Shown here: in pieces, positions 1 to 64,000 of the stretch
How the letters are laid out: every line of letters starts with the position of its first letter
Numbering within the stretch: position 1 is the first letter of the stretch
IMG/VR virus record: IMGVR_UViG_3300024264_000011
Coordinates: 43,376 to 107,375 of that record
Reading direction: 5' to 3' (one strand)
Origin: a virus
DNA length: 64,000 nucleotides
Notes under the pieces: generated by a model
Told to the model about the DNA's origin: nothing
What the model saw: only the letters and a program-made list of their open reading frames with translations
Database searches by the model: none
Position numbers and translations under genes: made by a program

Positions 1-61
1 GTGTTGTCTTTTCTGTGAGTTTGGCAATATTACGTGCAAGAGCATTTTGTGTCTTAGACAT
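1..61 (-). CDS. Partial hypothetical protein (N-terminus only)
   Basis: An ATG on the minus strand at 61 opens a frame that stays open to the window edge. It gives about 20 residues beginning MSKTQNALARNIAKLTEK. It overlaps the end of the upstream gene by 8 bases, as is usual in this tightly packed train. The rest lies outside the window, so no function can be given. Confidence 0.55.
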   Translation of the reverse strand, partial: MSKTQNALARNIAKLTEKTT

Positions 62-668
62 AAGGACCTTCCTTGATTGCATTCTTATCAAAGACATACT
101 CATCATACATTACATAATCATCCTTATCATAATCACATTGGAATACTGGATCTTGTTTAAACTCTTCCATCTCCTTGTAGAACTCATCTAGATCATCATA
201 CAATCCTTGATAGTATGAATCAAAGTGAACTAATTGATCAACTGGGAAGTGTTGAAGAAATACATTCACTGCATCATTAGAATATGTTGATGAATACCCT
301 TGATAGTCATCATAATACTTTTGAAACTGATCTAATGGTAGATTTTCTGTTGCTGCATCAAAGATATCATCAATGATCCAATTATGATTCTCTTTAAACG
401 TTTGTAGATCAGTTAGATATATGAGAAGATCAGTTTCTTGTTTATCACATGATGCTTCTTCAGCAACTTCTTCAAACTTATTCTCTCCAACATCAGAAAT
501 AATACTATTCACAATCTCATGAAAGATACTGATCTTTTCATATTCTTCAGTGAGATGTTCAAATAGAATTTCATTCTTTTCTGCATCAGACATATGTTCT
601 AATCTATACCATGTTGCAGCGGAGATGAGATCATACTCCTTAGAATCAATTTCAGAAAATACAGTCAT
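54..668 (-). CDS. Hypothetical acidic protein
   Basis: The product is about 204 residues, very rich in Asp, Glu, Tyr and Phe, with no recognised domain, signal peptide or membrane segment. The start is placed at MTVFSEID because GGGAGAA lies just upstream and the ATG overlaps the TGA of the preceding gene, a typical coupling junction. The C-terminal half carries repeated YDD/DEF-type acidic patches. The composition resembles the neighbouring gene at 665-967, so the two may be diverged relatives. Function is unknown. Acidic phage proteins can act as DNA mimics, but nothing specific here supports that. Confidence 0.8.
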   Translation of the reverse strand: MTVFSEIDSKEYDLISAATWYRLEHMSDAEKNEILFEHLTEEYEKISIFHEIVNSIISDVGENKFEEVAEEASCDKQETDLLIYLTDLQTFKENHNWIIDDIFDAATENLPLDQFQKYYDDYQGYSSTYSNDAVNVFLQHFPVDQLVHFDSYYQGLYDDLDEFYKEMEEFKQDPVFQCDYDKDDYVMYDEYVFDKNAIKEGPYV

Positions 669-967
669 GAGTTCTCCCAATAAGGATTAAATACATACTT
701 ACCACAAATAAAGTAATCACATTCAAGTTCTTCTAGATTCACATCATTAATCTCATCAATGATTGCAAGATCAAAACAGTTGGCAAGATCACCAAATGCA
801 GCATCATATGAATCTTCCGCACATATGGTTTTCATATGATCTAAGAATTCATCAATTGTATTCTCATCATATGAATCAACATACCGTTCATACAAATCAA
901 AATAGTAATCAGTCTCAAATGAACATTCTCCATACAAAGAACGATAATGATCTAAAAGTTCAGTCAT
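665..967 (-). CDS. Hypothetical acidic protein
   Basis: This encodes about 100 residues starting MTELLDHYRSLYGE. The ATG overlaps the stop of the upstream small gene, which favours this start over a longer one. The protein is rich in Asp, Glu and aromatic residues and resembles its downstream neighbour in composition. No family is recognised. Confidence 0.75.
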   Translation of the reverse strand: MTELLDHYRSLYGECSFETDYYFDLYERYVDSYDENTIDEFLDHMKTICAEDSYDAAFGDLANCFDLAIIDEINDVNLEELECDYFICGKYVFNPYWENS

Positions 968-1164
968 CAGTGAGTTACCTTGAAACAAACAGAATTGAAT
1001 TTACCTGTGATACCTTCTAATGATACCTTTGTGTGTTGTCGATGAACTTCTACATCAGTGAGAATGTATACTTCATTCAGTATACATGGTGGCCAATCAT
1101 TGTTACCCCACTGTTGTTGTTCCTTGGTACAACCTATAAACTGTACACGATCACCTGGGTTCAT
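967..1164 (-). CDS. Small hypothetical protein, possible SH3-like fold
   Basis: The 65-residue product begins MNPGDRVQFIGCTKEQQQW and continues with a probable second beta hairpin (VYILTDVEV, TKVSLEGITGKF). The opening 'GDRVxFIG' resembles the first strand of small KOW/SH3-like barrels, but this is only a pattern impression. It overlaps both neighbours by a few bases, so it is probably co-translated with them. Confidence 0.7.
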   Translation of the reverse strand: MNPGDRVQFIGCTKEQQQWGNNDWPPCILNEVYILTDVEVHRQHTKVSLEGITGKFNSVCFKVTH

Positions 1165-1342
1165 TTCGATATTCCTCTAATATATCTACGTCGTTTCCAT
1201 ACAGTCCCATGTTCATGTAAACACAATCAAGAAATCTTAAATCATCAATCGATGCACCTAATGTAAACTCATCACAATAACGAATGATTGCTGGTGGAAC
1301 TGGAATTTCTTGGTAATTCATTTCAATAAAAAATGGAATCAT
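1151..1342 (-). CDS. Small hypothetical protein
   Basis: A 63-residue acidic product. The ATG at 1342 overlaps the TGA of the upstream gene (ATGA), which supports this start; an internal Met (MNYQEIP) is a possible alternative. No domain is recognised. It belongs to the coupled small-gene train. Confidence 0.65.
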   Translation of the reverse strand: MIPFFIEMNYQEIPVPPAIIRYCDEFTLGASIDDLRFLDCVYMNMGLYGNDVDILEEYRNEPR

Positions 1343-1497
1343 TTCCCTCCTGTGTCATAGTTGAGTTTGTCATCATCTGATTTTAGATTTGCAATTTTAA
1401 CTCGATTGTGCAATTGATTTAATGCTGCAATCACTTCTGGAGTTTCTTCCCATTCCCAAGTTTCTCCACCTTTCTTAGTAAATTCTTTCTTTGTCAT
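1339..1497 (-). CDS. Small hypothetical protein, paralogue of the gene at 8444-8587
   Basis: The 52-residue product starts MTKKEFTKKGGETWEWEET. The start is chosen because the ATG overlaps the TGA of the upstream gene and because the N-terminus aligns with the protein at 8444-8587 (MTKK..TK.G..EWEET.EV....LH). The shared part is a short W/E-rich motif followed by a probable helix. Function is unknown. Two copies of this family in one phage suggest duplication or independent gain. Confidence 0.75.
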   Translation of the reverse strand: MTKKEFTKKGGETWEWEETPEVIAALNQLHNRVKIANLKSDDDKLNYDTGGK

Positions 1498-1670
1498 TTG
1501 CGACTCTCCTGTAGTATTTGATTGACTTGAGTTTTTTCCTCGAAAGTCATAGCCTTCCAAAGACTATCTATCTTATCATACAATGGTTGTTTATGTCGAG
1601 TGTCTGTCCAGAGTGTAAACCAGATGTCCAAATACTCTTCCACCAATGATACTTTGAGTTTTTCTTGCAT
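1494..1670 (-). CDS. Small hypothetical helical protein
   Basis: A 58-residue protein starting MQEKLKVSLVEEYLDIW. It looks fully helical and is rich in Leu, Trp, Lys and Glu. A longer frame reaches 1727, but its N-terminus (FPYFPSFRPIAP) looks non-coding, so the internal Met is preferred. It overlaps the next gene by ATGA. No family is recognised. Confidence 0.6.
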   Translation of the reverse strand: MQEKLKVSLVEEYLDIWFTLWTDTRHKQPLYDKIDSLWKAMTFEEKTQVNQILQESRK

Positions 1671-1703
1671 TTCTAGAGGTGAGCAGGGTGCAATGGGTCG
1701 GAA

Positions 1704-1738
1704 AGAGGGAAAATATGGAAAAAACACGTCTTCCCTCT
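1704..1738 (-). other. Inverted repeat between genes
   Basis: The arms agagggaa and ttccctct are perfect 8-bp complements separated by 19 bases that include a run of six T on the minus strand. It lies in the 85-base gap between the helicase end and the next small gene. It may be a terminator or an mRNA structure. It is weaker than the textbook terminators elsewhere in the window. Confidence 0.35.
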
Positions 1739-1755
1739 AGTGGTGGACTGGGTTC

Positions 1756-3162
1756 TCAGTACGTCCCGATCCAAGACCGACCCCGTACCACCGATGAACA
1801 GTATTGTTTGGTGAATACTTCTGTTGCACATTTCCACGTAGAAGTATTGGGCAAATAAACATCAAAAGAGTTATTTGCAACCAACTGATTAATTAATGTA
1901 GGGTTATCTTTGATAGACCTTGCATAATCAGTAAGATCATAATCATCAAGTTCAACACCAGGATTTAAACGCACAAGACGACCAAGTTGTTGAAGAAAAC
2001 TGATGATGATTTCTTCACCACTAGAATCACGTTTGATATTACTGCGGAATGACATATAAGATGACAAGTTCTTGATATCCATTCCACATTTACCTTTCTC
2101 AACTGTCAGTAGAAATGTCAGTGGATGTTCTGGATCACGAAGATTTTCTTTGATTTCATCGTCACCATCATCACACACAATACGAGATCCATTGATAGAA
2201 TACATTGCTTTTTCTTCAGCTGACATAATTGCAAGAATAGGTTCATCACGATCAAACCAAGGATTCTGTTCCAGATAGTCTAGAATTTGTTTTTTTGTAT
2301 ATTCAATAGTCCAGGGATTTGCATTTTTACTGTCAATATTTGGAGCACACTGAATCATCATAGTTTGTTTTTTGTTTGCAAGTCCACGACGATTAGTGAA
2401 TTTTGACAGTGCATTTTGCAGTGCAAAAACTGCATCTGACATGTCAAATAACTCACAATTATCTAACCATGCACTCCTACCAATCAAGAGTTCCTTTGGA
2501 CAAAATTGATTTACAATACAGAACTCCATACCAGGAGCTGGGTTAATCTTATTCAGATGTTCTGCATTGGGTGTTGCAGTGATACCAAAAATCTTTGATG
2601 TAATTTTAGATACATTCATACACCACTTAAACAAGACTGCATTATAGTCCGATGGAGTGTTACCAGTTACATTCTTGTAATTCTCAAAACAGGAAACAGT
2701 CCACAAATGTGCTTCGTCAATGATCACTGCACAATCTGTATTGGTTTTAACCAACCATTCACCAAACTCTTTTCCTGCAGTTCCACCAGACAGAGAAGCA
2801 TGATTAATTGTCAAAAGAACTGGAATACCTTTGTTGATTTCTTTTTTTACTTTTGCAAACAAACGTTTGTTGTTTTTATGTCCACGAGTGCTTTCAAATT
2901 TTGCACCACACTCGAATGCAATATCTTCAAACAGATCATCCTCACGAACAGAATCTTCTGGTACTGAGTATATGGTTAACTTAGTTTTTTTGTTACGAAT
3001 AAGTTCAGGAATCCAATCATATACACAAGAGTGAGTTTTACCCTGACCAGTCACACCAGTGAAGATGTGCATTTTATTCCTGAGAGTATCAAAATTATTA
3101 CGATCTACTAGTTCCATGAAAGGATTAACTAGGTAGTCAATGCGTGGATCAGTCATGGACAT
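1756..3162 (-). CDS. SF2 DEAD/DEAH-type helicase or translocase
   Basis: This 468-residue protein has the hallmarks of a superfamily 2 ATPase. Walker A is GVTGQGKTHS at residues 36-45, the DEAH box is at 149-152, motif III is TAT at 195-197, and motif VI is QQLGRLVR at 391-398. These motifs span two RecA-like lobes. No nuclease, methylase or accessory DNA-binding domain is obvious. It lies directly downstream of a second SF2 gene (3237-4475) but has its own promoter at 3181-3209. It is not clearly UvsW, whose usual length is about 500 residues and whose N-terminal domain I do not see. A role in recombination, replication restart or RNA unwinding is possible but inferred. Confidence 0.85.
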   Translation of the reverse strand: MSMTDPRIDYLVNPFMELVDRNNFDTLRNKMHIFTGVTGQGKTHSCVYDWIPELIRNKKTKLTIYSVPEDSVREDDLFEDIAFECGAKFESTRGHKNNKRLFAKVKKEINKGIPVLLTINHASLSGGTAGKEFGEWLVKTNTDCAVIIDEAHLWTVSCFENYKNVTGNTPSDYNAVLFKWCMNVSKITSKIFGITATPNAEHLNKINPAPGMEFCIVNQFCPKELLIGRSAWLDNCELFDMSDAVFALQNALSKFTNRRGLANKKQTMMIQCAPNIDSKNANPWTIEYTKKQILDYLEQNPWFDRDEPILAIMSAEEKAMYSINGSRIVCDDGDDEIKENLRDPEHPLTFLLTVEKGKCGMDIKNLSSYMSFRSNIKRDSSGEEIIISFLQQLGRLVRLNPGVELDDYDLTDYARSIKDNPTLINQLVANNSFDVYLPNTSTWKCATEVFTKQYCSSVVRGRSWIGTY

Positions 3163-3180
3163 TTGATTGATTACTTGGCT

Positions 3181-3209
3181 AATATACAGGTTATGGGGTC
3201 GGAAGTCAA
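3181..3209 (-). promoter_or_regulatory. Sigma70-type promoter for the first SF2 helicase gene
   Basis: On the minus strand, TTGACT (3204-3209) and TATATT (3181-3186) are separated by exactly 17 bases. The -10 continues as TATATTAGCCA, a string shared with promoters at 4499, 5661 and 7197. The start codon of the helicase gene lies about 20 bases downstream. Confidence 0.8.
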
Positions 3210-3236
3210 GGGGTTGTGACCAGTTCGTAAACTGGA

Positions 3237-4475
3237 CTAAGCAAATACCTCAACCGACTTACCTTCCTTAAAAATAGAGTCAACAACATACTGGAGACGT
3301 TTTGCAACAGCACCACCATGATTCTTATGAACTGGGACAGTCACAAACCCAGTAGATTTGCGATAGAGTTGACACTGACCTGCAGGAATCTTACCGGATT
3401 GAATATCTTTGATATCGTCAATATGCAGACGGATAACACGACCGATAGTCTGTGCCATCTCAATCAATGGAAGATTACGCAGCAAAATGCAGTGAGTCAA
3501 ACCAGGTACGTTGATACCCTCAGACAGAATGGAATAGTGAAACAACAGGAATTTCTTGTTGTCATCTTTACCATAACGAGTCAGAGTGTCAAAGAATACC
3601 TCACGACTCACTTTTGTTTTGTTGACATATGCACCGTGTTTAGAGGTGATATGCATGATCTCAAAACCACGTTCTGTGAGTTGTTGAATCACATCAGATT
3701 GTGTCAACATGTTCCACAGAACGCGAGTCGATGGTGCAGCAACTAATACTTTGGATGCATTAGTTTCATCAAGTGTGTCAAGAATACTCAGGACAGTTTC
3801 ACTATCAACCTGTGCAGCAGTATCCTTCTGACGTACAATGTCAGTCTCGTGAGTATGAATAGTGGGAGGAATGATCGAACCAGACTCAATCAGTTCTTGT
3901 GCAGGTACTTTTTCAATCACATCTCCGTACACAAAAGTATTATTCATACCGTTTGCATGTGGGTCGCGATTGTTACGCGGAGTCGCAGTGAAGTAATACG
4001 AACGACGCGCAATCATGGACGCAGATGCAACAGACTTGAAGAAATCTCTGCGGGTAGAGTTATGTGCTTCATCACAATACATCACGTCAATGTCAATACC
4101 TGCACTCACAACCTTGTTCAAAGAGTTGTAAGTAGTGAAGATGATGCAGGACTCAGATGCAGCACGCGCAACGTTGTTGAACATTGCGATCTTGTCAGAT
4201 TTGGTGGAAGAGAAATACTCAGTCTCACCACTGTGAACATGACAAACATGCACCCATGTGCGAGAGATTTGTTCCATGAACTCACTGCAAAGTTGGTTTG
4301 CAAGGAGAATACGTGGAGAAACAACTACGATGGTCTTAGGACCACTCTTAAGAGCGTTGATTGCATCAACAATCATGCACAGAGTCTTACCACCACCAGT
4401 AGGAACAAAGATGCGACCTTTGTTGAATTCCTGCATCTTGTTAGTGATGCGGGTTTGGTGGGAACGAAGAATCAT
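3237..4475 (-). CDS. SF2 DEAD/DEAH-type helicase
   Basis: A 412-residue superfamily 2 ATPase. Walker A is PTGGGKT at residues 25-31, the DEAH box is at 135-138, TAT is at 163-165, and the arginine-finger motif VI is QTIGRVIR at 342-349. The N-terminus begins almost at the Q-motif region (RSHQTRI), so it is a minimal two-lobe helicase resembling the Res subunit or UvsW core. It has its own promoter at 4499-4527. Having two adjacent, clearly different SF2 helicases, each with a promoter, is notable. It may be a trimmed UvsW relative; I cannot decide without alignment. Confidence 0.88.
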   Translation of the reverse strand: MILRSHQTRITNKMQEFNKGRIFVPTGGGKTLCMIVDAINALKSGPKTIVVVSPRILLANQLCSEFMEQISRTWVHVCHVHSGETEYFSSTKSDKIAMFNNVARAASESCIIFTTYNSLNKVVSAGIDIDVMYCDEAHNSTRRDFFKSVASASMIARRSYYFTATPRNNRDPHANGMNNTFVYGDVIEKVPAQELIESGSIIPPTIHTHETDIVRQKDTAAQVDSETVLSILDTLDETNASKVLVAAPSTRVLWNMLTQSDVIQQLTERGFEIMHITSKHGAYVNKTKVSREVFFDTLTRYGKDDNKKFLLFHYSILSEGINVPGLTHCILLRNLPLIEMAQTIGRVIRLHIDDIKDIQSGKIPAGQCQLYRKSTGFVTVPVHKNHGGAVAKRLQYVVDSIFKEGKSVEVFA

Positions 4476-4498
4476 GCAGTACGTCTCTCAATGTGGCT

Positions 4499-4527
4499 AA
4501 TATACGCGAAAACCCCCTTGGGGTCAA
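4499..4527 (-). promoter_or_regulatory. Sigma70-type promoter for the second SF2 helicase gene
   Basis: TTGACC (4522-4527) and TATATT (4499-4504) on the minus strand are 17 bases apart. The -10 is followed by AGCCA as in the sister promoters. The -35 lies inside the hairpin at 4509-4532. The leader contains GAGAGAC before the ATG at 4475. Confidence 0.85.
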
Positions 4528-4532
4528 GGGGG
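4509..4532 (-). terminator. Terminator-like hairpin overlapping a promoter
   Basis: A perfect 8-bp stem (cccccttg / caaggggg) with a 4-base loop is followed on the minus strand by TTTT. It would end transcription from the small genes at 4553-5638. The -35 of the next promoter sits in its loop and 3' arm, so the end of one unit and the start of the next are fused. Confidence 0.65.
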
Positions 4533-4552
4533 CGAACGATCAGTCTCTCTTA

Positions 4553-4795
4553 TCAGTCTACTTGTTCTGTATTAGATATTCTTTCCAACCACAAAAAGGC
4601 ATAGTCGTCTCCTTCTTTTGCTGTTCCCCATTCTTTATACTCTTGCACCAAAGCGTATATGTCTCTCCACTTATTTTGTCTTTCTAGTTTGCACATCCGT
4701 TCTTCAACTATTTCTAGTTGAGTGTCAATGATTTCCTCTGCATTTGTATCAATGTCTTCAAACAGGATGAAGAACTTACTCAGTTGGTCACTCAT
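4553..4795 (-). CDS. Small hypothetical helical protein
   Basis: The 80-residue product starts MSDQLSKFFILFEDIDTN and is probably helical and acidic. It overlaps the upstream membrane-protein gene by ATGA. Function is unknown; it is the last gene before the terminator-promoter hairpin. Confidence 0.75.
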   Translation of the reverse strand: MSDQLSKFFILFEDIDTNAEEIIDTQLEIVEERMCKLERQNKWRDIYALVQEYKEWGTAKEGDDYAFLWLERISNTEQVD

Positions 4796-5112
4796 TTTAG
4801 TTTCTTGAAGAATTTATAAGCACAGTATACTGCGCCGCCTACCAGAAGGAAAGGCCAGAAAGTTACAACCAGTAAAATTGTACCTCCTAGGACAATCCAG
4901 AAGAAAGTTACATCACTTGTGTTGTTTGAAACAAAGTTTACAGCGTTAGAAGCACCAGATCGGAATGAATCACTCACAGATCTGGTAGAAAGAACTTTGC
5001 CAGCATATTGTGCTGAACCTTGTTCACGTGCTTCTTTGTGAGTGATACAATCATCTACAGGTTTCCAACTAAGTCTACCTGAAGGTGTCCTAACTAATAC
5101 TTCAAATGCCAT
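4792..5112 (-). CDS. Small membrane protein
   Basis: A 106-residue protein. The N-terminal half is soluble and begins MAFEVLVRTPSGRLSW. The C-terminal part has two hydrophobic stretches at about residues 70-86 (FFWIVLGGTILLVVTF) and 88-100, ending in a basic KFFKKLK tail. This suggests a hairpin in the host inner membrane with the N-domain in the cytoplasm. It overlaps both neighbours by a few bases. No family is recognised. Confidence 0.8.
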   Translation of the reverse strand: MAFEVLVRTPSGRLSWKPVDDCITHKEAREQGSAQYAGKVLSTRSVSDSFRSGASNAVNFVSNNTSDVTFFWIVLGGTILLVVTFWPFLLVGGAVYCAYKFFKKLK

Positions 5113-5354
5113 TAAAGTGTGCCTGCGTTGTTGATGAACTCTTTAGCGTCACTTACAGTATTGAAATTCCCAACAAACTGATACTCAGGTCCGCTGTCTG
5201 TTTCAATAACTTTTTTGATCGAGAAACCACCGTTCTCTTTATCTTCGTAGATAGCACCGATGATTTCACCATTGTTGTAGACGACCTCATTGTAAAGAAC
5301 AAACTTGAGATTGCGGTGGTATTTAATACCAGTAGTGTCTTCGATGTGCATCAT
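5112..5354 (-). CDS. Small hypothetical protein
   Basis: About 80 residues, alternating beta strands then a C-terminal helix (TVSDAKEFINNA). The ATG at 5354 follows the stop of the upstream gene closely, and its own stop overlaps the next ATG. No family is recognised. Confidence 0.75.
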   Translation of the reverse strand: MMHIEDTTGIKYHRNLKFVLYNEVVYNNGEIIGAIYEDKENGGFSIKKVIETDSGPEYQFVGNFNTVSDAKEFINNAGTL

Positions 5355-5356
5355 AA

Positions 5357-5638
5357 TCAAACGAATTGAAGATCGGGAACGTTAGTTACAGAGAAGTTAT
5401 TGAGTTGTTTAGGATTCTGTCCCACGGATACGTTAGGGGGCAAGATGCTGAATTGATCATACAGAACCCAGTCATCTTCATGTTCTGCAATAACAGCAAA
5501 ACCGAAAACTCCTGCGGTTGGCAACATGTAAAGACCATGTTTTTCTGCCTGTTTGAGTGATGCAAACCCACGAGCAGTGATGGTCCAGGTGATACCTGAC
5601 TGATCACCACCGAAGTAAGCGCAGATGAAGTCGGTCAT
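5357..5638 (-). CDS. Small hypothetical protein
   Basis: A 93-residue product starting MTDFICAYFGGDQSGITW. The start is fixed by GAGAGGAAC six bases upstream. An upstream Met would overlap the transcription start expected from the -10 at 5661, so it is rejected. It is mixed alpha/beta with no recognised domain, and is the first gene of the 4553-5638 unit. Confidence 0.75.
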   Translation of the reverse strand: MTDFICAYFGGDQSGITWTITARGFASLKQAEKHGLYMLPTAGVFGFAVIAEHEDDWVLYDQFSILPPNVSVGQNPKQLNNFSVTNVPDLQFV

Positions 5639-5660
5639 TCGTGTTCCTCTCAACATGGCT

Positions 5661-5666
5661 AATATA
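5661..5666 (-). promoter_or_regulatory. -10 element, TATATTAGCCATG type
   Basis: The minus strand reads TATATTAGCCATGTTGAGAG, matching the -10 and leader of the promoters at 3181, 4499 and 7197. No good -35 hexamer lies 17 bases upstream, so it may be a weak or activator-dependent promoter. Confidence 0.55.
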
Positions 5667-5713
5667 CACCAGATCAGGGTCTGATGGGGAGATGGTGGAC
5701 ACTTCCCTGACTG

Positions 5714-5881
5714 TCACCAGATCTCAGTCCATCGTTTGTGGTTTGATTTGCTGATTCTACCTTGATTAAGCATGTTATCACACACTCTCACGAACACTTG
5801 AAACTTTTCCTCGCGAGTGAGAGTATCTGCACCGTCACATTTTGACATGACGTTGATCATTTGTGTTTTGGAAGTAATCAT
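5714..5881 (-). CDS. Small hypothetical protein
   Basis: A 55-residue product starting MITSKTQMINVMSKCDGADT and ending in KRWTEIW. It has a basic, helical C-terminal half. It resembles small conserved cyanophage proteins in length and composition, but I cannot name a family. Confidence 0.7.
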   Translation of the reverse strand: MITSKTQMINVMSKCDGADTLTREEKFQVFVRVCDNMLNQGRISKSNHKRWTEIW

Positions 5882-5908
5882 CAGTCGAGAACAGAAATTA
5901 GCTAATAA

Positions 5909-6061
5909 TTAACCTCCAAACATGTCGTCGAATAGTTGTTGTCCAGAACGCTCATCATTTTCGTATTTCTTTGCATATTGCGCCATGCGTTCTAGTGCTT
6001 CATCGCGAGAGATTGACTCGGGGAAGAAATACTCACGGCCTGATGGAGTTGTGTAGCGCAT
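5909..6061 (-). CDS. Small hypothetical protein
   Basis: A 50-residue product starting MRYTTPSGREYFFPESIS, ending in an acidic helical tail (LFDDMFGG). AAGGGAA lies about ten bases upstream of the ATG. An in-frame extension to 6199 gives a Thr/Arg-rich N-terminus that looks like an out-of-frame shadow of the small gene at 6090-6239, so the shorter start is chosen. Confidence 0.65.
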   Translation of the reverse strand: MRYTTPSGREYFFPESISRDEALERMAQYAKKYENDERSGQQLFDDMFGG

Positions 6062-6089
6062 TGGGTTTGTTCCCTTGAGTACCTTGTAA

Positions 6090-6239
6090 TTATAAACCCT
6101 CCGACAACTCGCCGAGGGCCTCCTGTAGACAGTTCTGCAAGTGGTTGTAGAGACCACTGTCGTCAACGTCGTGATGGGCAGCAAGGTTTCTGGTGTCATT
6201 TAATGAAATGATGTGGATTATTTTTATTATGTAGTGCAT
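6090..6239 (-). CDS. Small hypothetical protein overlapping the hydroxylase gene end
   Basis: This frame encodes 49 residues from an ATG inside the end of the upstream gene. Its C-terminal 36 residues (starting NDTRNLAAHHDVDDSGLYN) have the acidic, helical look of a real small protein. The first 13 residues are an unlikely Ile-rich stretch, so the true start may be non-canonical, or the original start may have been lost when the upstream gene was inserted. Confidence 0.45.
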   Translation of the reverse strand: MHYIIKIIHIISLNDTRNLAAHHDVDDSGLYNHLQNCLQEALGELSEGL

Positions 6240-6747
6240 CAAACATGAGTGAAATGCCTACGGTATTACCAACATTTACAATACCATATGGTAAATGATG
6301 ATTGAACCAATATAACACACCAGGATCCAAACGGAGTAAGTTCCCACCAATAAGCATATGGTAGGTTGACTGTAATGGCAAAAAATATCTATCTCTCGTC
6401 TTATAATAATTACCGTCATCAACGTTTGGTTTGACAACAGCACCTGGGTTCATCTTAATAAAACCAGTTCTACATGGTTTTTTTACTTTTATATCTCTAA
6501 AGAAGTCTTTTACTTCACTATATTTTTCTAAAAACTCGGTACTTACTTGTTTGTCATTATCTTTTACATTACAACTAAATGAGTTTTTAACAGTAATTAA
6601 GGGTACAATTTTAGTTTGTTCTAAATTGTGCCCAAATATAATACGATCTTGATCATTCATATAGTTCCAATCTTTCCAGTTATCATATAACTTAGAAACG
6701 AAAGGACTTACATCAATATTATTTTTTACTACTACTATACTATTCAT
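6196..6747 (-). CDS. Aspartyl/asparaginyl beta-hydroxylase-like protein with altered metal site
   Basis: The 183-residue product resembles the small 2-oxoglutarate-dependent Asp/Asn beta-hydroxylase-like proteins common in marine phages. The core runs from about residue 95 to 172: IKMNPGA, then a DDG..Y motif, an RY..PLQ strand, and LDPGVLYWFNHHLPYGIVN near 140-158. In active members the metal site is HxD...H. Here the first His is Asn108 (NVD), while Asp110 and a distal His (150/151) remain. Activity is therefore uncertain. It lies alone among small unknown genes and is rich in A/T. Confidence 0.6.
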   Translation of the reverse strand: MNSIVVVKNNIDVSPFVSKLYDNWKDWNYMNDQDRIIFGHNLEQTKIVPLITVKNSFSCNVKDNDKQVSTEFLEKYSEVKDFFRDIKVKKPCRTGFIKMNPGAVVKPNVDDGNYYKTRDRYFLPLQSTYHMLIGGNLLRLDPGVLYWFNHHLPYGIVNVGNTVGISLMFDALHNKNNPHHFIK

Positions 6748-6752
6748 TTGTG

Positions 6753-6914
6753 TTACGATGTCATAATTTTTTCGTAAAGTGAATCAAACATCTCTTTGTC
6801 GTAATTAGTGCGACCACCAGCAATTCCATGCTCCCACACATCCATCATAATTTCTTGCAACAAAACTATTTCCTCGTAAGAAAGATTTTCAATAGAAAGA
6901 TTGTTAATTGACAT
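6753..6914 (-). CDS. Small hypothetical protein
   Basis: A 53-residue product starting MSINNLSIENLSYEEIVLLQ. It is helical and acidic. It fits tightly between its neighbours, with its start three bases after the preceding stop. No family is recognised. Confidence 0.7.
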   Translation of the reverse strand: MSINNLSIENLSYEEIVLLQEIMMDVWEHGIAGGRTNYDKEMFDSLYEKIMTS

Positions 6915-6916
6915 AA

Positions 6917-7168
6917 TTAGCATGAACAAGCGAGGGCAGAGTTAAAAAATTGTGGATCTGTGTGAATGTCGGTCACTTCGTAACCATAACCATAAACACG
7001 GGAATCAATCTCACGTTGCATATCTTTTTTGTTGATGTAACGCATGGATTGTTTATCTTTCATGAAAGTAACAATTTTGAGCATGTGACGGTTGTTGGTA
7101 GTTCCATCAGCATATTTGACGGGATAGAAATCAACAACCATGGAAGAATCTTTAGATGTGAGTTGCAT
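6917..7168 (-). CDS. Small hypothetical protein
   Basis: An 83-residue protein starting MQLTSKDSSMVVDFYPVKY, probably beta-rich at the start with a helical middle. The -10 at 7197-7202 implies transcription begins near 7190, so an upstream Met at 7192 is unlikely and this start is used. AAGAGAAAC in the leader could bind ribosomes. It is the first gene of its unit. Confidence 0.72.
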   Translation of the reverse strand: MQLTSKDSSMVVDFYPVKYADGTTNNRHMLKIVTFMKDKQSMRYINKKDMQREIDSRVYGYGYEVTDIHTDPQFFNSALACSC

Positions 7169-7196
7169 CGTTTGGGGTGTTTCTCTTAACATGGCT

Positions 7197-7225
7197 AATA
7201 TACATCACATGAGAGGGGTCTACAA
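7197..7225 (-). promoter_or_regulatory. Sigma70-type promoter
   Basis: TTGTAG (7220-7225) and TATATT (7197-7202) on the minus strand are 17 bases apart, with the shared TATATTAGCCATG extension. It drives the gene at 6917-7168 and probably those beyond. Confidence 0.7.
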
Positions 7226-7241
7226 GCGTCTGTGGGACACT

Positions 7242-7646
7242 TCAACCACCGTCTACCTGACAACCTACCATAGCACCACTAACTACACCTAAAGGAATCG
7301 ACCAGATCCAATTCTTTTTAGTAGCAAGAGTGCCACCTGCTGCACCACCTAGAATACCACCAACAACAGTACCCTCAACGCAAGAATTGTCATCAACATG
7401 TTTCTTAGAGTTATGATTATGGTGTGGGTGTGGATGAATAAACTTCACCTTTTTCTTACAAGGAATTTCTTTTTTGTCTGTATATGTGCGAACATAACCA
7501 GGATTTCTTCTAGTTCCTGGGATATATTCCTCACGATATACAGTCTTGTAACACTTCACATCTCTAGAATAGCCAGAACGTGATCCAGCAATGACATTAG
7601 TCGGGAGTAAGAGAATCGTTAGCAATAATAGAATCGATTTTTTCAT
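7242..7646 (-). CDS. Exported glycine-zipper protein
   Basis: The 134-residue product starts MKKSILLLLTILLLPTNVIA, a clear signal peptide with probable cleavage near residue 20. A basic, His-rich middle (HPHPHHNHNSKKH) is followed by a glycine-zipper hairpin, GTVVGGILGGAAGGTLATKK, and a second hydrophobic segment. This is the layout of glycine-zipper 2TM outer-membrane proteins (SlyB/Rick_17kDa type). It probably acts in the periplasm or envelope of the host, for example in superinfection control or envelope change, but that is inference. It overlaps the upstream gene by 50 bases. Confidence 0.75.
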   Translation of the reverse strand: MKKSILLLLTILLLPTNVIAGSRSGYSRDVKCYKTVYREEYIPGTRRNPGYVRTYTDKKEIPCKKKVKFIHPHPHHNHNSKKHVDDNSCVEGTVVGGILGGAAGGTLATKKNWIWSIPLGVVSGAMVGCQVDGG

Positions 7647-7827
7647 TTTGGAGTACCTTGTCGGTATAGTTGTGAATAATTTCAGTAATTTCATCCTCTG
7701 TCATTGTATTTAACCATGACCACACTGGATCATCTGGATCCCACTCCATTGTAAAAGATCCATCATCATTCTCACTAACTTTCAGAGTATCAATCGGTGG
7801 GGATTCTGGGGTTTCTGAATGTTCCAT
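7597..7827 (-). CDS. Small hypothetical acidic protein
   Basis: A 76-residue product starting MEHSETPESPPIDTLKVSEN. An acidic strand region, SFTMEWDPDDPVWSW, is followed by a helix. Its 3' end overlaps the signal-peptide gene by 50 bases in another frame. No named family is recognised. Confidence 0.75.
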   Translation of the reverse strand: MEHSETPESPPIDTLKVSENDDGSFTMEWDPDDPVWSWLNTMTEDEITEIIHNYTDKVLQNEKIDSIIANDSLTPD

Positions 7828-7948
7828 AATAATTTACATATGCTAAAAATCTATTGATGTTTGGTGTTACTCCCAACGAAAGACAACACTCATACCAGGA
7901 TTGAAAATCTTCATTGACATCCTCCCCCAATTTAAAGTTGATGATCAT
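7790..7948 (-). CDS. Small hypothetical protein
   Basis: A 52-residue product starting MIINFKLGEDVNEDFQSWYE. Its ATG overlaps the TGA of the upstream gene (ATGA), and its end overlaps the next gene by 38 bases. The coupling and composition support it being real. Function is unknown. Confidence 0.65.
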   Translation of the reverse strand: MIINFKLGEDVNEDFQSWYECCLSLGVTPNINRFLAYVNYYGTFRNPRIPTD

Positions 7949-8238
7949 AATTTACCATCAACAATAGCAGATCCTACTACTCTACTATATTGTTCTAATG
8001 TACCATCTTGTTCACACTTAAGATGCCATCGTGTCATATTGATAACAATTTCTTTTGTTAATCCAAACAGGAAATCTTTTCCTGTATCTTTTCTGACACT
8101 TTTCCATAGAAACCTAGTTTCTTCTACATAAAAAGCATCATCAATCCAATCAACTTCAGCAATCTTGGGATGTTCGTTTGTTTTTTCTCTACGTTGTGCT
8201 TCGTCAAACATTTCGTCTGGATAAGGTTCGATGTCCAT
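7945..8238 (-). CDS. Hypothetical protein
   Basis: A 97-residue product starting MDIEPYPDEMFDEAQRREKT. The C-terminal half (FLWKSVRKDTGKDFLFGLTK) looks like a small alpha/beta domain. Start and stop both overlap neighbours (TAATG, ATGA), marking a translationally coupled series. No family is recognised. Confidence 0.75.
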   Translation of the reverse strand: MDIEPYPDEMFDEAQRREKTNEHPKIAEVDWIDDAFYVEETRFLWKSVRKDTGKDFLFGLTKEIVINMTRWHLKCEQDGTLEQYSRVVGSAIVDGKL

Positions 8239-8447
8239 TATTCTTTGTTTTTATTAAATCCAAAAGGTCCTACTTTGTTCTTTACCCTATCTTTCATTAC
8301 AGCACCAGTCATTGCTTCCATGACTTTTAAAACATCTTCTGCTTTGGGTGGAACAGGACCAAGTCTTTCAGAAACAAAATTATATTTCTTAAAGAATTCA
8401 TCTGCTACTAGTTTGTAGTCTTCAACTGTAATTGGTTCATTACTCAT
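8238..8447 (-). CDS. Small hypothetical protein
   Basis: A 69-residue product starting MSNEPITVEDYKLVADEFFK, with two probable helices and a basic C-terminus. It is coupled at both ends to neighbours. No family is recognised. Confidence 0.75.
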   Translation of the reverse strand: MSNEPITVEDYKLVADEFFKKYNFVSERLGPVPPKAEDVLKVMEAMTGAVMKDRVKNKVGPFGFNKNKE

Positions 8448-8587
8448 TTACCTACTCCATAATCAGGTGCTTTCTTTTCAAGATCTCGAATAGTTTGATG
8501 CAGTCGTTCAACTGACTTACGAACCTCGTCGGTTTCTTCCCACTCAAAAATGTCACCAGACTTAGTTACATGTGTTTTTTTAGTCAT
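8444..8587 (-). CDS. Small hypothetical protein, paralogue of the gene at 1339-1497
   Basis: A 47-residue product starting MTKKTHVTKSGDIFEWEET. It shares the MTKK..TK.G..EWEET.EV....LH pattern with the protein at 1339-1497. Its stop overlaps the next start. Function is unknown. Confidence 0.72.
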   Translation of the reverse strand: MTKKTHVTKSGDIFEWEETDEVRKSVERLHQTIRDLEKKAPDYGVGK

Positions 8588-8588
8588 G

Positions 8589-8822
8589 TTAATCTCCAGG
8601 TAGATTTTGTTCTTTACGATATTTTTTGATAAATCGTTTTATCTTCCACTGATCATACTTTATCCTTGGCCACATTGTCAAGATCATCCATCTACGACGA
8701 ATCCCAATCATTAGTTCTAAGAATCTTACATTAACTAATCTTGCGGCATTTTCATCAGTAACAATAAAATAAACTGCGATTGAAAAGATTACTAATACTG
8801 TGTAGTAAGATCCTGTATACAT
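8589..8822 (-). CDS. Small membrane protein
   Basis: A 77-residue protein with one hydrophobic N-terminal segment at about residues 5-22 (SYYTVLVIFSIAVYFIV). A strongly basic cytoplasmic tail rich in Arg, Lys and Trp follows (IRRRWMILTMW, KRFIKKYRKE). The tail could bind nucleic acid or lipid head groups. The ATG is two bases from the upstream stop. Confidence 0.75.
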   Translation of the reverse strand: MYTGSYYTVLVIFSIAVYFIVTDENAARLVNVRFLELMIGIRRRWMILTMWPRIKYDQWKIKRFIKKYRKEQNLPGD

Positions 8823-8824
8823 TC

Positions 8825-9001
8825 TCAGAACTCCTGATTTCTTTTAAAGTCTAGGTAAGCAAGAATTTCACTTCTCCACTCCATTAATTCATTAAAACAG
8901 AGTTGTTCATGAGCATCTCTCCTAAGATCTGGATCTGGTTTCAAAACACTCTCATAAAATAAATTAAATGCGTCTTTACGTTTAAGATGTTTTTCATCCA
9001 T
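8825..9001 (-). CDS. Small hypothetical protein
   Basis: A 58-residue helical product starting MDEKHLKRKDAFNLFYESVL. It is rich in charged residues, with Trp and Phe in a probable amphipathic helix. It fits between two small genes with short gaps. No family is recognised. Confidence 0.7.
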   Translation of the reverse strand: MDEKHLKRKDAFNLFYESVLKPDPDLRRDAHEQLCFNELMEWRSEILAYLDFKRNQEF

Positions 9002-9032
9002 GATAGTCTTGCGAATATGGTGATATCATAAC

Positions 9033-9209
9033 CTATGTAGGATCATTTTTGTGTTTTTTACGGTATTTTTTAAGAATTCCGTACCCTTCCTTTATCCGTT
9101 GATAAGCTTCTTCACTTGATAGTTTATCAGCAATTTCCATATTTACTGCATTAGTTACTACCATTTCAAATTGTCTCAGTTGTAAATCATAATTATCAAA
9201 ATTATACAT
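9033..9209 (-). CDS. Small hypothetical protein
   Basis: A 58-residue helical product starting MYNFDNYDLQLRQFEMVVTN, with a basic tail (KKYRKKHKNDPT). The start is well supported: GGAGGATAATT precedes the ATG, one of the strongest ribosome binding sites here. No family is recognised. Confidence 0.75.
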   Translation of the reverse strand: MYNFDNYDLQLRQFEMVVTNAVNMEIADKLSSEEAYQRIKEGYGILKKYRKKHKNDPT

Positions 9210-9240
9210 AATTATCCTCCTTATACTACACAGTAGCTAT

Positions 9241-9266
9241 AAAAAAACCACCCCAAAGGGTGGTTT
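9241..9266 (-). terminator. Rho-independent terminator
   Basis: A 9-bp perfect stem (aaaccaccc / gggtggttt) with loop caaa is followed on the minus strand by a T run. It would end the unit containing the genes at 9356-10473. The gap 9210-9355 otherwise shows no coding frame; it contains only this hairpin and A/T-rich leader. Confidence 0.85.
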
Positions 9267-9355
9267 AATCGTTATTGGGGATAATTTAATCTCAAAGACC
9301 AATTAATATAGAACGTTCATGCGAACATTTTAGGTAATTAAACCACTCGCAGGAT

Positions 9356-9541
9356 TTATCCCCAATCATCTTTAGTATCAAAATCTGGATCAGATTTTCG
9401 ATTCCACCTCTTTTTACCTGAGATTTTATATCCACTAGCAAGTTCGTCATATTCATAGTCAGTGTTCATTGCATAATTAAGTTTTTCTTCCTTAGAAGTA
9501 TTGTACTTTTTAGCGGAATACTTGCGATGAGTTCGTGCCAT
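9356..9541 (-). CDS. Small basic hypothetical protein
   Basis: A 61-residue product starting MARTHRKYSAKKYNTSKEEK, basic and Tyr-rich at the N-terminus, acidic at the end. GGAGAAAC lies upstream of the ATG. It might bind nucleic acid given its charge, but no motif is seen. It is followed by the terminator at 9241-9266. Confidence 0.7.
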   Translation of the reverse strand: MARTHRKYSAKKYNTSKEEKLNYAMNTDYEYDELASGYKISGKKRWNRKSDPDFDTKDDWG

Positions 9542-9570
9542 TGTAGTTTAGTTTCTCCGTTAATAAAAAA

Positions 9571-9738
9571 TTACTCGTAATAAGAGTCGAAAGCGAATTC
9601 GTATTCAGATTGTGGATCATCATAGAAATCACAATCTTCTTTATCATTTATTTCAAACTTGCGATAATATTCGTCAAGTTGAATTTCATCCCTAATTTCG
9701 TCAATGATTGAACGTTTGTGGATGGGTGTTGAGAACAT
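9571..9738 (-). CDS. Small acidic hypothetical protein
   Basis: A 55-residue product starting MFSTPIHKRSIIDEIRDEIQ. The C-terminal half is packed with Asp, Glu, Tyr and Phe (DFYDDPQSEYEFAFDSYYE). It resembles the acidic proteins at 54-967 in composition. The start lies about 25 bases downstream of the promoter at 9766-9794. Function is unknown. Confidence 0.7.
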   Translation of the reverse strand: MFSTPIHKRSIIDEIRDEIQLDEYYRKFEINDKEDCDFYDDPQSEYEFAFDSYYE

Positions 9739-9765
9739 TGTCAGATTCCTCTGATGTACCTGGCT

Positions 9766-9794
9766 ATAATATAGGCAAGTTCCCTCCTTGTCAA
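9766..9794 (-). promoter_or_regulatory. Sigma70-type promoter
   Basis: A perfect TTGACA (9789-9794) and TATTAT (9766-9771) on the minus strand have a 17-base spacer. The string TATATTATAGCCAGG recalls the TATATTAGCCA signature of promoters further downstream. It serves the genes at 9571-9738 and 9356-9541. Confidence 0.85.
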
Positions 9795-9812
9795 GGGCCG
9801 GAACGAAAAAAA

Positions 9813-9959
9813 TTATTTATCTATCAATAGAGTACGAATCCACTCATCAAATTCTTCTCCGATGGAGATTGCATCTTCAAATTGTCCCTGATTTATCAGG
9901 GACTCAAGTCTCTCCATTCTCTCCTTGAGAATAAGTTTGATGTTTTCTTCAGTGATCAT
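9813..9959 (-). CDS. Small hypothetical helical protein
   Basis: A 48-residue product starting MITEENIKLILKERMERLES. It looks like a single long helix followed by a second (DAISIGEEFDEWIRTLL). Its ATG overlaps the TGA of the zinc-ribbon gene. The coding sequence contains a perfect 8-bp hairpin at 9884-9903. Confidence 0.7.
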   Translation of the reverse strand: MITEENIKLILKERMERLESLINQGQFEDAISIGEEFDEWIRTLLIDK

Positions 9960-10237
9960 ATTTCTTTAGACCATTTTCCAATTGGACATGAGGAGTGTTT
10001 CAATCTTGTTTTAGCTGACATAAAGCACCCACAACGTTTACATTGTGTAGTAGATGAATTAAATTCATCACATGATCTACAAATTCTTAATCTGTTATCT
10101 ACAGTTTCTTTCGGGACAAATGCAGATCTACCTTTAGATATTTCACCAATAGAATCTGTAATATTTTCAGAGAGACCTTTCATTTTGTTGATAAGGTCTC
10201 TCTTCATTTTGTCCCTAATTTCTCGGGACTTAGACAT
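9956..10237 (-). CDS. Small zinc-ribbon-like protein
   Basis: A 93-residue protein. The N-terminal half is basic and helical (MSKSREIRDKMKRDLINKMK). The C-terminal half has a Cys cluster, CRSC near 53-56, then CKRCGCF near 67-73 and a final Cys near 83 (SSCPIGKW). This spacing suggests a zinc-binding ribbon. Such proteins are frequent in cyanophages. It may bind nucleic acid or protein. It follows the coiled-coil gene at 10237 with a one-base overlap. The sequence also contains a 10-bp inverted repeat at 10170-10202. Confidence 0.78.
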   Translation of the reverse strand: MSKSREIRDKMKRDLINKMKGLSENITDSIGEISKGRSAFVPKETVDNRLRICRSCDEFNSSTTQCKRCGCFMSAKTRLKHSSCPIGKWSKEI

Positions 10238-10473
10238 TATTCTTCAACAGTTCCAGAAGCGTCAGAAGTGGTTTCTGGAAGAGTTACTTGTTCACCTTCA
10301 GTAGGTGGTTCCAAGATATTCATGCTTTCAATAGCACCTTGGAGTTTCAGGAAAAGTTCTTTCCTCCTTGCAAGTTCAGCATCGAGTTGTTGAATTTCCT
10401 CTGCACACTTTTTCTGTTGTTCGAGGAAGTTTGCACGAAGTTCTGCGGGAGTTTGTGTAGGAGTTGCTGTCAT
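10237..10473 (-). CDS. Small coiled-coil protein
   Basis: A 78-residue protein with a Thr/Pro-rich start (MTATPTQTPAELRANF). A clear coiled-coil helix at about 15-50 (QQLDAELARRKELFLKLQ) leads to an acidic, Thr-rich tail. It is likely an oligomeric scaffold or adaptor. It is the first gene after the promoter at 10501-10529. Confidence 0.78.
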   Translation of the reverse strand: MTATPTQTPAELRANFLEQQKKCAEEIQQLDAELARRKELFLKLQGAIESMNILEPPTEGEQVTLPETTSDASGTVEE

Positions 10474-10500
10474 TGTTGATAAAAGTTGATTACGATAACA

Positions 10501-10529
10501 ATCATAGATTATTTAGACGTGTTTGTCAA
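10501..10529 (-). promoter_or_regulatory. Sigma70-type promoter
   Basis: TTGACA (10524-10529) and TATGAT (10501-10506) on the minus strand are 17 bases apart. It starts the 10473-9813 unit. The leader ends about 30 bases before the ATG at 10473. Confidence 0.88.
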
Positions 10530-10594
10530 GGGTATTGACACGGTTAACCGAACTCAGTAGAATAACTCTGTCAGGGTTCAAAAGAGAAGCTATA

Positions 10595-11293
10595 TTACTT
10601 ATCAAATGCATGGTGTGATTTTAATCCATTAGCTCTTACATAATGAAAGAATATTTGGTGATGATATTCTGGTTCTCGTATTAATTTTCTTAGATTACTA
10701 AAGACAAAGTTATATTTGGATTTTAAAGGAGTTCTCCAGTGTTCAACATCACAACCCATATAGACAATACCATCACCATCTTTTAAATTAGCATAAACTT
10801 CTTTTCCACCTAAAGTTTTTAAACAAAAACTCCATGGTTTATGAGAAGCTTTGCTAATTTGTATTGATACTGAAATTTCACAAGCATCTCTATCTACATG
10901 TCTCTCTAGTTTTTGACCTAAAAAATAAAATCGTTCATAGTAATAGGTATTATATAATTCGTCATTCAATATTTTTTCTAAAATAGTTTTTACTTTAGAA
11001 TGAGTTGTTTTATATTTTGGATAACCATATCTTGCTAAAGAACCAGATACTTGAACTTCATCTGGTTCATGCGAGTATTTGTCATATGAACCATAATAAC
11101 TAAGTTTACCTCTTTCTCTTGGAACTTTAGTATAAAGTTCTTCTGGATCTACTAAATTACGAATAATTAGAAACCCATGTCTTTTTAAAAATTGTTGAGC
11201 ACCAATAGGCACAGTATCATCTCCTGGGTCTATTGATATACTCATATCTCTGTATTCTCTATAATCTTCAAAGATACGTGCTGCAATTTCCAT
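10595..11293 (-). CDS. 2-oxoglutarate/Fe(II)-dependent oxygenase
   Basis: A 232-residue protein starting MEIAARIFEDYREYRD. The start is fixed by GGAGGT five bases upstream. The metal triad looks complete: HxD at His132/Asp134 (RHVDRDACEISVSI) and a distal His at 185 (DVEHWRTPL) within the double-stranded beta helix. The N-terminus has the usual 'FL.RHGFLIIRNLV' entry seen in phytanoyl or prolyl hydroxylase-like enzymes. It is adjacent to a second oxygenase (11296-11919), both downstream of the fibre genes. The substrate is unknown. Modification of tail fibre or of a surface or DNA target is inference. Confidence 0.75.
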   Translation of the reverse strand: MEIAARIFEDYREYRDMSISIDPGDDTVPIGAQQFLKRHGFLIIRNLVDPEELYTKVPRERGKLSYYGSYDKYSHEPDEVQVSGSLARYGYPKYKTTHSKVKTILEKILNDELYNTYYYERFYFLGQKLERHVDRDACEISVSIQISKASHKPWSFCLKTLGGKEVYANLKDGDGIVYMGCDVEHWRTPLKSKYNFVFSNLRKLIREPEYHHQIFFHYVRANGLKSHHAFDK

Positions 11294-11295
11294 AA

Positions 11296-11919
11296 TTACC
11301 TCCAACGGGGTCCTACAACCCAACCAACTAATGATTTACGTAAACCAGATTTAACTTTTAAAACTCTATGTTTTGTTCTAGAATCAAATATAATTATTGT
11401 TCCTTTCTTTCTAGGGGCAAAATAACTTTGATCAGTTTCGTCGAGTAACTGGAGATTACCACCAGTATAATTTTCCGAATCAGATAACTGCAAGACAAAA
11501 GATAACTTTCTTACCATTTCACATTTTTCACTTACATAGTCTTCATTAGATTTAAATTTACCGTCTTCCAAAATATTAGTTGGAGAATAACAAGAAGCAA
11601 TACCAGCATCTATATGCCATTTATAGAACTCACCTGGATTATAATGTGTATACTGAATATTTTCTCCATCTACATTAGATATATCATAGAGAAAATTTTC
11701 TCTATTTGCTTTTTGTACATAGTGCCACAAAAAACCAGAAACCCAATGCGTAGTTGGTATCCACGCATTGTATGAGTTTCTTTTAGATTCATCTATTACA
11801 TCATTCTGTAGTTTTGATTTCTGCACGTGCTCATCAAAATTCTTAGATAAATCTTTTCCTAATACATCTACAATATCTTCTGGTAGGTTGGTATCAAACC
11901 AAATACTTTGATATGACAT
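11296..11919 (-). CDS. Prolyl 4-hydroxylase-like 2-oxoglutarate/Fe(II) oxygenase
   Basis: A 207-residue protein starting MSYQSIWFDTNLPED. The P4Hc domain is clear. HxD is at His102/Asp104 (FYKWHIDAG). The strand GGNLQLLD follows near 153-160. The distal His184 lies in IIIFDSRTKHRVLKV, with a basic residue about ten positions later (R194/K195) to bind 2-oxoglutarate. Such enzymes are common in cyanophages, often near tail genes. The substrate may be a phage structural protein, but that is inference. The next gene begins two bases after its stop. Confidence 0.85.
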   Translation of the reverse strand: MSYQSIWFDTNLPEDIVDVLGKDLSKNFDEHVQKSKLQNDVIDESKRNSYNAWIPTTHWVSGFLWHYVQKANRENFLYDISNVDGENIQYTHYNPGEFYKWHIDAGIASCYSPTNILEDGKFKSNEDYVSEKCEMVRKLSFVLQLSDSENYTGGNLQLLDETDQSYFAPRKKGTIIIFDSRTKHRVLKVKSGLRKSLVGWVVGPRWR

Positions 11920-11939
11920 AAACAAACATCAAATGTACA

Positions 11940-12320
11940 TTATATATGCTCAAACTTTAACCACGAATCAGTATCCTCATCCCAAAAATAGTTATATTCA
12001 TTATAATCATCTGGATATGGTATTGGAGGTTCCCATACCAAAGATTCCATATTTAATGTCCAAGATTCGTGTGGTTTGTTTTCAATGAAACAATCTCTAT
12101 CTGGTACGTATAAATTACCTATACCAGCAAATTTACTTCTAATATTTGAATTAAATGATGTCTGTAACCATGTAGAATTTGGATCACTTACAATTTGTCT
12201 ACAAAGTTCAATACCCGTAGATTCACTTTCATTACCATTCTCATCTAAAATTTCTTCATTTGCAATAACTATAGTTTTAATAACTATGTTATTTTCATCC
12301 AATTGTGTAAAATGTGCCAT
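11940..12320 (-). CDS. Tail-fibre-associated conserved protein
   Basis: A 126-residue protein starting MAHFTQLDENNIVIKTIVIA. It fits a short protein type found in many marine T4-like phages, with the pattern W.QTS.N..IR.K.AGIG..Y and a final Pro/Trp/Tyr-rich segment (WEPPIPYPDD, YFWDEDTDSW). It sits immediately after the glycine-rich adhesin gene. A role in fibre assembly or as a small tail component is likely from position but unproven. Confidence 0.7.
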   Translation of the reverse strand: MAHFTQLDENNIVIKTIVIANEEILDENGNESESTGIELCRQIVSDPNSTWLQTSFNSNIRSKFAGIGNLYVPDRDCFIENKPHESWTLNMESLVWEPPIPYPDDYNEYNYFWDEDTDSWLKFEHI

Positions 12321-12326
12321 AATAGT

Positions 12327-13397
12327 TTACTGATACTTGTAAATAAATCTAACTAAACCTGATCCACCGTTACCACCAGCGCCTCTATATTGTGGGGCAT
12401 CTCTTTGACCTCCTCCACCTCCACCTGCTCCTCTATTAGCACTTCCAGCACCAGCATTAGCGGTATTAATGGATCCAGCACCACCTCCACCCGATCCACC
12501 CGATCCTGCTTGAGTTTGCGCTGGTGCATAAGCACCACCAGGTCTAGAACAACCTCCGCCACCTCCAGCTCCATATCTTATCGTTACCTGCATATTAGTT
12601 TGTTCAACTGACCACACAAGGCCATTGCCACCAGGGCCTCCTCTAAAAACACGTCCATCCTGAGTTGGATAAGGACCAGGGCAATTTCTTCCAGTTTGTT
12701 CAGCACCTCCGCCTCCACCTCCAGCGCCATTTCCTGGAATTGTATAAGATCCTGTACCACCATTTTTTCCTTGTGGTGGAGAAACAGCAGGAGTATTACC
12801 ATTTCCACCAGGCCAACCGCTAACTGGATTTCCTCTTACAGATCCACCTCCACCAGATCCTCCAGCATTACCAGCAGAAAATCTTCCACCTCTTCCACCA
12901 CCAGCAGATGTAATTCCATTAAAAGATGATGAACTTCCATTAGATCCATTACCAGAGTTTGGTCCTCCTGGACCACCAGATCCTCCAGCACCTACAACAA
13001 CTGGATAACTACCAGGTGATATATTCATAGTGCCGGTTCTCATACCACCTCCGCCTCCACCTCCAGAGATTCCGCCGCCTCCTCCACCGCCGCCACCGAC
13101 GACGCAATAATATAATTCGGGTGCATCATCAGGTGCATGATTTATAGTTAACGTACCACTACTACTAAATTCAACTCTTCTCCAATTACCATTAGTAGCA
13201 TTTGGTGAATTTCCAGGATATGATACTGACATATAAGTCCTATTAAGACCCCTAAAACTATTCATAGATATTGCACCTGTTGCAATTCCAATAGCTGCTC
13301 TCATTGCAGCATCACCAAGACTACGAGTTGCACCACTAGCATGTCCCACGTATGATTGAATTTGGTTTATACTAATAGATCCAGTAGGTAAAGGCAT
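12327..13397 (-). CDS. Glycine-rich adhesin-like tail fibre tip protein
   Basis: A 356-residue protein. The N-terminal 55 residues form a conserved attachment module (MPLPTGSISINQIQSYVGHA, then MNSFRGLN). After a beta segment, about 230 residues are dominated by Gly, Ser, Ala and Asn with runs of up to eight Gly, interrupted by short variable loops. This recalls glycine-rich adhesins (T-even gp38-like tips) where polyglycine-II sandwiches present receptor-binding loops. It overlaps the end of the large fibre gene by one base. It is probably the host-range tip; the receptor is unknown. Confidence 0.75.
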   Translation of the reverse strand: MPLPTGSISINQIQSYVGHASGATRSLGDAAMRAAIGIATGAISMNSFRGLNRTYMSVSYPGNSPNATNGNWRRVEFSSSGTLTINHAPDDAPELYYCVVGGGGGGGGGISGGGGGGGMRTGTMNISPGSYPVVVGAGGSGGPGGPNSGNGSNGSSSSFNGITSAGGGRGGRFSAGNAGGSGGGGSVRGNPVSGWPGGNGNTPAVSPPQGKNGGTGSYTIPGNGAGGGGGGAEQTGRNCPGPYPTQDGRVFRGGPGGNGLVWSVEQTNMQVTIRYGAGGGGGCSRPGGAYAPAQTQAGSGGSGGGGAGSINTANAGAGSANRGAGGGGGGQRDAPQYRGAGGNGGSGLVRFIYKYQ

Positions 13398-16300
13398 TAG
13401 TTATCTCCTTTAAGTAATTTAATTTCTTCTTTGAGTATATTTATTTGTTCTTGTTGGTCTTTAATTGCTTCAATTAGCAGACCCACCATGTTGCCATAAG
13501 CAACAGATTTAGTTCCCTCCTCATCGGTAGAAACAAGTTCGGGGCAGACTTTTTCGACATCTTGAGCGATAACTCCCATCTGTCTTCCGAGTTCTGGAGT
13601 ATCTATTCTGTCAAATGTTACGCCATTGATCTGATTGACCTTATCAAGAGGGTTTGCAATAGGTTCAATGTTCTCTTTTAATTTAATGTCAGAGTATGCA
13701 GTAACGTTTCCAGTTGCTGTAAAGCTTCCATTGTCATCGAATGTGTATCTAGTTGTTGAACCATCACGGATGTAGAAGTTACCGATTCCGCTGTTAAGGT
13801 CCATATACATATGTGAACCATTACAGAAAAACTCAACATCATCACCACTTCCAAAATAGAGATATTCGTTATCTGGTAAATCTAGATGATTATTGATAGT
13901 TACTCGACCATTAAATGTCGAGGCTTTCGCAAAAGTAAGTGTACTAGCTGTCCATGAGGCAACTTCGGCGTTGTTACACCAAAACTTCAAATTACCGTCA
14001 GAGGGGCATTGAAATCCAGTATCGTTATCAGCACCTAAACAAATATCTACGTTAGTTCCTGGGTTAGAAGCTGTTCCAGCAGCAAGTTTTGTGCAATGGA
14101 TGTTTCCGTTGACATCTAATTTTGCAACTGGGGCAGTCGAGCCAATTCCCACATTGCCAGAGAAATAATTCTTTGTCTCGCCGGTAATATATGTACCCCA
14201 TTTAGTACCTACAGTTCCAGCATATGATCCGAAGAATAAGTATCCGGTTGTCACAGTACCAGCATTACGGTCAATGTGTGAATAAACTCCTTTTGCATCT
14301 CCAATAGTATCTTCATCACACTGAACCTCAAAATATCCACCAACGGCATTACCAGACTTACCAGAACCATTATCTGTGTTCTGTGCTCTACCATATACTG
14401 CGTATAAAGTACCTCCTGATGTATTGCCGCCTCTATATGCTATAGAGTGGATACCATAAGCATTAACCGCACCGCCTGCAGCATATGCTTGTGCATATGT
14501 ATATGCACCAAAGACGCTTTGCGTGCCTATTCCAGATCCATTACCTGTAACTTTGGCAAAACTATAAAGACCTCGATTGTCGTGAGTATATCCAGTAGAG
14601 TCTGAAGAAGTGTAAATGCCGTACATATTATGACGGTTGCCGTTAGTGCTTGTAGTGTTTGACTTTGAATTATCCACATCGACTCTAAGGCCAACTTGGG
14701 CTCTATTAGCAGTAAAAGCGGCAGTACCAGACCAGTCCGCATCGATATATACGGTGTTATAACTACTATTTTGTCCTGTTTGCCAAGTATTATCTACGTG
14801 CAATGGATGATCATGCCATCCAGTATCGGTTTCACCAGTACCTGTGTTAATACCTCTCGATACTGCAAGACCACCATCAGTTGATAGTGACATAGCACCA
14901 CCAGACGCATCATGAGCAGTATCTCTCCACAAGAATCCACGATCAGATTCATTATTGAATGTAAATGTCATTGCATAATCATTCAATCTACCATGAGTTC
15001 TGCCTGACATCATACCAATAGTATATGAACTACTATCCCAAACTCTTATTTTGTCTGCCGTATTAGTAGTATGGTGATTGATAATAGAACTACCCGTTAA
15101 AGTAATAGTACCACTTGTTGATAACCCACCAGCAATAGTTTGACCATTGTTTGAATGGAGTCTTCCAGTTCCAGTGTTAATATAGAATGGTCTTAAACCA
15201 TTCCAAGTATCACTAGCAGCTGCACCTGTATTAGATAAAAGAATATAATAATTAGTACCATCATTTCTATGAATAACAGTTTCATCTGCATCGTTGTATA
15301 AAAGAAGTTGATTGTTACTGCCGCTAATTTTACAAGATGTACTTCCAACAGTGAGATTAAATGCAGGTCCAATTAAACTACCATCTCCATTAATACCTTT
15401 AGACGTTCCATCAACAAAGAAACCGCCATCTGCACGAATATATCGCGGGGTGTAAATGTTTTTAGCAGTGTTCTGATTAATTCTCAGCCAAGTAGTATCA
15501 GATGTGGTAATCTCACCCATCGCGGTTGTATTACGGTGGAAGAAAATACCACCACCTGTGATATTTGTTCGTTGCTCTACATAACCGCTGCCCCAGTTAG
15601 AGACTGATGGTGTGGATATGCGAAGACCTCCCTCAGCGTTTACATAGACCAATTCACCAGTTTGGCTTGCGATCTTCCCAGCAGACTCGCCAGCATTTAA
15701 GACCAACTCAGTACCATTAGAGGTTCTAATTTCTTTGGTTTCTACACGAGTTGCTGGAGTAATTGTGTCAGGTATGCGGGCATCATTAATTGTTCCAGTT
15801 AGGTTAGCAGAATTAAGATTAGTCAAACCAGAACCATTACCACTAAACGAAATTCCAGATTCAGCAGTAATTGCCGAAGTTGTCAGCGTCATTATTGTGG
15901 AAAGTGATCTGGCTGTATTTGCAGTTGAACTATTACCTAGTTCAAAATACATATTAGCAGTAGTGCTATCAACAGAACATTCAATTCTTCCAGAAGAACC
16001 AGTTACATCTGGTACACCACCAAGATGATTAAATGCTAGGTTTGCATTACCATAACCATCATTAATTGTTAATGCAACACTTCCACTACCTTTTCCGGCT
16101 TCAATATAAGAGGCACTAGTTCTAAAGGTTCCAGTTGCGCTATCATTGTTTGCATTTGATCTCAGATATGCAGAACCCTGTTGACCATCAAGTAAATCAG
16201 CATTTAGATTAGTAACTACTTGAGTACTATCTACAGTAAATGGTGACGATGTTCCAGATGCACCACCATCAAATGCAGGTCTATTGCTAAATGTTAATGT

Positions 16301-18988
16301 ACTTCCAGATGCACTATTAACAATACAAGTACCAAATGTAACCATTTCGTTATTGTCAAAAGACCATCCAAGTGATGAAGTTCCAATTCTTAAATAACCA
16401 TTCGCAAAATTTGATCCAGCAATTGTTCCAGGACTGCCAGTAATTGCAATACCGTTAGTTGACAACAATGTATCTGTTTCAGTTTGTCCAGTAACATTAA
16501 CACCACCAGATGTTGTTGCTATTTTTGCGGCATCATCATAATAAAGAGTAGTTGCGGCATTGTGAGTTACTCTAACACCTAGTGTACCACTATTATTTGC
16601 ATATAATAGTAGATCCTCATTATATGAGCTAACAATTCCTTCATCAACAATAATTCTTTTATTGAAGTAAAATCTACTACGGTCAGTTTCAACGTGAGCA
16701 TACGTAGTATTACTTGGACCAATTTTAATCCACCCATTTCCAGTATTTGCAGTTACATGTCCAGCTGTAGTATTAATACCACCAGTTCCAGTAACTGTTA
16801 AGTTACTCTGGACTTCAGTACCACCAACAAAATCACCAGCATAGTTAACGACTAGTTTAGCACCAGCATTTTTTACAAGAGCTCTTGAAGTACCAGAGTT
16901 TCCTCTAGATGTCTGGTTTGATGCACCAAGTCTAAAATCAAATCCACCATTATTGACATTTCCTGTTACAAATGCTTCTCCAGAAACATGTAATTTATAC
17001 GTTGGTGTAACACCGATACCAAAATTACCATCTTTATCTAATGTTACTTTTGTGGAATATCCACTACCATTGTAAGTTCTGAAAAATACGCCACCTGCAG
17101 CTGCACCATATGTAAGATAAGTACTATACTGCGTACCATGATGGAAATGAGTGTTTCCATATCTGGTTATGTTAATCTCATTACTAAAAGTAATTGCGCC
17201 AGTAGCAGTATCAGTAGCGTCAGATCTTAAAAATGAAGATGCATGTAATCCATCAACTTGGTCCACATTTAGAGAACTTTCGTCGTTTGTGTTTAATACT
17301 CTGTACTTAGTTGAACTACTATATCTACCACCAGTGTATAAATCTCCAGTAACATAAACATTAGTATCACCACGAACATCAAAAATCGTATCTGCGCTAT
17401 TACTTGTAGCACTTAAGTCTGCTGTACTTTGAGCTGTTCTTCCCCTAACATCAAAAATACTTTCAGTTCCACTATCTGCATCACTAGAAATAATGACTGC
17501 AGGAACATCATTTGCATCATCATTTTTGTAAAATACTGCAACTGGATCAGCATTTTGAGAATTATTAGTTACAAATAATCCTACACCAGCATCTCCATCT
17601 ACTCTAAGTGCAGCAGTACTATCATAGGTTGCGTGACCACCATTATCATCATTACCAATAACAAGATCTTTATTGAATTTCCAGTTATCTCCAGCAGAAA
17701 CATAAGTCAATGTTGCACTAGCACCATCAATAGTAATACCAGCACCATTTGCAGCTGCAGCATTAGCAGCACCAGATGCTAGAGTAATATTGAGATCATC
17801 TACATTTACTGTAGTTGAATTGATTGTAGTTGTAGTACCATCAACCTGTAAATCACCAGCGATGACAAGAGTTCCTGTATTGTTGCCAACTCCTGCTGGA
17901 TCGATTGTAAGAGTTGCTGGACCACTAATTGTATTAGTTGAAATATTAATACCTGTACCAGAAGCACCTGTTGATAGTGTTGTTGCTGATGCAGTTCCAG
18001 TTACAGTAACACCACTACCATTTGTCTGGAGTTTTATATTATCTGATGTGCCAGAGTGATGTAATTTTACAGCACCAGTATTACCAGGTTTTAACTCAAT
18101 ATCAGTAATTAGTGCTGTATTATGTTGACCAATGGTAATGTCATCACCGTTTTTACCAATTAAAACTCTTAAATATCCACCATCATCAGTATAGATGGTA
18201 CTTGATTCTGGAATTACAAGAGCAGCATTGGTTACAGTATGTGATGCTGCTGCATAAGTACCACCGTCAGACTGGAAAACATCTGCGTTTGATAGTCCAG
18301 TTGTACTTGTTCCTAAAGTGGTAGTATTAAATTTTTGTACATTATCATAGTAGAGTTGAACATCAGCATTTGTGTTAAACACCGCCATATTTTCGGCATT
18401 AAATCTCACAACAACTTGATTACCTACAAGTCTTAGAGCTCCATCTCCAGTATCATTAATGTAACTATTACTGCCATCATGATAAATTTGTAAGTCGTTA
18501 CCAGTTCCAAAATTGGCAGTTTGGTTATCACCAAAATATTGATTACCAGATAGTGTAATATTACCAGTGAAAGATGCACCAGTTGTTGTGGTCTCAAATT
18601 TCTTGGAGTTGTTGTAGTAGAGTTCTACTGATCCATTTGGATTTGCGGCAACCATTTGATCGCCAGTAGTTTTAGTTATGAAAACTCCACCAACACTTGA
18701 TCTCAAATAAAGTTTTCCAACTCCATTATCATCAATAAAACTATTAGATCCATTATGGTAAAGTTTTAAATCTTCACTATCACCAATACTCAAATGATCA
18801 TTGTCACCTAAATTGACATTACTATCAAATATAACATCGCCAGTAAATCTACCAGTACCACCAACATCCAAATCATAAGAAGGGGTGGAATCTTTAATTC
18901 CAACCCTATTATTTGTGGGGTCAACAAACAGTGTATCGCCATCAACTTCTAAACCGTTTTTGACAATAAAATTTCTATTAGTTGCCAT
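13397..18988 (-). CDS. Large tail fibre/tailspike with C-terminal S74 intramolecular chaperone
   Basis: An 1863-residue beta-rich protein. Repeats of about 80 residues with the core 'L(Q/K)(I/L)YH(D/N)GSNS(Y/F)I.D...G', ending 'YY(N/D)..KKF.TTT', occur twice near the N-terminus; a weaker copy precedes the C-terminal domain. The last 98 residues are a Peptidase_S74 chaperone starting at Ser1766 (SDIKLKENIE), with Ser1766 and Lys1771 as the expected autocleavage pair. It ends in a coiled coil (IKDQQEQINILKEEIKLL). The family folds as a trimer, then the chaperone cleaves itself off. It is expressed from a late promoter at 19030-19037 and is probably a long or side tail fibre binding the host. 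Confidence 0.88.
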   Translation of the reverse strand: MATNRNFIVKNGLEVDGDTLFVDPTNNRVGIKDSTPSYDLDVGGTGRFTGDVIFDSNVNLGDNDHLSIGDSEDLKLYHNGSNSFIDDNGVGKLYLRSSVGGVFITKTTGDQMVAANPNGSVELYYNNSKKFETTTTGASFTGNITLSGNQYFGDNQTANFGTGNDLQIYHDGSNSYINDTGDGALRLVGNQVVVRFNAENMAVFNTNADVQLYYDNVQKFNTTTLGTSTTGLSNADVFQSDGGTYAAASHTVTNAALVIPESSTIYTDDGGYLRVLIGKNGDDITIGQHNTALITDIELKPGNTGAVKLHHSGTSDNIKLQTNGSGVTVTGTASATTLSTGASGTGINISTNTISGPATLTIDPAGVGNNTGTLVIAGDLQVDGTTTTINSTTVNVDDLNITLASGAANAAAANGAGITIDGASATLTYVSAGDNWKFNKDLVIGNDDNGGHATYDSTAALRVDGDAGVGLFVTNNSQNADPVAVFYKNDDANDVPAVIISSDADSGTESIFDVRGRTAQSTADLSATSNSADTIFDVRGDTNVYVTGDLYTGGRYSSSTKYRVLNTNDESSLNVDQVDGLHASSFLRSDATDTATGAITFSNEINITRYGNTHFHHGTQYSTYLTYGAAAGGVFFRTYNGSGYSTKVTLDKDGNFGIGVTPTYKLHVSGEAFVTGNVNNGGFDFRLGASNQTSRGNSGTSRALVKNAGAKLVVNYAGDFVGGTEVQSNLTVTGTGGINTTAGHVTANTGNGWIKIGPSNTTYAHVETDRSRFYFNKRIIVDEGIVSSYNEDLLLYANNSGTLGVRVTHNAATTLYYDDAAKIATTSGGVNVTGQTETDTLLSTNGIAITGSPGTIAGSNFANGYLRIGTSSLGWSFDNNEMVTFGTCIVNSASGSTLTFSNRPAFDGGASGTSSPFTVDSTQVVTNLNADLLDGQQGSAYLRSNANNDSATGTFRTSASYIEAGKGSGSVALTINDGYGNANLAFNHLGGVPDVTGSSGRIECSVDSTTANMYFELGNSSTANTARSLSTIMTLTTSAITAESGISFSGNGSGLTNLNSANLTGTINDARIPDTITPATRVETKEIRTSNGTELVLNAGESAGKIASQTGELVYVNAEGGLRISTPSVSNWGSGYVEQRTNITGGGIFFHRNTTAMGEITTSDTTWLRINQNTAKNIYTPRYIRADGGFFVDGTSKGINGDGSLIGPAFNLTVGSTSCKISGSNNQLLLYNDADETVIHRNDGTNYYILLSNTGAAASDTWNGLRPFYINTGTGRLHSNNGQTIAGGLSTSGTITLTGSSIINHHTTNTADKIRVWDSSSYTIGMMSGRTHGRLNDYAMTFTFNNESDRGFLWRDTAHDASGGAMSLSTDGGLAVSRGINTGTGETDTGWHDHPLHVDNTWQTGQNSSYNTVYIDADWSGTAAFTANRAQVGLRVDVDNSKSNTTSTNGNRHNMYGIYTSSDSTGYTHDNRGLYSFAKVTGNGSGIGTQSVFGAYTYAQAYAAGGAVNAYGIHSIAYRGGNTSGGTLYAVYGRAQNTDNGSGKSGNAVGGYFEVQCDEDTIGDAKGVYSHIDRNAGTVTTGYLFFGSYAGTVGTKWGTYITGETKNYFSGNVGIGSTAPVAKLDVNGNIHCTKLAAGTASNPGTNVDICLGADNDTGFQCPSDGNLKFWCNNAEVASWTASTLTFAKASTFNGRVTINNHLDLPDNEYLYFGSGDDVEFFCNGSHMYMDLNSGIGNFYIRDGSTTRYTFDDNGSFTATGNVTAYSDIKLKENIEPIANPLDKVNQINGVTFDRIDTPELGRQMGVIAQDVEKVCPELVSTDEEGTKSVAYGNMVGLLIEAIKDQQEQINILKEEIKLLKGDN

Positions 18989-19029
18989 AAGACTCCTTGG
19001 GGTTCACTTTCCCCCCATATTTGTCTAAT

Positions 19030-19037
19030 TATTTATA
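19030..19037 (-). promoter_or_regulatory. T4-type late promoter
   Basis: The minus strand reads TATAAATA 42 bases upstream of the fibre gene start at 18988. The element overlaps the end region of the upstream gene by position only. Confidence 0.75.
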
Positions 19038-19039
19038 AA

Positions 19040-22000
19040 TCAATACTTGATTGCAGTAGCAACAACTTTATAGGTAGTGGTGTTAGTAGACGATGCAGTT
19101 GCAAGCAGTCTGATTACGTTAGAAACAATATTAGTGTCAAATGTAGCAAGAACAGAACCAGAATGAACAGTACCATATGCAGTCATGTATGCAGTTGTTC
19201 CATCATGAACTACCAATACTTTTTCCATATGGAAGTTTGCATTTTCTGATACTTGAATCAAGAATTCGACAGATCTGTAAGTAGAACCATTAATAGAAGC
19301 AATTAGTGTTGCAGAAGTTGATGTTGTTGTAGCAGTGAATGACTTTTGTAGTGAATTTGCATCTGCAATTTCAGTTCCAGTAGTAACTATATCCCCAGTT
19401 ACAGTAACACCAGATGTAGTGGTTTCAAATTTCTTAGAATCGTCATAATAAAGATCAACTGAACCATTAGTAGTAAATGTTGCTTTTACTTCATTTCCAG
19501 ATGAATCATATACAACAATATTGTCACCCCAAATATTTAAGTCACCAGTTCCATTTTCTCTAATATTAGATGAGGAACCTGAATGATAAATCTGCAAATC
19601 ATTACTAGATCCAAAATTTATTCCAATAGAATCTGGTAAACTAATGTTATTTTGGAATTCTGAAGTGCCACTGACTTTAATACTACCAGAAACATCCAGA
19701 GCAACAGTAGGAGCAGAAACACCAATACCAACTCTATTGTTATCACCATCTACATATAAAGTATCTCTACCAAGAATATTTTTATAATATTTGATATCAT
19801 CTGTACCAATAGTATGCCCAGTGGTTTCAATATTAGATCTCCAGAGAGTTGTATTTGATGGGAGACCGTTTGAAACTAGAACATAACCAAGAGACATCTC
19901 AGCAACAGTATCATAATCACTAACTCTTGTCGCTGTAAATGCAGAGTTTGCACTACCTACAGTGGTAATTTGATACAGACCATTCTCTTCTGCATTTGTC
20001 TGACCATTGACCAGAACAATATCATTATTTCCGAATGTGACTCCATCTGCTGATGGGAATACACCATTTACAGAACCAGTTAGTGTAGCACCTACACCAG
20101 CAGTACCATTATTATAAGTTGCAGAAATATTAGATGTATGAATACCTTTAGCAATTGCAATACCAAAATTTACCCATGAAGGAACACCATTACTTACTGC
20201 AAGTACATTAGATTGATTACCAATACCCAACTTAGAAATGGTTGCACTACTGTTACCATATAAAATATCACCTTGAGCGTAAGTTGTGATATTAGTACCA
20301 CCTTTACCGACAGGTACAGTAGCAACAAGATTACCTGGGTTTAGATAATATTGATCGTTATTACCATTTAAAGTTAGAGCATCAACAGTACCACCAGAAG
20401 ATGCTGCCTTAATTGTAACATCACCAATAGAAGAAACATCAAATTGTTGATGGTTGTAAGCAGAAACACCTAATCTAGTATAACCAGAAGTACCAGTACT
20501 GCTACCAGTTACTGTTTGAATACCTATTTTAACTCTATTATAGTGTACAGTTTCATTCGGATTTACTGTGTTATCTACAAAACTATCACCAACTAAAGTA
20601 AGAGGAGAATCACCATCTTCCACAATACCTTGAACTGCTTCAGCCCATATAGAGTCTCCACGTAAGAATGTTTTATTATTTGCACTACCACTGGATGCAA
20701 GTCTATCTACAGAAATTACACCAGAAACAATGTTAGCAGCATCAACACTAGCACCAGACAAGACAGACCAGTTTGTTGTTGGTATGTTTGAGGTATTACA
20801 TTCACCATCAATAGTGATATTGAATACCCTCAGACTAGTATTGCCGGAACCAGTTGCAGTAACATTAACTGCAGAAACAACTAATCCCCCAGTAGAAGAT
20901 TCAGCTGCAGCTTTTGTGTTATGAAGAGTGAATGTGTTTGTAGTAACGGCACCAACAAAATAAAATGCTGTGTTAATTAATCCAGTAGGTAATGTAGTTC
21001 CCTCAGCTTTTACAGCATCACCAGTTGATAAACCATGTGTAACAACATAAAATTTATTTAAGTCTACATTAACATTGTTAAACGACAGTGAATGTGTTCC
21101 AGTTGATGATGACGAGAAAGATGCAAAATACTGTGTATCTAAATTGTAATTTGTATACAACTCAATTGTATTTCCATCGATAACTTTGACAAAATAATGA
21201 CTACCATTAGTTAAACCACCAATAGCAACATTAGGTGATGAATCATATTCTAAAAAGTCACCATTAGAAAGACCATGTGAAGTAAGTGTTATTCTGCTAG
21301 TACTATAGTTTACATCATTTGTAGCATCGAATGTAAATGACGTTGAACTTGCATTATTAAGTGTTTTTATAGGAGCATTATCATCATAAATGAAATCTGG
21401 TGCTCCAGATGAAGCACTAAATTTAACCTTCTCACCAGTCAAGTTAACAAAAAGTCTTTGGATTGTATTCACAACTGTAAACACAAAACCAGAACCAGTT
21501 CCGCCCAAATCGGAAGAACTTGCACTTAGTGTATCATTAGCGGCATAACCAGTACCACCTTTTCTTAAGTCAACGTTAGTGATTGTTCCATTCGTAACTG
21601 TGATATCAGCTCTAGCACCTGAACCAGATGAAGAAACATTAGTGAGAGCAACATTGGTATATACTTGAGATGCGCCAGTTGGAGTATATCCAGAACCTAC
21701 GTTAGTTACTGTTCCACTAAAAAGAACACCCTGTTCTAAACCATTAGTTCCTAGAGAAGTATCTACAGTTCCTTTAGCACCAGAAAGAACAGCTTCAATA
21801 GTTGTGGTATTTGTAAAAGTTGGACTTGTGTGTAAATTATCAATTACAAGGAATTGTGATATATTATCAGACTGAAGAACATAACTTGTATCAACACCAC
21901 CAACTTCTTCAGTAACAAAGTCACCAGCACCAACACTAATAAATGGAATATCTAAATGAATTTCTGCTCGTGCATCTTGACCAATAACTTTATATGTATT

Positions 22001-24877
22001 AAAGTTTCTAATTGGTGGAATAATATCAGTATTAAGTTTACCAGCAGAGTTTAACTGTACAACAGAGTTTGGAACAGAGTTAATACTTACAGATTTATCA
22101 ACAAAATCACCAAGTCTATTTGTAATAAAATCTCTTGATGCTTTTTGTGTGTTTAATCTAGTATGTGATGCACCACCAACTTCATTATCACCCAAACCAG
22201 CATCAAGTGAAATTTCTTCAATGGTTACGTTTGAGATAGATAACTTAAGTGAAGACAGTTCACCGATAACAACTCTCTGAGAGAAGGTAATTTCACCACT
22301 TCTGTTTTCTGCTTTAATAAATTTACCAACTTTAAAGTCACCTAATTCGTCAGTACCAGAACTATAAACCCTACCTGGTAAGTTTTCATATTGTTCATAT
22401 GCTTCTATTTTCTGACCACCGTTCTCTGGTAGTGCGTTATAGTCAATACCTGCACCAATAAATTCCCAAGTATGACCAGACGAGTTTACAATCGATGGTC
22501 TATGTAAACTAATATCTTTACTTACAGTCTGGTTGATATTTTGGATTTCATTACCAGCAATTGTACTCTTTATAATAAATTCAGTAGTATATAAGTCTGT
22601 TCTTGTTTCACAAGTTCCAATTGTTACTGTCTGTGGAGTTCCTGAATGATCACTAATTGTCATTCCCTCAACAAAAATATTTCTCAACAGGGCATCACCA
22701 ATCTGAACCTGATTTACAGATACAGTGAGTTTTCTTGTGGTTGCATCCCAGTCAAATACAGTTCCATTTGAATTGGTAGAACCATTAGTACCAGAAATAG
22801 TTTGACCAATAGTAAATGTATATGAACCCGCAGGAATTGTGATATTTTGATAACTATTGTGATGGTTATCTACTTTGCTAACAAAGAATTCTTCTACATC
22901 TTTTTCTAAAGAATGATCTGATTGATGTGTGATACCATTAGCATCTGCAGATACAAAAGTATGCGTTGATAGATCAGTAGAACTACCAACGTTGACTGTA
23001 AATGTATTTGTGGTAACAGCAGTAATACTTAACCAAGTATCAGCTGCAGGGTCTGTGGAACGAGGATAACCAACTTGAGTCTGATGATTATCATAAGAGC
23101 AAGTAAATACTAAAGATCCAGTAGCAATTTTAATTTTTTCACCAACTTCAAAACCATGACCAGCAATAGTAATTACCGATAAACCAGTTGAAGGATCATA
23201 GGTTGCATTAGTAGCGGTATATGACTTACCAATAACATCAGTTAGATCAACTTTGAAAGATAAAGACTCATCTTCATAGAGTTGAATAGTATTTGCATTA
23301 ATATACTGTACAAAATATTTTGTTCGGTCAATCAATCCACCAATTGGTTGATAAGTATTTGATTTATATTCAATACCATCACCATTACTTAAACCATGAT
23401 TGGGAATTGTGATATAATCGTCAGTTAAATTTACATCAGTTGTTGGGTCGAATGTAAACGTAGTACCAGCAGTTTTATATGTACCAGTGATTGCAGACCT
23501 TAGTTTGATAGCATTTGTTGCTGCAGAAACAAACGTATGGGTCGAGAGATCTGTAGACGCACCAACATTTACATCAAATGTATTTGTAGTTACGTTTGAG
23601 ATATATAACCAATTATTTGCTGCTGGGTCAGTAACTCTTGGGTAACCAGTCTGTGATACATTATTATCATAATCACAAGTAAATACTATAGAACCAGTTT
23701 TAATAAAAACTTGGTCACCATTGCTGTAACCGTGTGCATTTGCTGTGAATGTAGATACACCAGTAGAAGGATTATAAGTTACATTACTTGGTGTAAAGTA
23801 ATCTGTATCATATAATTTAACAACATAGTGGTTGATAACAGGTCTTAGTGTACCAATTACCTCAATAGCATCTTCACCATCAATAAGACTTGTAGCTGAT
23901 ACGTATCCATTATCAAAGATATATGAGTTTTGTCTAAATCCAGTACCACGAAGAGCATAGATACCAAAGTTTGATGCTGAGTTGGTAATTGAAGCATAAC
24001 CACCAGACTGAGCATAAACACCATGTTTACCAAATAGTTGGAAACAAGAAACCAACTGACAGTATGCATCATTAATAACGTGCCATGCTGTTCCACCAAA
24101 AGTTAGAATGGTGAAATAAGCAGCAACCATGGACTTACCTTGTACTGGTGCAGCACCAATAACAGGAAGTTCTACCTCACTTTGTTTAATTGGAGTGTTA
24201 AATTGATTAATTCTACTACCATCAATCAATACACCATTACCACCAATAAAAGAAATCAAAGAACAGTCTTTGATATATGGTGATGTTGAAATGATAGGTT
24301 TAGCTGAAGATAGACCACTATAAACAGTACGATCTACATCTACATCATCTACATCATCAAACGCTAATGCATATCTAAATGTATAGTCTGCCTCTCCATT
24401 ATTGTCTAAGTGGTCTCTAAAAACTACACCTTCAACTAAAATTTTATTCCTTATTCTAAAGATATCTTTCTTCGCATTTTGAGGACGTATAACAACGCCT
24501 CTAAGGTTATCACCAATAATTGAAATATTATCGTTAACGATAATGGGGTTATCTTCTACGTAATCACCAGTAGCAACATAAATTGTTACTGGTTTTGCCA
24601 TTCCAGAAGCAAGAATACATGCTTTCTTAATTGTCGCTACTGGAAATTCTATACCGTCATTGTTATCGTTTCCTTTTGCTGCAGAAACGTAAACTCTATT
24701 ACCACCATAACGATCAACTGGGTTTAGAGAAACAATCTCTTCGTTTGCACCCTGTTGTCGTTTAATATACGCTTGACCGTCGTATGTATTTAAACCTACT
24801 TCTCCTAGATCTAAATCTGACGTTGTTGGAACTCTGCCAGCTACAGCAGATCTTTTAAGCTTAATATTTGATGCCAT
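19040..24877 (-). CDS. Large virion structural protein (1945 residues)
   Basis: A beta-rich structural protein. Residues about 60-350 look like a right-handed beta-helix of pectate-lyase type (KPVTIYVATGDYVE, IIGDNLRGVVI). Two copies of a module of about 95 residues, YxPSTGxSxx..HG(F/Y), lie near residues 363-458 and 555-646; a third copy is in the 4900-residue protein. A 'RPSI...HTWE(F/Y)IG.G' block near 780 is also shared with that protein. The C-terminal part has an 'LQIYHSGSSSNIRENGTG' repeat like that in the 1863-residue fibre. It is likely a baseplate-attached fibre or spike, though the exact virion location is unknown. Confidence 0.8.
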   Translation of the reverse strand: MASNIKLKRSAVAGRVPTTSDLDLGEVGLNTYDGQAYIKRQQGANEEIVSLNPVDRYGGNRVYVSAAKGNDNNDGIEFPVATIKKACILASGMAKPVTIYVATGDYVEDNPIIVNDNISIIGDNLRGVVIRPQNAKKDIFRIRNKILVEGVVFRDHLDNNGEADYTFRYALAFDDVDDVDVDRTVYSGLSSAKPIISTSPYIKDCSLISFIGGNGVLIDGSRINQFNTPIKQSEVELPVIGAAPVQGKSMVAAYFTILTFGGTAWHVINDAYCQLVSCFQLFGKHGVYAQSGGYASITNSASNFGIYALRGTGFRQNSYIFDNGYVSATSLIDGEDAIEVIGTLRPVINHYVVKLYDTDYFTPSNVTYNPSTGVSTFTANAHGYSNGDQVFIKTGSIVFTCDYDNNVSQTGYPRVTDPAANNWLYISNVTTNTFDVNVGASTDLSTHTFVSAATNAIKLRSAITGTYKTAGTTFTFDPTTDVNLTDDYITIPNHGLSNGDGIEYKSNTYQPIGGLIDRTKYFVQYINANTIQLYEDESLSFKVDLTDVIGKSYTATNATYDPSTGLSVITIAGHGFEVGEKIKIATGSLVFTCSYDNHQTQVGYPRSTDPAADTWLSITAVTTNTFTVNVGSSTDLSTHTFVSADANGITHQSDHSLEKDVEEFFVSKVDNHHNSYQNITIPAGSYTFTIGQTISGTNGSTNSNGTVFDWDATTRKLTVSVNQVQIGDALLRNIFVEGMTISDHSGTPQTVTIGTCETRTDLYTTEFIIKSTIAGNEIQNINQTVSKDISLHRPSIVNSSGHTWEFIGAGIDYNALPENGGQKIEAYEQYENLPGRVYSSGTDELGDFKVGKFIKAENRSGEITFSQRVVIGELSSLKLSISNVTIEEISLDAGLGDNEVGGASHTRLNTQKASRDFITNRLGDFVDKSVSINSVPNSVVQLNSAGKLNTDIIPPIRNFNTYKVIGQDARAEIHLDIPFISVGAGDFVTEEVGGVDTSYVLQSDNISQFLVIDNLHTSPTFTNTTTIEAVLSGAKGTVDTSLGTNGLEQGVLFSGTVTNVGSGYTPTGASQVYTNVALTNVSSSGSGARADITVTNGTITNVDLRKGGTGYAANDTLSASSSDLGGTGSGFVFTVVNTIQRLFVNLTGEKVKFSASSGAPDFIYDDNAPIKTLNNASSTSFTFDATNDVNYSTSRITLTSHGLSNGDFLEYDSSPNVAIGGLTNGSHYFVKVIDGNTIELYTNYNLDTQYFASFSSSSTGTHSLSFNNVNVDLNKFYVVTHGLSTGDAVKAEGTTLPTGLINTAFYFVGAVTTNTFTLHNTKAAAESSTGGLVVSAVNVTATGSGNTSLRVFNITIDGECNTSNIPTTNWSVLSGASVDAANIVSGVISVDRLASSGSANNKTFLRGDSIWAEAVQGIVEDGDSPLTLVGDSFVDNTVNPNETVHYNRVKIGIQTVTGSSTGTSGYTRLGVSAYNHQQFDVSSIGDVTIKAASSGGTVDALTLNGNNDQYYLNPGNLVATVPVGKGGTNITTYAQGDILYGNSSATISKLGIGNQSNVLAVSNGVPSWVNFGIAIAKGIHTSNISATYNNGTAGVGATLTGSVNGVFPSADGVTFGNNDIVLVNGQTNAEENGLYQITTVGSANSAFTATRVSDYDTVAEMSLGYVLVSNGLPSNTTLWRSNIETTGHTIGTDDIKYYKNILGRDTLYVDGDNNRVGIGVSAPTVALDVSGSIKVSGTSEFQNNISLPDSIGINFGSSNDLQIYHSGSSSNIRENGTGDLNIWGDNIVVYDSSGNEVKATFTTNGSVDLYYDDSKKFETTTSGVTVTGDIVTTGTEIADANSLQKSFTATTTSTSATLIASINGSTYRSVEFLIQVSENANFHMEKVLVVHDGTTAYMTAYGTVHSGSVLATFDTNIVSNVIRLLATASSTNTTTYKVVATAIKY

Positions 24878-24895
24878 AGTGCGGTATATACCTAG

Positions 24896-24920
24896 AAAAA
24901 AAGAGGGTTATATAACCCTC
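24896..24920 (-). terminator. Rho-independent terminator
   Basis: An 8-bp perfect stem (gagggtta / taaccctc) with a 2-base loop is followed by a T run on the minus strand. It lies between the acidic protein gene and the 1945-residue gene, so those genes are separate transcription units. Confidence 0.85.
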
Positions 24921-24924
24921 CTCT

Positions 24925-24932
24925 TATTTATG
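24925..24932 (-). promoter_or_regulatory. Probable late promoter, CATAAATA variant
   Basis: The minus strand reads CATAAATA about 48 bases upstream of the ATG at 24877. The first base differs from the TATAAATA consensus. It precedes the terminator stem, so transcripts from it would have to read through the hairpin. Confidence 0.45.
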
Positions 24933-25368
24933 TTGGTAGGTATATACCATCGTCTGTTTCAACTACATTACTAACAGTGTCATTTTTATCTGTCTCATCA
25001 TTTTCATCAGTAAATTGTACTGATTTTGTTTCTACTGGATCATCAGAATCTACTGGTTCTTCTTCCTCTTCTTCTACAGTCACAGTGACTGTAGATGGAT
25101 CAAAGATAGCGGCAGAAACACCAGATAGATGATGATGAACGTAAATTCTATTGCCATTTTCTGTAGGAGTAAATGATACTGTATAGTAACCTACTCTGGG
25201 ATCAAAAAATGGGACAGGAGAACCTGTTTCAATTGTCTTTTCGATGAGATCCCTAAACTCCTTAGGGATCTCTGTTTGATCAATTTGTTCATTACAGACT
25301 TTTAAGTTTTCTTCATTTAGAAATTCATTCAGGGCAACTTCTTGCTCTTCGTTTAGGAAAAATGACAT
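24928..25368 (-). CDS. Small acidic structural-region protein
   Basis: A 146-residue protein starting MSFFLNEEQEVALNEFLNEE. An N-terminal helical region is followed by a beta domain (YYTVSFTPTENGNRIYVHHH). The long acidic tail includes a run of six Glu (VTVEEEEEEPVDSDD). It lies between two giant structural genes and is probably co-transcribed with the 4900-residue gene, ending at the terminator. The tail may serve as an assembly or chaperone tail; this is inferred. The coding sequence has an 11-bp perfect inverted repeat at 25246-25272. Confidence 0.72.
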   Translation of the reverse strand: MSFFLNEEQEVALNEFLNEENLKVCNEQIDQTEIPKEFRDLIEKTIETGSPVPFFDPRVGYYTVSFTPTENGNRIYVHHHLSGVSAAIFDPSTVTVTVEEEEEEPVDSDDPVETKSVQFTDENDETDKNDTVSNVVETDDGIYLPT

Positions 25369-25378
25369 CGTGACTCCA

Positions 25379-28300
25379 TTAAATGTATACGTTGTTAACT
25401 CGGATGGTAGATGGGTTTGAGGTAATTGTTACCGCTTGTTCCAAGTGTACCTTAGGATTGAATCTAGTGATCATAATGTTCATTTGTGACCAGTTAAGAC
25501 CAGATAGATCACCAGCAGTTACTCTGATTGACTTGTGAGCGGCACTCGAACCCCAGTACCACCAGTAGTTACCAACTGCCTTCACTGTATTTAGTGTGTT
25601 ATTAGTTGGAGAAGTGTTATAGTTTCTCTTATTAATAATGACACTCATATTGTAGTTGTGGGAACCAGCCATACCAGCGGAAACAACAGACTCACCAACT
25701 TTCGATGAAAGACCATCAGAACTACCATCAGGAGCATACTTATCAAATTCATAATCATGAGTCTTCAGACCTTGTGGACGATAGTAATACAATTCATAAT
25801 CAGTACTTGTTGTCATTGTTTGACTATCAATCGCAGTTGGTAGATTTTCAGATAGAATAATTTCATTAGTATCATTCTCACCACCACCACCACCTACATA
25901 TCTAACTTGACCAACGTAAATGTAACCAGCAAGACCAGCAGTTGGACTGGATGGTTTTCTCAAGTAAATCTGGTCACCTCTAGCAATCTGTGTTGTATAT
26001 GCACGAAGTACTAATGTTGATCCAGCAGTAATTGTAAAACCAGTTACAGTTATTGAAGAACCACGAGCATAAGATGCATAGTTTGAATTATCAGCAGCTT
26101 CTACACTGTAGATTCCAGCTGGAACAACATCACCAGCATTATATAGTTTTCCTTTTCTGAGGTTTCCAGTTACAGTGTTGGAAGCATTTTTATTTACAAG
26201 TGTCTGTTTGTGGTGTTTATCTGTAGATGATCTATCAGACAATCTAACACGTATACCAGTATCAACAAAGATGTCAGCAGCGTTAGTTGCAGCACTATTA
26301 AGTGGACCTGCAGAATAATGTTGGATGTAATCAGCAGTGATTTGTTCCGACAATCTTGTCTTTCTACCAGAACCCCAGTTGATGTTACCACCATTATCAC
26401 CCTTTCTAAACGAGAGATCTTGTAATTGATAAGAAACTCTGTTTGGAATAGTAATTCTAGACTCGGCAATTGCATCGAATGTACTTGCCCACTGGTGTGG
26501 TTGATAAGTAACCGATCCAAATCCACCGTCATAATATCTTCCAGACCACCAGTCTTCTCTTAGGAACTTCTTAGAAGTCGAAAGTGACATTCTAATTGCA
26601 TCAGATGTGCTTGTGATGTGGTTGATTGGGTTACCATATGCAACTCTATCAAACACCTGATTATCTTCTGGGAGATAATTTAGGAAACTAGATGAGAAGA
26701 AGGAATTAGTTCCGTTTGTATAGAAGTATCTTTGTGCAGGAGTAAATGCAGCACCGTTATAGTTAACGTCAGTTGTAACACCTCTATGAGTCCAGATAGG
26801 ACGTACAGGTTGTGCAGTCTTCCAAATACTATTCGCTCTCTGTCTACCCCAGTTAACGACGAGTGAACCAAGTGATGTGAATCCAATTGGTCTAGACCCA
26901 TCAGATAGTCTACCCCAGTTACCAACCCATCCATGAGAACCATAGATACCATAACCTTTGTTCTGAGATCCTTGTCTATACCAGTCATTCCAGATATTAT
27001 AGTCATTAAACTCCATAGTACCACCCTTTTCACTATGGAAGATTCTCTTACATACAGCACCATCTTTAGCAAATAGGTCGGATGTGTGAGAGATCTGTAT
27101 ATCACTTACTGAAACCCAATCTGTAGTATCTGGATATTCTTTGAACAGAATATTATCTGGTGAATCCAGTGTAATTTCAGAATAACCGTCAGTGCCAGGA
27201 GTACCAACAGTGACAACAGTACCAGTAACTCTCTTCAATGATGGTTTTGGTTTAGCAAATATGAGTTTCATACCATTTGTAAATCCACCTTGATAGTTAA
27301 AGTTGAAGTCAATTAGTTCACCTTCTAGAGTTGGTACTTGTGCTGCAAGATAGACGACAGAACCACTAGTTGTATCAATAAAGATTGAATTATCTGGAAT
27401 GTATATACCATCAGAACCTGCTGTTGTGGTAGTATCATCAGAAGATCTGAATGGATGAGGATCAGATGATGTAAGATCAGTTAATGTACCACTATCTTCT
27501 CTCTGAATCAAGAATTTAGCAACAGTTGAATCATATCTTGCATACAGTACACTACCACTACCATTAGGAGAATTGTAAGAATCAGATTCTAATGCAAGGC
27601 GTGGTTCAAACGATAGAACACCACCATTTGAATCAACATCACTGACGTAGAAGTAGACATCTTTTGGATATCTTGGGTTATCATAACTGAATACAGCACC
27701 TTCGACTAGAATGTAATCATTAACTTCATAACCAGTACCCGCAGCAAGGATAGTAGCTTGTTCAACAGTATTGTTAATTACTCGGAATCCAATGTTACAT
27801 CCAACACCTGCTTTAGAGTTGGATCTTACTAATGAATTTCTCCAAGGATCAGCTGATTGTTGTGTAGCACCATTAACATCATAAACACCCATAGTATCAT
27901 TATTAAAGTCTTGGTTTAGAGCAGTCTCAATTGCTGTTGCATCACCTGTGATGGATGAGTAATCCCCAGCATCACCATTCGTAGTACCTCCACCAATATC
28001 AACGAAGAATCCATTAGAATTATCTGTTAATGAATTTATATCAACAATTGTACTAGTTGAATATCTATACTTGGTTGTTGGTTGATCTTCACTGAAGGTT
28101 GCACCATTCCAGAAACTGTTTGCATTTGAGTTACCAAATGCGTAGTTATCAGTTTCTTCACCTTTAGTATTTTCATATCTAACGTGGAATACATTATAAG
28201 TACCATTATTCTTGAATCTATCGTAAACACCGATGTTATTAATAGAACTTATATCTAATCCTGATAGAGTATCACCTTCTTCAACACTAATACCTCGTAG

Positions 28301-31300
28301 ATAGAATCTACCTTTGTTAATGTCTCTGTAACTATCTCTACTAATCTGTTGAACAACCTTACTTGCTTCATATGTATAGGCGAAACTATCACCCGCAAGA
28401 ATTCTTCCACTGAAGTTTGGTAGAGTAATCTTATTACTATTACCATTACCACCATCTACAAAGATTCTTGCCATATTTGATGGTAAGTAACTTGCACCAC
28501 TTCTTGGGAATGTCCATCCACCATGGTTAATCGAGATAAATCCAAAGTATCTAGATTCTGCAGAAGTAATGAAGTTTGTTTGTTCTGTACCATACCTTGT
28601 AGCATAATAAGTGTTTAGATCCATCTTACCATTATCACCAGAAGAACCATAGTCAAATGGATCTGATAAGTGAAGTCTAATTACCGCACCAGCGTCACCA
28701 TTTTCAGTATTCGTCAGTTTCTGAATATCAGAAATTCTTGACTGGAAGATCTCATTATGTCTTCTCCAAGCATGTCCTTCAGTATTGAACTGTGGAACAA
28801 TTTGGAACTCATCTCCTACAGCAAGATTACCGAGAAGTGGGTTGAATAGTTCAAATTCAAGATATCTTCTGTTGTCAAATGCAACAGGGAAGTTAGCAGG
28901 TAATGCAGTTAGTGGTTCCTTATTTGCTAAGATAGCATATGTATAAGAACCGGCTGAAGAACCTGATCTAGTTACAGATGTAATTGTTGTATTCTCTTCC
29001 CAATATGCTGTGGCACCAGTAACATTCAAGATTGAAATACCTGGTACAAGACCTTTACCAATGTCCTGATCACCATCCTGAGCGATAGTGAATTGTCTAG
29101 TTTTACCAGAAACAAGTGCTGCATTGTTATCACTGGAACTCGAAGCATTATTATCGGCGTGTGGTTTACCTAGAATCGTGGAGAAACTTGTCAAACCTCT
29201 AATCAAGGTCAATGGATCAATCTTATCATAGATATTATGAGTAGTTTTTCCAGTAGACCAAGTATTTGATGACTGGACAATATGATGGAGACTGGTTAGA
29301 TTATTTGATAATCTTGCGTGACCATCATTCTTATCAGTACTGTCTTTAATATCAGCATATGCTGGTTGGTCAGTAGTTACATAAGCACTAATTCTAGCAT
29401 CACCAAGTCTATTTGTAGAACCAGAAAGACCAGGATCACCTTCAGCAGTAGTAACTGTTACCTTAATATTGGATGGTGTATAGTGATACTTGTCAGTATA
29501 TCCAGAACCAGTGTCATAACCTCTATTGTTTGAACCTACACCAAGGTTTCTCCAAGGTAAGGAGACAATTTGACCAACTTCATATTTCTCAAGATCTTGA
29601 TTTAGATTGTCATCAGATGAATAGATGTCAATAAATGCACGCTGTTGAGTCTTGATACCTTCTTTAGAGAGGTATTCCTCATCTAAATTGATATAACCAA
29701 TAGACTTAACTCTCTTATATGTACAAGAAGTTGTATCAACAGGATCTGCAAGTTTAATTGGGGTTGACTTAACAGTACCAGTTGCAACACCAGGAACAGC
29801 TTCAGTTGGATTTGCTGGATCCAAACCAGCTTCAAAAGCAGTTGCAATTTCTAAACCATCCCAATCATGAATGTATGATGGCCAGAAATCAATATTACTT
29901 CTATTGAGAGTAATCTTATAACCTTGGTTATCATCAATATAAGTCTTAATGAAGCTACAGAGTTCAAGTTCACCGATTTCTGCTCTACCAGCGGTTGGCC
30001 AGTATCTTAGAATGTTATCATCTTCATAAAGGTAGAATCTAGTGATTACTTCATCTCCTCTCTTCTTGGTGTAATTAATCTCATAAGATGTTTCTTCAAG
30101 TCTTACAACTAGAGAAGTTCTAATATCTTCCGCATTTATTGGATTTGCATATTGGTGAATACCTAGGTATGGTCTACCTGGGAGACTATATGCAACCTTG
30201 TAATACTGACCACCATATTCAATGTAACTACCAGGAGAAATAATTGACTTAATTCTCTGCAATTCACCCTTGATACTGGTTAGGTTTGTTTCGCGGAAGT
30301 TATTAACAAGGAACGAAGCATTTTCTACATTATTGACAACCTCACCAGGAGCAAACATATCATAGTTTGTATCAGTGTCAGAAGTTCTAGTAGAAGTAGT
30401 TTCCAACATGGTTATCTTGAAACCATTGAATGTAGATTCATTTACAGATGTAAATGTAGTACCATTGTAGTAAAGAACATCATCTTGTGCATTATTAATT
30501 CCTAGAGAAACAATACTACAAGAAGCAACCTCATTATCAATATTTGTCTGTAGAATTACTCTTACATCATTATCATTGTTATTGCCAGTAGTATCAGCTT
30601 TTCTGAAGTTGATAATATTTACAGCACCAGATGCTTCCTCACTTACAGATACACCAGTACCTAACTTCTGGATCGCAAAATCCTTACTATTAGCAAAGAT
30701 TGATTGGTTTTGTGCTTCATCAAATCCTAATTCATACTTAGAGTGACCACTAGCATCTGCATTAGATCTCTTAATGTATCTGGTAGTTAGTGTAGAAACA
30801 TAGTTGAATCTCTGAGAAGGAATATACTTCGTCAAGAACTGTAATTCAAAGTCATCAAAATCACCAGTAGGAGTACCACCATCATCCATTCCTCTCATGT
30901 CATCTTCACCTTCGTATTGAACGTTACCAGAGTAACCAATCTCGAAGATTGCTATGTTTTGATCAGTTTTCTTATAGAATTCAAAGGATGTTACTGTACC
31001 GAGAACAGAGTCCTTGTTACCATTTCTGATAATTTCGGTGAAGTTTGGAATAATGTTCTTCGCAACTTCTTCTGCTTTTCCCTTATTAGCAGTGTTATTA
31101 TATGGCAACTCGAATGTAATAGTTTTTGGTTCTAGATCTCTAACACCGTCAGTGTGACCACCTTCATCTCTACCAAAGTCGCTTGCTCGGATAACAAGAC
31201 CACTAGAGTTATTAAATCTAAGTCTCCTACCAGAGAAGTCACCAGATGGTGAAGCAAGTGTAGAAATTTTGTCAGTCAAGAATCTTTCGTAAATATCTAC

Positions 31301-34300
31301 AGTGTCATTCCACTGACCAGTAGAGTTGAACTTAGGAATAGCATTTACAGTACTAATTGGGAAGGTTCTTGAGTCATAATCAACGATTTCACCAGTTGGT
31401 AATTGATTTGGTTCAATATAGAGGTTATTTTCATCTCTAAACATTGTGTAGTACTTATAGTTGATGTCTTCTTTACTTACATTCAACTCTTTATATGCAC
31501 TATTACCAAGTTTGGAAATATTAATGATACCAGCAGTTTCAACCAAATCTACAGAGTGACCATATGTAAATCTGTTCTCGGATGACAATCTAGCATCATT
31601 ATCCGTAAGTAATCCAGACCAATCCAAACTCAAGTTACCACGGAATCTTACACCCTGGAGACTTACAGTACCATTGTCGATTGCAATTAGACCACCATGA
31701 TAACCACCACCATAAGTGTTTGATCTATCATTAGCATCACTCATTGCGCCAATAGTACAATTGACGAGTTTAACAGTATTTGATGTACCTGGAACACCAG
31801 AGACCTTGATGAGTGTAGCACCCAAGTTACCAACAGTAGGTGGTGTTGAAGTTGGGAACTTCTTACGATTCACTTTATAGTTTTTAGCATAATTACATGT
31901 AACTCTTCTACCGATAGTAGTCAATCCAGAACCAGACTGTCTATAACCAGTTCCTGCTTGTTGTAGGTTATACTTTGCAATTGCTTCAAACTGTTGGTCA
32001 CTAGCAAACGTAGTTCTTCTTCTATCCTTAGGAGTGAAAGTAACATCACCCACCGTAATATTAGGTGAATTTTCATTAAAGTTAATGTCCTGATAACCAA
32101 AACCACTGAATTGTCCTTTAACAGAACCATTCACTCCATCATTATCACCAAGAGCTCCCATTTCAGATGCCTTGACTTCAAATAGAACATATCTAGTATC
32201 TTGTCTACCATAAAGTCTTCTATAACCATTTGCAAAACCAGGAATAGTTACAGAATATTCTTCACCGAGATGTGTACCGCCACTATTTGTTAGATAGACG
32301 GAGATTGATGGATAGAATGTGAATAGGTTAGTTGCAGGATATTGTTTCTTAGCAGGATATAGACTACCAACTGTTAATGTTAGGTCATTCGTTGGAGAAG
32401 TACCACCAAGAGCAGTACCCAAAATCGTTACTGTATCGTCTACAGCAAATCCAGTACCAGCATTTAATTCCTCAACAGTAACATCATATCTATAGAAACC
32501 ACCATTACCCGCAGCAATATCAACCTTGAATGTAGCACCAGAACCACTGCCAGATGTTGATACACCAGTAGAAGAACTAGTTAATGTGAAGGATGTCTCT
32601 GAAGATGAACCATTTGCAGCACCAGATCTTGAGAACGATCTAATACCACCACTATCTTTAGATGGGTTTGTATCAATAACTAGGTTAATAGTATCTGACT
32701 TATAACCAGCAACGATACCAAAGACAACTGGGATATCATATTCACTATCGTCAAAACCTTCACCACTGGTTGACATTGACTTAGGAACAATCTGGTTTCT
32801 CTTTTGTTTACACCAGTTATAAGTTAGAGTACAGAATTCATCACCATTTCTATTAACAAATATAATTTGAATACCAGATGTTAGAGAGTTGGGACTAGAA
32901 ATACCGGCATCAAGCATTCCGATATCACTTAGATCAATATCAGCATCACCTCTAGTTCTAGTAGTATTTGAAGGTTCAAATACAGCACAAATAACTTCAA
33001 TAGAATCAATCGTAGTTACACTATTTGCAGTTGATGTGTTTTTCTTAACATCGAGAACTCTGGTTCTCTTAGTAGATGCATCTTGTGTTTGACCTGACTG
33101 GTTGGGGAAATAATATAAAGTAGTACCAGGAATTACATATTCTGTTAATTGATTAAATCTAGCTTCATTTGTAGAGAACTTAGATCTCTCAAACTTGAAC
33201 TTGATGTATCTAGCATTTGGTGACTTCTTCGTAGTTGTATCTACAGTTGGAGATTTCTCATCTCTATCGTCTTCAGTAATTTCTCCACTATTAATAAAGT
33301 ATTCAAAACTACCTTGACCAGTACTATTTGTTCCAGTGTACTTGGTTTGGAAACTCATTCCACCAGAGACACCACCAGTAGCAGATGTTGAATTATCAAA
33401 GTCCTTAGACTCTTTAACATACCATGCTTTTCTTACTCTCCTTCTTGCAGAAACAGTATAACTATCTGTTGAGTATGCATTGTCTAGAATTTCATTTCTT
33501 GTGATTGATTCATTGAGACCCAAGAAGTGTACATTTTCAATATTAATACCACCAGTTGATTCTAATCTATCACCAACACTATTGATGTATAGTAAATCTG
33601 TTCTACCACCCCAACTATTACTAAATTTAGGACTTCTGTAGAAACTTACACTATCACCAGATTTGACAGTTTTATTTGAATAACCACCAATTCTTCCAGC
33701 TGGTTCATTAGCAAGTTCTTTAGAATACTGTTCAGTAGTCTTCTTAGAACCACTACCATTAATCTTCAACTGACATGGGAATGTAATTTGTGAGCCGTAC
33801 TCACTATCACTATCTGAATATAGTCTATAATAACCTGGTTTCATCATGACTTCAACAATATCATTCTGAGTGAAACCTGCATCCTGAGCAAAGTCTGCGA
33901 CCTGCTTAAGATTTTCAAATGGTTGGAACGTCTTAACAGTTCTCTTGGTTTGTAGGTTAGCACCTAATGCTTTAGATGTAACTGGGTTTGGTACAATACC
34001 TTCAGTATAAGTATCATCGATTCTGCCAGTAAATGGAACTGGTTTGGTTGGCAATTCGTATAGAGTTGCACTTTCGATGTCAACGTCTTCACTGATCTCT
34101 TCTACATCAGGAATAAATGCATTTTCTACAGTCCACTTATCACCATAAGATGAGTATGTTACAGAACCAGAGAAGTAGATTTCTGAACCATCGGAACTAG
34201 TATAAGATATACCAGTGTCATTGTTGGACTGAGTTGTTACTTTTCTGAGTAGTGAAATTCCTGGTGATGTTCTCTTTACGTATACGAAAGTACTATATTT

Positions 34301-37300
34301 AGTTTGTCCACCATCAACCTTTCTGAAGGTTACGGCACCTCTAGATGGTAATTTAGCGTGGAAGTTTGTTGCGATATTAACAAGTACACCATTATTTCCA
34401 CTACCATCAGTTTCAGTTCCACCCTCACCAACTACTGTAGATGAAACACTAGCACTTACACCAGTGGTTCCTCCATTCACAAGAGCACCGTAGAGATACT
34501 TTGGATCTAATAGTTCTTCTGAATCTTCAATTACTTGTACTACTGATGGATAATTTTTAATAATAGTATGTAAATCATATTGTGTTGCTTCTGGTAATAC
34601 AGAATTTACATAATTTTCATATGCAGCAAAGTTTTGTGAAGTTGAAACCGAAACAGTGTTTGTGGTATAATCAACTTCATCATACTGTAGTGAAATGTTG
34701 ATAACTGGATTCAAGTAGTACTTAACGTTACTAATTTCGATATAATCTTTTGATGTAACGTGATCTAGAGTTTGTTCAACATCAATTCTACCAAATGGTG
34801 GCATACCACTAGTATCAACCAATTCTAATTGATCAACAGCGAACATATCAATTGAAGAACCAGATGCAAATGATGCAGTTGTGTCCGAATTTACATATGC
34901 GAGTTGAATTGTAGTTGAAGTTACTGAAGTAACAACTGCTTCTTCTTTAATCTTATCTTTGTTTCTATTGGTCTGAGCAACTCTCATTCCAACTTTAATT
35001 ACATCATCAAGAGATGATCCAGAATTTTGACCACTTAATGTGACTGAAGAAATAGCACCAGTACCATTGATACTACCAGTGAGTGTAATTGGTTCTGCAA
35101 GTGCAGTAGTCAATGATTCATCATTCTTCTTAGCAGAAGTAAATGTTCTACTGAGTGGTTCAATGTAAACTCTGTTATTATCTAAGTTGATGTTAGTTGC
35201 GGAAAGAATCTTCTTCTTAATTCTCCAAGCATCAAGGAACTTAGGTGAAACATATAGTCTATCATTGGTATCAGTAGCAATGTAACCAGTCTTCTCTGGT
35301 CTTGCACCCTTCGTGAAACCATAACCTTCAGGACCACCTTCTGGGAATTTCTCACCATTGAGGATAGAGTTGTTTGCAATAAACATTCTATCAGTTACAT
35401 ATAGAGTCTGGATGTTTGCTCTATCGGTAACAGTTAGTCTAGCGGTGGTAAAGAAGTTCGATAGACCCTTGAGGAGATTCTGTTGTGCAGAACTCTTGTT
35501 AGGTGAAGCAATAACGTTGATAACGTTGTTTGCAATTCTATTCTCTAGGTCACTGACATCAACAGCGTTAGATTCGGATGACTTACGTACTTTAGGTACG
35601 TTTAGAGTAGTTGTTGATTGACCACCAGCCTGAATGACTTGATTACCAATATAGAAATCACCAGCAGAGTTAGTACCAGAAGATGCAACGAAACCACCAG
35701 CGTTTTCGTAACCCTGTGCAATAAACTGTTCGTATGCCTTGAGGACTCTTGTTTGTAGGTTGGGGAAACCAGTTGAATAGTTACCAGGACCAATACCAAT
35801 ATATTCCCAAGTGTGTGAAGAAGCACGTAGGATAGAAGGTCTTAGGAGTGGTACAACTGGTGCGATCGACTGTGGGTGGTTACCTGGAGTATTGCCAGTT
35901 ACAGCGTCATGTGTTCCACTAATAGTAGATGTTGTTGCGGAACAAACTGGGATCTTTCTTTCTTCATCTGAAAGTGCAAAACCATACTTGTTAGCATCAA
36001 CAGAATTTTGATCAGTGATTGTACTGGTTCCTTGACCAATACGATAAGATTGTGATGATGTAGCAGTACCATAAACATTAAATGATGTAGAAACAGTGCT
36101 ATAGTTAGACGTATCAGAAGCACGATCATCCCAAGATGCAACTGGTGCAACCTTTACATTTACTTCAGTACCAGCAGTTGACTTGATATAACATAGATCA
36201 AGTGCTTTTACCAATCTATGACAAGCTTCAGCGGTTAGTGATGTTAGAGCAGGAACTTCATGGAATGGAGTTGAATTATCATTTGATTTGTGATATTTCT
36301 TGTTTGGTACAGAGACATCTTTTGGTCTGAAACCGAAGTAGTTAGCATTTGATGATGTATCACCAGGCATCTGCTCGACAATTACACGAGAATCTGTCTG
36401 TGGTGGGTTCCAAAGTACTCTTGGGTTACCAATATTACCTTCTTCATTGGTTGAAGGATATAGGTAGTTAACGTTAGAAGAAACTCTATAGTTTCTATCA
36501 TCAAATGATAGTTCAGAAAGTCTGTCAGCAATAATGATATCATTATTGTCTTCTCTCTGAAGAACGTGTGGTGTATTTTCATAACCAGTTCCATCAGAAC
36601 CATCTATAAACTTATCAATATCTGCTCTTAGGATTGTTAGATAATATTCACCATCTCTTACACCTGCTTGCCATGTCTGTACTTCTTGTACATCCCAAAT
36701 AGTAAATCTATAGTTAGTATAAGGAACACCATCTTTATCATTTTGTGGACTTGTACCTTGGATGATAAATCTCTTTTCTGGTGGTTTTGGTGTAATTTTT
36801 TCACCATCAGTATTTACATAGTTCTTTGGAATTATATACTTAACTCTCCAAAGTAAGTCATTAGGTGTAGAAGCTCTCTGGTCAAGTAACTTAGCAGTAG
36901 TTACTGAACCAGGGAAACCTTCCCAATATTCTAGAACATTAATGTCTTTAGTAGTTGAAACAACAGAAGTACTTCCGTCGTCATTTGTTATTGTTTCAGT
37001 AACGAAAGTAGTTTCAACAATATCAGCGAAAATAAATTCAGAAACATAAGTTCTGGTATTTGATTTTGTTGAATCTAGTTCAACATAAACTTTTTGACGA
37101 ACTCTATCCCACTTATAACCGACACGTTCATGGTTCTTTGTTTCACTATCGTTAGTTGATGTTGCAATGGAAACAGTAGCTTCGTAAGTGGATAGTCCAC
37201 CACCTTCACCATCAACTTGGTTTACGATTACGCAATCATTTGCACTTAAGACACCACTTGTATCATAATATTCTCTGAATAAATTGTAGTTATTACCAGA

Positions 37301-40081
37301 ACCATAAGTCAAGAATCTCTTGACTACAGTACCACCACCATTAAGATCTTCCGATTCTACTACTAGTTCTGGAATCTCTTCTTCTTTTGTTACACCAGGA
37401 ATTTCAAAGTATAACTTGAAGAATGAGTTGCCGGATGTACTAAATCTTGTTTTAGAACTTGCCCATGATGTCTCATCCTTCGTAGCAGTTTCACCTAAGT
37501 TAACTTCCCAAGTAGTATCAGTAGCAATAGGATAAAGTTCTGAATACTGCGACTCCTTACTAATACCTGCGGGAGGAATGAGAGCAGTGATTTTACCAAA
37601 TGCAGATGGTGGGTCAGCTTGGAACTTATGTCCTGCTGCCCTGAGCGAAATTTGACCGAAGTTGGAGTTAGAGTTGGTGATTGACATATCACCACCATTA
37701 ACTGCTAAGAATTGGTCTGCGTAACCAACTGCGAAAACAGAAACGACCTGAATAAATGCACTGTTGGATGCCTTGATGTGGAAGTGTCTCCAATCATGTC
37801 TATATTCAGCATCTGGGTCAGCATAAACTGGACCTCTCTGAGTCGTATTGTTTGGATCAACAGCAGGGTTGTTTACGACACTATCATTGTCTGCATTAGT
37901 TGCTGAACCACTGGTATAAACTTTACCAGTTTTGTTTCTTGGTTGCCAATATGCGTTAGGGTCTTTCTGAAGCGAGATACCCGTGAACTGTGCAACAACC
38001 ATCGACTTGAAGCTGTTTGCTTTAACCTTGCTTCCATCGGTATGCATACCGTTGAGACCAAGAACAGAACGTAGCGAACAGTTGAAGATATATGGTGAAC
38101 AAGAATTAACGGTATCGATTGTCTTCGTAGATGAAGAATCACCAACAATCTGGAATTCTTCTGTACGAACTACTCTGTTGTTACCACCGTCAATTGTTGT
38201 ATCCCATGCGTCAATTCTCTTATAGTATCTCTCTAGTTCACCGTCAGTTGTTCTCTGGTCAGCATATGTGAAGGAAACAACTCTGTGGTGAGAATGTGCA
38301 TTAGGTAGGTTACCATTTACATCTGGTGTTAGTGACCATGTTCCAGAATACTCAGTAAATGTTGGAATACCACTTCCATCATACTGAACCTTGACTGTTG
38401 GAGTGCTCTTAGCATCCTTAAAGGTCATCTGCCAGAAATAACAACCACCAGTTACCTTAAAGATTGCAGTCTGGTGTGCAACTGGTACAGTCTTCTTAAT
38501 TAGATCGTTATATGTATCTGGGTTACCAACGATGGTTGTCATCGCTAGAGTTAAAGTATTGACTGCATCCCTAGCTTCAGCACACTCATTTGCAGCTGTC
38601 TCATTACCATTATAATCTACATTATTATTAATGTCTGGTCTCCATACAGTCTTATTGTAGGTAGTACTACCAGCAGTGATTGATGTTAATTCATTATAGT
38701 ATGATCCAAGAGATGTATCACCATGAGTAGATGTACCATTACCATTATTATTCCACTGACTTTGGATATCATAGTCTAAAGCTGCCTTCATGATATCGCG
38801 TGCTTTATTATAAGCAGCAATAGCAGCAGTTCTTTCGGTAGAATTATTATTACCTAGATTAATAGTGGTTGAACCATTGGTGTAATATTCACCAGCAATA
38901 AATGTATTTGCGTTACCACCTTCTCTCAAGTCACGAATAACTGAATCGATGAAGTAACCGATATCTCTCCTACATTTTTCATTAATATCAGATTCGGATG
39001 GATATGTATTCTTGATATGTAACCAAGCTTGTTCTTGAATATATCCACGACATTTTTCAATAATAGTAGCAGCGTCATAATTGACTGAGCTTACCTGATA
39101 AGAATCACCATCAATTGCACCACCATCAAGGTTTGGTGTTGGAACGAACTTAGGACGAATAACAGTCTTTCTGAGGTCATAACCTACAACAGAAGTACCT
39201 CTTGGAACGATGACACCACCGTTTCTTGGGTTGAATCTGTAAAGGTTTGCTTCAAATGAAGTTTGTTCGTGAAGAATACCACCAGTGGTTGCTGATACAA
39301 ATGTATGAGATGCTCTCTCTGCAGGATTGGCGGTCTCACCAACGTCAACAGTAAATGTGTTGGTTGTTATGTTAGAAACACTTAACCAAGTATCGTAAGC
39401 TGGGTCTGTTACGCGAGGATACGAGTGTTGGGTAGCATCACTATCTAGAGCGCATGTAAATGTTAAAGATCCAACTGTCAATTTAACACGATCACCATTC
39501 GAGAAACCATGATTAGGAACGGTAATTACGGAAAGACCTGTAGCCGGGTCGTAAGTAGCAGTTGTAGCAGTATATGTACCATCGGTTACTGGTGATGTGA
39601 CAACATCATAACCTGGTCTATTATCAATGGTGTAATCACCAGGCATAACCATAATGGTATATGCTTCAAATCTATCATCAGCACCCGAAACATAACTCTT
39701 TCTCGATGCTTCGATAAGTGCTCTTTCAATAGTTTTGAAAGGCTGGTTTAGATTACCACCATCATTTGACGACGAGTCTGATGCGTTCTTATCAGACTGG
39801 TTAACATACATGATAACGTTGATTGCGTTATCAAAGTCTGGGTTAGTACCACCAAGAATAGTACCATTACCAGAAATAATCTGACCGTCTCCTTTAATTC
39901 TGAGACGTTCTACGCCAGATGTTGAAAAAGCGATCTCATTCGTCGCTGGTTGGTACATACCTGTACCATCATCGCTAGAGTTATCAAAAGATAACGCTGG
40001 ATTAGTGGGTGTATTATCACTATCAAACTTAATTACAATACCAGGTGCTATACCACCTGACGTAACTCTTGTTAGAGCCAT
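25379..40081 (-). CDS. Giant virion structural protein (4900 residues)
   Basis: A single open frame of 4900 codons, about 23% of the window. The N-terminal about 60 residues resemble fibre attachment modules (MALTRVTSGGIAPGIVIKFD). A beta-helix-like region follows (IMVMPGDYTIDNR). The YDPATGLSVI module lies near residues 170-273. Near the second quarter is a block RPSILRASSHTWEYIGIGPG shared with the 1945-residue protein. Copies of 'GTG(F/Y)xVxDxxxx' beta repeats occur (GTGFAVDDTVTI, GTGYEVNDYILV). No protease, transmembrane or S74 region is evident. It is expressed from late promoters at 40116 and possibly 40149. It is probably a large fibre or baseplate-associated structure in host recognition; the exact role is unknown. 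Confidence 0.82.
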   Translation of the reverse strand: MALTRVTSGGIAPGIVIKFDSDNTPTNPALSFDNSSDDGTGMYQPATNEIAFSTSGVERLRIKGDGQIISGNGTILGGTNPDFDNAINVIMYVNQSDKNASDSSSNDGGNLNQPFKTIERALIEASRKSYVSGADDRFEAYTIMVMPGDYTIDNRPGYDVVTSPVTDGTYTATTATYDPATGLSVITVPNHGFSNGDRVKLTVGSLTFTCALDSDATQHSYPRVTDPAYDTWLSVSNITTNTFTVDVGETANPAERASHTFVSATTGGILHEQTSFEANLYRFNPRNGGVIVPRGTSVVGYDLRKTVIRPKFVPTPNLDGGAIDGDSYQVSSVNYDAATIIEKCRGYIQEQAWLHIKNTYPSESDINEKCRRDIGYFIDSVIRDLREGGNANTFIAGEYYTNGSTTINLGNNNSTERTAAIAAYNKARDIMKAALDYDIQSQWNNNGNGTSTHGDTSLGSYYNELTSITAGSTTYNKTVWRPDINNNVDYNGNETAANECAEARDAVNTLTLAMTTIVGNPDTYNDLIKKTVPVAHQTAIFKVTGGCYFWQMTFKDAKSTPTVKVQYDGSGIPTFTEYSGTWSLTPDVNGNLPNAHSHHRVVSFTYADQRTTDGELERYYKRIDAWDTTIDGGNNRVVRTEEFQIVGDSSSTKTIDTVNSCSPYIFNCSLRSVLGLNGMHTDGSKVKANSFKSMVVAQFTGISLQKDPNAYWQPRNKTGKVYTSGSATNADNDSVVNNPAVDPNNTTQRGPVYADPDAEYRHDWRHFHIKASNSAFIQVVSVFAVGYADQFLAVNGGDMSITNSNSNFGQISLRAAGHKFQADPPSAFGKITALIPPAGISKESQYSELYPIATDTTWEVNLGETATKDETSWASSKTRFSTSGNSFFKLYFEIPGVTKEEEIPELVVESEDLNGGGTVVKRFLTYGSGNNYNLFREYYDTSGVLSANDCVIVNQVDGEGGGLSTYEATVSIATSTNDSETKNHERVGYKWDRVRQKVYVELDSTKSNTRTYVSEFIFADIVETTFVTETITNDDGSTSVVSTTKDINVLEYWEGFPGSVTTAKLLDQRASTPNDLLWRVKYIIPKNYVNTDGEKITPKPPEKRFIIQGTSPQNDKDGVPYTNYRFTIWDVQEVQTWQAGVRDGEYYLTILRADIDKFIDGSDGTGYENTPHVLQREDNNDIIIADRLSELSFDDRNYRVSSNVNYLYPSTNEEGNIGNPRVLWNPPQTDSRVIVEQMPGDTSSNANYFGFRPKDVSVPNKKYHKSNDNSTPFHEVPALTSLTAEACHRLVKALDLCYIKSTAGTEVNVKVAPVASWDDRASDTSNYSTVSTSFNVYGTATSSQSYRIGQGTSTITDQNSVDANKYGFALSDEERKIPVCSATTSTISGTHDAVTGNTPGNHPQSIAPVVPLLRPSILRASSHTWEYIGIGPGNYSTGFPNLQTRVLKAYEQFIAQGYENAGGFVASSGTNSAGDFYIGNQVIQAGGQSTTTLNVPKVRKSSESNAVDVSDLENRIANNVINVIASPNKSSAQQNLLKGLSNFFTTARLTVTDRANIQTLYVTDRMFIANNSILNGEKFPEGGPEGYGFTKGARPEKTGYIATDTNDRLYVSPKFLDAWRIKKKILSATNINLDNNRVYIEPLSRTFTSAKKNDESLTTALAEPITLTGSINGTGAISSVTLSGQNSGSSLDDVIKVGMRVAQTNRNKDKIKEEAVVTSVTSTTIQLAYVNSDTTASFASGSSIDMFAVDQLELVDTSGMPPFGRIDVEQTLDHVTSKDYIEISNVKYYLNPVINISLQYDEVDYTTNTVSVSTSQNFAAYENYVNSVLPEATQYDLHTIIKNYPSVVQVIEDSEELLDPKYLYGALVNGGTTGVSASVSSTVVGEGGTETDGSGNNGVLVNIATNFHAKLPSRGAVTFRKVDGGQTKYSTFVYVKRTSPGISLLRKVTTQSNNDTGISYTSSDGSEIYFSGSVTYSSYGDKWTVENAFIPDVEEISEDVDIESATLYELPTKPVPFTGRIDDTYTEGIVPNPVTSKALGANLQTKRTVKTFQPFENLKQVADFAQDAGFTQNDIVEVMMKPGYYRLYSDSDSEYGSQITFPCQLKINGSGSKKTTEQYSKELANEPAGRIGGYSNKTVKSGDSVSFYRSPKFSNSWGGRTDLLYINSVGDRLESTGGINIENVHFLGLNESITRNEILDNAYSTDSYTVSARRRVRKAWYVKESKDFDNSTSATGGVSGGMSFQTKYTGTNSTGQGSFEYFINSGEITEDDRDEKSPTVDTTTKKSPNARYIKFKFERSKFSTNEARFNQLTEYVIPGTTLYYFPNQSGQTQDASTKRTRVLDVKKNTSTANSVTTIDSIEVICAVFEPSNTTRTRGDADIDLSDIGMLDAGISSPNSLTSGIQIIFVNRNGDEFCTLTYNWCKQKRNQIVPKSMSTSGEGFDDSEYDIPVVFGIVAGYKSDTINLVIDTNPSKDSGGIRSFSRSGAANGSSSETSFTLTSSSTGVSTSGSGSGATFKVDIAAGNGGFYRYDVTVEELNAGTGFAVDDTVTILGTALGGTSPTNDLTLTVGSLYPAKKQYPATNLFTFYPSISVYLTNSGGTHLGEEYSVTIPGFANGYRRLYGRQDTRYVLFEVKASEMGALGDNDGVNGSVKGQFSGFGYQDINFNENSPNITVGDVTFTPKDRRRTTFASDQQFEAIAKYNLQQAGTGYRQSGSGLTTIGRRVTCNYAKNYKVNRKKFPTSTPPTVGNLGATLIKVSGVPGTSNTVKLVNCTIGAMSDANDRSNTYGGGYHGGLIAIDNGTVSLQGVRFRGNLSLDWSGLLTDNDARLSSENRFTYGHSVDLVETAGIINISKLGNSAYKELNVSKEDINYKYYTMFRDENNLYIEPNQLPTGEIVDYDSRTFPISTVNAIPKFNSTGQWNDTVDIYERFLTDKISTLASPSGDFSGRRLRFNNSSGLVIRASDFGRDEGGHTDGVRDLEPKTITFELPYNNTANKGKAEEVAKNIIPNFTEIIRNGNKDSVLGTVTSFEFYKKTDQNIAIFEIGYSGNVQYEGEDDMRGMDDGGTPTGDFDDFELQFLTKYIPSQRFNYVSTLTTRYIKRSNADASGHSKYELGFDEAQNQSIFANSKDFAIQKLGTGVSVSEEASGAVNIINFRKADTTGNNNDNDVRVILQTNIDNEVASCSIVSLGINNAQDDVLYYNGTTFTSVNESTFNGFKITMLETTSTRTSDTDTNYDMFAPGEVVNNVENASFLVNNFRETNLTSIKGELQRIKSIISPGSYIEYGGQYYKVAYSLPGRPYLGIHQYANPINAEDIRTSLVVRLEETSYEINYTKKRGDEVITRFYLYEDDNILRYWPTAGRAEIGELELCSFIKTYIDDNQGYKITLNRSNIDFWPSYIHDWDGLEIATAFEAGLDPANPTEAVPGVATGTVKSTPIKLADPVDTTSCTYKRVKSIGYINLDEEYLSKEGIKTQQRAFIDIYSSDDNLNQDLEKYEVGQIVSLPWRNLGVGSNNRGYDTGSGYTDKYHYTPSNIKVTVTTAEGDPGLSGSTNRLGDARISAYVTTDQPAYADIKDSTDKNDGHARLSNNLTSLHHIVQSSNTWSTGKTTHNIYDKIDPLTLIRGLTSFSTILGKPHADNNASSSSDNNAALVSGKTRQFTIAQDGDQDIGKGLVPGISILNVTGATAYWEENTTITSVTRSGSSAGSYTYAILANKEPLTALPANFPVAFDNRRYLEFELFNPLLGNLAVGDEFQIVPQFNTEGHAWRRHNEIFQSRISDIQKLTNTENGDAGAVIRLHLSDPFDYGSSGDNGKMDLNTYYATRYGTEQTNFITSAESRYFGFISINHGGWTFPRSGASYLPSNMARIFVDGGNGNSNKITLPNFSGRILAGDSFAYTYEASKVVQQISRDSYRDINKGRFYLRGISVEEGDTLSGLDISSINNIGVYDRFKNNGTYNVFHVRYENTKGEETDNYAFGNSNANSFWNGATFSEDQPTTKYRYSTSTIVDINSLTDNSNGFFVDIGGGTTNGDAGDYSSITGDATAIETALNQDFNNDTMGVYDVNGATQQSADPWRNSLVRSNSKAGVGCNIGFRVINNTVEQATILAAGTGYEVNDYILVEGAVFSYDNPRYPKDVYFYVSDVDSNGGVLSFEPRLALESDSYNSPNGSGSVLYARYDSTVAKFLIQREDSGTLTDLTSSDPHPFRSSDDTTTTAGSDGIYIPDNSIFIDTTSGSVVYLAAQVPTLEGELIDFNFNYQGGFTNGMKLIFAKPKPSLKRVTGTVVTVGTPGTDGYSEITLDSPDNILFKEYPDTTDWVSVSDIQISHTSDLFAKDGAVCKRIFHSEKGGTMEFNDYNIWNDWYRQGSQNKGYGIYGSHGWVGNWGRLSDGSRPIGFTSLGSLVVNWGRQRANSIWKTAQPVRPIWTHRGVTTDVNYNGAAFTPAQRYFYTNGTNSFFSSSFLNYLPEDNQVFDRVAYGNPINHITSTSDAIRMSLSTSKKFLREDWWSGRYYDGGFGSVTYQPHQWASTFDAIAESRITIPNRVSYQLQDLSFRKGDNGGNINWGSGRKTRLSEQITADYIQHYSAGPLNSAATNAADIFVDTGIRVRLSDRSSTDKHHKQTLVNKNASNTVTGNLRKGKLYNAGDVVPAGIYSVEAADNSNYASYARGSSITVTGFTITAGSTLVLRAYTTQIARGDQIYLRKPSSPTAGLAGYIYVGQVRYVGGGGGENDTNEIILSENLPTAIDSQTMTTSTDYELYYYRPQGLKTHDYEFDKYAPDGSSDGLSSKVGESVVSAGMAGSHNYNMSVIINKRNYNTSPTNNTLNTVKAVGNYWWYWGSSAAHKSIRVTAGDLSGLNWSQMNIMITRFNPKVHLEQAVTITSNPSTIRVNNVYI

Positions 40082-40115
40082 ATTTTACTCCGAGTGCTGG
40101 AACTTTACCTGGTTT

Positions 40116-40123
40116 TATTTATA
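40116..40123 (-). promoter_or_regulatory. T4-type late promoter for the 4900-residue gene
   Basis: The minus strand reads TATAAATA 35 bases upstream of the ATG at 40081. A GGAG sequence lies close to the start codon. Confidence 0.8.
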
Positions 40124-40136
40124 GACTTTTTTGCTT

Positions 40137-40162
40137 AAAAAACCCCTGTATTTATAGGGGTT
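40137..40162 (-). terminator. Terminator hairpin with a late-promoter motif in its loop
   Basis: The stem aacccc / ggggtt encloses a 10-base loop, tgtatttata. A T run follows on the minus strand. The loop and adjoining base read TATAAATA on the minus strand (40149-40156), a second late-promoter element. The hairpin could both stop early transcripts and carry a late start. Confidence 0.65.
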
Positions 40163-40204
40163 GATGGAGTGCATTTTTGAGAAAAATACGGATAAAAAAT
40201 CAAT

Positions 40205-40228
40205 AAAAAAGGAGGACTAAATCCTCCT
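40205..40228 (-). terminator. Rho-independent terminator
   Basis: The stem aggagga / tcctcct, loop ctaaa, is followed by six T on the minus strand. It ends the transcript of the gene at 40366-40551. A further weaker stem (aggcc / ggcct) followed by T lies at about 40265-40290. The rest of the gap 40082-40365 shows no coding frame. Confidence 0.85.
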
Positions 40229-40365
40229 CTGATCATATTAATGTATTTTTGTCAAAAAGGCCTAGAGTTAATTTTGGCCTGGAATTTTTTTCCCGAGTTT
40301 TTTGTAACTAAAGCCCGATTTTCATTGGGGTTTTCGAGAATTTATATGGTAGTTCCGCGATGAAA

Positions 40366-40551
40366 TTAGTAAGTATACTCTACCATGTCTTCGGTCAAAG
40401 TTTCGTTAATAAAGTTACACATCCTAGTAAATTCGTTACCAGTATTGTTTGGAATCTCTACTTCTTCTCCATCATACCCGATTAAAGTAACATTTCTCGT
40501 TAGGACATTTACTTTTACTTTGTGTAACAAAGAGTCTTGACGAACTTCCAT
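40366..40551 (-). CDS. Small hypothetical protein
   Basis: A 61-residue product starting MEVRQDSLLHKVKVNVLTRN. It has two probable beta hairpins (VTLIGYDGEEVEIP) and a C-terminal helix. AAAGGAAAA is the ribosome binding site. It has its own strong sigma70-type promoter and a double terminator, so it is an isolated early or middle unit inside the late cluster. Function is unknown. Confidence 0.78.
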   Translation of the reverse strand: MEVRQDSLLHKVKVNVLTRNVTLIGYDGEEVEIPNNTGNEFTRMCNFINETLTEDMVEYTY

Positions 40552-40574
40552 AAGATTTTCCTTTTAGTAGTAAT

Positions 40575-40603
40575 AGTATACCATATGAAAAGGTTAAAGT
40601 CAA
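40575..40603 (-). promoter_or_regulatory. Sigma70-type promoter overlapping the gp5 stop codon
   Basis: TTGACT (40598-40603) and TATACT (40575-40580) on the minus strand are 17 bases apart. The TGA stop of gp5 lies inside the -35 hexamer. It drives the 61-residue gene at 40366-40551. Confidence 0.85.
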
Positions 40604-43026
40604 CCAATAGAAATAATTGGCGCTTTGACAACAAAAGGTGATAGACTAGTCTCTGCAAATAGACCTTGTGCATTATCAAATAACAATCCAGTAGTTGATT
40701 TGAAAGCAGCTCCAATAGTTATATCTAATGAAGCAGATGCTTTTGCAAATTGAGTTATACCTAATGTATTCTCAGAATCAACACCGAGTTTGTTTTCACT
40801 CCAAACACCCATACCAACCTGTTGATGAGCACCACCCCACCATTCAGTTTCTGATCCAGTTTGGAAATAATTTGAAATTCCAATACCAGTATCAAATTTA
40901 GTTCCTAGTCTAGATAATATTTCATTACCAATAGTCATCTCCATCATGTTACCAGCAGTGTATCTATTGTAAAAAGTTGATGTGATATTAAACGATCCCA
41001 ATGCAAAGTGATTTTGTTCGGTACAGAATGTAGTTGCAATTGGAGAATGCAATTCGTATTGACCAGATGCAGACAAACCAATCTTAGAAGCAACAATTGC
41101 TAAACCATTGTTAGCTTCCAACTTAGAATCATTCTTGAAATATGTAGCATGTTCTCCCATGAAAGTAACTTTACTTTCTTGGTTAGCAGTTATATTATAC
41201 ATTCCGAGAACTTCTAAGTGATAGTCTCTACCAACTTTTAGATGGTAGTCACCATCAACAATCATTTTTACATTACCATGAACAATGACTTCTTGATCTT
41301 TAATAGTAACTTCTGTTTTCTTTGCCGCATTAGTTACTTTTACGTCACCATTATCATAAACATGAATACCAGATTTACTTGGACCATGTTCAATAACCAA
41401 TCTAGTATTATATGGTGTGTCATCCATAGCAACCATTGTGCCGGACTCAGAAAATGTTCCAATAATTTTTGAGTATTGTGGATTCCATTTTCCTTTCACG
41501 CCATCCATCCCTATTCCACTAATTCCTTGTCCGCAGTCAACAACTGCTGCAATAGAACATCCAGAAAAAGAAATGTCAAATGGATCTCTAGTATCTCTAT
41601 TACATCCTATTCCCAATAGAGAGAAAATAAAATCTAGTATACTAGTAATACCTAGTTGTGATATATCCGACAAATATGACATATCACCAATCGCACTGAT
41701 AGATGAGATGAGATCATTAACTGTGCTAAAAATATCATTAACAATATCAACCAAACTAAAAATAGCATCAAAAATAGCATCAAAAATACACTGGATCTGA
41801 TCAATTGCATCCATGATTGTATCAATCACAGACTGGATTGCATCTTCAATCGCACCAAAGATCATTTCAACAAGAGATTCATCCATAATACATGCAATCT
41901 CTCTCAAGATAAACATGATTATATCAGTTATTGTTTTCCCCATCATCGGAAAAGGAAAAATTGCTGCGACACCTATAGCGTTTAGAATCTTTGTAATTTG
42001 TCCCATCACAAAAGATTTTACCTGGTTGATTAACCACCAAATAGAATCTTTAATAAATTCAAGTTGTTTATCTATAAATCCTTTAATATCAACTAGAGAG
42101 TCTGTAAACGTTCCAATTACGTCTCCTTTCTTCGCAGTTTTTCCCTCTTGTTTTTCTCCAACATATTCACTTTTTAAAATTAATTTAACCTCATCACCCT
42201 TCTCATGATCTTCTGGTGTAGTAGCGTCAAAACCTCTCTTAGCTAGAACTAATTTTTTCTCCGCCTTATTTCCATAACCAATTAATTCTCCATTGATTTC
42301 TACAATACCTCTCTGTGGAAAATCTGTAGAGTCTTCAATTGGTATGGTTTGCTCTTCTTTATCTAGATCTAATGTTAGTTTTGATTTTGTATTCTTCTTG
42401 ATTCTTCTGACATGACTAGCAGTAGATACAATGTTAGTTACTGCATATGAAACATTAGAATCAAATGTTTTTTGTCCACCGCTTTTTCCATTTGCTATAG
42501 GAATTTCGTTCACAACTCCAGATGGATTAGCAGCAGAGTGATCTGCTGCTGCAGCAGATACAGATGTCGAAGTTGCATCACGACTTGCTAGTGATTCTGC
42601 ACTTTGACCAGTGTCTGTTGCATCATTACCACTGACAGTATTATTAAATCCTCTAGGATAATCTCTAGCTGCTTGTGAATCTTTTTTAAATATTGGTTTG
42701 ATTTTACTCAATAGAGAACCAATAACAACTGGTTGCTGACAATCTGGATAATCTAAAAAGAATCCGATTACAAAACTACCAGGTTTTAATTGATTACCCC
42801 CAGATCCAACACCATTTGCTCCAGCAGAATCTGTTGGTGACATTACCATTGCCCATGGTAACTTAGAAGGCTTTTCTCCTGGTTTATGATAACCAAGAAT
42901 ATTTACCTTCACCCTATTCAGTCTTGCATCAGGGTCATCAGCATTTTCTACTGTACCCAACCACCAAGAAAAATCACCATTACCGATGAAACTTGATGTT
43001 GGAAGTGTGGGGTTAATAGTTGACAT
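40600..43026 (-). CDS. gp5: Baseplate central spike protein, gp5-like, without a lysozyme domain
   Basis: An 808-residue gp5 homologue. The N-terminal OB-fold (about 12-110) is clear: FSWWLGTVENADDPDARLNR then PGSFVIGFFLDYPDCQQPVV. A small beta domain lies near 210-290. Residues about 300-460 are strongly hydrophobic and amphipathic helical, with repeats such as FDAIFDAIFSLVDIV. The C-terminal third is a beta-helix with the 'VIVHGNVKMIVDGDYHLKVG' repeat pattern of phage spikes. T4 gp5 has a lysozyme domain between OB and helix; none is visible here. Wall-hydrolase-like domains instead occur in the two following tail proteins. It assembles with gp27. Confidence 0.85.
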   Translation of the reverse strand: MSTINPTLPTSSFIGNGDFSWWLGTVENADDPDARLNRVKVNILGYHKPGEKPSKLPWAMVMSPTDSAGANGVGSGGNQLKPGSFVIGFFLDYPDCQQPVVIGSLLSKIKPIFKKDSQAARDYPRGFNNTVSGNDATDTGQSAESLASRDATSTSVSAAAADHSAANPSGVVNEIPIANGKSGGQKTFDSNVSYAVTNIVSTASHVRRIKKNTKSKLTLDLDKEEQTIPIEDSTDFPQRGIVEINGELIGYGNKAEKKLVLAKRGFDATTPEDHEKGDEVKLILKSEYVGEKQEGKTAKKGDVIGTFTDSLVDIKGFIDKQLEFIKDSIWWLINQVKSFVMGQITKILNAIGVAAIFPFPMMGKTITDIIMFILREIACIMDESLVEMIFGAIEDAIQSVIDTIMDAIDQIQCIFDAIFDAIFSLVDIVNDIFSTVNDLISSISAIGDMSYLSDISQLGITSILDFIFSLLGIGCNRDTRDPFDISFSGCSIAAVVDCGQGISGIGMDGVKGKWNPQYSKIIGTFSESGTMVAMDDTPYNTRLVIEHGPSKSGIHVYDNGDVKVTNAAKKTEVTIKDQEVIVHGNVKMIVDGDYHLKVGRDYHLEVLGMYNITANQESKVTFMGEHATYFKNDSKLEANNGLAIVASKIGLSASGQYELHSPIATTFCTEQNHFALGSFNITSTFYNRYTAGNMMEMTIGNEILSRLGTKFDTGIGISNYFQTGSETEWWGGAHQQVGMGVWSENKLGVDSENTLGITQFAKASASLDITIGAAFKSTTGLLFDNAQGLFAETSLSPFVVKAPIISIG

Positions 43027-43241
43027 TAGTCCTCATATATACGACATTCATCTGCTTCTGGGTTAGCATCACAATACATTTCAAACGTTGTTGGATCATG
43101 ATGATCATTTGGATTATGTTCATGATACTCTTCTAGATCATGAAGTTCTGATTCGATGTGTCTACGTCGTTGTGGTGAAATGTTTGGATCTTCAAGGATT
43201 TTTCTGTCCTTTTCGATATGGTCTTCGATAGATTTTTCCAT
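43026..43241 (-). CDS. Small conserved protein between gp27 and gp5
   Basis: A 71-residue acidic, His-rich protein starting MEKSIEDHIEKDRKILEDPN. Its N-terminal half is helical and contains 'RRRHIESELHDLEEY'. The C-terminus has two Cys (YCDANPEADECRIYED). It overlaps both neighbours by one base. Small proteins of this type occupy the same position in other cyanophages, so it is probably an assembly factor or minor hub component. Function is unknown. Confidence 0.8.
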   Translation of the reverse strand: MEKSIEDHIEKDRKILEDPNISPQRRRHIESELHDLEEYHEHNPNDHHDPTTFEMYCDANPEADECRIYED

Positions 43242-44569
43242 TAGTTTGTACCGTCTAAGTTTACTTGTCCTCCAGACACTTCGATATCTGGTAATCTACT
43301 ACCGCCAAACGAGTCTCTTGAGAGCGTAATGTTAGTCCGAAGTTCACTTCTATTTAGAATGGTATGTTTGACGGCAGCTACAATATACCTCCCGCTGATC
43401 CTTTTGTCAATCTTTACGCGATCTGCTTTTTCTTTCTTTGGATCTGGGATTGCAATATTTATAACATTACCTGCACGATTTCTTAAGTCACCAGGAACCG
43501 CAATGTCTAATTGATTATATTCAATGAAATAATATCTATAGAAAGCTTTCTCAAAGTTCTTATTAATATCATCTATATTATTTTTTTCCGAATCATCAAT
43601 GTTCTCCCAGTCACCAAACGTACTAATTGTTGATGGTCTGTAAATAAATCTACTTCCTCTACTCAACATCTGTCCTATACCACCAGCAAGATATGGTTTA
43701 GTTTTTTCTAAGTGAGAACTAGAATCCCAGAACTCATCTGCATTTGTTCTAAAGACTCTATAAGTTGCTCTGTTAACATCGACATAGATAGAGTCATGAC
43801 AAAAAGCACCTCTCCTCAAGTCATCATAGATGTTGAATGCCTTTGGTGATGCATAATTCATAATACGATACTTATCAGCCGCAGTTAATCCTGGTCCAGT
43901 AGTATTACCTGGAAAATATGTATAAGTAAAATCTTTCTGGGGATATTCATCTTGATCCAACAAAGCATCTATAGACTTGTACCTGAATCCTTCAAATGTT
44001 TCATAGAATAAAAATCCAACAGAGTTTTGTTTATATTCGGGTACTGATCTTGTGGATAACCAATTGAAAAGATCAAACACTCTCCAATTTGGCACGTACA
44101 TATCAAATGGGAAAACAGTTTCGTCAGCATCTAATCCTTTTGTGGAGAAACTATCTCTACGTAAAATTTCTGTGATAATTTCGTTAGACTTCTTACCTTC
44201 AATCCTTTCACATATTCTATAGTTTTCGTTTCTTATACCTTCTAGTGAAATGCAACTCAAGACATATGTTTGCGCTCTCTCCTTCATAGATCTACCATCT
44301 ACCATGTAGACATAGAAGTTCAAGTTGTAATGATACCCATCACTGGAAATTATTATTTCAACTCTCTCCTGACCCATAATGGGCAAACTTGAAATTAAGT
44401 TCTGTCCAATATCTTCTATAGCAAGAGTTGCTTGAAGAGCAGAAGATAATATACTTTCATATAAAGTTATTTCTAACACCAAAGCTTTGATGTCGATCTT
44501 TCTTCTTCCATCCATTGAGTAAAGATTTACCTCACGTAGAGAAAAATCTCCTGGGAATTGGTTTGCCAT
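43241..44569 (-). CDS. gp27: Baseplate hub subunit, gp27-like
   Basis: A 442-residue protein. The N-terminal part (SLREVNLYSMDGRRKIDIKA, then an ITLYES strand) is typical of gp27/gpD-like hub proteins, which form the threefold adaptor between tail tube and spike. The middle 'FDLFNWLSTRSVPE' and the C-terminal strand region (ISGRYIVAAVKHTI) support this. It lies beside gp5 as in T4. The assignment rests on pattern and position; length is close to T4 gp27 (391). Confidence 0.82.
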   Translation of the reverse strand: MANQFPGDFSLREVNLYSMDGRRKIDIKALVLEITLYESILSSALQATLAIEDIGQNLISSLPIMGQERVEIIISSDGYHYNLNFYVYMVDGRSMKERAQTYVLSCISLEGIRNENYRICERIEGKKSNEIITEILRRDSFSTKGLDADETVFPFDMYVPNWRVFDLFNWLSTRSVPEYKQNSVGFLFYETFEGFRYKSIDALLDQDEYPQKDFTYTYFPGNTTGPGLTAADKYRIMNYASPKAFNIYDDLRRGAFCHDSIYVDVNRATYRVFRTNADEFWDSSSHLEKTKPYLAGGIGQMLSRGSRFIYRPSTISTFGDWENIDDSEKNNIDDINKNFEKAFYRYYFIEYNQLDIAVPGDLRNRAGNVINIAIPDPKKEKADRVKIDKRISGRYIVAAVKHTILNRSELRTNITLSRDSFGGSRLPDIEVSGGQVNLDGTN

Positions 44570-47313
44570 TATATCCTATTAAGTACTAAAGTTTCTGAAA
44601 GACCTGATGTATTATTTAGATCCATACTTGTAGCGTTCATAACATTATAGTTATCTCCACGTTTAATTGTCGCGATAATTGATTGATTATTGGTTTGTCT
44701 TGATTGAAGAGTCTGTGTAATTGAGAAAGAAGAACTCAATGCAGGCATAGAAGCAGACGATGGTGTTGATGGAGTTATTTGTGCAGCTGGTATTGAATGT
44801 GCAGCAGAAGTTAGTGTGTCAGCAGATAAAGCAGGCATACCTGCCTTCTGGAACATTGTTGACTTCTGTTCTGGTATTGAATGTGCAGCAGAAGTTAGTG
44901 TGTCAGCAGATAAAGCAGGCATACTTGCCTTCTGGAACATTGTTGACTTCTGTTCTAGTGTTAAAGGTGTAGGAGTAACTCCAGGTGTTGCTGATGCAGT
45001 TGCTGATGGTGTAGTTTGTTTCGGAGACTTTTGCAGGTGTTGCAGTACCTGTTGTGCATAATGATATCTTTCTCCTACCTCTCCATATCCCCAGTATTGA
45101 TAAGATGCTTTCTCTAATTGTTGATCAGTAGAATTTGGATCCATGAAAACTTTATATGCTCCAGGATAATAATTCTTCATTTCCCATAGCATCGCATTAA
45201 TCTGTTCGCCGTCAGAAGCTTCTTTAATATTTTTACCTAAATACTTTTCAATCTTACCTAGACGAGCGGGGTCATCAGACCACGATGCCCAGGATACCAA
45301 ACCGCCATTACGTGATGTACCATCTCCCAAAACCTGTCCCCAATCACGTTGACCATTCCAAGATGATTCCTGTTGAATATTGCCAGCCAAATATGCAGCG
45401 CCCTTATCGGGAACTCCAGCATTTCTAAGCATTTCAGCACCTTTATTCATGTTACCTGCTTGTCCAGAAACAGATGAGGTAGTTCCTGATGGAGTGTTAC
45501 CAGCACCACCTCCAGCACCACCGCTAGCGCCACCACCTCCTCCACCACTAGTTGCTGCCTGAGCTGGTCCACCAAATAAAGATCCAAATATTGATCCACC
45601 ACCTATCAATAACATTTCACCAATCTCTTTGAAGACATCCTTACCAAACATTTTGTCGAGATCTTGCTTCTCTTTTTCATTGTTGATCTTATTCGTAATA
45701 GTTTCAGCGTTACCTTGTGTCTTTCCAATATCTTTATCTGCAACAGCTGTTTCCATGCCAAATAATTTCATAGCAGGAGCTAATACACTAATAGCAATTG
45801 GTTTTACAAATCTACCAACAGAACCCATAGCATCAACTACTGCAAATATTGAACCAAGTATATGAGAACCAAGTACCTTGAATGGTAGAGTTAATATCTC
45901 TGGTATCTTTGCAACTGGTATTACTGCCTCAGTACCATGGAGAATTGCAAGGAATCCTTTTTCTGGTCCAGATACTACACCGCCAGAAGCTAACTCAGGA
46001 GTATCTTCTTTCTTTTCTTCTTTCTTACCACCAAATAAACCTTTGACTCCCTTGTAAATTGATACAGCAATCCATTCACCGGCAAAACTTCCGAGTACTC
46101 CTCCTGCAGTAGCAGCTGCCTTACCTAGTAATAAATTACCAATAACTGGTAAAACACTACCAAGTATAGTACCGACAGTTCCTGCTAAAGTTGCACCGAG
46201 AGCACTACCCAACAATGCGCCAGCAGCTCTTACTAAAGCTTCATCAATTGGTGCGCCGAATGCTAGGTCAACTGCAATTCCTATCAGTGGACCTATAGCA
46301 GGTATCTTTCTGACAACTTTACCAACACTCTTAACAACAGTCTTTGTTACAGCAACCATTCCTTTTGTTATTGCTTTACCGAATACTTTTAGTAATACTC
46401 TTTGTATCATTCTACCAAGAGTCTTTCTAAATGCTTTTCCAGCTAACTTTAATATCCCACCAAAAGAATTCTTTAAACCTTTATCACCAAGTTTAAATAT
46501 ACCTCTGAATATTTTAGTAAATTTTTTGCCAAATTTAAATATATTTTTTAGATCTTTTAATATTTTAAGTGGATTTAGTAACCATCGCAAACCAACAACA
46601 CCAAGAACGAGTTTAAAAAACCCACCTATTTTTTCTAACATGCTATCGCCGCCAACAAGCTCGGCAAAACCAGTCAGCAAATTATCTACTACACCAGTTA
46701 CAAACCAATTAAAAAATGATGCAACATGCTTAAAGATAGTAGTGAATGTCTCTACTATCTTTTTATTTTTTGGATCTCCTATCCATGACAAAACATAATA
46801 CTGTAGAAGATCACCAAGCATACCAAAGACATTAAAGGATGCCTTAGCAATACCTTTATTGATTGTTTTGCCCATTGGCATTGGACCACTTTCTTTTTTA
46901 GTAGTCCTTGTCTTTGGTGTTGGTTGTACAGAATCTAAGTATTTTTCGTGTAGTCTTTTCTTCTCACTCTTTACTGTTACTAGTTTCTTAAATACAGATT
47001 CAACTTCAATAAATTTTTCTCTTATCTTAGTGTAATCTCTTTTAGGTTCTGATTCTTTCTTTTCTACCGTACCCTTTTCTGAAGAAACTATCGCACTAGT
47101 ATCTTGCACCGGCACCGGAGTTATTCTTACTATACCGCCACCGACTCCTCCATCTCCAGATTTCTGATTACCAGCAACTCCACTACGAAATGCCCCAACA
47201 TTAATGTTGGACTTCATCTTACCTTTTTTAAATAAAGATTTTCTTTCCTGGGGAGTTAGGTATTCCCCAGTCTCAGAATCAACACCGTGAGCAATTGCGT
47301 TTAAGTCTGACAT
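44569..47313 (-). CDS. Tape-measure-like tail protein with lysozyme-type domain
   Basis: A 914-residue protein. Residues 1-50 are basic and Gly-rich. Around 175-190 is the motif SWIGDPKNKK, shared with its neighbour. Hydrophobic helices follow to about 430. Near 438-465 is a tape-measure-type motif, ASGGVVSGPEKGFLAILHGT. Residues about 620-760 resemble the Phage_lysozyme2/tail lysozyme family (AAYLAGNIQQESSW, with the likely catalytic Glu in QQES). A 28-residue tandem repeat lies near 790-840. It is probably a tape measure or hub-associated protein that digests the wall during injection. Confidence 0.75.
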   Translation of the reverse strand: MSDLNAIAHGVDSETGEYLTPQERKSLFKKGKMKSNINVGAFRSGVAGNQKSGDGGVGGGIVRITPVPVQDTSAIVSSEKGTVEKKESEPKRDYTKIREKFIEVESVFKKLVTVKSEKKRLHEKYLDSVQPTPKTRTTKKESGPMPMGKTINKGIAKASFNVFGMLGDLLQYYVLSWIGDPKNKKIVETFTTIFKHVASFFNWFVTGVVDNLLTGFAELVGGDSMLEKIGGFFKLVLGVVGLRWLLNPLKILKDLKNIFKFGKKFTKIFRGIFKLGDKGLKNSFGGILKLAGKAFRKTLGRMIQRVLLKVFGKAITKGMVAVTKTVVKSVGKVVRKIPAIGPLIGIAVDLAFGAPIDEALVRAAGALLGSALGATLAGTVGTILGSVLPVIGNLLLGKAAATAGGVLGSFAGEWIAVSIYKGVKGLFGGKKEEKKEDTPELASGGVVSGPEKGFLAILHGTEAVIPVAKIPEILTLPFKVLGSHILGSIFAVVDAMGSVGRFVKPIAISVLAPAMKLFGMETAVADKDIGKTQGNAETITNKINNEKEKQDLDKMFGKDVFKEIGEMLLIGGGSIFGSLFGGPAQAATSGGGGGGASGGAGGGAGNTPSGTTSSVSGQAGNMNKGAEMLRNAGVPDKGAAYLAGNIQQESSWNGQRDWGQVLGDGTSRNGGLVSWASWSDDPARLGKIEKYLGKNIKEASDGEQINAMLWEMKNYYPGAYKVFMDPNSTDQQLEKASYQYWGYGEVGERYHYAQQVLQHLQKSPKQTTPSATASATPGVTPTPLTLEQKSTMFQKASMPALSADTLTSAAHSIPEQKSTMFQKAGMPALSADTLTSAAHSIPAAQITPSTPSSASMPALSSSFSITQTLQSRQTNNQSIIATIKRGDNYNVMNATSMDLNNTSGLSETLVLNRI
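44789..44958 (-). repeat. 84-bp tandem direct repeat in the lysozyme-type tail gene
   Basis: Two nearly identical copies of an 84-bp (28-codon) unit sit head to tail, encoding 'EQKSTMFQKA(S/G)MPALSADTL'. The frame is kept, so it is a repeat expansion in a linker region near the C-terminus. Confidence 0.9.
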
Positions 47314-47317
47314 TTAA

Positions 47318-50035
47318 CTAGAGATTTGTTTTGAAAACTGCCCATAATCCATTGGCAGGTAAAGTCCCACCAAGAGACTGGGTTGTTTGAGTTGTTGATT
47401 GGAATGAAGATTTATCTTGACCTCCACCTAAATCAACAATGGTTGGAGTAGCACTAGAAGATGTTTTAGCTGATGATTGTAACTGTAAACTTTCTTGTTG
47501 CGTTGATTGTAAAGCACTACCAGAAGCTGAAGCAGTGGGAACTATACTAGCTGCAGGATTTTTGTTTTGTTTAAGATCTGTTGCAATATTTGGTGCATTA
47601 ATGTCAGCATTTGGTCTTCTATAAATTTTACCTTGACTACCATAATAATTATTATATCCTTGAGGACTAGCTTCCCAACTAAATGATGCTTTACCAGAAG
47701 AATTGGAAAGAACATTTCCATTAGCAAGAACAACTCCAATATGCGCTTGAGGTGGTGTTTTTCTATCATACATGACCATAACATCACCTGGTTGACGTTG
47801 ATCATATGAAACTTGGGCATAACCAGTACCAATCATATCTTTTTCAGCTGTAGGTACATATAATGATGAACCCCATGGTGGTGTAATTCCTGCTTTCTCA
47901 TATACTTTATTAACTGCCCACACGCAACCATTAGCACCACCATCAGGACCAGAAGCACTAGACATTCCTCTCAAAGATTCAGCGGCCGCTGCGAGACTTG
48001 GAGATGGAGATGATGCAGCAGCCATTTCAGACCAACCAGTTCCATCTTCATTTTTTTGATAAGACTTTCCAGTTTCAGTATTACTATACTGTGTTACTCC
48101 AGCAGCACCTGCATCAGCGTGAGAAGCAAAGGACTGCATTGGTGGTGAACTACTTCCACCTCCACTAGTAACACCAGATCCACTACTAGGAGATCTCAAT
48201 GAAGCCTGCGCTGGTGCAGAAATTAAATTACCCAAGAAATTACCAATACCACCCATCACCTGACCAGCACCACTGAAGAAAGATTGAAATACATTACCCC
48301 CACCTTCTTTCTTTGCGATCTCAACAGACTCTTTAACGTTCTTAATACTTTCCGAGAACTTTTCTAATAGTTTTTCTTTATCAACCTCTTTTATTTCTCT
48401 ATCTTCTCTTGTCTGAGTTTTTAATTGCGTCAATACATTTGTCGGTACACCGAATGTAGATGCAGCCATTCTTATGATAGGTTCTATAATGTTGCCAACA
48501 AATGGAATTTTACTAACAGTTTTTAATATCAATCCAACAATGGCAGTACCAATAATTTTAAATGGCGCAACCATCATATCCATGAATGGTTTCATTGCCT
48601 TAGTTAAGTTCTCAGATATTCCAGCTACATCAACTATTTTTTCTAAAGGATGTACAGTTACACTACCCTGAGTAAGTGATTTATCATCAGTACCTTTAGC
48701 ACCATCTATACCATCAGATCCAGAAGATCCATCAGTACCTTTAGCACCATCTATACCATCAGATCCAGAAGATCCATCAGATCCAGAAGATCCATCAGTA
48801 CCTTTAGCACCATTAGCTCCAGCTGGAGGAGAAACAATACCACCTTCTTTTAATTTTGGCAGTGACTCTGTATCTACTGTCTGTTTATCTCCACCGCCGA
48901 ACCAATTCATTGGATTCAACATGGACATTACACCGCCGCCACCACCTGTTTTCTTTTCTTGTGGTGGTTTTTGTTGAGTCTCTCCTTCCGAAGTAGTAGA
49001 AGTTTCTTCAGTTTCTTCTTTACCAAATCCTAATAATTTTAGTGGATTAAAATTAGATATAATATCACCAACCCATTTACCAAGATTCTCAAACAATCCA
49101 AATGTAATAAAGTTTGCTAGAGCCTTAAAAAGTTCTGGTATAGTTTCAAATAATATTTTTGGTATGTTTAATATATTTTTAAGAAACTCTTCGGGATTAG
49201 TTAACCATTTTAGTGTGATTAAATCCAATAAAGGTGTTAAAAAAGCGCCAAATATTTTCAACGCTGGGCCTATAACAGCAATCATTCTCCCTAACTGACC
49301 ACCAATAAAACTAAAAACTGCACCAAAGAATTTTACTGCACCTTGAAAAAATTCTACGATTCTTTGTACATTCTTTTTATTCTTTGGATCGCCAAACCAA
49401 TCTAATATCTTATATAGAATAAAGTCTTTTACGAAGTCACTTATTAAACCCCAGATTCCTTTAACTGCCTTTTTAGCACCTTTTACTATAGGACTTTCTG
49501 GTTTTTTTCTAGCTCTTCTTACTCTATCTTCTTCTTGTTTTTCTTGTTCTGCATCTCTAGATGCTCTTTCTTTCTCTCTTGATGCAGAAAGAATTCTATC
49601 CTTTATATTTTTCTGTTCTTCCTCTTCAATACTTATTATCTGTTCCAGTAAAGATTTTATATTATCTAGAGATGAAATAATTGCCGCATCTCCGTCATCA
49701 CCACTACTAGATTTTTTTGCTACTACTGTTTCACTCTTTGGTGCAGGAACAATTGCTGACGTATTAATGGCAGGAACTAGAGCACCTCCCCTAGGAACAA
49801 TTGCTCCTCCACCACCACCTTTAACTGTACCCGATTCCCCTTCTCTCAATAAGGATTTCATCTTACCTTTTCTACCACCAAGAGTTCTCTTTACAGCACC
49901 TCTTGCTGCTCCTCGAACACCTTCTCTTATACCACCAGTTATTGTCTGTTTAGCAGCACCCATCGCTGCTGCCCTACCTCCGGCGAGAGCCCCTTTAGCA
50001 AATATTCCTCCTAGTGCGGCGAGTGGTGCTGGCAT
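47318..50035 (-). CDS. Tape-measure-like tail protein with CHAP/NlpC-type peptidase domain
   Basis: A 905-residue protein starting MPAPLAALGGIFAKGALAGG. The start is placed four bases after the gp51 stop; a longer frame start inside gp51 is rejected. Residues about 210-222 carry KILDWFGDPKNKK, the motif shared with the downstream protein. Hydrophobic helices follow. A collagen-like Gly-rich stretch (GSSGSDGIDGAKGTDG) occurs near 402-449. Residues about 692-812 look like a cysteine peptidase of CHAP or NlpC type: Cys in GGANGCVWAVNKVYEKAG and His in PQAHIGVVLANGNVL. Its position directly after gp26/gp51 supports a tape-measure role. Confidence 0.75.
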   Translation of the reverse strand: MPAPLAALGGIFAKGALAGGRAAAMGAAKQTITGGIREGVRGAARGAVKRTLGGRKGKMKSLLREGESGTVKGGGGGAIVPRGGALVPAINTSAIVPAPKSETVVAKKSSSGDDGDAAIISSLDNIKSLLEQIISIEEEEQKNIKDRILSASREKERASRDAEQEKQEEDRVRRARKKPESPIVKGAKKAVKGIWGLISDFVKDFILYKILDWFGDPKNKKNVQRIVEFFQGAVKFFGAVFSFIGGQLGRMIAVIGPALKIFGAFLTPLLDLITLKWLTNPEEFLKNILNIPKILFETIPELFKALANFITFGLFENLGKWVGDIISNFNPLKLLGFGKEETEETSTTSEGETQQKPPQEKKTGGGGGVMSMLNPMNWFGGGDKQTVDTESLPKLKEGGIVSPPAGANGAKGTDGSSGSDGSSGSDGIDGAKGTDGSSGSDGIDGAKGTDDKSLTQGSVTVHPLEKIVDVAGISENLTKAMKPFMDMMVAPFKIIGTAIVGLILKTVSKIPFVGNIIEPIIRMAASTFGVPTNVLTQLKTQTREDREIKEVDKEKLLEKFSESIKNVKESVEIAKKEGGGNVFQSFFSGAGQVMGGIGNFLGNLISAPAQASLRSPSSGSGVTSGGGSSSPPMQSFASHADAGAAGVTQYSNTETGKSYQKNEDGTGWSEMAAASSPSPSLAAAAESLRGMSSASGPDGGANGCVWAVNKVYEKAGITPPWGSSLYVPTAEKDMIGTGYAQVSYDQRQPGDVMVMYDRKTPPQAHIGVVLANGNVLSNSSGKASFSWEASPQGYNNYYGSQGKIYRRPNADINAPNIATDLKQNKNPAASIVPTASASGSALQSTQQESLQLQSSAKTSSSATPTIVDLGGGQDKSSFQSTTQTTQSLGGTLPANGLWAVFKTNL
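48686..48815 (-). repeat. Collagen-like tandem repeat
   Basis: A direct repeat of about 40-60 bases encodes GSDGIDGAKGTDGSSGSDG blocks. G-X-Y triplets suggest a flexible or triple-helical linker between the membrane-like region and the peptidase domain. Confidence 0.8.
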
Positions 50036-50036
50036 A

Positions 50037-50225
50037 TTACTGTTGATTCTTTTGACGTTCGTTTTCTTCCTTAATGTATTCAACCAACATCGTCACATAA
50101 ATCTCTCGTTCCCAAGGAATCATATTTTCTAACTCAGTTAAACTGTACTTATGATGTTGCATCATTGCAAAGTTTACTCTGAAGAAATTTTCTAGAGACT
50201 CATGTGATAGGGCTACGCGAAAAAA
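50037..50225 (-). CDS. gp51: gp51-like tail assembly segment, probably reached by -1 frameshift from gp26
   Basis: This frame encodes about 62 residues ending in a charged helix, with core KYSLTELENMIPWEREIY. This matches the short gp51-type baseplate or tail assembly protein of cyanophages. It has no ATG, GTG or TTG start before an internal Met in NFAMMQHH, which would remove the first 20 conserved-looking residues. The frame is closed by a TGA about 24 bases upstream of the slippery site at 50219-50225. It is therefore best read as the C-terminal extension of a gp26-gp51 fusion made by -1 frameshifting. Start at the internal Met is the alternative. Confidence 0.65.
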   Translation of the reverse strand, partial: FFRVALSHESLENFFRVNFAMMQHHKYSLTELENMIPWEREIYVTMLVEYIKEENERQKNQQ

Positions 50226-50929
50226 CTTGCTAATCCCTCAATAACAACCTCACTTTCAACTTTAGTATTTGGATTTTTTACCGTAACTGTATGTGATAAT
50301 TTAGGCATGGTCTCGAAGAATTTCTGGATACTAATGAACTGTTTAGTGTCCATACCCTCAAGAAATTCTAAGATCTCTTTCTTACTAAAGTTTGAAGATT
50401 CATATACTTCTTCACCTTCTACAATCTGATCAATACACATCGATGCAATTTCAAATACATCATCAACCTCAGACGTAGATTCTTTCATGTTGTTTTTAAT
50501 AAACAGATCCATACTTGGATACTTCATGACAACAGAGACATCATCATTCATTTTAATGATGTTATCATGATCATCAGACTTCTTGACTTGGATGTCATCA
50601 AGATCAATAACTACTGGAACTGTTGACTCGCCATCATCAGGACAAATAATATTTAACTCAACAGTTTCACCAACAGATTTACCTCTAATGTTTAGAAAAA
50701 TATACTCAATATCAAATAACGAAAGAGTATCAACTTTAAATCTAGAAGTCAAAATACAGTTAGAAAGAATTGTCTTCACAGCATTCGCCATCTGTTTTTC
50801 ATCTTCAGTTTCCATGGCAAGAAGAAGAATTTTTTCTTCTTTCACTAGGAAAGGTCTATACTTAATCTTTTTACCAGTTGAAGGAACAACCAACTCATAT
50901 GTAGGCGCAGAAAGCTTTGGTAAAGGCAT
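50213..50929 (-). CDS. gp26: Baseplate hub/tail assembly protein, gp26-like
   Basis: A 238-residue protein starting MPLPKLSAPTYELVVPSTGK. It matches the T4_baseplate (gp26) pattern: a beta N-terminus (KKIKYRPFLVKEEKILLLAM), then LFDIEYIFLNIRGKSVGE near 90, and a helical C-terminus with FFETMPKL. It stops at TAG just after a T-TTT-TTC heptamer. It is the first gene after the late promoter at 50966 and is followed by gp51 and the tape-measure-like genes, as in lambda-type G/GT chaperone cassettes. It likely guides tail or baseplate assembly. Confidence 0.85.
   Translation of the reverse strand: MPLPKLSAPTYELVVPSTGKKIKYRPFLVKEEKILLLAMETEDEKQMANAVKTILSNCILTSRFKVDTLSLFDIEYIFLNIRGKSVGETVELNIICPDDGESTVPVVIDLDDIQVKKSDDHDNIIKMNDDVSVVMKYPSMDLFIKNNMKESTSEVDDVFEIASMCIDQIVEGEEVYESSNFSKKEILEFLEGMDTKQFISIQKFFETMPKLSHTVTVKNPNTKVESEVVIEGLASFFA
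50219..50225 (-). other. Candidate -1 ribosomal frameshift site
   Basis: The minus strand reads AGT TTT TTC GCG TAG in the gp26 frame. T-TTT-TTC fits the X-XXY-YYZ slippery heptamer, and a -1 slip puts the ribosome exactly in the gp51 frame. The gp26 stop is one codon beyond. No strong downstream hairpin is visible by eye. Confidence 0.6.
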
Positions 50930-50965
50930 AATAACTCCTTATAATATAGGAATACTAACTCAAAT

Positions 50966-50973
50966 TATTTATA
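50966..50973 (-). promoter_or_regulatory. T4-type late promoter before gp26
   Basis: The minus strand reads TATAAATA 37 bases upstream of the gp26 ATG, just past the gp54 stop. AAGGAG precedes the start codon. Confidence 0.82.
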
Positions 50974-50976
50974 GAC

Positions 50977-51816
50977 CTAGAATAGATTAAAAATGTCAAA
51001 CGCTCTGTCACCAGTGCCATCATTAACTGTGTCTATCCAATTGGTTGCTCTACCAGCGTTAAGAGCCGTAGTTGTATAAGTTTCATATTCAAAACCAACT
51101 GATAGTTTAGATAACTCGGAAGTTCCAGAGTTCAAAGCAATAGAAGAAATATTTGCTGGAAAAGCTTTAAATAACTTGACAGCATAAACTGGTATTGCTT
51201 TGTAAAATTTTGATCCTTGAACCGAAGAAGTAGAATCTGGAATAATATCTCTTAGAGAAAATGAAGGTTTCTCTCTCACATTACTATTCTTATCACTACT
51301 CATTGCTCTTTCATATTTTATTATAGTAATGTCAATTGCATAATCATCTCTATATCTAGTTCTAAATTTATTACGTGTGGAGACATCTCTTAATTGTAAG
51401 ATATCTGCTATATTATTACCACTATTCATATCTAAACTATAACCATAAATCCAGTTAGTCCATACATCAAAGATACTTTTAATAGTAGCATCGGCATCCA
51501 TGATAAATGAAAATGTTGCTTCACTAAAAACTGCACCGTATACATACTTCAGAGTAGGAGTATTAGTAACTCTATACTCTGATGTCGATAATTGCAAACC
51601 AGGTAGAGTTGCTTCATCAGTATATAATCGCATCAAATTGCGATTTGATTTCAAGTCAATTAAATTATTGGCAACTAATTGATTGTGCAATGGTACAGCT
51701 TCAGTAATCTCAAATTTAATATCATAAAAATTGTTTAGACTGAAACCATATTTTTGAACTGCGCTCTTAAATTCAGCGTAGTTCGACATTTCTTCTTCTA
51801 TTCCTTTAATACTCAT
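50977..51816 (-). CDS. gp54: Baseplate tail tube initiator, gp54-like
   Basis: A 279-residue protein. It has the gp19-like tube fold signature: GFSLNNFYDIKFEI, then 'LPGLQLSTSEYRVTNTPTLK' near 93-112 and a final strand LSVGFEYETYTT. T4 gp54 is related to the tube protein gp19 and starts tube polymerisation on the baseplate. An alternative start is the internal Met in EEMSNYAEF at residue 10. It overlaps the next gene by ATGA. Confidence 0.75.
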   Translation of the reverse strand: MSIKGIEEEMSNYAEFKSAVQKYGFSLNNFYDIKFEITEAVPLHNQLVANNLIDLKSNRNLMRLYTDEATLPGLQLSTSEYRVTNTPTLKYVYGAVFSEATFSFIMDADATIKSIFDVWTNWIYGYSLDMNSGNNIADILQLRDVSTRNKFRTRYRDDYAIDITIIKYERAMSSDKNSNVREKPSFSLRDIIPDSTSSVQGSKFYKAIPVYAVKLFKAFPANISSIALNSGTSELSKLSVGFEYETYTTTALNAGRATNWIDTVNDGTGDRAFDIFNLF

Positions 51817-52319
51817 TGAGATGTTTCTCCCCAGACGGCTGATTTACTGTATTGTTGATACATACCTTTCCTTCTTGAAACAAAATTCTCAACGGGAAGA
51901 AAGATAGCTGTTTTATAATCTTCTCTATTTATTTTGTACATCGGAGTTTCTAATCCTTCGATGACATAATTGTGGTAACACTGTGTAGGAAATCTAACGC
52001 TACCTTTTTCAAGACCAAGTATTACATTCATTCTAGATCTGTAACGAAGATAATGTAGGTTAGCACCATAAAATTTAGGTCCGCCACTCAACACATATAC
52101 TAGAGGAAACTCATCATAGAATTTTAACTTCCTTGCATACGTTGCCTTATACTCAAAAAGATAAAGATCACCAGCAGAAGGAACCATAGTTTCTTCCATC
52201 TGTGTCATGTCTGAATATAAATCAGACCGTTGGAAATGCATCCTAACGGCATCCCTATACCAAGAGTAGGACCTTGGTTCTCCTCCTGCTAAATCTGTTA
52301 TCTCTTGAAAGATACTCAT
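51813..52319 (-). CDS. Probable gp2-like DNA end protector
   Basis: A 168-residue basic protein starting MSIFQEITDLAGGEPRSYSW. The middle, DLYLFEYKATYARKLKFYDE and then FYGANLHYLRYRSRM, resembles the family annotated as DNA end protector (gp2-like) in marine T4-like phages. It lies next to gp4 as gene 2 does in T4. Such proteins bind genome ends after packaging and protect them from host nucleases. The assignment is moderate because only a short motif supports it. Confidence 0.55.
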   Translation of the reverse strand: MSIFQEITDLAGGEPRSYSWYRDAVRMHFQRSDLYSDMTQMEETMVPSAGDLYLFEYKATYARKLKFYDEFPLVYVLSGGPKFYGANLHYLRYRSRMNVILGLEKGSVRFPTQCYHNYVIEGLETPMYKINREDYKTAIFLPVENFVSRRKGMYQQYSKSAVWGETSQ

Positions 52320-52753
52320 ACCTTAAGTTCGTCTTCTGTGATTAACATGAACTTATAATTTCTATCTTCACAAAACTCCTGAGCAGCTTTCCACTTAGCT
52401 TGATTTTTTGCGTACTCAGTAACTTCATTGATGTATCTTTTAGTCACCTTCTTTTGAACCTTGGGTTCTCTAGTTTGTTTTTTTGGTTTCACTTCAATAA
52501 GATACTTCTGGATATTGTTGTTAACATCTTGAACTTTAATATAAAAGTCAACAAAGTATCTATGAACTTTACCGTCTAGCGGAGATCTATATGGAATTAC
52601 AATCTCCTCACTACCCCATTCCAGAATACTTCTATTCATGTCACAGTATTTCATAAACTTAAGTTCCCATGATGACCTATAAATAATAGATCTATGATCA
52701 CCACGATATTTTTTAATATTTTTGGGAGAAAATTTTCCCTTTAAAGTATTCAT
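52316..52753 (-). CDS. gp4: Head completion protein, gp4-like
   Basis: A 145-residue basic protein matching T4 gp4 (gp50). The pattern is YRSSWELKFMKYCD, then DFYIKVQD...KYLIEVKPKKQT, which has the TnsA-like nuclease-fold arrangement with the central D...E.K triad. The family completes the filled head before tail joining. The gene overlaps the next by ATGA and faces gp48 across a 33-base divergent gap. Confidence 0.88.
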   Translation of the reverse strand: MNTLKGKFSPKNIKKYRGDHRSIIYRSSWELKFMKYCDMNRSILEWGSEEIVIPYRSPLDGKVHRYFVDFYIKVQDVNNNIQKYLIEVKPKKQTREPKVQKKVTKRYINEVTEYAKNQAKWKAAQEFCEDRNYKFMLITEDELKV

Positions 52754-52781
52754 ATATAGCTATAGGAAAATGTCATACAAA

Positions 52782-52789
52782 TATTTATG
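52782..52789 (-). promoter_or_regulatory. Possible late promoter, CATAAATA variant, before gp4
   Basis: The minus strand reads CATAAATA about 29 bases upstream of the gp4 ATG. The same bases include the ATG of gp48 on the plus strand, so the two divergent starts overlap. No clear plus-strand late element was found for gp48. Confidence 0.4.
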
Positions 52790-53731
52790 AGCAGAAGAGA
52801 ATATGGGGGATCCCCAGGCTTAAACTCAAATAATTTATATTGGCCTTCTAACTTGGTCGATACGTATGATTATATGCAACTTGATATATCCAATTTTAAA
52901 CCAAGTGCAACGGCTAACTCACCAAGTGCTACAGAAACTCCTAGTACTCCAAGATCAGGAGGACTAGATAGTTTCTTTCCATTTGGACTTAACTCACCAT
53001 TCATGTCATTTACATCAGCTGTTTTAAACAGGGAAAATACTATACTATTGCCAATTCCTGAAGATTTATCTTTTAAAGATAATCCTCAATGGTCTGACCA
53101 AGCAGTTGGTGTGTTGGGTAAGTTCGGACCAGAAGTTTTTAAAGGATTAAGTGGCGATGAAGCAGCTTCAGAAGTAACTGAAAGTATTCAAAAACTTGCA
53201 TCAGGAGGCGCAGTTGGAAAGTTACTTGATTTAATTAAAAAAACTGGAGCAGATCCTAATGCAATAACACAAAATATTAATGGTAAGGTTGCAAACCCTT
53301 ACATGGAACAGGTGTTTAGTGGTATTGGTCTGAGACAATTTGATTTTAATTGGAAACTAGTTCCAAGAAATGCTGGTGAACAAGCATCGATTCATAGTAT
53401 AATTAGAAAACTAAGAGAGTCTGTTCTACCAAATAAAAATGATTCATTTAATGATGGCGGTGGTTCTGGATTTGGTTCTGGTACAGATAGATGGTTGACC
53501 GTACCAAAAGTTTTTGATATCACTTGGAGAACAAAGGGGGAAGAGATAACTTCACTACCAAAACTTAAGAGTTGTGTATGTAAAGATATCCAAGTTCAAT
53601 TTACTCCAGATAATGTTTGGGCAACACATATGGTTTCGGAAGATAATCCATATCCAGTTGCTTACAACCTAACATTATCATTCGGTGAGATGGAAATTAT
53701 AACTAGCGATCTAGTAACACAAGGATACTAA
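52787..53731 (+). CDS. gp48: Baseplate tail tube cap, gp48-like
   Basis: A 314-residue protein on the plus strand. The N-terminus is Ser/Pro-rich; the core has FDFNWKLVPRNAGEQASI near 190 and a final strand, YPVAYNLTLSFGEMEIIT, typical of gp48. gp48 sits on the baseplate dome with gp54 and caps tube growth. It is followed after two bases by gp53. No good ribosome binding site lies just before the ATG. Confidence 0.85.
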   Translation: MSRREYGGSPGLNSNNLYWPSNLVDTYDYMQLDISNFKPSATANSPSATETPSTPRSGGLDSFFPFGLNSPFMSFTSAVLNRENTILLPIPEDLSFKDNPQWSDQAVGVLGKFGPEVFKGLSGDEAASEVTESIQKLASGGAVGKLLDLIKKTGADPNAITQNINGKVANPYMEQVFSGIGLRQFDFNWKLVPRNAGEQASIHSIIRKLRESVLPNKNDSFNDGGGSGFGSGTDRWLTVPKVFDITWRTKGEEITSLPKLKSCVCKDIQVQFTPDNVWATHMVSEDNPYPVAYNLTLSFGEMEIITSDLVTQGY

Positions 53732-53733
53732 AA

Positions 53734-54726
53734 ATGTTTTTTACAGCAACACCAGATTTTCTATATCCAGACTTTAAAGAACGTGGAAAGTTTAAACTTT
53801 CTAAAAATCTTTTTAGAAGAGTAAGAACTAGAGATAGTTTTAACGCAATCTATGCTTCTTCAAAACAATACACTATAACACCAGGTGAAACTCCAGACTC
53901 CATCGCATACGATAAACTAGGTGACGGCGGTTATTATTGGGCAATTTTATTATTGAACAACATACTTGATATGCAAACTCAATGGCCTCTAGCTAGTGAC
54001 GAGTTAGATAAACACATTGAAGAAGTATATGGAGATCTAGCAGATAAACCTAGACACTGGGAGACAAATGAGATTAAGGATATTGATGGTAATGTTGTAC
54101 TCGAACGAGGAGTTATCGTAGAAGTATTTCAAAATAGAGCAGACCAAAATCTAGTAACATACTACCCAAAAATTAGAGATCAGACTGGTGGTATAGTTTC
54201 ATCATTTGATGTCATTAATCCAGGTTCTGGATACTCTGTCGGAAATAGTATACCTACTATTAGTGTTGGAAAAGATCTTCAAATAGATATCACATCAGTT
54301 TCTTCTGGTGGAATTACTGCAGCAGAAATTTCAGATGCTACAGGTGAAAATGGAGTTGGTTATAACGTAGGAGACTTGGTTACCGTTGGAGCTGGAAATA
54401 AAAACGCAGTTCTAAAAATAACTGGCGCATCTAGTCTAGAGAAAAACTGGGAGTATATATATGTCTATTCCACTACAGAAACATATGACACCAACACTGG
54501 CGATTTAACAGGACGATCAGTTACATATAGAACTGCAACCGTAAGTGATTTGACAAAAGTCACTAATAGAGAATACGAAAATTCTATTAATGAACTGAAG
54601 AGAGAAATTTTTATTCCTACATTTAATGCTGTAGAAGTTATGGAACAGGAAATTACCAGATTGCTCCGTTATGATACACAGTATAAGATAACAAAAGAAG
54701 GATACAGATTATCCGAAGAGATATAA
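53734..54726 (+). CDS. gp53: Baseplate wedge protein, gp53-like with an insertion
   Basis: A 330-residue protein. The gp53 core, with its LysM-like motif, is at residues 1-130 (YTITPGETPDSIAYDKLGDG and YYWAILLLNNI). A beta insertion lies at about 145-235 (INPGSGYSVGNSIPTISVG and GVGYNVGDLVTVG), absent from the T4 protein of about 196 residues. The end has the gp53 C-terminal helix (YENSINELKREIFIP). It completes the wedge by joining wedges to the hub. Confidence 0.85.
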   Translation: MFFTATPDFLYPDFKERGKFKLSKNLFRRVRTRDSFNAIYASSKQYTITPGETPDSIAYDKLGDGGYYWAILLLNNILDMQTQWPLASDELDKHIEEVYGDLADKPRHWETNEIKDIDGNVVLERGVIVEVFQNRADQNLVTYYPKIRDQTGGIVSSFDVINPGSGYSVGNSIPTISVGKDLQIDITSVSSGGITAAEISDATGENGVGYNVGDLVTVGAGNKNAVLKITGASSLEKNWEYIYVYSTTETYDTNTGDLTGRSVTYRTATVSDLTKVTNREYENSINELKREIFIPTFNAVEVMEQEITRLLRYDTQYKITKEGYRLSEEI

Positions 54727-54750
54727 AAAAAGGGGGTCGTTAGACCCCCT
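54725..54750. terminator. Terminator between convergent gp53 and gp32
   Basis: The stem agggggtc / gaccccct with loop gtta is flanked by A's on the left and pyrimidines on the right. On the minus strand it is followed by a T run, so it mainly terminates gp32; on the plus strand the tail is weaker. Confidence 0.85.
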
Positions 54751-54758
54751 TCTCTGTA

Positions 54759-55706
54759 TCAATCATCTTCTTCTGCGAGTGCAGCAAAGAAACCTAGATC
54801 AGCTTCTTGTTCAGTTGCAGTCACCCGAGATTGAACTGGTTCCTCACGAACTGGTTGAGGAGTAGGACGAGACATTGTGATGTCTGGATCGTTGAATCCT
54901 CCACCCATCGGAGTATCGAAGACAGCTTCGTCTTCTTGAGTCTCTGCATCAATACGAGGTTGAGACTTTGCAGTCAAGACTGCAGCAAGACGTTTCTCAA
55001 GTTCATCAAAAGTTTTAAAGTTGGAAGGATCAGTAAATGCAGTCAGAGAATACTGTTTACTGTAGACTGATTCCAGTTTATCATCATCAAAGTTACCAAG
55101 AGTTCCTTGTGATGCGAACTCAGAAGAATCATAGTTCCAATAACCTGCAACCTTCTTGATCTTCAGTTTGAAGTCAGCACCCTGCCAGAAATCAAACGGG
55201 TTGATAGGAGTTTCATCTTCAAACTCAGGTTGCATTGCTGCGATGATTTTGTCGTGAATCTTCTTACCATACTTGAACAGGAAGACTCGACCCTCGTTCT
55301 CAGGATGCAGAGGATCACGAACAACATAGATGTTGCTGTAGTAAGACAGTTTACGTTTCTGTTTCCGAGCGACTTCCTTATCGGAATCACGACCACTGTT
55401 CCAGAGTTGACGATTCAGTTCACCAACGGGATCAGACTTGTTAATAGTGGTCAGAGAGTTTTCAATATACCATCCACCAGGTCCTTGGAAGGCATGACTG
55501 AAGACTTTTGCCCAAGGCATATCTTCACCTTCAGGTGCGGGAAGGAAACGAACTACAGCATAACCATTACCAGACTTATCAAGTTCTGGTTTCCAGAGAC
55601 GATCATCAGCACCTCCAGACTTCTCACTGTTGGAAATCTTATCCAATTCTTGAGTCAGTTTATCGAAGGAAGATGCAGAATTTTTTTTAAGTGCAGCGAA
55701 AGACAT
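54759..55706 (-). CDS. gp32: Single-stranded DNA-binding protein gp32
   Basis: A 315-residue gp32 homologue starting MSFAALKKNSASSFDKL. The OB-fold core is recognisable (RKLSYYSNIYVVRDPLHPEN and EGRVFLFKYGKKIHDKI). The acidic C-terminus (DLGFFAALAEEDD) recruits partner proteins such as gp59 in T4. The T4 zinc cysteines are replaced (WYIENSLTT, KSDPVGELN), as typical for cyanophages. A strong promoter and a 51-base leader precede it; the leader could hold autoregulation, as in T4. A longer N-terminal extension is rejected. Confidence 0.92.
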   Translation of the reverse strand: MSFAALKKNSASSFDKLTQELDKISNSEKSGGADDRLWKPELDKSGNGYAVVRFLPAPEGEDMPWAKVFSHAFQGPGGWYIENSLTTINKSDPVGELNRQLWNSGRDSDKEVARKQKRKLSYYSNIYVVRDPLHPENEGRVFLFKYGKKIHDKIIAAMQPEFEDETPINPFDFWQGADFKLKIKKVAGYWNYDSSEFASQGTLGNFDDDKLESVYSKQYSLTAFTDPSNFKTFDELEKRLAAVLTAKSQPRIDAETQEDEAVFDTPMGGGFNDPDITMSRPTPQPVREEPVQSRVTATEQEADLGFFAALAEEDD

Positions 55707-55763
55707 GTGTGTTCTCCGTATTGTGTACGTATTTGGCCTGTGGTTTTTCCTGACCACCTGACT

Positions 55764-55792
55764 ATAGTACCAGGTTTCAGGGGTGGTGTCAA
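55764..55792 (-). promoter_or_regulatory. Sigma70-type promoter for gp32
   Basis: TTGACA (55787-55792) and TACTAT (55764-55769) on the minus strand are 17 bases apart. The TGA of the DUF1825 gene (55789-55791) lies inside the -35. Confidence 0.88.
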
Positions 55793-56121
55793 GGTTCTTC
55801 GACGAGTTTTTTCATCTGGGAAATCTCCTCTCGCATACGGCGAAAGACTTGACTAGCATCCGTCTCTCCGGCTTGAGCGACGAATGGTAGAGTCCTAGTT
55901 AACATAATTACAAACTCCTTAGCATCATCTTCTGATGAATACCTTGCTCTAAAGTAAAGCATTTCTTGGAGTTCTAGAAGTCTTTCCATTTTAGAAAGAT
56001 ATTCTTTTCCACCTTCTTGAGAACGAAATTTATAACTCGACATGAGGTCATGGATATCCTCATATATTTGCATCATTTCTGCTGCTTCAGATCGAATTAT
56101 TTCGTTGTTAAAAAATTCCAT
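55789..56121 (-). CDS. DUF1825-family protein
   Basis: A 110-residue helical protein starting MEFFNNEIIRSEAAEMMQIY. It matches the DUF1825 family of cyanobacteria and their phages (F....I..EA.E......L; RM.EEISQMKKL at the end). The function of the family is unknown. It points to a cyanobacterial host. It lies between gp59 and gp32 and overlaps gp59 by 25 bases. Its stop codon is part of the gp32 promoter. Confidence 0.78.
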   Translation of the reverse strand: MEFFNNEIIRSEAAEMMQIYEDIHDLMSSYKFRSQEGGKEYLSKMERLLELQEMLYFRARYSSEDDAKEFVIMLTRTLPFVAQAGETDASQVFRRMREEISQMKKLVEEP

Positions 56122-56699
56122 GTGTTAAGAAGGATTCTCTTATATTTAGTTCGTTCTATTGAGATGAAAGGTTCGTATTTCACTACTCTTTTCTTAACTT
56201 CAGGCCATACGATAGGTTCAGAAATTTGATTAGTGAAATGTGGAATGTAATTGATCAACTTCTGAAGTATAACCATACTCTCAAGACTTACATTTCCAGC
56301 AAGATGTTCCTTTAACATAATAGGATGTTGTCCGTTTTCAATCTTAAATAGACTATCAAAGTCTTGGGAGATATCTGATAGTGAATCCATTTCATTTTGA
56401 AAGACAAAAGACATACTCTGAATTTTGTTTTGCCACTCAGAGTATGTCTTTGATTTGTTTGGGTTTATGTTTCCTATCCAACAGTTACTGTCTTCTACAA
56501 AATGACTTACGAGAAACTGAACTATTTCATCTTGTTTATATTTTGTTCCAAGTTTTTTGAAAAAATACTTATCCTTCCTATTCTCAAACGACTTTAGACT
56601 AGCACGTGATTTACCATTGAATGTAAAAAAGTTGTAGTTGTCTTTAGAGAAATGCAGTTTTAACGAAAGATAAATTTTATATACTTCAAATCCATCCAT
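56097..56699 (-). CDS. gp59: Helicase loader gp59
   Basis: A 200-residue, mainly helical basic protein starting MDGFEVYKIYLSLKLHF, matching the length (217 in T4) and style of gp59. The pattern KLHFSKDNYNFFTFNGKS is typical of the N-terminal domain, which resembles HMG fold in T4. It loads the gp41 helicase onto gp32-coated DNA. It sits next to gp32 and gp33. Confidence 0.85.
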   Translation of the reverse strand: MDGFEVYKIYLSLKLHFSKDNYNFFTFNGKSRASLKSFENRKDKYFFKKLGTKYKQDEIVQFLVSHFVEDSNCWIGNINPNKSKTYSEWQNKIQSMSFVFQNEMDSLSDISQDFDSLFKIENGQHPIMLKEHLAGNVSLESMVILQKLINYIPHFTNQISEPIVWPEVKKRVVKYEPFISIERTKYKRILLNTWNFLTTK

Positions 56700-56700
56700 A

Positions 56701-56970
56701 TTAAATAGGGAGTTTCGCCTTAGAAGATTTTTTCATGAAAGAAAGTCTTTGAGCATCATACTTAATCTTTTCTTTCAAAGCTTTGGATAATAGTTTAGGA
56801 ACTGATTCTATTTCAATCTCATTCTCTTCGCAAAAAGTAAGAACAGCCTCAATGTAATTAAGTTCTCCGTTACTTTGCAGTACGACCCTCTCAATTTCTA
56901 GAGAGAATTTTGATGATGTCATAAACTTATCGTTTATAACTTCATTGATGGCTTCTTTACTTTTACTCAT
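56701..56970 (-). CDS. gp33: Late transcription co-activator gp33
   Basis: An 89-residue protein. The start at MSKSKEAINEV is chosen because the ATG overlaps the stop of the exonuclease gene. The conserved core is FSLEIERVVLQSNGELNYIE, then the C-terminal tail SSKAKLPI found in cyanophage gp33. gp33 binds the RNA polymerase flap and the sliding clamp to activate late promoters. This agrees with the TATAAATA elements in the window. Confidence 0.86.
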   Translation of the reverse strand: MSKSKEAINEVINDKFMTSSKFSLEIERVVLQSNGELNYIEAVLTFCEENEIEIESVPKLLSKALKEKIKYDAQRLSFMKKSSKAKLPI

Positions 56971-57622
56971 TAGCAGCTTTCCACTCTTGTATATACTGAG
57001 CAAGTTTTCTAATGTATTCTGATTTGTTTCGTTTTTCATAGACTTTGCATTCTCCATTTTCACAGGACATAATGATAACAAGTTTCTTGACTATTATACC
57101 AGTCATTTCATACAACATGCAAGCGTATGCAACAGCTTGAACAAAGTAACTTTCAATCCATTCTTCTGGTTTTGGTTTCTCTGATGTCTTAAAGTCTATT
57201 ACAGCAAGTTCTCCTTCGTATTCTGCAATACAATCGACAGTACCAGCTAACCCTAATGTCTTACTATATAGGGGTCTTTCCAGTGCATGAATATTATTTA
57301 TTTTTTTTAATTCTGGTTTAGCAATATTAAATAATATTTCTGGTAGAGGATTTGATTTTGGTAAAGGTTCATTTTTGAGAAAATGTTCTGTAAGAGTATG
57401 CATACCAGTTCCTCTACTAGTAGCACGTTTTGTTTTAAGGTTGGCAGCTTTCTCACCAACACGTTTTCTCCACTCCTTAATTTTTTTAGCAGATTGAAAA
57501 CTAGTTATTGTAGTGACAGAGACTAGTTTTATATCTTCACCAGGAATTTTGTAATATCTTTTACCATCTATATGAACTCTTTCAAGTTTATGTGGTAAGT
57601 CAATTTCTATATGATTAAACAT
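56963..57622 (-). CDS. PD-(D/E)XK exonuclease
   Basis: A 219-residue protein. The nuclease core has the pattern GTVDCIAEYEGELAVIDFKT near residues 126-146 (D...D-F-K), with a helix containing QAVAYACMLYEMTG after it, as in the RecB/Cas4-like PDDEXK_1 family. It probably acts in recombination or DNA end processing. It lies just upstream of gp33 and overlaps it by 8 bases. Confidence 0.82.
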   Translation of the reverse strand: MFNHIEIDLPHKLERVHIDGKRYYKIPGEDIKLVSVTTITSFQSAKKIKEWRKRVGEKAANLKTKRATSRGTGMHTLTEHFLKNEPLPKSNPLPEILFNIAKPELKKINNIHALERPLYSKTLGLAGTVDCIAEYEGELAVIDFKTSEKPKPEEWIESYFVQAVAYACMLYEMTGIIVKKLVIIMSCENGECKVYEKRNKSEYIRKLAQYIQEWKAANE

Positions 57623-58374
57623 CAGAAACCAAGATTAATTTTGTTGATTAGGTAACTACGGATTAAACCAGATCGTACAATATCCTCAACACCAAATTCA
57701 ATCATACCAAACTCATCCATGAGTCTAAGAATACTCATAAAATCTATAACACCATTTCGTTCACCAGCTTTAACAAGGTCTGACTGATGATGATCCCCAC
57801 AGAAAATAATTTTACTATCTTCACCAACACGAGTAATGATACTATCAAGTTCATGAAAATTTAAATTCTGACATTCATCAACAATAATGATTGCACGATC
57901 AAGAGTAGTACCACGAAGGAATGATGTAGACCAGAAAGAAATAGTCTCTTGTGTTTTAAGATTTTCATAAAGCATTTCAAACGAAGGATCGTCTGGCATC
58001 TCAAACATATATTTTACCATATTCTTATAGGGAATTTGGTATAGAGATGCTTTATCTTCATGTGTTCCAGGAAGAAAACCAATTTCACGGGTAGCAACTA
58101 AAGATCTAACAATATAAACTTTATCATATTGAGATTCTTCTTTTAAAACTTCTCTGAGAGCAAGATGCAACGCAACAAATGTTTTACCAGTACCAGCTGC
58201 ACCAGACATGAACAAGTTCTTGCCATTATCCCAATACTCAAATACCTTTTCTTGTGCTGGAGTTAGTGGTTCAATGTCCACTAACATATCAGAGTTAATC
58301 GGTTTCCTACGCTTCATTTGTTTTGCAGACATCCCATTGATGTCAGGCGTATTCTTTTTTCTTGCTCTTGGCAT
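57622..58374 (-). CDS. phoH: PhoH-like ATPase
   Basis: A 250-residue protein. The Walker A is GAAGTGKT near 58-65 and the Walker B is IIIVDECQNL near 163-172, followed by a sensor (KIIFCGDHHQSD), which is the PhoH family pattern. phoH is a common auxiliary gene in cyanophages. Function is debated; RNA-related or phosphate-stress roles have been proposed. The N-terminus is basic. The ATG start is preferred over a TTG two codons earlier. Confidence 0.92.
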   Translation of the reverse strand: MPRARKKNTPDINGMSAKQMKRRKPINSDMLVDIEPLTPAQEKVFEYWDNGKNLFMSGAAGTGKTFVALHLALREVLKEESQYDKVYIVRSLVATREIGFLPGTHEDKASLYQIPYKNMVKYMFEMPDDPSFEMLYENLKTQETISFWSTSFLRGTTLDRAIIIVDECQNLNFHELDSIITRVGEDSKIIFCGDHHQSDLVKAGERNGVIDFMSILRLMDEFGMIEFGVEDIVRSGLIRSYLINKINLGF

Positions 58375-58376
58375 AC

Positions 58377-58616
58377 TCAAAAACCTCGGATAGTGGACCC
58401 GTGATGTCCTTTTTTAATGTTATTGATCTTTGTTTGTAGATCTTTCGGAACTTTATTTCGCCAGTCTCCAATTTCACCAACAGCAGATGCACAACCTTGA
58501 GACCAGTCTTTATCCCAGTCTGGGTTATCTTTCTTCCACTGTTCGTATTCAGAGACTGTCATAGAGAGTTCTTTTGTCTCTCCTGTGGTTTTATTTATTA
58601 CTGGATATGTTGGCAT
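58377..58616 (-). CDS. Small conserved phage protein
   Basis: A 79-residue protein starting MPTYPVINKTTGETKELSMT. It opens with a small beta domain like the FmdB-type start but with no CxxC, then has a helix and a basic C-terminus (KINNIKKGHHGSTIRGF). Similar proteins lie near phoH in other cyanophages. Function is unknown. Confidence 0.72.
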   Translation of the reverse strand: MPTYPVINKTTGETKELSMTVSEYEQWKKDNPDWDKDWSQGCASAVGEIGDWRNKVPKDLQTKINNIKKGHHGSTIRGF

Positions 58617-58618
58617 AA

Positions 58619-59131
58619 TTAGACCCAATTTGGTTTTCTGGATTCGTCACGAAGATAATTAGATGCAACCCAAGGTTTGCTGCTAATGTACATTTTGTAA
58701 GCAGTAAAAGTGTCAATGCTTGTGTCATGTTTAAACTCATTTGGCATCGCCCTCACAAATGGTGTATGGTCCGACCATAGTGACTGTGGAAATAATTTTT
58801 CTGCAACTTTTAAAGTTTTCTCACATGTATGTGTTTTATCATATCGATGAGTGTATTCTTTACACAACATCAGACCATGTAGAATTAACCATCTAGCATT
58901 TGGTACAGTTTCATTTGCCCAAATGGTACATGGGTGGTTGCGAAAAGCACCTTTTTCAGTTGCATATGGTTTACCATCTGCTTTGGGAAGATCACCATAT
59001 CCATGTCCCCATTTATCAGACGCAACAATAGAAAGCATCTGACAACACTCCAGAGGCATCTTGACAATATGTTTGTCAGGAAGAACTTTGGCGGATGCAT
59101 GTGGACACTCATCAGTCACAAAAATGTTCAT
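58619..59131 (-). CDS. Conserved phage protein of unknown function
   Basis: A 170-residue protein starting MNIFVTDECPHASAKVLPDK. It has 'DKHIVKMPLECCQML' and 'NHPCTIWANET...RWL', a pattern found in many phage hypothetical proteins. The many His and Cys suggest a metal site. It has a sigma70-type promoter at 59198-59226. It was considered as a DNA glycosylase relative, but no evidence is strong enough to name it. Confidence 0.8.
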   Translation of the reverse strand: MNIFVTDECPHASAKVLPDKHIVKMPLECCQMLSIVASDKWGHGYGDLPKADGKPYATEKGAFRNHPCTIWANETVPNARWLILHGLMLCKEYTHRYDKTHTCEKTLKVAEKLFPQSLWSDHTPFVRAMPNEFKHDTSIDTFTAYKMYISSKPWVASNYLRDESRKPNWV

Positions 59132-59226
59132 AGTATTTGGCACTCAGGGGTGATTCTGATCCTATCGTAGTCTGGGTTAGAACCTTTGACTCTCTTTACT
59201 ATAGTACAGAATTCCTCATATGTCAA
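59128..59226 (-). CDS. Possible small protein with non-canonical start
   Basis: The frame reads TYEEFCTIVKRVKGSNPDYD and ends ECQIL, with its TGA overlapping the next ATG (ATGA). The open frame extends upstream to 59265 (IWIPYRRF) but contains no ATG; TTG at 59226 is the only usual start. The coding style and coupling look real, but the start is doubtful. It overlaps the promoter at 59198-59226. Confidence 0.4.
   Translation of the reverse strand: MTYEEFCTIVKRVKGSNPDYDRIRITPECQIL
59198..59226 (-). promoter_or_regulatory. Sigma70-type promoter
   Basis: TTGACA (59221-59226) and TATAGT (59198-59203) on the minus strand are 17 bases apart. The start of the gene at 59131 is about 60 bases downstream. 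Confidence 0.75.
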
Positions 59227-59276
59227 GAAACGACGATAAGGAATCCAGATATCATTATGATTTTTTTACTTCTACT

Positions 59277-59915
59277 TTATACAGTCCACTCGAGCGACTC
59301 GGCGACCGTGGGGAACTGTTCGATAAAGATTTTCCTACACCCTTCTGCGATTTGCATGTGTTCTTTTTGTGTTCCATGTGCCGACCTCAGATCGATGTAA
59401 TGGATCCATGAACGACAAGAGCCGGACATGTAGATTTTGGTTGGAGTGCAGAGTGGTAGCACATTACGAGCACATTCCTTAGCAACGCCTGCTCCCAACA
59501 TTTGTTGGTATAGTGCCATAGAAGAATCAAATAGAGTTTGCATTTGCATCTCTAGTTTCTGAACAAGAAACGGATCTAGATTATCAATGGAGTTTTGACG
59601 ATTCTTATCATCTTGTCGTCGCATTTCTGGAAGTGGGATTTGGTTTCCAAGGAGACTACTATCTGCATACCGTTGTGAAAATTCTTGAAATGTAAAGCTA
59701 CGATGACGAAGAATTTGAGCTGCAATAGCTCTGGTAGTTTCAATCTCCAAAGTCATGAAACTTTGTTCAAACACAGACCAATGTTGATGATCAACACAAT
59801 ACTTTAGAAGTCTTGAAACTTTAGGATTATCTTGATTAGCGGGATTACTCACACGAGCAACATACCCCATAGTTTGTTCAGCGTCGGGAGTGACGGTAAC
59901 GAGACTTACTTTCAT
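59277..59915 (-). CDS. thyX: Flavin-dependent thymidylate synthase ThyX
   Basis: A 212-residue enzyme. The ThyX signature is RHRx7S, here RHRSFTFQEFS at residues 70-80, followed by QRYAD. The C-terminal dUMP-binding Arg region is also plausible (CRSWIHYIDLRSAHGTQ). It makes dTMP using FAD and methylene-tetrahydrofolate, helping phage DNA synthesis. It is typical of cyanophages. The neighbours are small conserved phage genes. Confidence 0.95.
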   Translation of the reverse strand: MKVSLVTVTPDAEQTMGYVARVSNPANQDNPKVSRLLKYCVDHQHWSVFEQSFMTLEIETTRAIAAQILRHRSFTFQEFSQRYADSSLLGNQIPLPEMRRQDDKNRQNSIDNLDPFLVQKLEMQMQTLFDSSMALYQQMLGAGVAKECARNVLPLCTPTKIYMSGSCRSWIHYIDLRSAHGTQKEHMQIAEGCRKIFIEQFPTVAESLEWTV

Positions 59916-59917
59916 AA

Positions 59918-60169
59918 TTACTTTTTCTTGGATTCTTTTGGTTTAATTCCCCACAGTTTGGGATTTACTCTTCCTTCTGTTTGTGTCATGTTCTTGAAAT
60001 CATGACGGTAATTATCATAGTAATGGTCAAAAATCTCTACTCGATTACGACCAATTACGATGTCAAACTTAGTCATCCCATCTTGCAGGTACTCAATTAA
60101 GTATGCAGTATAGGGTAAACTTCTGTCATTTGCAAGCGATGGATCACAGTCGCTATGGAGTACCTTCAA
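59918..60169 (-). CDS. Small conserved protein
   Basis: An 83-residue protein starting MKVLHSDCDPSLANDRSLPY. It has a beta-rich core (FDIVIGRNRVEIFDHYYDN) and a basic tail. Similar proteins lie next to thyX in cyanophages. Function is unknown. Confidence 0.75.
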   Translation of the reverse strand: MKVLHSDCDPSLANDRSLPYTAYLIEYLQDGMTKFDIVIGRNRVEIFDHYYDNYRHDFKNMTQTEGRVNPKLWGIKPKESKKK

Positions 60170-60621
60170 GCCCTATTCCCCCATTGAATTTCAGGATACG
60201 CTTCAGAAACACATGCTTTAGTAATCTTATAGCGTTTACCAATTTGTTTATCTTTCACCAGACAAATTACATTTGCCTCATCAACATGTAGACCTTCAAG
60301 TAACTGAATAAAGATCAGCTCACGACGACCTCTTTGCAATCCATCATTACCACCTCTAACAAAATTATATAGTTTTTTGTATTCATGAAGTAGAATTGTA
60401 TGTTCAGTTCCTTTAGGAGAATCGTTTGGTGTAAACGGAACTTCACCCACAGGAAGCATCGATACTACACTCTCATCAAAATTCCAAATAAGAATTGATT
60501 GAAGTGCTGGTGTTTTAAACTTTTGTAGTAACGTAATCTTTTCTTTTTTTGTTTTAGCATTAGATACTTTCTGTAGCACCTCAGACAAAAGCATCTTTTC
60601 AACTGGTAATTCTGAAGCCAT
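60166..60621 (-). CDS. Conserved phage protein (DUF6433-like)
   Basis: A 151-residue protein. Helical N-terminus (LLSEVLQKVSNAKTKKEKIT), then the pattern SMLPVGEVPFTPNDSPKGTE near 54-73, which is conserved in many T4-like phages, and a helix with RRELIFIQLLEGLHVDEA. Function is unknown. It overlaps the upstream and downstream genes tightly. Confidence 0.78.
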   Translation of the reverse strand: MASELPVEKMLLSEVLQKVSNAKTKKEKITLLQKFKTPALQSILIWNFDESVVSMLPVGEVPFTPNDSPKGTEHTILLHEYKKLYNFVRGGNDGLQRGRRELIFIQLLEGLHVDEANVICLVKDKQIGKRYKITKACVSEAYPEIQWGNRA

Positions 60622-60622
60622 T

Positions 60623-61474
60623 TTAAAAGTCCTCCATTTCAGACAATAGTGTAGTTAACTTATGTTTTACGAAGTAGTTAATTGGTACTCCTCGTTTTAC
60701 GTTACTATTTAACAACTCAAATTCATCAATGATTTTCTTAGTGATTTCCTCTGGTATACAACTGAGGTCAATAAGTTTCTTATTCCTCTCATAGTTTTTG
60801 AGTTGTTCTTTACTACAAAAAGTTTCTGGCGTAGAATCTATCCACTTACAGAGATTCTTTTTGCTGATAGGTTTTTGTCTTTTACCAGAAATAAATGTGT
60901 CATCATCTGATAGGAAGTTTGGAATACCATCACTTCTATCTCCCTTGATGATGTGTTCTAGTAAAAATTGTTTGGGATTATCTAGAGTCAGATACTTTTT
61001 CAGAATAGGATTATATTGACTTACAGAAGAATGTTTTGAGAGCTGTAGGAAGTCTTTATCACCAGAAAGAATAAGAATTTTTTCATCACAATTATTCACA
61101 ATGTGATTTGTAATAACACTGATAATATCATCAGCCTCCGCACCATAAACTTCTATTACAACGTAAGGAAAGTTATCACGAATTTCATCACGAATTGTAT
61201 TCAGACAATTAAAAATTGCACCCCAATCATGAGCAGAATTTTCTCTGTCTTTTTTTCTATTCTGTTTATAGAAAGGAAATAATTCACGTCTCCAATAAAA
61301 CTTGGAATCATAACACAGTACTAGTTCTCCGAATTCATCACTAAAAGTTTTTTTATAATACTTTAATGATCGGAGAACCATATGTCTGACAAGATTGATG
61401 TCAAGACCATCATTAGATTTCACTTGCATCATCAGATTGCTGATCATGCATTGATTCATGTCAATTAAGATCAT
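60623..61474 (-). CDS. rnh: RNase H-like 5' nuclease
   Basis: A 283-residue protein of the T4 RNase H (FEN-like) family. An N-terminal Asp strand (MILIDMNQCMIS), the cluster VYGAEADDIISVI near 106-118, and ILILSGDKDFLQLSKHSS near 134-150 supply the acidic metal-binding residues. A helix-hairpin-helix-like region follows (HIIKGDRSDGIPNFLSDDDT). It removes RNA primers on the lagging strand. Confidence 0.9.
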   Translation of the reverse strand: MILIDMNQCMISNLMMQVKSNDGLDINLVRHMVLRSLKYYKKTFSDEFGELVLCYDSKFYWRRELFPFYKQNRKKDRENSAHDWGAIFNCLNTIRDEIRDNFPYVVIEVYGAEADDIISVITNHIVNNCDEKILILSGDKDFLQLSKHSSVSQYNPILKKYLTLDNPKQFLLEHIIKGDRSDGIPNFLSDDDTFISGKRQKPISKKNLCKWIDSTPETFCSKEQLKNYERNKKLIDLSCIPEEITKKIIDEFELLNSNVKRGVPINYFVKHKLTTLLSEMEDF

Positions 61475-61476
61475 AA

Positions 61477-61710
61477 TTAATCCTCGTCGTCTTCACTCCA
61501 ATCTTCTTCATCAATAAATCTAACAGCAAGAAGTTCTTCAGTAACAAGATAACCTTCGTTATCCATCATCTCTGGATGAATGTTTTCTCCCATCTGAGAT
61601 TCCATAAAAGCAGTGAAGTAGTTGTTGCCAAACCACCCAAAAATAAATCCAATTGCTGTCCCTGTGACGCTGAACATGATTGTCAAAAGGATACTAGTTA
61701 CTTCCGTCAT
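61477..61710 (-). CDS. Small membrane protein
   Basis: A 77-residue protein with one N-terminal membrane segment (ILLTIMFSVTGTAIGFIFGW) and an acidic soluble tail ending in DEEDWSEDDED. It is conserved in style among cyanophages. Function is unknown. Confidence 0.78.
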   Translation of the reverse strand: MTEVTSILLTIMFSVTGTAIGFIFGWFGNNYFTAFMESQMGENIHPEMMDNEGYLVTEELLAVRFIDEEDWSEDDED

Positions 61711-61720
61711 GTTCTTTCTC

Positions 61721-61930
61721 CTATGTATTTTCTCTGGTAAATTTAACCTCCAACCTAAAACCTTTCTTAAAAAAAGAAATAACTGTGTCTAGATGGAGGA
61801 TAGGTTTTCTTGACGGATCTGGAATTTCTTCCACATCTGGTTCTGATTCTGTTTCTGGCTCTGGCAACCCTCCACTTACCATGGCCCTCACATTAGTATT
61901 TAGATACTTGTCAGGGATTGATGATTTCAT
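61721..61930 (-). CDS. Small hypothetical protein
   Basis: A 69-residue protein starting MKSSIPDKYLNTNVRAMVSG. An acidic Glu/Pro-rich middle is followed by a strand or helix region. It overlaps the upstream gene by ATGA. No family is recognised. Confidence 0.7.
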   Translation of the reverse strand: MKSSIPDKYLNTNVRAMVSGGLPEPETESEPDVEEIPDPSRKPILHLDTVISFFKKGFRLEVKFTRENT

Positions 61931-62631
61931 TGTAAAACTTTTATCAAAGCAAAATTAGGAGACACTGTACTAGGTACAGATCGTGATTTATTTGGTAGTG
62001 AGTCAAAGATTGAACAACAATTGTATGGAGTGGAACTCAAAATTAAATCAATAGTATTAATAACTTTTTTTAATTTCTTAAGTCCAGATAAATTGTTGTA
62101 TCCAGTAATCTTTGCTCCTTTGCAACTTAAAGACTCTCCGTTTAAGAATAGAAGATCATGAGTTACTGTATTGAATAAGAAAACCGACGTAGATCCAATA
62201 ATTTGGTCAGTCGGCACTGAAGTGTATTTGTTCTCTCCTATTATAAAGGGTTCTGTCTGAATATGCAAGCCCCTGACCAGTTGTTCAGGTGTCTTTACCT
62301 TTTTCCTACGAACAATTTTTTTATGGTCTTTATATCTCTCAACATCAGAAACAAATCGATTCAATAATGATTTAAATTCCTGAAGTTCTGGTTTTTTAAA
62401 ATGTGAATATGCTTCCTGTAGAAGTTCATCACCATCTAACGCACCACTGATCTCTTCTATGATATCAGTAACTTGATAAATGTAATTGGAAGCATATTCA
62501 TTAATCACTCTACGATCAATCTCTTCAGACTGAAAGTACTTATAAAAATCAACTCTTATTTTTTTCTTCGTAGCTGAATATTGATCTACAATAGTGTCTA
62601 CGAATTCACAAATTGTATCTGTCTTGCTCAT
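61927..62631 (-). CDS. Conserved hypothetical protein
   Basis: A 234-residue protein starting MSKTDTICEFVDTIVDQYSA. The N-terminal half is helical and charged; the C-terminal half contains beta strands (GENKYTSVPTDQIIGSTSVF, then 'SLSCKGAKITGYNNLS'). It may be a cyanophage-conserved protein. It precedes nrdC by a coupling overlap. Function is unknown. Confidence 0.75.
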   Translation of the reverse strand: MSKTDTICEFVDTIVDQYSATKKKIRVDFYKYFQSEEIDRRVINEYASNYIYQVTDIIEEISGALDGDELLQEAYSHFKKPELQEFKSLLNRFVSDVERYKDHKKIVRRKKVKTPEQLVRGLHIQTEPFIIGENKYTSVPTDQIIGSTSVFLFNTVTHDLLFLNGESLSCKGAKITGYNNLSGLKKLKKVINTIDLILSSTPYNCCSIFDSLPNKSRSVPSTVSPNFALIKVLQ

Positions 62632-62864
62632 AACACTTGATTGACTTGAAAATATTGAAGTGTATCTTTACATCCACCTATATGTTTATTATCTATAGAA
62701 ACTTGTGGGAAAGTTGCTCCTTCTCCAAACTCCGAATAGAATTGTTTTTTGGTGAAATCTTTATCATATTTATATTCAAGATAATCAATTTCTAAATGAC
62801 TAAGTAAATACTTAACCCTATCACACCACTGACAATTTTCTTTTGTGTAAACTACTGCTTTCAT
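62628..62864 (-). CDS. nrdC: Glutaredoxin
   Basis: A 78-residue glutaredoxin. The redox motif is Cys11-x-x-Cys14 (ENCQWCDRVK), with the cis-Pro motif TFPQV near 53-57 and the GSH-binding GGCKD near 63-67. It supplies electrons to ribonucleotide reductase or other targets. It overlaps speD by ATGA. Confidence 0.93.
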   Translation of the reverse strand: MKAVVYTKENCQWCDRVKYLLSHLEIDYLEYKYDKDFTKKQFYSEFGEGATFPQVSIDNKHIGGCKDTLQYFQVNQVL

Positions 62865-63193
62865 GTCTTGTCTCTGTCTATAATTTGAGCAGTGTAATCT
62901 TTTGCTTCCAATTTCAATCCCATGTATATGGCACCACGTTTAGGATTAGCATCACCACAAGTGAATACATCGCATATCGCCATACCATTTTCAGGCCAAG
63001 TATGAATACTAATATGACTTTCTGCTAGTAGAGTTACAGCAGTTACTCCTTGAGGTTCAAACTTATGTGTATGGGTGTTTATAAAAGTAGCACCCATAAC
63101 ATGAGTCGTATCATAAAGAAGTTGTCTTATGTATTCCTCATCATTTAAAAGATTACTATTACAATCATACAATGTAAATAAGACGTGTTTCAT
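62861..63193 (-). CDS. speD: S-adenosylmethionine decarboxylase
   Basis: A 110-residue SpeD of the bacterial pyruvoyl type. The self-cleavage site is Glu58-Ser59 (LLAESHISIHTWPE); the expected His64 and Cys79 are present. It makes decarboxylated AdoMet for polyamines. speD is a well-known auxiliary gene in cyanophages. The start at MKHVLFTLYD is sound. Confidence 0.95.
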   Translation of the reverse strand: MKHVLFTLYDCNSNLLNDEEYIRQLLYDTTHVMGATFINTHTHKFEPQGVTAVTLLAESHISIHTWPENGMAICDVFTCGDANPKRGAIYMGLKLEAKDYTAQIIDRDKT

Positions 63194-63204
63194 ATGATTG
63201 TGTT

Positions 63205-63408
63205 TTATTTAGTATCCATTTTATTGATAATGGTCATAAAATTTTTCTCTCTTCTACGAATGGTCTTGAGTGCTCTATTAATTTTAGTAATTTTATCTCT
63301 CTGAAAACTTCTAAGTTGTTTATCAGACATCTGTGGAATTTCTTCTTCAGATTCTTCAATAACCTCAGCGTCAATATCTACTGCAATTTCTTTGTTTTCT
63401 TCGGACAT
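63205..63408 (-). CDS. Small acidic/basic helical protein
   Basis: A 67-residue protein starting MSEENKEIAVDIDAEVIEES. The N-terminal half is acidic, the C-terminal half basic (RRREKNFMTIINKMDTK). The start lies about 20 bases downstream of the promoter at 63434-63462, so a longer frame is rejected. Function is unknown. Confidence 0.78.
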   Translation of the reverse strand: MSEENKEIAVDIDAEVIEESEEEIPQMSDKQLRSFQRDKITKINRALKTIRRREKNFMTIINKMDTK

Positions 63409-63433
63409 AATTTTAATAGATAGTTGAATACTA

Positions 63434-63462
63434 ATTATACAATAAAAAACCACCCCCGTCAA
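63434..63462 (-). promoter_or_regulatory. Sigma70-type promoter
   Basis: TTGACG (63457-63462) and a perfect TATAAT (63434-63439) on the minus strand are 17 bases apart. A CCACCTC/GGGGTGG-type inverted repeat surrounds the -35 and ends in a T run, so a terminator may overlap it. It drives at least the gene at 63205-63408 and possibly speD onwards. Confidence 0.88.
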
Positions 63463-63490
63463 GCAGAGGTGGACAGTTCCTAGATTGGTT

Positions 63491-63745
63491 TCATTGGATT
63501 GCAAACGCAGCTTGTGAATAGTAATAATTAAACACAGCATGTCCTTTACACTTTACAAGTGACATATTATCAATGCGTTCTTCAAGAGTATGATGTGATG
63601 GTGGATTACTATTAGGATCAGAAAAATATCTATAGAAAGAACTACCACTAGGAGGCATTTCTCTTTTCAATTGTTTTTTTAGTTCCATCATTGCATAAGC
63701 ATTTTTATAGTTTTCTAATGCTTGATAAAAGTTTTGCGTGGTCAT
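63491..63745 (-). CDS. Hypothetical protein
   Basis: An 84-residue protein starting MTTQNFYQALENYKNAYAMM. It has an N-terminal helix, a Pro/Ser-rich middle and a C-terminal YYYSQAAFAIQ. Function is unknown. Its ATG overlaps the TGA of the small frame upstream. Confidence 0.65.
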   Translation of the reverse strand: MTTQNFYQALENYKNAYAMMELKKQLKREMPPSGSSFYRYFSDPNSNPPSHHTLEERIDNMSLVKCKGHAVFNYYYSQAAFAIQ

Positions 63746-63807
63746 TGAATAGCAAGTGGTTGTAGTCGGTCAAGGATCTCACGATAGTCAGGTATGTGGT
63801 GTTTCAT
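63742..63807 (-). CDS. Very short possible protein
   Basis: A 21-residue frame starting MKHHIPDYREILDRLQPLAI. It begins just at the stop of the membrane-protein gene (TAATG) and ends overlapping the next ATG. The tight coupling suggests a real leader-type or small peptide, but the length makes it uncertain. Confidence 0.35.
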   Translation of the reverse strand: MKHHIPDYREILDRLQPLAIQ

Positions 63808-63986
63808 TATTTAAATAATATACTACAAAGTGCAGACAATCCCATTGCAGACCAGTATCCCAAAGTTGACAATCCAAAAATACCTGGTATGAAAGCATTC
63901 CATACCACCATAATTATCAAAGGTTCTGCAAGGAGAATTATAACTGCAGCTATAATATTTTGACCAAGAGGTGATGATTTTTTCAT
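63807..63986 (-). CDS. Small membrane protein
   Basis: A 59-residue protein starting MKKSSPLGQNIIAAVIILLA. It has two hydrophobic segments (about 10-28 and 36-57) with a short loop containing FIPGIFG. It lies at the window edge with the ATG overlapping an upstream TGA. Proteins of this type occur in other cyanophages; function is unknown. Confidence 0.75.
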   Translation of the reverse strand: MKKSSPLGQNIIAAVIILLAEPLIIMVVWNAFIPGIFGLSTLGYWSAMGLSALCSILFK

Positions 63987-64000
63987 TGGATTGCCAGTGG

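Follow-up and report, generated by a model that had tools for sequence, protein, structure and literature searches.

The gp26 gene of this 64,000-nucleotide stretch of viral DNA (the window, part of a 107,375-base IMG/VR virus record) and the short gp51 frame behind it appear to form one tail assembly chaperone (TAC) locus expressed by -1 programmed ribosomal frameshifting, a reading to which we assign a probability of roughly 0.93. The proposal rests on the signal in the sequence and how well it is conserved, on the absence of any other start in the clade to which the window belongs, and on homology to gp26 and gp51 of T4, from which we infer the slippage itself, its efficiency, the role of an upstream GAGGG element and the chaperone action of the products.

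The gp26 product matches PF12322 (T4_baseplate; E 1.7e-73) and covers positions 5-232 of the 282 in phrog_150. On the minus strand its gene ends AGT TTT TTC GCG TAG, and the first-pass annotation, which had noticed a T-TTT-TTC heptamer one codon before the stop and a -1 slip leading from it into the gp51 frame, was correct on both counts (Table 1). The frame so entered encodes RVALSHESLENFFRVNFAMMQHHKYSLTELENMIPWEREIYVTMLVEYIKEENERQKNQQ, and the junction in the predicted fusion reads LASFFRVALSHE. No ATG, GTG or TTG occurs in this frame before its 19th codon, the first being an ATG at offset 60 (counted from the heptamer), and initiation there would drop 18 residues, close to the 20 or so originally estimated. 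A TGA does close the -1 frame upstream, as had also been claimed, and entry is thus possible only downstream of it; the distance of about 24 nt given for this closure is, however, that from the TGA to the gp26 stop, and the heptamer itself lies nearer (Table 1). Among the 76 window ORFs of at least 80 aa, three carry an in-frame slippery heptamer in their last 45 nt, and of these only gp26 has a long -1 frame without its own start behind it; the arrangement at gp26 is not a product of chance.

Table 1. Features of the gp26-gp51 locus, in window coordinates.
Feature	Position	Strand	Detail
gp26 / TAC-N, zero-frame product	50213..50929	-	238 aa, C-terminus ...GLASFFA, TAG 50215-50213
Slippery heptamer T TTT TTC	50219..50225	-	X-XXY-YYZ register of gp26, one codon ahead of TAG
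gp51 frame / TAC-C	50037..50219	-	60 codons in -1 frame, then TAA 50039-50037
Predicted frameshift product TAC-NC	50037..50929	-	297 aa = 237 aa of gp26 + 60 aa
TGA closing -1 frame upstream	50238..50240	-	13-15 nt 5' of heptamer; from translation
Shine-Dalgarno-like GAGGGA, probable frameshift stimulator	50234..50239	-	GAGGG ends 9 nt 5' of heptamer
Next gene, candidate tape measure (putative role)	47318..50035	-	ATG 50035 just past -1-frame stop

Comparison of the junction among relatives, which the first-pass annotation had suggested, lends considerable weight to its proposal that a -1 frameshift joins gp26 to the gp51 frame. In a first set of 80 IMG/VR relatives and P-SSM2, every member carries T TTT TTC close to where gp26 stops, together with a -1 frame whose product belongs to the same family of peptides. 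Further relative searches and isolate records enlarged the set, and profiles of both parts gave 319 two-part loci, mostly from IMG/VR, which collapse to 225 distinct sequences (lineages) at 90% identity. At all 319 loci the frame of the second part is -1 and the overlap holds an in-frame T TTT TTN, with no in-frame fusion, +1 relation or missing heptamer among them. Isolates bearing the site infect Synechococcus, Prochlorococcus, Pelagibacter, Methylophilales, Sinorhizobium, Rhizobium, Stenotrophomonas, Vibrio, Aeromonas and Cronobacter; as the nearest named isolate for the window's extension is Pelagibacter phage Mosig (75%), the host of the present phage need not be a cyanobacterium.

Given the AT-richness of these genes and the Phe-Phe with which gp26 ends, the heptamer might be regarded as a by-product of Phe-Phe coding and T-rich codon use, involving no frameshift. 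We attach next to no weight to this explanation, given that none of the 67 internal Phe-Phe pairs in the same near-window genes is written T TTT TTC. Moreover, the heptamer occurs as TTTTTTC in 195 lineages, TTTTTTA in 21, TTTTTTT in seven and TTTTTTG in two, and TTA or TTG hence replaces TTC in 23 of the 225 with the six T unchanged. Since the last base varies, exchanging Phe for Leu, while the six T stay, Phe-Phe coding alone is an insufficient account of the site. T TTT TTC is also present throughout a set of 65 lineages, the naive odds of which, ignoring shared ancestry, are about 1e-57 under synonymous codon use.

Eight loci lacked a second part by profile. Four of these, from distant phages (L084 and L090-L092), turn out on inspection to have a -1 frame exceeding 50 codons, and in three of them the T6 heptamer is absent; among the other four, at least one (L048) is cut by the end of its contig. 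The Vibrio phages L090, L091 and L092 keep a -1 extension after gp26 (near 2460-2545), and their gp26 genes end not in the T6 heptamer but in CTT TTC AAG, GTT TTT CGC or CTT TTT GCG, which may mean that they slip at another site. A scan of viral contigs with Vibrio phage gp26 as query found nothing.

A frameshift would be dispensable if gp51 were a separate protein, translated through re-initiation or translational coupling just past the gp26 stop. In many relatives an ATG stands a few nucleotides beyond that stop (offset 15 from the heptamer), and it is from there that databases annotate gp51; a start codon at 9-18 nt, which could serve instead of the frameshift or alongside it, is present in about 40% of the 225 lineages. 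The lack of a gp51 start, whose conservation the first-pass annotation had wished to see checked, is in this respect only partly conserved, but it does hold in 66 of the 225 lineages (about 30%), the window's among them, where the -1 frame is free of ATG, GTG and TTG before offset 57 and none therefore precedes the conserved core; this lends further support to the fusion. In these lineages, variable sites past the gp26 stop make up 6/15, 9/16 and 16/16 of sites at -1-frame codon positions 1, 2 and 3, respectively, the excess at position 3 being the pattern expected of coding in the -1 frame from the junction onwards. Annotated gp51 starts also wander, from 2 nt past the gp26 stop in P-SSM2 to about 20 in MED4-213, 30 in Mosig and about 50 in syn9 and Melnitz-3, and in doing so remove conserved residues. 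Further, independent initiation would leave the universal T TTT TTN unexplained, the ATG concerned is buried in a hairpin stem in many lineages, and a Shine-Dalgarno (SD)-like element, located 9 nt from the heptamer, is separated from the offset-15 ATG by more than 20 nt, a distance too great for initiation. A separately initiated gp51 therefore retains only a slim chance.

The SD-like element is itself consistent with stimulation of -1 frameshifting. Relatives carry GAGGG or GAAGGG ending 9 nt upstream of the heptamer, with GA and GG near-invariant. Among background Glu codons GAA outnumbers GAG (1128 vs 413), whereas GAG dominates at the element, and where GAA does occur there the rare GGG follows in 12 of 17 cases. 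Predicted pairing with the anti-SD sequence amounts to -7.06 kcal/mol at the element, compared with -5.90 +/- 0.17 in synonymous shuffles, and yields a z of -11 over the 225 lineages, with each of four subgroups negative (-3.8 to -7.2). Eight control positions in the same genes range from -4.9 to +7.0, a spread which implies that shared ancestry inflates these statistics, and the SD-like site exceeds every one of them. An upstream SD-like stimulator is an optional criterion for a -1 programmed frameshift site, and the 9-nt spacing falls inside the 6-17 nt range used for such elements (PMC4066793).

Downstream RNA structure is frequent at -1 frameshift sites, if not always present in prokaryotes, and at this locus it is lineage-specific. 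Folding downstream of the heptamer gave a mean z of -2.1 in 65 lineages, against 0.16 and -0.44 in controls. About 17 of the 65 form a near-perfect 11-12-bp stem which starts some 5 nt past the heptamer (e.g. L001:1712-1750) and encloses the ATG used by databases as the gp51 start, and others form a small GGTCC/GGACC hairpin. In the window clade, no stable nested hairpin follows the heptamer (z -0.15 to +1.29 within the nearest 34-49 nt), so one common stimulator is either missing there or takes the form of an unmodelled pseudoknot. In lineages where the enclosed ATG is absent, a stable hairpin is mostly absent too (mean -3.0 vs -10.9 kcal/mol). Pair counts include some matched changes (e.g. 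T-A to G-C). A single consensus hairpin for all 64 aligned lineages finds no support: its long stem is paired in 60.8% of cells and does not surpass shuffles in the number of pairs or of pair types, the short stem faring somewhat better. Tentatively, and with more doubt than confidence, we suggest that a fixed core (the SD-like element and T TTT TTN) is combined with an exchangeable downstream module (the 12-bp ATG-burying hairpin, the small hairpin, or none), such that different stimulators, or frameshifting together with re-initiation, may govern how the long chaperone is expressed in different marine phages.

A run of six T might also invite slippage by RNA polymerase, producing a mixed mRNA population in which the long form is translated from messages short of one base. 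For transcript slippage in bacteria, a run of six is short; the register of the heptamer (X-XXY-YYZ), its SD-like element and the hairpins downstream all speak for the ribosome, so this explanation merits very little credence.

Homology to T4 proteins provides separate support for ribosomal frameshifting at gp26. The window's extension hits two profiles, namely phrog_634 ('baseplate hub assembly catalyst'; E 5.3e-29) and phrog_150, the gp26 family, the latter over the profile's C-terminal 44 positions (235-278). T4 gp26 covers positions 14-235 of phrog_150, whereas T4 gp51 covers 13-280 and also matches phrog_634, an architecture that the predicted TAC-NC reproduces; PF12322 is matched by both T4 proteins. 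When the predicted fusion is turned into a profile, the alignment of T4 gp26 stops at the shift point, whereas that of T4 gp51 carries on past it. These alignments imply that T4 has two paralogous genes where the present phages have one gene and a slip, T4 gp26 corresponding to the short form and T4 gp51 to the fused form, and hence that the cyanophage 'gp51' is the frameshifted tail of gp26 rather than a truncated gene. That T4 gp51 is a paralogue of gp26 plus extension further favours the fusion proposed in the first-pass annotation. The two T4 genes are divergently oriented, and gene 26 of T4, which ends TTC TTT GAG TTA CTA TAA, has neither a vestigial heptamer nor a related -1 extension behind it.

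By homology and position, gp26 and its extension are probably a tail assembly chaperone pair of the lambda G/GT type. In such a scheme, most ribosomes would terminate at the gp26 stop and release the short chaperone, TAC-N, while a smaller number, detained as the upstream GAGGG pairs with the tail of 16S rRNA, would slip by -1 on the heptamer and read 60 more codons to produce TAC-NC. By analogy with lambda gpG and gpGT, the short form would serve as a coat on the tape measure protein, which the less abundant long form would link to tail tube subunits. The lambda slippery site is G GGA AAG, unlike T TTT TTC in the window. Gene order and the direction of the shift are nevertheless alike, lambda having a short protein, a low-level -1 frameshift near its 3' end, an extension and then the tape measure gene (PMC5009743); we claim no similarity in sequence. 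An AlphaFold2 model of gp26 (pLDDT 85.3) has the HK97 tail assembly chaperone 2ob9 as its most plausible match among solved structures, a weak and no more than suggestive one (probability 0.69, E 0.52; TM 0.39-0.43 on target), which we count among the comparative support for the lambda-type analogy.

The neighbourhood fits the same analogy in part. A tail tube protein is encoded upstream (PF23849, phrog_45), and the G/GT/H order claimed in the first-pass annotation holds up well as an analogy, but profiles give little backing to the tape-measure label of the downstream genes. The product of the first of these is large, with collagen-like repeats and an endolysin-like C-terminal part, and matches phrog_34252 and phrog_1200; that of the second is weakly tape-measure-like (phrog_9570, E 2.9e-4). 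These large proteins might plausibly be tape measures with muralytic domains. The interval 44569-50035 encodes two successive large proteins after gp51, the second with a Phage_lysozyme2 domain, and its DNA similarity to known phages is limited to short patches.

Frameshifting is reportedly described as conserved in several T4-like groups in the 2022 abstract of Vladimirov and colleagues, with T4 using genes 26 and 51. TAC genes were identified in T4-like phages by Vladimirov, Gautam and Davidson (2022, Virology 566:9-15), as relayed by the papers that cite them (PRFect, PMC10885494; phage Adele, PMC12846349). According to one of these, some T4-like groups use separate short and long TAC genes (PMC10885494), and on the citing papers' account both the protein families (gp26/gp51) and the pairing of short and long forms are those found in the window. 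Poly-T slip signals occur in TAC-N genes of T4-like phages, and in the Vandenendeviridae and Andersonviridae (phage Adele) a conserved -1 shift near the end of TAC-N uses a T-rich site, as here, although the invariant motif is GTTTTT there and T TTT TTN in our set (PMC12846349). The principle is therefore established in tailed phages, T4-like ones included, and the window is an unusually clean and conserved example of it; to the question of prior reports, left undecided in the first-pass annotation, these earlier identifications answer yes in kind, so far as the citing papers convey them, and novelty is limited. Text searches of the literature on cyanomyoviruses found no paper describing a gp26-gp51 frameshift, and neither the conserved SD-like element nor the exchangeable hairpin was found in the literature searched. 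The upstream element, the lineage-variable hairpin and the explanation of 'truncated' or 'missing' gp51 annotations are possibly new details.

Cyanophage gp51 has been described as about 20% of the usual length, with the first ~200 residues missing, and Aeh1 as lacking gp51 (Sullivan et al., 2010; PMC3037559). Both observations follow if gp26 supplies the first part of the protein through the slip. In Aeromonas phage AS-szw and Cronobacter phage LPCS28 (L085:2504-2680 and L087:2468-2640, respectively), a -1 extension lies unannotated behind T TTT TTC. As AS-szw (Ceceduovirus) presumably belongs to the genus of Aeh1, such an extension would explain the published absence. More broadly, what is recorded as 'gp51, baseplate hub assembly catalyst' across hundreds of contigs and records of marine T4-type phages would be neither a truncated gene nor one in its own right but the frameshifted end of gp26, which would correct annotations with wandering starts and those of a 'truncated' or 'missing' gp51. 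T4 gp51, essential but of unknown function (PMC3004832), would gain a concrete and fitting role as the long tail assembly chaperone.

Two other loci in the window deserve mention. Three genes upstream of gp26, positions 52316-52753 encode a 145-aa protein with a TnsA-like endonuclease N-terminal domain (PF08722, E 2.7e-24), probably a head completion protein of the T4 gp4 type. A 200-aa minus-strand ORF has a T TTT TTA at 56109-56115, three codons short of its end, and the -1 frame at this site leads into a 110-aa gene with its own ATG at 56121.
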